Assembly: GCA_017400025.1 (NCBI GenBank)
Contig: JAFQAF010000186.1
Span: 1-9,675, forward strand
Direction: 5' to 3'
Length of the DNA stretch: 9,675 nt
From: Oscillospiraceae bacterium
GTDB taxonomy: Bacteria; Bacillota_A; Clostridia; Oscillospirales; Ruminococcaceae
A model generated the notes under the pieces. The model saw only the letters and a program-made list of their open reading frames with translations, made no database searches and was not told the origin of the DNA. Each line of letters opens with the position of its first letter. Within the stretch, counting starts at the first letter, position 1. Made by a program: the position numbers and the translations under genes. Below, piece after piece: positions 1 to 9,675 of the stretch.

Positions 1-44
1 AAAACTAATAGAGTCGAACCCCGACACAACCCTGCATATAACAG

Positions 45-76
45 AAAAGCACAGCAGAATAATCTGCTGTGCTTTT
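45..76. terminator. Perfect 14-bp hairpin, bidirectional terminator
   Basis: The arms 45-58 and 63-76 (AAAAGCACAGCAGA and its exact complement) enclose an ATAA loop. Each strand ends the stem in a run of T, so it can terminate in either direction. It lies 35 bp beyond the stop codon of the leftward Rrf2 gene, which it most likely ends. It could also stop a rightward transcript entering from outside the window. No gene can be supported in bases 1-44. Confidence 0.85.
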
Positions 77-111
77 CCTGCGGAAATATGCTGTCATGTA
101 AAGATAAAGTT

Positions 112-531
112 TTAAATTTCACCTATTGTGCCGTCCAGCAGGTCCTGTACTGATACACCCTTGAAAAAACGGTCAATCATACGGTCCAGTTCTGTCCACA
201 TTTTCAGCGTTGGGCAGCTGTCCTTGCGGGGGCAGATTTTGTTGGGGTTTTCAAGACAGGAAACAGGGGCATAGCTGCCTTCTGTAGCTTTCAGAATATC
301 GGCCACAGAATATTCAGCAGGCCGGCGGTTCAGTTTATAGCCGCCTCCCTTACCTCTTACACTGTCCAGCAGACCGCTTCTGGACAATGATGAAACTATG
401 CTCTCCAGATATTTTTCGGAAATATCCTGGCGCTGTGCCACTTCAGTCAAAGGTATAAAACCGTTGCTTTTCTGGCTCGCCAGATCTGCCATCACTCTCA
501 GTGCATATCTGCCTTTTGTAGAAACCAGCAT
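112..531 (-). CDS. Rrf2/IscR-family transcriptional regulator (iron-sulfur type)
   Basis: A 139-residue winged-helix regulator of the Rrf2 family, a typical length. An N-terminal helix-turn-helix runs through residues about 4-67, with the family signature MLVSTKGRYALRVMADLA at the start and a GKGGGYKL wing at 61-67. Three cysteines at C92, C100 and C106 (CX7CX5C) match the cluster-binding region of IscR, so it probably carries a [2Fe-2S] cluster. The fourth ligand of E. coli IscR, a histidine three residues after the last cysteine, is leucine here (L109), so cluster ligation must differ if present. I chose the ATG at 531 because GGAGGT lies 6 nt upstream and the conserved family sequence begins there. 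An in-frame ATG at 594 would add 21 unconserved residues that span the RBS. The gene is divergent from the EamA permease. Targets cannot be read from the sequence; autoregulation and Fe-S or cysteine metabolism are usual for the family. Confidence 0.92.
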   Translation of the reverse strand: MLVSTKGRYALRVMADLASQKSNGFIPLTEVAQRQDISEKYLESIVSSLSRSGLLDSVRGKGGGYKLNRRPAEYSVADILKATEGSYAPVSCLENPNKICPRKDSCPTLKMWTELDRMIDRFFKGVSVQDLLDGTIGEI

Positions 532-557
532 AAGACTACCTCCAATAACATATATTA

Positions 558-563
558 ATAATA
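558..563 (-). promoter_or_regulatory. Possible -10 element for the Rrf2 gene
   Basis: Read on the minus strand this is TATTAT. It would place a transcript start near 551, about 20 nt before the ATG at 531 and just ahead of the GGAGGT ribosome binding site. No convincing -35 box is seen at the right distance (TTATGT at a 17-bp spacing). The promoter may be weak or activator-dependent, or the call may be wrong in this AT-rich stretch. Confidence 0.3.
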
Positions 564-588
564 CTTTTGTGGTAATTTTAACATAATT

Positions 589-600
589 TGACACGTGTCA
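589..600. promoter_or_regulatory. 12-bp perfect palindrome, candidate operator
   Basis: TGACACGTGTCA is a perfect inverted repeat between the divergent Rrf2 and EamA genes, 24 bp upstream of the EamA -35 box. A related GACA-T-TGTC element lies at 627-635 and overlaps that -35 box. Together they look like two binding sites for one dimeric regulator, possibly the adjacent Rrf2 protein. This is inference: no Rrf2 consensus is matched exactly. Confidence 0.45.
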
Positions 601-624
601 CAATAAAGGCAATTTACACTTTTT

Positions 625-653
625 TTGACATTGTCTAATTTATAGGTTATTAT
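625..653 (+). promoter_or_regulatory. Sigma-A promoter of the EamA permease gene
   Basis: A consensus TTGACA (625-630) and TATTAT (648-653) are separated by 17 bp. Transcription would start near 660, about 26 nt before the ATG at 686, leaving room for GGAGG at 677-681. An alternative ATG at 662 would sit almost on the transcript start, which supports the downstream start codon. Confidence 0.8.
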
Positions 654-685
654 AAATAGATATGATATCAGATTATGGAGGATTT

Positions 686-1576
686 ATGAAAAAACAGACA
701 GCAATTTTTCTGCTTGTTATAGTTACTGTGATATGGGGCGGCGGCTTTGTGGGTATAAAGCTGGCTCTGGACAACGGAGTTTCCGCCGGTACACTGAATA
801 TGATAAGAGGTGCCATATTCACTTTTGTTGTATTTTCCGCTTTTCCCAAACAGGTGCTTGGTATGTCAAAACGGCAGTTTTTCAACGGCCTGCGGGTAGG
901 TGTTTTCAATTTCCTGGGCTTTATCCTGCAGGCGGTGGGTGCACTGTATACCACACCGGGCAATTCTTCTTTCCTCACTGTCACAAATGTGGTTATGGTG
1001 CCGTTTATGGCGTGGGCGCTGTACAAGGTTAAGCCCAGACCGCGAAATATAGTGGCGGTTGCCCTGTGTATGGCCGGTATGGCAGTGCTGACAGGTGTTG
1101 TGGGCACAGAGTTTGTGCTGAACATCGGCGATGCCTACACCATAGCAGGTGCTGCAGGTTTTGCAATGAGCATTGTTCTGCTGGCACAGCAGCCACGGGA
1201 CGGCCACTTTGCCGCCGGTTCATTTATGCTGGGGCTCACACTTTTCCTTGGCGGTGCCTTTTATGCCGTATTTTTTGAAGGCATCACACCGGCATCCCTT
1301 GCCCTTGTAAACTGGAAAGCTGCCCTGCTGCCTATACTCTATCTTTCCATCGGCTCAAACTTTGTGGCGCAGTCACTGCAGATTGTGGCACAGCGCTATC
1401 TCACAGCGGCCACAGCCAGCCTTGTGCTCACACTGGAAGGTGTCTTCGGCTGCCTGTTCAGCGTGCTGTGGGGCTTTGAAAAATTCACCGCAAACCTGCT
1501 TGTGGGCGGCGGCCTGATTATGGCCAGCCTTATCCTCAGCGAAATACAGATTATAAAACCGAAAAAAACCAGATAA
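686..1576 (+). CDS. EamA/DMT-superfamily permease
   Basis: A 296-residue inner-membrane protein with about ten hydrophobic helices in two homologous halves (roughly residues 5-140 and 150-290), the standard architecture and length of EamA drug/metabolite transporters. The family hallmark near the end of the first helix, WGGGFVGIK from W17, is present, and PGNSSFLT marks the end of the fourth. The C-terminus is basic (KPKKTR), as expected for a cytoplasmic tail. The substrate cannot be assigned; relatives export or import amino acids, nucleotides or other small metabolites. The ATG at 686 is preceded by GGAGG with 4 nt spacing. The gene has its own promoter and terminator, so it is a single transcription unit and probably not part of the glycan locus downstream. 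Regulation by the divergent Rrf2 protein is possible but unproven. Confidence 0.93.
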   Translation: MKKQTAIFLLVIVTVIWGGGFVGIKLALDNGVSAGTLNMIRGAIFTFVVFSAFPKQVLGMSKRQFFNGLRVGVFNFLGFILQAVGALYTTPGNSSFLTVTNVVMVPFMAWALYKVKPRPRNIVAVALCMAGMAVLTGVVGTEFVLNIGDAYTIAGAAGFAMSIVLLAQQPRDGHFAAGSFMLGLTLFLGGAFYAVFFEGITPASLALVNWKAALLPILYLSIGSNFVAQSLQIVAQRYLTAATASLVLTLEGVFGCLFSVLWGFEKFTANLLVGGGLIMASLILSEIQIIKPKKTR

Positions 1577-1579
1577 CAG

Positions 1580-1605
1580 AGCGCCCGGCAGGGCGCTTTT
1601 ATTTA
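1580..1605 (+). terminator. Rho-independent terminator after the EamA gene
   Basis: The GC-rich arms AGCGCCC (1580-1586) and GGGCGCT (1591-1597) enclose a GGCA loop and are followed by a T-rich tail (TTTATTTA). The hairpin begins 4 nt after the TAA of the permease gene. It separates that gene from the sugar locus. Confidence 0.9.
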
Positions 1606-1636
1606 TTAACTCACTATTAACAATGCGGCCTTTCTA

Positions 1637-1665
1637 TTGTAATTTTGCTCTAATTCATATATAAT
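1637..1665 (+). promoter_or_regulatory. Sigma-A promoter for the legB-led gene cluster
   Basis: TTGTAA (1637-1642) and a perfect TATAAT (1660-1665) are spaced 17 bp apart, giving a start near 1672 and a leader of about 50 nt. No riboswitch-like or attenuator structure is evident in that leader. The ribosome binding site GAGGA (1709-1713) lies 8 nt before the ATG at 1722. This is the only strong promoter seen before 9500, so it probably serves all genes to 9504. Confidence 0.75.
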
Positions 1666-1721
1666 AAGTAAAACTATGCAATTTTATATCTAAAATAAAT
1701 TTTCAAGCGAGGATTTAATAT

Positions 1722-2708
1722 ATGGCTAACAAAAAGGTACTTGTTACAGGTGCAGACGGCTTTATCGGCTCTCACCTCACACAGCAGCTTATCCGCGAAG
1801 GCTATGATGTTACAGCTTTCTGTGCATACAACTCTTTCGGCACCTGGGGCTGGATAGACACTTTCTCAAAAGAAGAGAAAAATGCCCTCAACGTTATTAT
1901 GGGTGACGTGCGTGACCCTAACGGCGTGCGCGTTGCAATGAAAGGCATGGACACAGTTTATCATCTGGCTGCACTTATCGCTATTCCTTTCTCATACCAT
2001 TCACCGGACACATACGTGGATACAAACATCAAGGGCACACTGAATGTTCTGCAGGCAGCCCGTGACCTGGACACACGCCGTGTGCTGGTTACATCAACAA
2101 GCGAAGTTTACGGTACTGCACAGTATGTGCCTATTGACGAAAAGCATCCATACCAGGGCCAGAGTCCATACTCTGCCACAAAAATCGGTGCAGACAGAAT
2201 TGCAGAGAGCTTCTACCGCTCCTTCAACACACCTGTTACAATAGTCCGTCCGTTCAATACTTTCGGCCCCCGCCAGTCCGCCCGTGCTGTTATCCCTACA
2301 ATCATCAGCCAGCTGCTGGCAGGCAAGGAAGAAATCCGTCTGGGTTCCCTCACACCTACCCGTGACTTCAACTATGTAAAAGACACAGCAAACGGCTTTG
2401 TTACAATTGCAAAACACGACAATACCATCGGCCGCGAACTGAACATTGCCACAGAAAAAGAAATCTCCATCGGTCAGCTGGCAGAAGAACTTATCAGACA
2501 GATTAACCCGAATGCAAAAATCGTTACAGATACAGACCGTCTGCGCCCTGAAAAGAGCGAAGTTAACCGCCTGCTGGGCACAGCAAAAGAGCTGAACAAG
2601 CTGACAGGCTGGAAGCCTAACTATACATTCGAAGAAGGCATTGCCGAAACTATCGAATGGTTCAGAGGCAATCTGTCCTCCTACAAGACAGATATCTACA
2701 ATATCTAA
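1722..2708 (+). CDS. legB: LegB-type NAD-dependent NDP-GlcNAc 4,6-dehydratase
   Basis: A 328-residue extended short-chain dehydrogenase, full length for its family. The NAD-binding Rossmann glycines are in GADGFIG (10-16). The catalytic pair is Y150 and K154 in YSATK. The active-site loop TSTSEVYG (124-131) has T126, S127, E128, with serine where RmlB/Gmd-type dehydratases carry aspartate. AFCAYNSFGTWGW near the N-terminus, LIAIPFSYHSPDTYVDTN and FGPRQSARAVIPTI are features I recognise from the LegB group (LLPSF_EDH_00030 family), whose characterised Campylobacter member removes water from GDP-GlcNAc to give a 4-keto-6-deoxy sugar, the first step to legionaminic acid. The nucleotide carrier (GDP or UDP) cannot be told from sequence. 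It is cytoplasmic. Its usual partner LegC appears to start only at 9645, with five membrane-protein genes between. Sister functions such as a UDP-sugar 4,6-dehydratase for another deoxy amino sugar remain possible. Confidence 0.88.
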   Translation: MANKKVLVTGADGFIGSHLTQQLIREGYDVTAFCAYNSFGTWGWIDTFSKEEKNALNVIMGDVRDPNGVRVAMKGMDTVYHLAALIAIPFSYHSPDTYVDTNIKGTLNVLQAARDLDTRRVLVTSTSEVYGTAQYVPIDEKHPYQGQSPYSATKIGADRIAESFYRSFNTPVTIVRPFNTFGPRQSARAVIPTIISQLLAGKEEIRLGSLTPTRDFNYVKDTANGFVTIAKHDNTIGRELNIATEKEISIGQLAEELIRQINPNAKIVTDTDRLRPEKSEVNRLLGTAKELNKLTGWKPNYTFEEGIAETIEWFRGNLSSYKTDIYNI

Positions 2709-2727
2709 ATAACGGCGGCGTTATTTA
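2706..2727 (+). promoter_or_regulatory. Perfect hairpin joining stop codon to next start codon
   Basis: The arms TAAATAACG (2706-2714) and CGTTATTTA (2719-2727) are exact complements around a GCGG loop, giving a 9-bp stem. The stem begins with the TAA stop of the dehydratase gene and ends on the A of the ATG of the DUF2142 gene, so it fills the whole 18-nt gap. The only Shine-Dalgarno-like bases (GGCGG, 2714-2718) are mainly in the loop. It may couple or damp translation of the membrane-protein genes. Terminator activity is less likely because no T tract follows. Confidence 0.6.
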
Positions 2728-4331
2728 TGGATGTATTAGCAAACAAATTAAGAATGACAGTCGATAACCTTAAGAAAAAGCCTGTGCTGGTATACAGTAT
2801 GGGCTGTTTGCTTTTGTTTGCACTGTCATTTTTCTTTACCTATTATCTCCGTGTTATCTATTCCCCGGCCTGGCTGGGGCAGATAAACGGCACACTGGGC
2901 ATTTTCGGGGCACTGTGGCTGGTGTATACCGCCTTTGTGCTGGCGGCCCGCTTTGCAAAGAACAACCGGAGCCTGTTTATGGCTCTGCTCCTGCTGGTGC
3001 TGGGTGTGGTGTGGACCTTTGCCACACCGCCAAACCAGGTGCCGGACGAACACACCCACTTCCTGCGCAGCCACCAGATGGCCCAGGGCCAGTGGGGGTT
3101 TGACCAGCATCACGTTTTCCCGGATGATGTGAACAGCTTTATAAAGCATTTCCCCCAGGCGCACAACAACGGCTACCCTGCAAAAGAGGGCAACACCGTG
3201 TACAACCGCTTTGTGGAATACTATGACGCCCTGAAAAGCGGCGAAAAAGCGGAAAATGTGGGCATAATTATTTTCCAGGTTATACCTTATATCCCCGGTG
3301 CAGTTGGTATCTTCCTGGCCCGTCTTATGGGCTTCGGGGCACTGGGTGCGTTTTACGGCCACCGTTTGGCAAATGTGGCGGTTTTCTGTTTCACAGCTTA
3401 CTTTGCCCTTAAAATGGCGGGCAAGTTCAGGGTGATTATGTTCACCCTTATGTCCCTGCCGCTGATGGGCTTTATGTACTCCTCTGCAAACAGCGACAGT
3501 ATGCTGTTCGCCCTTATGTTCCTTATGTTCGGCGCTGTGCTGTCACAGCAGTTTGACTGGAAAAAGGGCCTTGTGTTCGCTTTCAGCTTTGCTGTGCTGT
3601 GCACCTGCAAAATGAGCTACATCGTTTTCCTGCCGCTGGTATTCTGTGTACCGAAAGAGGGCTGGCAGGTAAAAGTGAAGGACAAAAACATCTCCAGGCT
3701 GGTTTATCTGGTCTTTGCCCTTGTGGTTTTCCTTATTGTCTACCAGGGTATGGGGCTGTATGTTTCCGCCTTTTCAAACTACGGGGAAATCCCCCGCACA
3801 ATGTCAGATACAGACCCTGTGGCACAGCTGATTTTCATACTGAAAAACCCTCTGCGCTATGCGGCAGTGTTCTTTGATACACTGAAAAACAACGCTTTCT
3901 TCCTGTTCTCCGGCGGCGTTCTCGGCTGGCTGGATGTCCACCTGCCTCTTATCAATTATCTCACACCGGTGATAGTTATTTTTTGCTGTGCAAAGCAGGC
4001 ACAGGTGTTCACAAAAGAGGATATGAACAAGACAGCCATATTCTTTGTATGCGGCATTCTCACCTACGCAGTGGCTATGACAGGCCTCTACCTGTCCTGG
4101 ACACCGGTAACACTGCCGCAGATTATCGGCCTGCAGATGCGCTATGTCTACCCGGCCTTTATGGGCTTTGCCATGGCGATGGGCCAGTATTTTTCCACAC
4201 GAGTGGACAAAAATGTTAAAAATACAGACTTCTCCTGCATAACCACCGGCTATGTGTTCTCACTCTTTGCAGTGGTGCTTATGCTTATCGTTTACTATTT
4301 ACCGGAAAGGGCGGTGGTATTTGTTGCTTAA
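2727..4331 (+). CDS. DUF2142 polytopic membrane protein, probable glycan assembly
   Basis: A 534-residue protein with about 12 hydrophobic segments. After a short basic cytoplasmic N-terminus come helices near 20-40, 55-75 and 82-100. The motif PDEHTHF (106-112) follows in the first large outward loop, with PPNQV just before it. An acidic pair after an early helix, in the context PDExxHF, is the mark of the DUF2142 family, which is common in surface-polysaccharide loci and resembles GT-C glycosyltransferases that use polyprenyl-linked sugars. D107 and E108 are therefore the likely key residues. The biochemical role of the family is not established. The gene starts 18 nt after the legB stop, has a weak ribosome binding site within a hairpin, and its 3' end overlaps the next gene by 8 nt, so translation is probably coupled. 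An internal ATG at codon 10 lacks a ribosome binding site and is less likely. Confidence 0.85.
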   Translation: MDVLANKLRMTVDNLKKKPVLVYSMGCLLLFALSFFFTYYLRVIYSPAWLGQINGTLGIFGALWLVYTAFVLAARFAKNNRSLFMALLLLVLGVVWTFATPPNQVPDEHTHFLRSHQMAQGQWGFDQHHVFPDDVNSFIKHFPQAHNNGYPAKEGNTVYNRFVEYYDALKSGEKAENVGIIIFQVIPYIPGAVGIFLARLMGFGALGAFYGHRLANVAVFCFTAYFALKMAGKFRVIMFTLMSLPLMGFMYSSANSDSMLFALMFLMFGAVLSQQFDWKKGLVFAFSFAVLCTCKMSYIVFLPLVFCVPKEGWQVKVKDKNISRLVYLVFALVVFLIVYQGMGLYVSAFSNYGEIPRTMSDTDPVAQLIFILKNPLRYAAVFFDTLKNNAFFLFSGGVLGWLDVHLPLINYLTPVIVIFCCAKQAQVFTKEDMNKTAIFFVCGILTYAVAMTGLYLSWTPVTLPQIIGLQMRYVYPAFMGFAMAMGQYFSTRVDKNVKNTDFSCITTGYVFSLFAVVLMLIVYYLPERAVVFVA

Positions 4332-6264
4332 CAGTTTGTTTGCACTGGCAGTTGTGATTATGTTTGCCTTTGCGCTGCATACCCTCACCGGCATAAAAAG
4401 CCGGCTGGCACCGCTGGTTTCCATCACCACCCTGGTGGCTGTGGCCATACTCTGCGGTATGTACGACCTGCTGAAGCCTGGCGTGGTGCTGGCCTATGCA
4501 GTGGGCGTTGCCGCCTTTGCATACAGCCTTTACAAAGCAAAGGACAGCCTGAAAGAAAAGCTGGCCTCCTTCCTTTCACCGGGGGTGGTGCTGTTTATAC
4601 TTTCATCCTTTGCAATGCTGCTGTTTATGGCAATGCGCCAGCCGCTGATGACAGAATGGGACGAATTCTCCTTCTGGGGCATCAGCCAGAAACTGCTGAA
4701 AATCCACGACCAGCTGTACACCTACTACAAATCCAGTATGATAGGCAATTCCACCCCTCCGGGGCTGCCGGTGCTGTCCTATTTCTTCCAGCGGTTTGTG
4801 CCGGAATTCACAGAGTGGATCAGCTTTCTGGCCTATGACGTGCTTTTCTTTGCCTGCTACAGTGCCTTTACTGCGGCCTTTGAAAAGAAAAGCTGGAACT
4901 CCGCCGTGATGACATACGTCTTCGGCTTCCTTGTTCCTTATGTTTTTGAAGTTTATACAAAAATAATCTACCTTGAGCCGGTTTATATGCTCACCTATGC
5001 GGATATTCCTCTGGGGGTTGTGTTTGCCGGTGCAATGGCGGTTTACTTCTTCTCCGAAAATACAGACAGCCGCACAGTCCTGCCGGTGCTGCCTGTGATT
5101 TTCTTCCTCACTATGATAAAGGATATGGGTTTTGCCCTGTCCTGCATTGTGGTGTTTATGGCTTTCTTTGATATGTGGGCTGGCAGGAAGGAATTCTCTT
5201 TCCTTAAAATCCGCGGTTTCTTCGGCAAGGTGGCTGCAGCGGCAGTTATGCTCATCACAGCCCTGGGCACCTTCCTTTCCTGGTCCATGCACATGGCACG
5301 CGTTATGGAGCGTGACCCCTTTGCCCTGGGCGGTGCCACAAATATGGGCATGGTGGAAATGCTTGTCACCGGCGTGAAAGAGCTGCTGATAGGCCCCAGA
5401 AGTGAAAAATTCCAGGTTATCACTGACCTTATGGTGAAGGCTTTCCTCAGGACAGAGCTTTCCTTCCTGGGCAGCGGTATCCGCATCTTTATAATCATCA
5501 CAGCGGTTTTTGCTGTGGCGGCAGTTCTCAATGATAAAAAAGGCTTTTTGCGCACAGTCACCCTTTATGTAACCAGCCTTATCGGCTTTGTGGGCTACTA
5601 TGTGTTCCACATTTTCCTTTATGTTTATATCTTCAAGGACAACGCCTATGAGCTGGTAAGCTACAACCGTTACATCTATCCGTACTATATCGGCTGGATG
5701 TGCTTCGGGGTGTTTGCACTGTGCCTTGCGGTGAAAAACGGCAGGCGCTTCCTTTCAAAAACTGCACTGTTCTGTTTCTCCGGTATTATTCTGGTGCTGT
5801 TCCACGTTTACACAGACTATGAATACCTGTTTATAGGCTGTGCAGAAAGAAACTTTGCCACACGCCGCAGCATACAGACAAAGGCGGACTACCTTGACGA
5901 TGTAATCAACCCTGAGGACGTGATTTATCTTTACTCCGGCGGGGACAACGGCCAGCGCTGGTTTATCTACACCCATCAACTGGCGGAAAACTATATTATA
6001 GAAGACTTCGGCGTGGATACCACCGGTATGACAGAGGAGGAAATCCGCACTGCATACAGACAGAAACTGTACACACGCTTTACAGAAAAAGGTGTTACCC
6101 ACGTGCTGATAGATTCTTCATCCGAATTCTTTATCGATACCTTCGGGGACCTTTTCGATGTGCCTATGGATTATGTGGGCCTTGATTCCGTTGCCTATTA
6201 CAAAGTGAACTACACAGATGACTGGTTCAGCTTCAGCGAAGTAAAGGGAGGTGTGGTGAAATGA
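4324..6264 (+). CDS. GT-C-like polytopic membrane protein, copy 1
   Basis: 646 residues: about 12 hydrophobic segments to roughly residue 505, then a soluble C-terminal part (about 510-646). The motif WDEFSFWG begins at W112, with D113 and E114 in the first large outward loop, followed by a conserved YTYYKSSM stretch. ADIPLG has D227. Acidic residues in early outward loops are typical of GT-C glycosyltransferases, so a polyprenyl-sugar-using transferase is the best guess; no named family is recognised. The tail ends with VTHVLID, AYYKVNY and VKGG, all shared with copy 2. I chose the TTG at 4324 because an SD-like GGCGGTGG lies 6 nt upstream and copy 2 starts identically (ML-S plus FAF-L--LTGI). 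A start at the ATG at 4252 would overlap the DUF2142 gene by 80 nt and add residues absent from copy 2; TTG 4321 is an alternative. The 3' end overlaps the next gene by 4 nt (ATGA). Confidence 0.82.
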   Translation: MLNSLFALAVVIMFAFALHTLTGIKSRLAPLVSITTLVAVAILCGMYDLLKPGVVLAYAVGVAAFAYSLYKAKDSLKEKLASFLSPGVVLFILSSFAMLLFMAMRQPLMTEWDEFSFWGISQKLLKIHDQLYTYYKSSMIGNSTPPGLPVLSYFFQRFVPEFTEWISFLAYDVLFFACYSAFTAAFEKKSWNSAVMTYVFGFLVPYVFEVYTKIIYLEPVYMLTYADIPLGVVFAGAMAVYFFSENTDSRTVLPVLPVIFFLTMIKDMGFALSCIVVFMAFFDMWAGRKEFSFLKIRGFFGKVAAAAVMLITALGTFLSWSMHMARVMERDPFALGGATNMGMVEMLVTGVKELLIGPRSEKFQVITDLMVKAFLRTELSFLGSGIRIFIIITAVFAVAAVLNDKKGFLRTVTLYVTSLIGFVGYYVFHIFLYVYIFKDNAYELVSYNRYIYPYYIGWMCFGVFALCLAVKNGRRFLSKTALFCFSGIILVLFHVYTDYEYLFIGCAERNFATRRSIQTKADYLDDVINPEDVIYLYSGGDNGQRWFIYTHQLAENYIIEDFGVDTTGMTEEEIRTAYRQKLYTRFTEKGVTHVLIDSSSEFFIDTFGDLFDVPMDYVGLDSVAYYKVNYTDDWFSFSEVKGGVVK

Positions 6265-6875
6265 TAAAAAGGATTGAAAAAATCAAAGCCTGGCAGATTT
6301 TCACAGCCACAGCCCTTGTGTTTGTACTTGGCTTTGTTACGGTGTGCGGCTATCACTGCATAAGGGAAACCTCTGCCCGCAAGGACGGCACACTGGTCAC
6401 CCACACACTGACAGCAGACGATTTTGAACTGCGCGATATAAAGAAAACAGACGATGGCTGGCGCACCACAAACCACGACAGCCAGATGCGCCTGGACAAA
6501 GAACAGAAATTCTCCAGTATGAAATTCACTATGGACTACTCCGTTGAGCCGGGGGAAATAGTGGTTTATTACAAAGAACCGGGGGACGAACACTACTCCG
6601 AACAGAAACGCCTGTGGGCACAGCCGGTGGACGGCACAGACAACCGGTACATCGTGCAGATGCCGGTAAAGCAGGTGACTGCCATCCGTCTGGACCCTTC
6701 CATGTTTGCCGGCAACAATCTGGTTTTCGGCGACTTTGTGTTCAATGAAGAAAAGCAGATTGCAGATTACTTTGATGTTACCTACACCCATGTTTTCTGT
6801 CTTGTGCTTTACACCCTTGTGGTTTCTGCCTGCCTTAAATACGGCCAGGAATTTCTTACAAAAAAATTTGACTGA
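6261..6875 (+). CDS. Small membrane protein with outward beta-rich domain, copy 1
   Basis: 204 residues with no function I recognise. One hydrophobic helix lies near residues 12-32, then a polar domain of about 145 residues, a second helix near 179-197, and a short tail ending LTKKFD. By the positive-inside rule the polar domain faces outward. Its alternating hydrophobic pattern (FSSMKFTMDYSV, EIVVYYKEP, AIRLDPS) suggests a beta-sandwich, perhaps sugar-binding. The block YSEQKRLWAQPV around W119 and the DSQM and IRLDP motifs recur in the second copy. The ATG overlaps the TGA of the preceding gene (ATGA), with a strong GGGAGGTG ribosome binding site inside that gene's last codons, so the two are translated together in matched amounts. 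I infer that it is a dedicated partner or substrate-presenting subunit of copy 1. It ends with tandem stops, TGA TAA. Confidence 0.78.
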   Translation: MIKRIEKIKAWQIFTATALVFVLGFVTVCGYHCIRETSARKDGTLVTHTLTADDFELRDIKKTDDGWRTTNHDSQMRLDKEQKFSSMKFTMDYSVEPGEIVVYYKEPGDEHYSEQKRLWAQPVDGTDNRYIVQMPVKQVTAIRLDPSMFAGNNLVFGDFVFNEEKQIADYFDVTYTHVFCLVLYTLVVSACLKYGQEFLTKKFD

Positions 6876-6916
6876 TAACTGATTAAAATATCCCATACAG
6901 AAAGGCGGTGGTCTGC

Positions 6917-8854
6917 TTGCTGAGCAGTGTTGCTGCATTGTTTACAATTATAATTTTTGCTTTCGGGCTGTATGCCCTCACAGGCATCAGCCGGCGGATT
7001 GCACCCCTGGTGGGGCTGGTGCTGCTGTGTGATGTTGCTATGGTGCGGGCTATGGGGGGCGGTCTTTACGCCGGCACGCTGGCGGTTTATATCATAGCCG
7101 CCGGGGTTTTTGCCCTTGCCCTTTACACACACAGAAAAGACCTGGGCAACAGGCTGAAAGGCTTTTTTGCGCCCGGTGTGGTGCTGTTTGTCATCAGCAG
7201 TGCGGTTATGCTGCTGGTACTGCGGCAGACACAGCCGGTTATGCACGGCTGGGACGAATTCTCCTTCTGGGGCACCAGCCAGAAACTGGTAAAACAGCAC
7301 AACGCCCTGTACACCTACTATTCCAGCAGTATGCTGGGCAAATCCATTCCTCCGTCCATGGCGGTGCTCACCTATTTCTTCGGTTTTGCATCCGGCAGCT
7401 TTGTGGAGTGGATATGCTACTTTGCCTATGATGTGCTGTTCTTTGCCTGCTTTGCCGCTTTCACAGCGGTTTTTGATGAAAAACAGCCACACAGCGCATT
7501 TATGCTGTACACCGCAGCATTTATGATTCCATTTATATTTGAAATCACAGAAATAAACTCCAAGCTCTACTCCACCTATATCAGCGCCTACGGGGATATC
7601 CCTCTGGCACTGGTCTTTGCCGGTGCAGTGGCGGTTTATTTCTGCACACACCATACAGACAGCCGCAGGGTATGGCCTGTGCTGCCGGTGCTGGTTTTCC
7701 TCACACTTATCAAGGATATGGGCCTTGCCCTCAGCTGTATAGCTGCCTTTGTGATTTTCTTTGATATGGTTGTGGGCATAAAGGACTTTTCCTTTGCAAA
7801 AATCCGCGGCTTTTTCGGCAAATGTGCCGCCGCGGCCTCTATGCTGGCAGTCACCGGCATTTCCTACATCGGCTGGAGCGTACATCTGGCAAAGGTCCTC
7901 ACCCTGGACCGTTCAGACTTCGGCGGCTCTTCCGGCATGGGTATGGGCCGGATGCTGATAGCCGGTGTAAAGGCACTGCTGGGCATTGAACGCGACAGAA
8001 AATTCAGAGAAATCTTCGCTTCAATGATTTCCGCCTTCTTCAATCTGAAAGTTTCCATGTTCGGCTCCGGCCTTATGGTGGTGGCGGTTATCACCGCTGT
8101 GTTTGCCGCCGCATTTATCCTGGGGGACAAAAAAGGCAGCATCCGCACTGCCACAGCCTATATCACCACCTGGATTGGCTTTATCGGCTACTATGTATTC
8201 CATATTTTCCTCTATGTTTACGTTTTCAGAAACGATGCATACACCCTGCCAAGCTATGACCGCTATATGTACACCTTCTACATCGGCTGGCTGTGCATAG
8301 GTCTTTTCTGCCTGGCACTGGCGGTGAAGGACGGCCACCGGCTGCTTTCCCGCACTGCACTTTTCGGCTTTGCCGCAGGCTGCCTGCTGATTGTCAGCTT
8401 CTATGCAGACCGGGGCAATACCTTTATAGGAGTAAACCGGAACTCTTTCCCAAAAAGGGAACTTATCCGCCGCAAGGCAGAGTTCCTGCAGGATGCAATA
8501 AGCAGTGACGATGTTATCTATATCGGCAGTGAGGACAACTCCGGCGAACACTGGTTTATCTACACCTATGAACTTGCAGACAATAAGATTGTTCAGGACT
8601 ACTTTGTGTGGGACGGCACCAAAACCGAAGACGAATGGGACGAGATGGCCCCTGCCGTAATGACACAGTATTTCAAAGACAAGGGCGTCACACACTTCCT
8701 TATAGACAATGTAAATGAAGAGTTTATCCAGCGCTACGGAGACCGCTTCGATGTGCCGGTGGACGAAATAGGCCTGAACTATGTGGCTTACTATAAAGTG
8801 AATTACAACGAAAACGGCTTTTATTTCACATTTGTAAAGGGAGGTGCCGCATAA
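6917..8854 (+). CDS. GT-C-like polytopic membrane protein, copy 2
   Basis: 645 residues, paralogous to the gene at 4324 and about half identical by eye across the whole length (not computed). WDEFSFWG again begins at W112, and the second acidic motif is GDIPLA with D227 at the identical position, which supports catalytic or binding roles for these residues. IRGFFGK, GYYVFHIFLYVY, VTHFLID and AYYKVNY are also kept. The copies differ most around residues 35-60, in the outward loop after the FVEW/FTEW segment, and at 555-580 of the soluble tail, where specificity might differ. The best start is TTG 6917: AAGGCGGTGGT, close to the full anti-Shine-Dalgarno complement, ends 4 nt upstream. A GTG at 6908 lies inside that ribosome binding site. 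A 41-nt gap with no promoter separates it from the preceding gene. The TAA stop overlaps the next ATG by one base. Confidence 0.82.
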   Translation: MLSSVAALFTIIIFAFGLYALTGISRRIAPLVGLVLLCDVAMVRAMGGGLYAGTLAVYIIAAGVFALALYTHRKDLGNRLKGFFAPGVVLFVISSAVMLLVLRQTQPVMHGWDEFSFWGTSQKLVKQHNALYTYYSSSMLGKSIPPSMAVLTYFFGFASGSFVEWICYFAYDVLFFACFAAFTAVFDEKQPHSAFMLYTAAFMIPFIFEITEINSKLYSTYISAYGDIPLALVFAGAVAVYFCTHHTDSRRVWPVLPVLVFLTLIKDMGLALSCIAAFVIFFDMVVGIKDFSFAKIRGFFGKCAAAASMLAVTGISYIGWSVHLAKVLTLDRSDFGGSSGMGMGRMLIAGVKALLGIERDRKFREIFASMISAFFNLKVSMFGSGLMVVAVITAVFAAAFILGDKKGSIRTATAYITTWIGFIGYYVFHIFLYVYVFRNDAYTLPSYDRYMYTFYIGWLCIGLFCLALAVKDGHRLLSRTALFGFAAGCLLIVSFYADRGNTFIGVNRNSFPKRELIRRKAEFLQDAISSDDVIYIGSEDNSGEHWFIYTYELADNKIVQDYFVWDGTKTEDEWDEMAPAVMTQYFKDKGVTHFLIDNVNEEFIQRYGDRFDVPVDEIGLNYVAYYKVNYNENGFYFTFVKGGAA

Positions 8855-9504
8855 TGAAAAAACTGCTTTCCCTTTCCTTTACAGCTGTTCTGGCCCTTTC
8901 TGCGGCCATAGTGCTGGGGGCAAATCTTGCCGCCGGCCGGATTGCAGATATGAGGGTGAACAGTGCATACAAGGACGGCAGCCTTGTGTCTGAACAGCTT
9001 TCCGCAGAGGACTTTGAAATGGAAGGTCTTGCGGAAAGAAAACGTGACGGCGTGGTAAAATACGTGGCCACAGACTCTGACCCCCAGATGTACTATACAG
9101 TGGACGGCCTTTTCACAAATATGACCTTCACTATGGAAAACACAATGCCGTATACAGAAATAGTGGTGTACTACACTACAGCAGCAGACCAGGGCTTTTC
9201 CGAAAAACAGCGCCTGTGGGCACAGCCGGTAAAAGGCAGTGACAACACATTTGCTTTCAGCCTGCCTATGCAGTATGTCCACACCCTGCGCATAGACCCT
9301 ACAGTCTCCGGCGGCAGTTTTCTCACCTTCGGCAGTTTTCAGCTGAACGGGGAAAAGACAAGCCGGGAAAGCGGCCCGGGTTATTCCCCGCTTGAATTTC
9401 CTGGCTTTACAGCCACAGACCTGCCCTTTTTTGTGCTGTACACCGGTCTGCTGGCCTCAATAATCCGATTTATTCAGGATTTATTTACAAAAAAGTCAGA
9501 TTAA
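8854..9504 (+). CDS. Small membrane protein with outward beta-rich domain, copy 2
   Basis: 216 residues, paralogous to the gene at 6261 but more diverged. The N-terminus (MKKLLSLSFTAVLALSAAIVLGANLA) could be a signal peptide or a membrane anchor; copy 1 lacks a cleavage-like site, so an anchor is more likely. The outward domain keeps DPQMYYTVDGLFTNMTFTM, EIVVYYT, FSEKQRLWAQPV (W122) and LRIDPT. It then has an extra loop of about a dozen residues rich in G, P and S (SRESGPGYSPLEFPGF) before the second helix near 190-206 and the tail FTKKSD. The ATG overlaps the upstream stop (TAATG), and GGGAGGTG lies in the codons for the upstream VKGG terminus, as in copy 1. The role is unknown; strict pairing with the larger protein suggests a complex. 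Confidence 0.78.
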   Translation: MKKLLSLSFTAVLALSAAIVLGANLAAGRIADMRVNSAYKDGSLVSEQLSAEDFEMEGLAERKRDGVVKYVATDSDPQMYYTVDGLFTNMTFTMENTMPYTEIVVYYTTAADQGFSEKQRLWAQPVKGSDNTFAFSLPMQYVHTLRIDPTVSGGSFLTFGSFQLNGEKTSRESGPGYSPLEFPGFTATDLPFFVLYTGLLASIIRFIQDLFTKKSD

Positions 9505-9505
9505 C

Positions 9506-9536
9506 TATACAAAAATTTACAAATACGTTGTATAAT
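9506..9536 (+). promoter_or_regulatory. Candidate promoter with inverted repeat before the legC-like gene
   Basis: A perfect TATAAT (9531-9536) has only weak -35 candidates upstream (TATACA at a 19-bp spacing, TACAAA at 17 bp). The inverted repeat TATACAA (9506-9512) and TTGTATA (9528-9534) spans the -35 region and overlaps the -10, so a regulator bound there could block or help the polymerase. Transcription would start near 9543, leaving a leader of about 100 nt. Confidence 0.45.
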
Positions 9537-9540
9537 ATAT

Positions 9541-9573
9541 AGATAAAGATATTTAATGTGTTTTTATCTTTTG
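9541..9573 (+). terminator. Weak AU-rich hairpin, possible terminator of the cassette
   Basis: AGATAAA (9541-9547) pairs with TTTATCT (9563-9569). With G-U pairs the stem extends to about 12 bp around a 5-nt loop, followed by TTT. It lies 36 nt after the last small-protein gene. It has few GC pairs, so readthrough into the next gene is likely. It could instead be a leader structure of a transcript starting at about 9543. Confidence 0.35.
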
Positions 9574-9583
9574 TCATAACGGG

Positions 9584-9604
9584 CCGGGACACACCGCCGC
9601 CCGG
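9584..9604 (+). promoter_or_regulatory. GC-rich hairpin in the leader of the legC-like gene
   Basis: CCGGG (9584-9588) and CCCGG (9600-9604) can pair across an 11-nt loop; an alternative register pairs CGGGC (9580-9584) with GCCCG (9599-9603). The block stands out as GC-rich inside an AT-rich gap. It is followed by an A-rich run rather than T, so it is not a rightward terminator. It may protect or control the mRNA leader. Confidence 0.35.
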
Positions 9605-9644
9605 AATAAAAAACGAAACATACTTTTTACAGGAGAAAAAGATT

Positions 9645-9675
9645 ATGGATAGAAAATTCATTCCACTGTCCGTGC
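9645..9675 (+). CDS. legC: Start of a LegC-type aminotransferase (partial at window edge)
   Basis: Ten codons are visible, MDRKFIPLSV, and the next codon begins with C, which fits proline. An IPLSVP start is characteristic of the PLP-dependent DegT/DnrJ/EryC1-type aminotransferases of the LegC group (LLPSF_NHT_00031), which aminate the 4-keto sugar made by LegB. The ribosome binding site AGGAG (9631-9635) lies 9 nt before the ATG. The assignment rests on ten residues plus the presence of legB in the same cluster, so it is a probable rather than proven call. The catalytic lysine is outside the window. Confidence 0.6.
   Translation, partial: MDRKFIPLSV

Follow-up and report, generated by a model that had tools for sequence, protein, structure and literature searches.

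Excerpts of PMC3044687 and PMC8035078 describe GT-C proteins that carry a carbohydrate-binding domain, namely mycobacterial EmbC and AftD and also YfhO, which the PMC8035078 excerpt calls a GT-C with only "potentially" such a domain. In the Citrobacter GT136 system, the GT-C enzyme's own CBM binds the acceptor glycan and is dispensable under the conditions tested (PMC11127046, excerpt), and PMC8035078 speculates in the excerpted section that binding of the acceptor polymer may fall to a second protein where the GT-C enzyme is a smaller one. Lactococcal WpsI/WpsH, by the excerpted account, comprise a DUF2142 protein and a partner with a large outer loop, the two names being used both ways round in PMC10821137, and excerpts of PMC12599335, PMC9746298 and PMC10821137 place DUF2142/GT-C proteins in proposed cell-wall polysaccharide polymerization or attachment. 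Here we describe a module of a large and a small membrane protein that is a concrete candidate for a GT-C enzyme with a separate acceptor-binding protein. Our reading, held with moderate confidence, is of a GT-C enzyme and a CBM-like acceptor-binding partner, present as two diverged sets within a legionaminate-type operon.

The window, which is the whole 9,675-nt stretch of Oscillospiraceae DNA that was analyzed, encodes legB, DUF2142, large A, small A, large B and small B in this order on the same strand, with the following features.

112-594, minus strand: Rrf2-type regulator, upstream of legB
662-1576, plus strand: EamA transporter, full-length, upstream of legB
1722-2708, plus strand: legB, NAD-dependent 4,6-dehydratase LegB (TIGR04180, 504.4 bits, cut-off 475)
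2727-4331, plus strand: DUF2142 polytopic membrane protein (PF09913, 163.7 bits, cut-off 30.1), position conserved
4310-4317, plus strand: Shine-Dalgarno-like GGCGGTGG of large A
4324-6264, plus strand: large protein A, predicted GT-C-type, 646 aa from TTG4324 (TTG4321 alternative), WDEF at 112-115, D227
6261-6875, plus strand: small protein A, 204 aa, predicted TM - beta-sandwich - TM, fold carried over from the small B model
6904-6911, plus strand: Shine-Dalgarno-like GGCGGTGG of large B
6917-8854, plus strand: large protein B, predicted GT-C-type, 645 aa from TTG6917, own predicted model
8854-9504, plus strand: small protein B, 216 aa, predicted helix 9-41, CBM-like beta-sandwich 47-164, helix 187-212
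9646-9675, plus strand: next gene, opening codons MDRKFIPLSV, cut by the window end, in the place of legC in relatives

A sequence-only reading had proposed two tandem large/small units, and both the coordinates and the A-B alignments of the two proteins agree with this, since the large proteins are identical at 328 of 643 positions (51%, gapless, reported E 0.0) and the small proteins at 72 of 203 (35%, E 7e-40). WDEFSFWG from residue 112 and D227, which that reading had singled out, are present in both large proteins. Its claim of a conserved arrangement stood for the TTG starts and Shine-Dalgarno placement and failed for the large-small overlap, which is 4 nt in unit A and 1 nt in unit B (4 nt is the commonest overlap elsewhere, 60 of 92). 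Across the window and loci L001-L008 (L-numbers denote the loci compared, G-numbers the genomes of the census), TTG occupies the window-equivalent start in 15 of 18 large genes and ATG in two, with no start codon at that position in the second copy of L003, and a purine-rich GGNGGTG-like stretch usually lies upstream. A GTG at 6908 falls inside the Shine-Dalgarno-like sequence of large B. The idea of a free-standing two-gene module had to be given up because the DUF2142 gene, ending at 4331, shares 8 nt with the start of large A and is itself preceded by legB; the sequence-only reading had not included the DUF2142 and leg genes, which are part of the same operon. The gene starting at 9646 is probably legC, judged by its position and by relatives, in which the equivalent place is taken by LegC (L062) or a DegT family gene (L001). 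The window has no Rfam match at the gathering threshold and no tRNA by scanning.

Searches of Pfam and NCBIfam with both large and both small proteins returned nothing above cut-off, and PDB sequences gave no match to the large profile, in keeping with the earlier statement that neither component belongs to a recognized named family. The large proteins have no Pfam match to DUF2142 (PF09913), and 29 large relatives compared one by one with Pfam at E 10 gave scattered weak matches only, to 16 families. GtrII (PF14264) was neither matched by the window proteins nor among those 16 families. At E 0.001, large B has at least 117 database relatives in a search that scored the 7999 candidates with the most shared words and made no use of the peptide pattern described below, and small B has 17; the named relatives of both are hypothetical proteins from Oscillospiraceae MAGs and one Candidatus Fournierella protein. 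No description of the large/small family was found in the open-licence literature. In an alignment of 76 rows (window A and B plus 74 of the 117 matches), P30, P107, D113, E114, W118, W320, G383, Y447, R449 and Y450 are invariant, and D227 and K266 are almost so.

The predicted model of large B (pLDDT 91.4) has a GT-C fold by structure matches, which include PMT, DPY19, AglB and PglB, and the proposed check of the fold thus gave a confident GT-C prediction and not a transporter. In this model D113-E114 follow directly after helix 86-105, and the match to GT-C enzymes would put them on an outer loop behind the first core helix. Large A, at 51% identity, is expected to share the fold, which we carry over from the B model. 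On these predictions the large protein is very probably a member of the GT-C glycosyltransferase superfamily. It was also considered as a paralogue of DUF2142 on account of a visual likeness of their motifs (PDE/WDE, RY), and this was rejected when the profile comparison gave only 12.6% (hhalign, alignment A4).

To survey gene neighbourhoods, species genomes were scanned with the single peptide pattern [WF]DE[FY]SFWG, which would miss other motifs and which yielded 73 loci; because the pattern was used to find them, conservation of the motif among these loci comes partly from selection. Oscillospiraceae/Clostridia-type titles account for 69 of the 73, and the rest are from Enterobacteriaceae, Yersinia pekkanenii and two Flavobacteriaceae. 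The recurring order is legB, DUF2142 and one to three large-small pairs, with other genes between the pairs at some loci and a single pair at L010 and others. Of 121 large ORFs, 92 have a small gene directly 3', 8 end at the DNA edge and 21 are without a small, while 92 of the 93 separate small genes come directly after a large. The module is real, conserved and repeatedly duplicated.

The 21 large ORFs without a small comprise the first copies of L004 and L009, six that come directly after a DUF2142 gene and 13 others. In L004 (9941-11887) and L009 (3-1181) the first large copy is unpartnered and the second retains its own small, so a strict one-to-one pairing is not needed. Among the six, five have a DUF2142 protein of 685-720 aa with a small-like domain and L059 is cut at the 5' end. 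The 13 others include L036, L043, L050 and L065 of a sister clade, which have neither a small nor an adjacent DUF2142, the distant L067, L069, L070, L071 and L072, a partial ORF in L047, the two ORFs of L073, and L066, which has a small-like ORF upstream of the large. In L073 (932-2991, plus strand) a large-family gene is split into two adjacent ORFs, possibly a broken copy.

As proposed earlier, the small protein has two helices and a beta-rich domain: the AlphaFold model of small B (pLDDT 83.3) places a beta-sandwich between them. Its fold matches include CBM86/CBM6-type beta-sandwiches, and with a TM-score to target of up to 0.59 the likeness to CBM6/36/86 folds is only moderate. We consider it rather probable from the model that the small protein recognizes the acceptor glycan through putative binding by this domain. 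It could instead be an assembly or stability factor, and two observations point that way: no CBM family is found by sequence (17 small proteins searched against Pfam at E 10 matched 11 families, none a CBM, and the only match of the small profile to PDB sequences was a chance-level ribonuclease, E 1.4), and the fold matches also take in non-lectins, the Eph receptor ligand-binding domain and phage tail proteins.

What makes an assembly factor unlikely is the distribution of the domain. In the sister clade, the DUF2142 upstream of the large is ~650-720 aa long and has an N-terminal TM-beta-TM domain, matched at L029, L049, L055 (open at the 5' end), L056, L060, L061 and L064 with E 4e-10 to 1.5e-6, whereas five ordinary DUF2142 proteins are without a small-like domain, their best E value being 0.19, and no match was obtained for the truncated L059. 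No separate small is present in L029, L049, L056, L060 or L061, and the sequence ends too early to tell in L055 and L064. In genome G061, two small-like beta domains are fused to an ABC-2 permease (L075:1801-3501, minus strand), and the neighboring genes are an ABC ATPase gene and one of RmlD type. The beta domain therefore travels with membrane glycan machinery, which suggests a common glycan role for it. Because the sister clade has the small domain on DUF2142, the small's partner could also be DUF2142, and DUF2142 may be part of the proposed large-small complex.

Distant relatives of the large protein point in turn to what the enzyme may do. Fourteen of them, mostly proteobacterial with two flavobacterial and L071, align with the large family from end to end, with WDEF in register (hhalign E 5e-57). 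The large homologues of L067 and L069, both enterobacterial, come after GT2 and ~114-aa EamA genes; this layout and the GtrII match of L071 are the basis for proposing a polyprenyl-phosphate donor and glycan decoration. The L071 protein (9671-11572, plus strand), which passes GtrII, is a bridge to the serotype-converting glucosyltransferases. Polymerization would be a different role, in which the large protein (or DUF2142) joins flipped repeat units and the small sets chain length, as has been proposed for WpsI/WpsH. The topology of the small resembles that of the lactococcal partner, and DUF2142 is single in each operon even where there are two to three pairs. We nevertheless consider a polymerase and co-polymerase improbable, given the CBM-like beta-sandwich in the small, the three-component layout of the enterobacterial large homologues, and the two to three diverged pairs per operon, which would exceed the need of one polymer.

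The decorating enzyme and partner that we favor would then exist in two versions. In a quick tree of 114 large proteins (SH-aLRT supports only), A groups with the first copies (support 99) and B with the second copies (support 100) of L001 and L008; both lie in a 20-row clade with support 100 that is without Gemmiger, Fournierella or Faecalibacterium copies, so those loci duplicated separately, and the deeper branching order of second copies is not resolved by this tree. Site comparison in seven of the nine two-copy loci found 109 sites fixed and shared between A and B and 8 fixed and different, five of the latter at 140-144 and 328-340, which would be slight sequence-level evidence for copy specialization. 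So small a number of fixed differences, and the presence of one copy in L010 and other loci, would also fit redundant copies kept for dosage. This is distinctly unlikely in view of the first-copy and second-copy grouping, the identity of 51% between the large and 35% between the small copies, and the independent duplications in other clades. On balance, the two copies probably differ in specificity.

The surrounding operon suggests the kind of glycan involved, and supports the surface-glycan role proposed from the sequence. In L062 the module is followed by LegC, a nucleotidyltransferase, NeuB, NeuC, an unassigned protein, an oxidoreductase, a SUFU-domain protein, a second oxidoreductase and a CTP-transferase-family protein, and in L001 by DegT aminotransferase and CBS-nucleotidyltransferase genes. 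The SUFU-domain protein (L062:18878-19654, plus strand; PF05076, 112.7 bits) thus lies between two oxidoreductases of a nonulosonic acid operon. By sequence models the L062 gene set is one for a nonulosonic acid, which LegB and LegC would make legionaminic, though NeuB and NeuC pass neuraminate-type models. Given these matches and the "hypoth_equivalog" class of the LegB and LegC models, the product could be a nonulosonic acid other than legionaminic acid. The operon genes scanned in L062, L010 and L001 include no GT2 or flippase family. Blast of the window's EamA and Rrf2-type regulator against the ORFs of the 73 loci found only an EamA relative in L036, and by Pfam an EamA also adjoins the large of L043; EamA (662-1576) as a dedicated flippase was rejected, since its only blast relative is in L036 and the gene does not belong to the conserved operon. 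YfhO (PF09586), another GT-C-type protein, comes after the last pair at L024:12513, L045:14818 and L046:12347 (three loci checked). In L060 (12904-15897, plus strand) an MBOAT acyltransferase and MatE lie downstream of the fused DUF2142 and large, a possible glycan acetylation/flippase set.

A census of 148 genomes (of unstated completeness) from one family, that of Gemmiger formicilis An812 (G010), found the large in 32, the small in 26, LegB over cut-off in 30 and DUF2142 in 44 (42 over cut-off). LegB passes the cut-off in 28 of the 32 large-positive genomes compared with 2 of the 116 others (1 of 14 controls), and counting the remaining four, where LegB is below cut-off (one at 460.7 bits, three split or partial), brings this to 32/32 (Fisher 2e-30, genomes treated as independent). 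DUF2142 is present in 32/32 large-positive genomes versus 12/116 others. The two LegB genomes without a large are G122, where an aminotransferase comes directly after legB and then a nucleotidyltransferase, and G125, where legB-DUF2142 is followed by no large in the remaining 886 bp of the contig.

Small matches lie within 500 bp of a large match in 43 of 45 cases (one of the others is at a contig edge and one is a different protein, the ABC-2 permease fusion described above), in a comparison that used 70 of 96 large rows, keeping all 32 genomes and omitting weaker rows. Together with the 92 of 93 small genes placed directly after a large, this upholds the co-occurrence of the pair that the sequence-only reading had anticipated. 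Two smalls on G010 contig C22 escaped the profile search and were recovered by a local one, which makes a missing small in the census weak evidence. Seven large-positive genomes had no small match in this not fully sensitive search; a DUF2142 frame of 686-725 aa adjoins the large in G031, G034, G059 and G148 and one of 504 in G111, and the long DUF2142 frames of G055 and G138 lie away from the large. NeuB and CTP-transferase, both broad families, occur in 18/18 module genomes and also in 9/14 and 11/14 controls. GT2s similar to that of L069, most with frames of 236-250 aa, occur in 14/14 module genomes searched and could make polyprenyl-phosphate sugars.

Flagellin carries legionaminic acid in other bacteria, as excerpted sources report, and was found in 3 of 18 module genomes (G011, G014, G018), in none of 9 searched in the window's clade (MAGs of unstated completeness), and not in the named Gemmiger formicilis and Fournierella massiliensis strains; as a glycosylation target it is unlikely outside those three genomes. 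Protein O-glycosylation more generally, in which the small would select secreted or surface proteins and the large would modify them with a sugar or an oligosaccharide, would suit both the flagellin precedent and the PMT, DPY19, AglB and PglB matches, and is very unlikely given the flagellin counts and the clearest gene layout around a homologue, which is that of glycan decoration. Spo0A_C is present in 17/18 module genomes, and a legionaminic acid pathway is reported for the Bacillus subtilis crust in excerpted literature; the module product may be a spore glycan.

From the predicted fold, conserved motif, gene linkage, co-occurrence and domain fusions we infer the following chemistry. The large protein would be a GT-C-fold glycosyltransferase at the outer face of the cytoplasmic membrane, transferring a sugar from a polyprenyl-phosphate-linked donor onto a surface glycan; its catalytic base would likely be the invariant D113 in the WDEF motif. 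The small protein, its outer CBM-like beta-sandwich anchored by two membrane helices, would most likely hold the acceptor glycan for the large, and the two may form a physical complex. Tandem duplication would have produced two enzyme-partner sets that then diverged and that probably serve two linkages or two acceptor positions. Because the operon has legB, legC and the DUF2142 membrane protein, the glycan probably contains or adjoins legionaminic acid, and a legionaminate-linked glycan is quite likely the product of the module. A bolder proposal would be a new two-subunit GT-C class with a separate, membrane-anchored CBM-like acceptor module that co-duplicates with the enzyme, and in its boldest form legionaminyl transferases that act outside the cytoplasm with a polyprenyl-linked nonulosonate as donor, which we regard as a long shot. 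Known nonulosonate transferases use CMP-sugar donors, which counts against our main reading, as do the dispensable CBM of GT136 and the lack of a GT2 or flippase family among the scanned operon genes of L062, L010 and L001. We know of no example of legionaminyl transfer from a polyprenyl-linked nonulosonate.

The module joins, one gene to one gene, a predicted GT-C family that neither Pfam nor NCBIfam matches and a tethered CBM-like protein; several lineages have duplicated this pair, and a sister clade shows a different fusion. Through it, legB/legC-type genes are connected with a surface glycan that is probably not flagellar and that could matter for host contact in gut Oscillospiraceae (relatives of Gemmiger, Fournierella and Faecalibacterium).

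Compared with ArnT, the GT-C aminoarabinose transferase (5ezm/5f15), the large protein has 12% identity and extra N-terminal helices, and unlike ArnT the module has a separate beta-sandwich partner and neighboring leg genes. It resembles the legionaminic acid pathway (LegB, LegC, NeuB-type synthase, NeuC-type epimerase, CMP-transferase) in that such families are downstream in the L062 operon, and departs from the plain pathway in placing a DUF2142-large-small block between legB and legC, where G122 has its aminotransferase. As in lactococcal WpsI/WpsH (known here from excerpts), which belong to a cell-wall polysaccharide cluster, a polytopic protein is encoded together with a partner whose outer domain is anchored in the membrane; here, however, the large has no detectable relation to DUF2142 by profile comparison and the two stand side by side. 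GtrABC, CsbB-GtcA-YfhO and the Citrobacter GT136 system likewise use a GT-C as the final step, and the likeness to three-component systems is seen in the enterobacterial homologues behind GT2 and EamA, whereas the window is without a GT2 gene and the Oscillospiraceae modules have their binding domain on a separate membrane protein and are linked to legB/legC. In EmbC, AftD and YfhO the binding domain is within the enzyme, whereas here it forms its own membrane-anchored protein.
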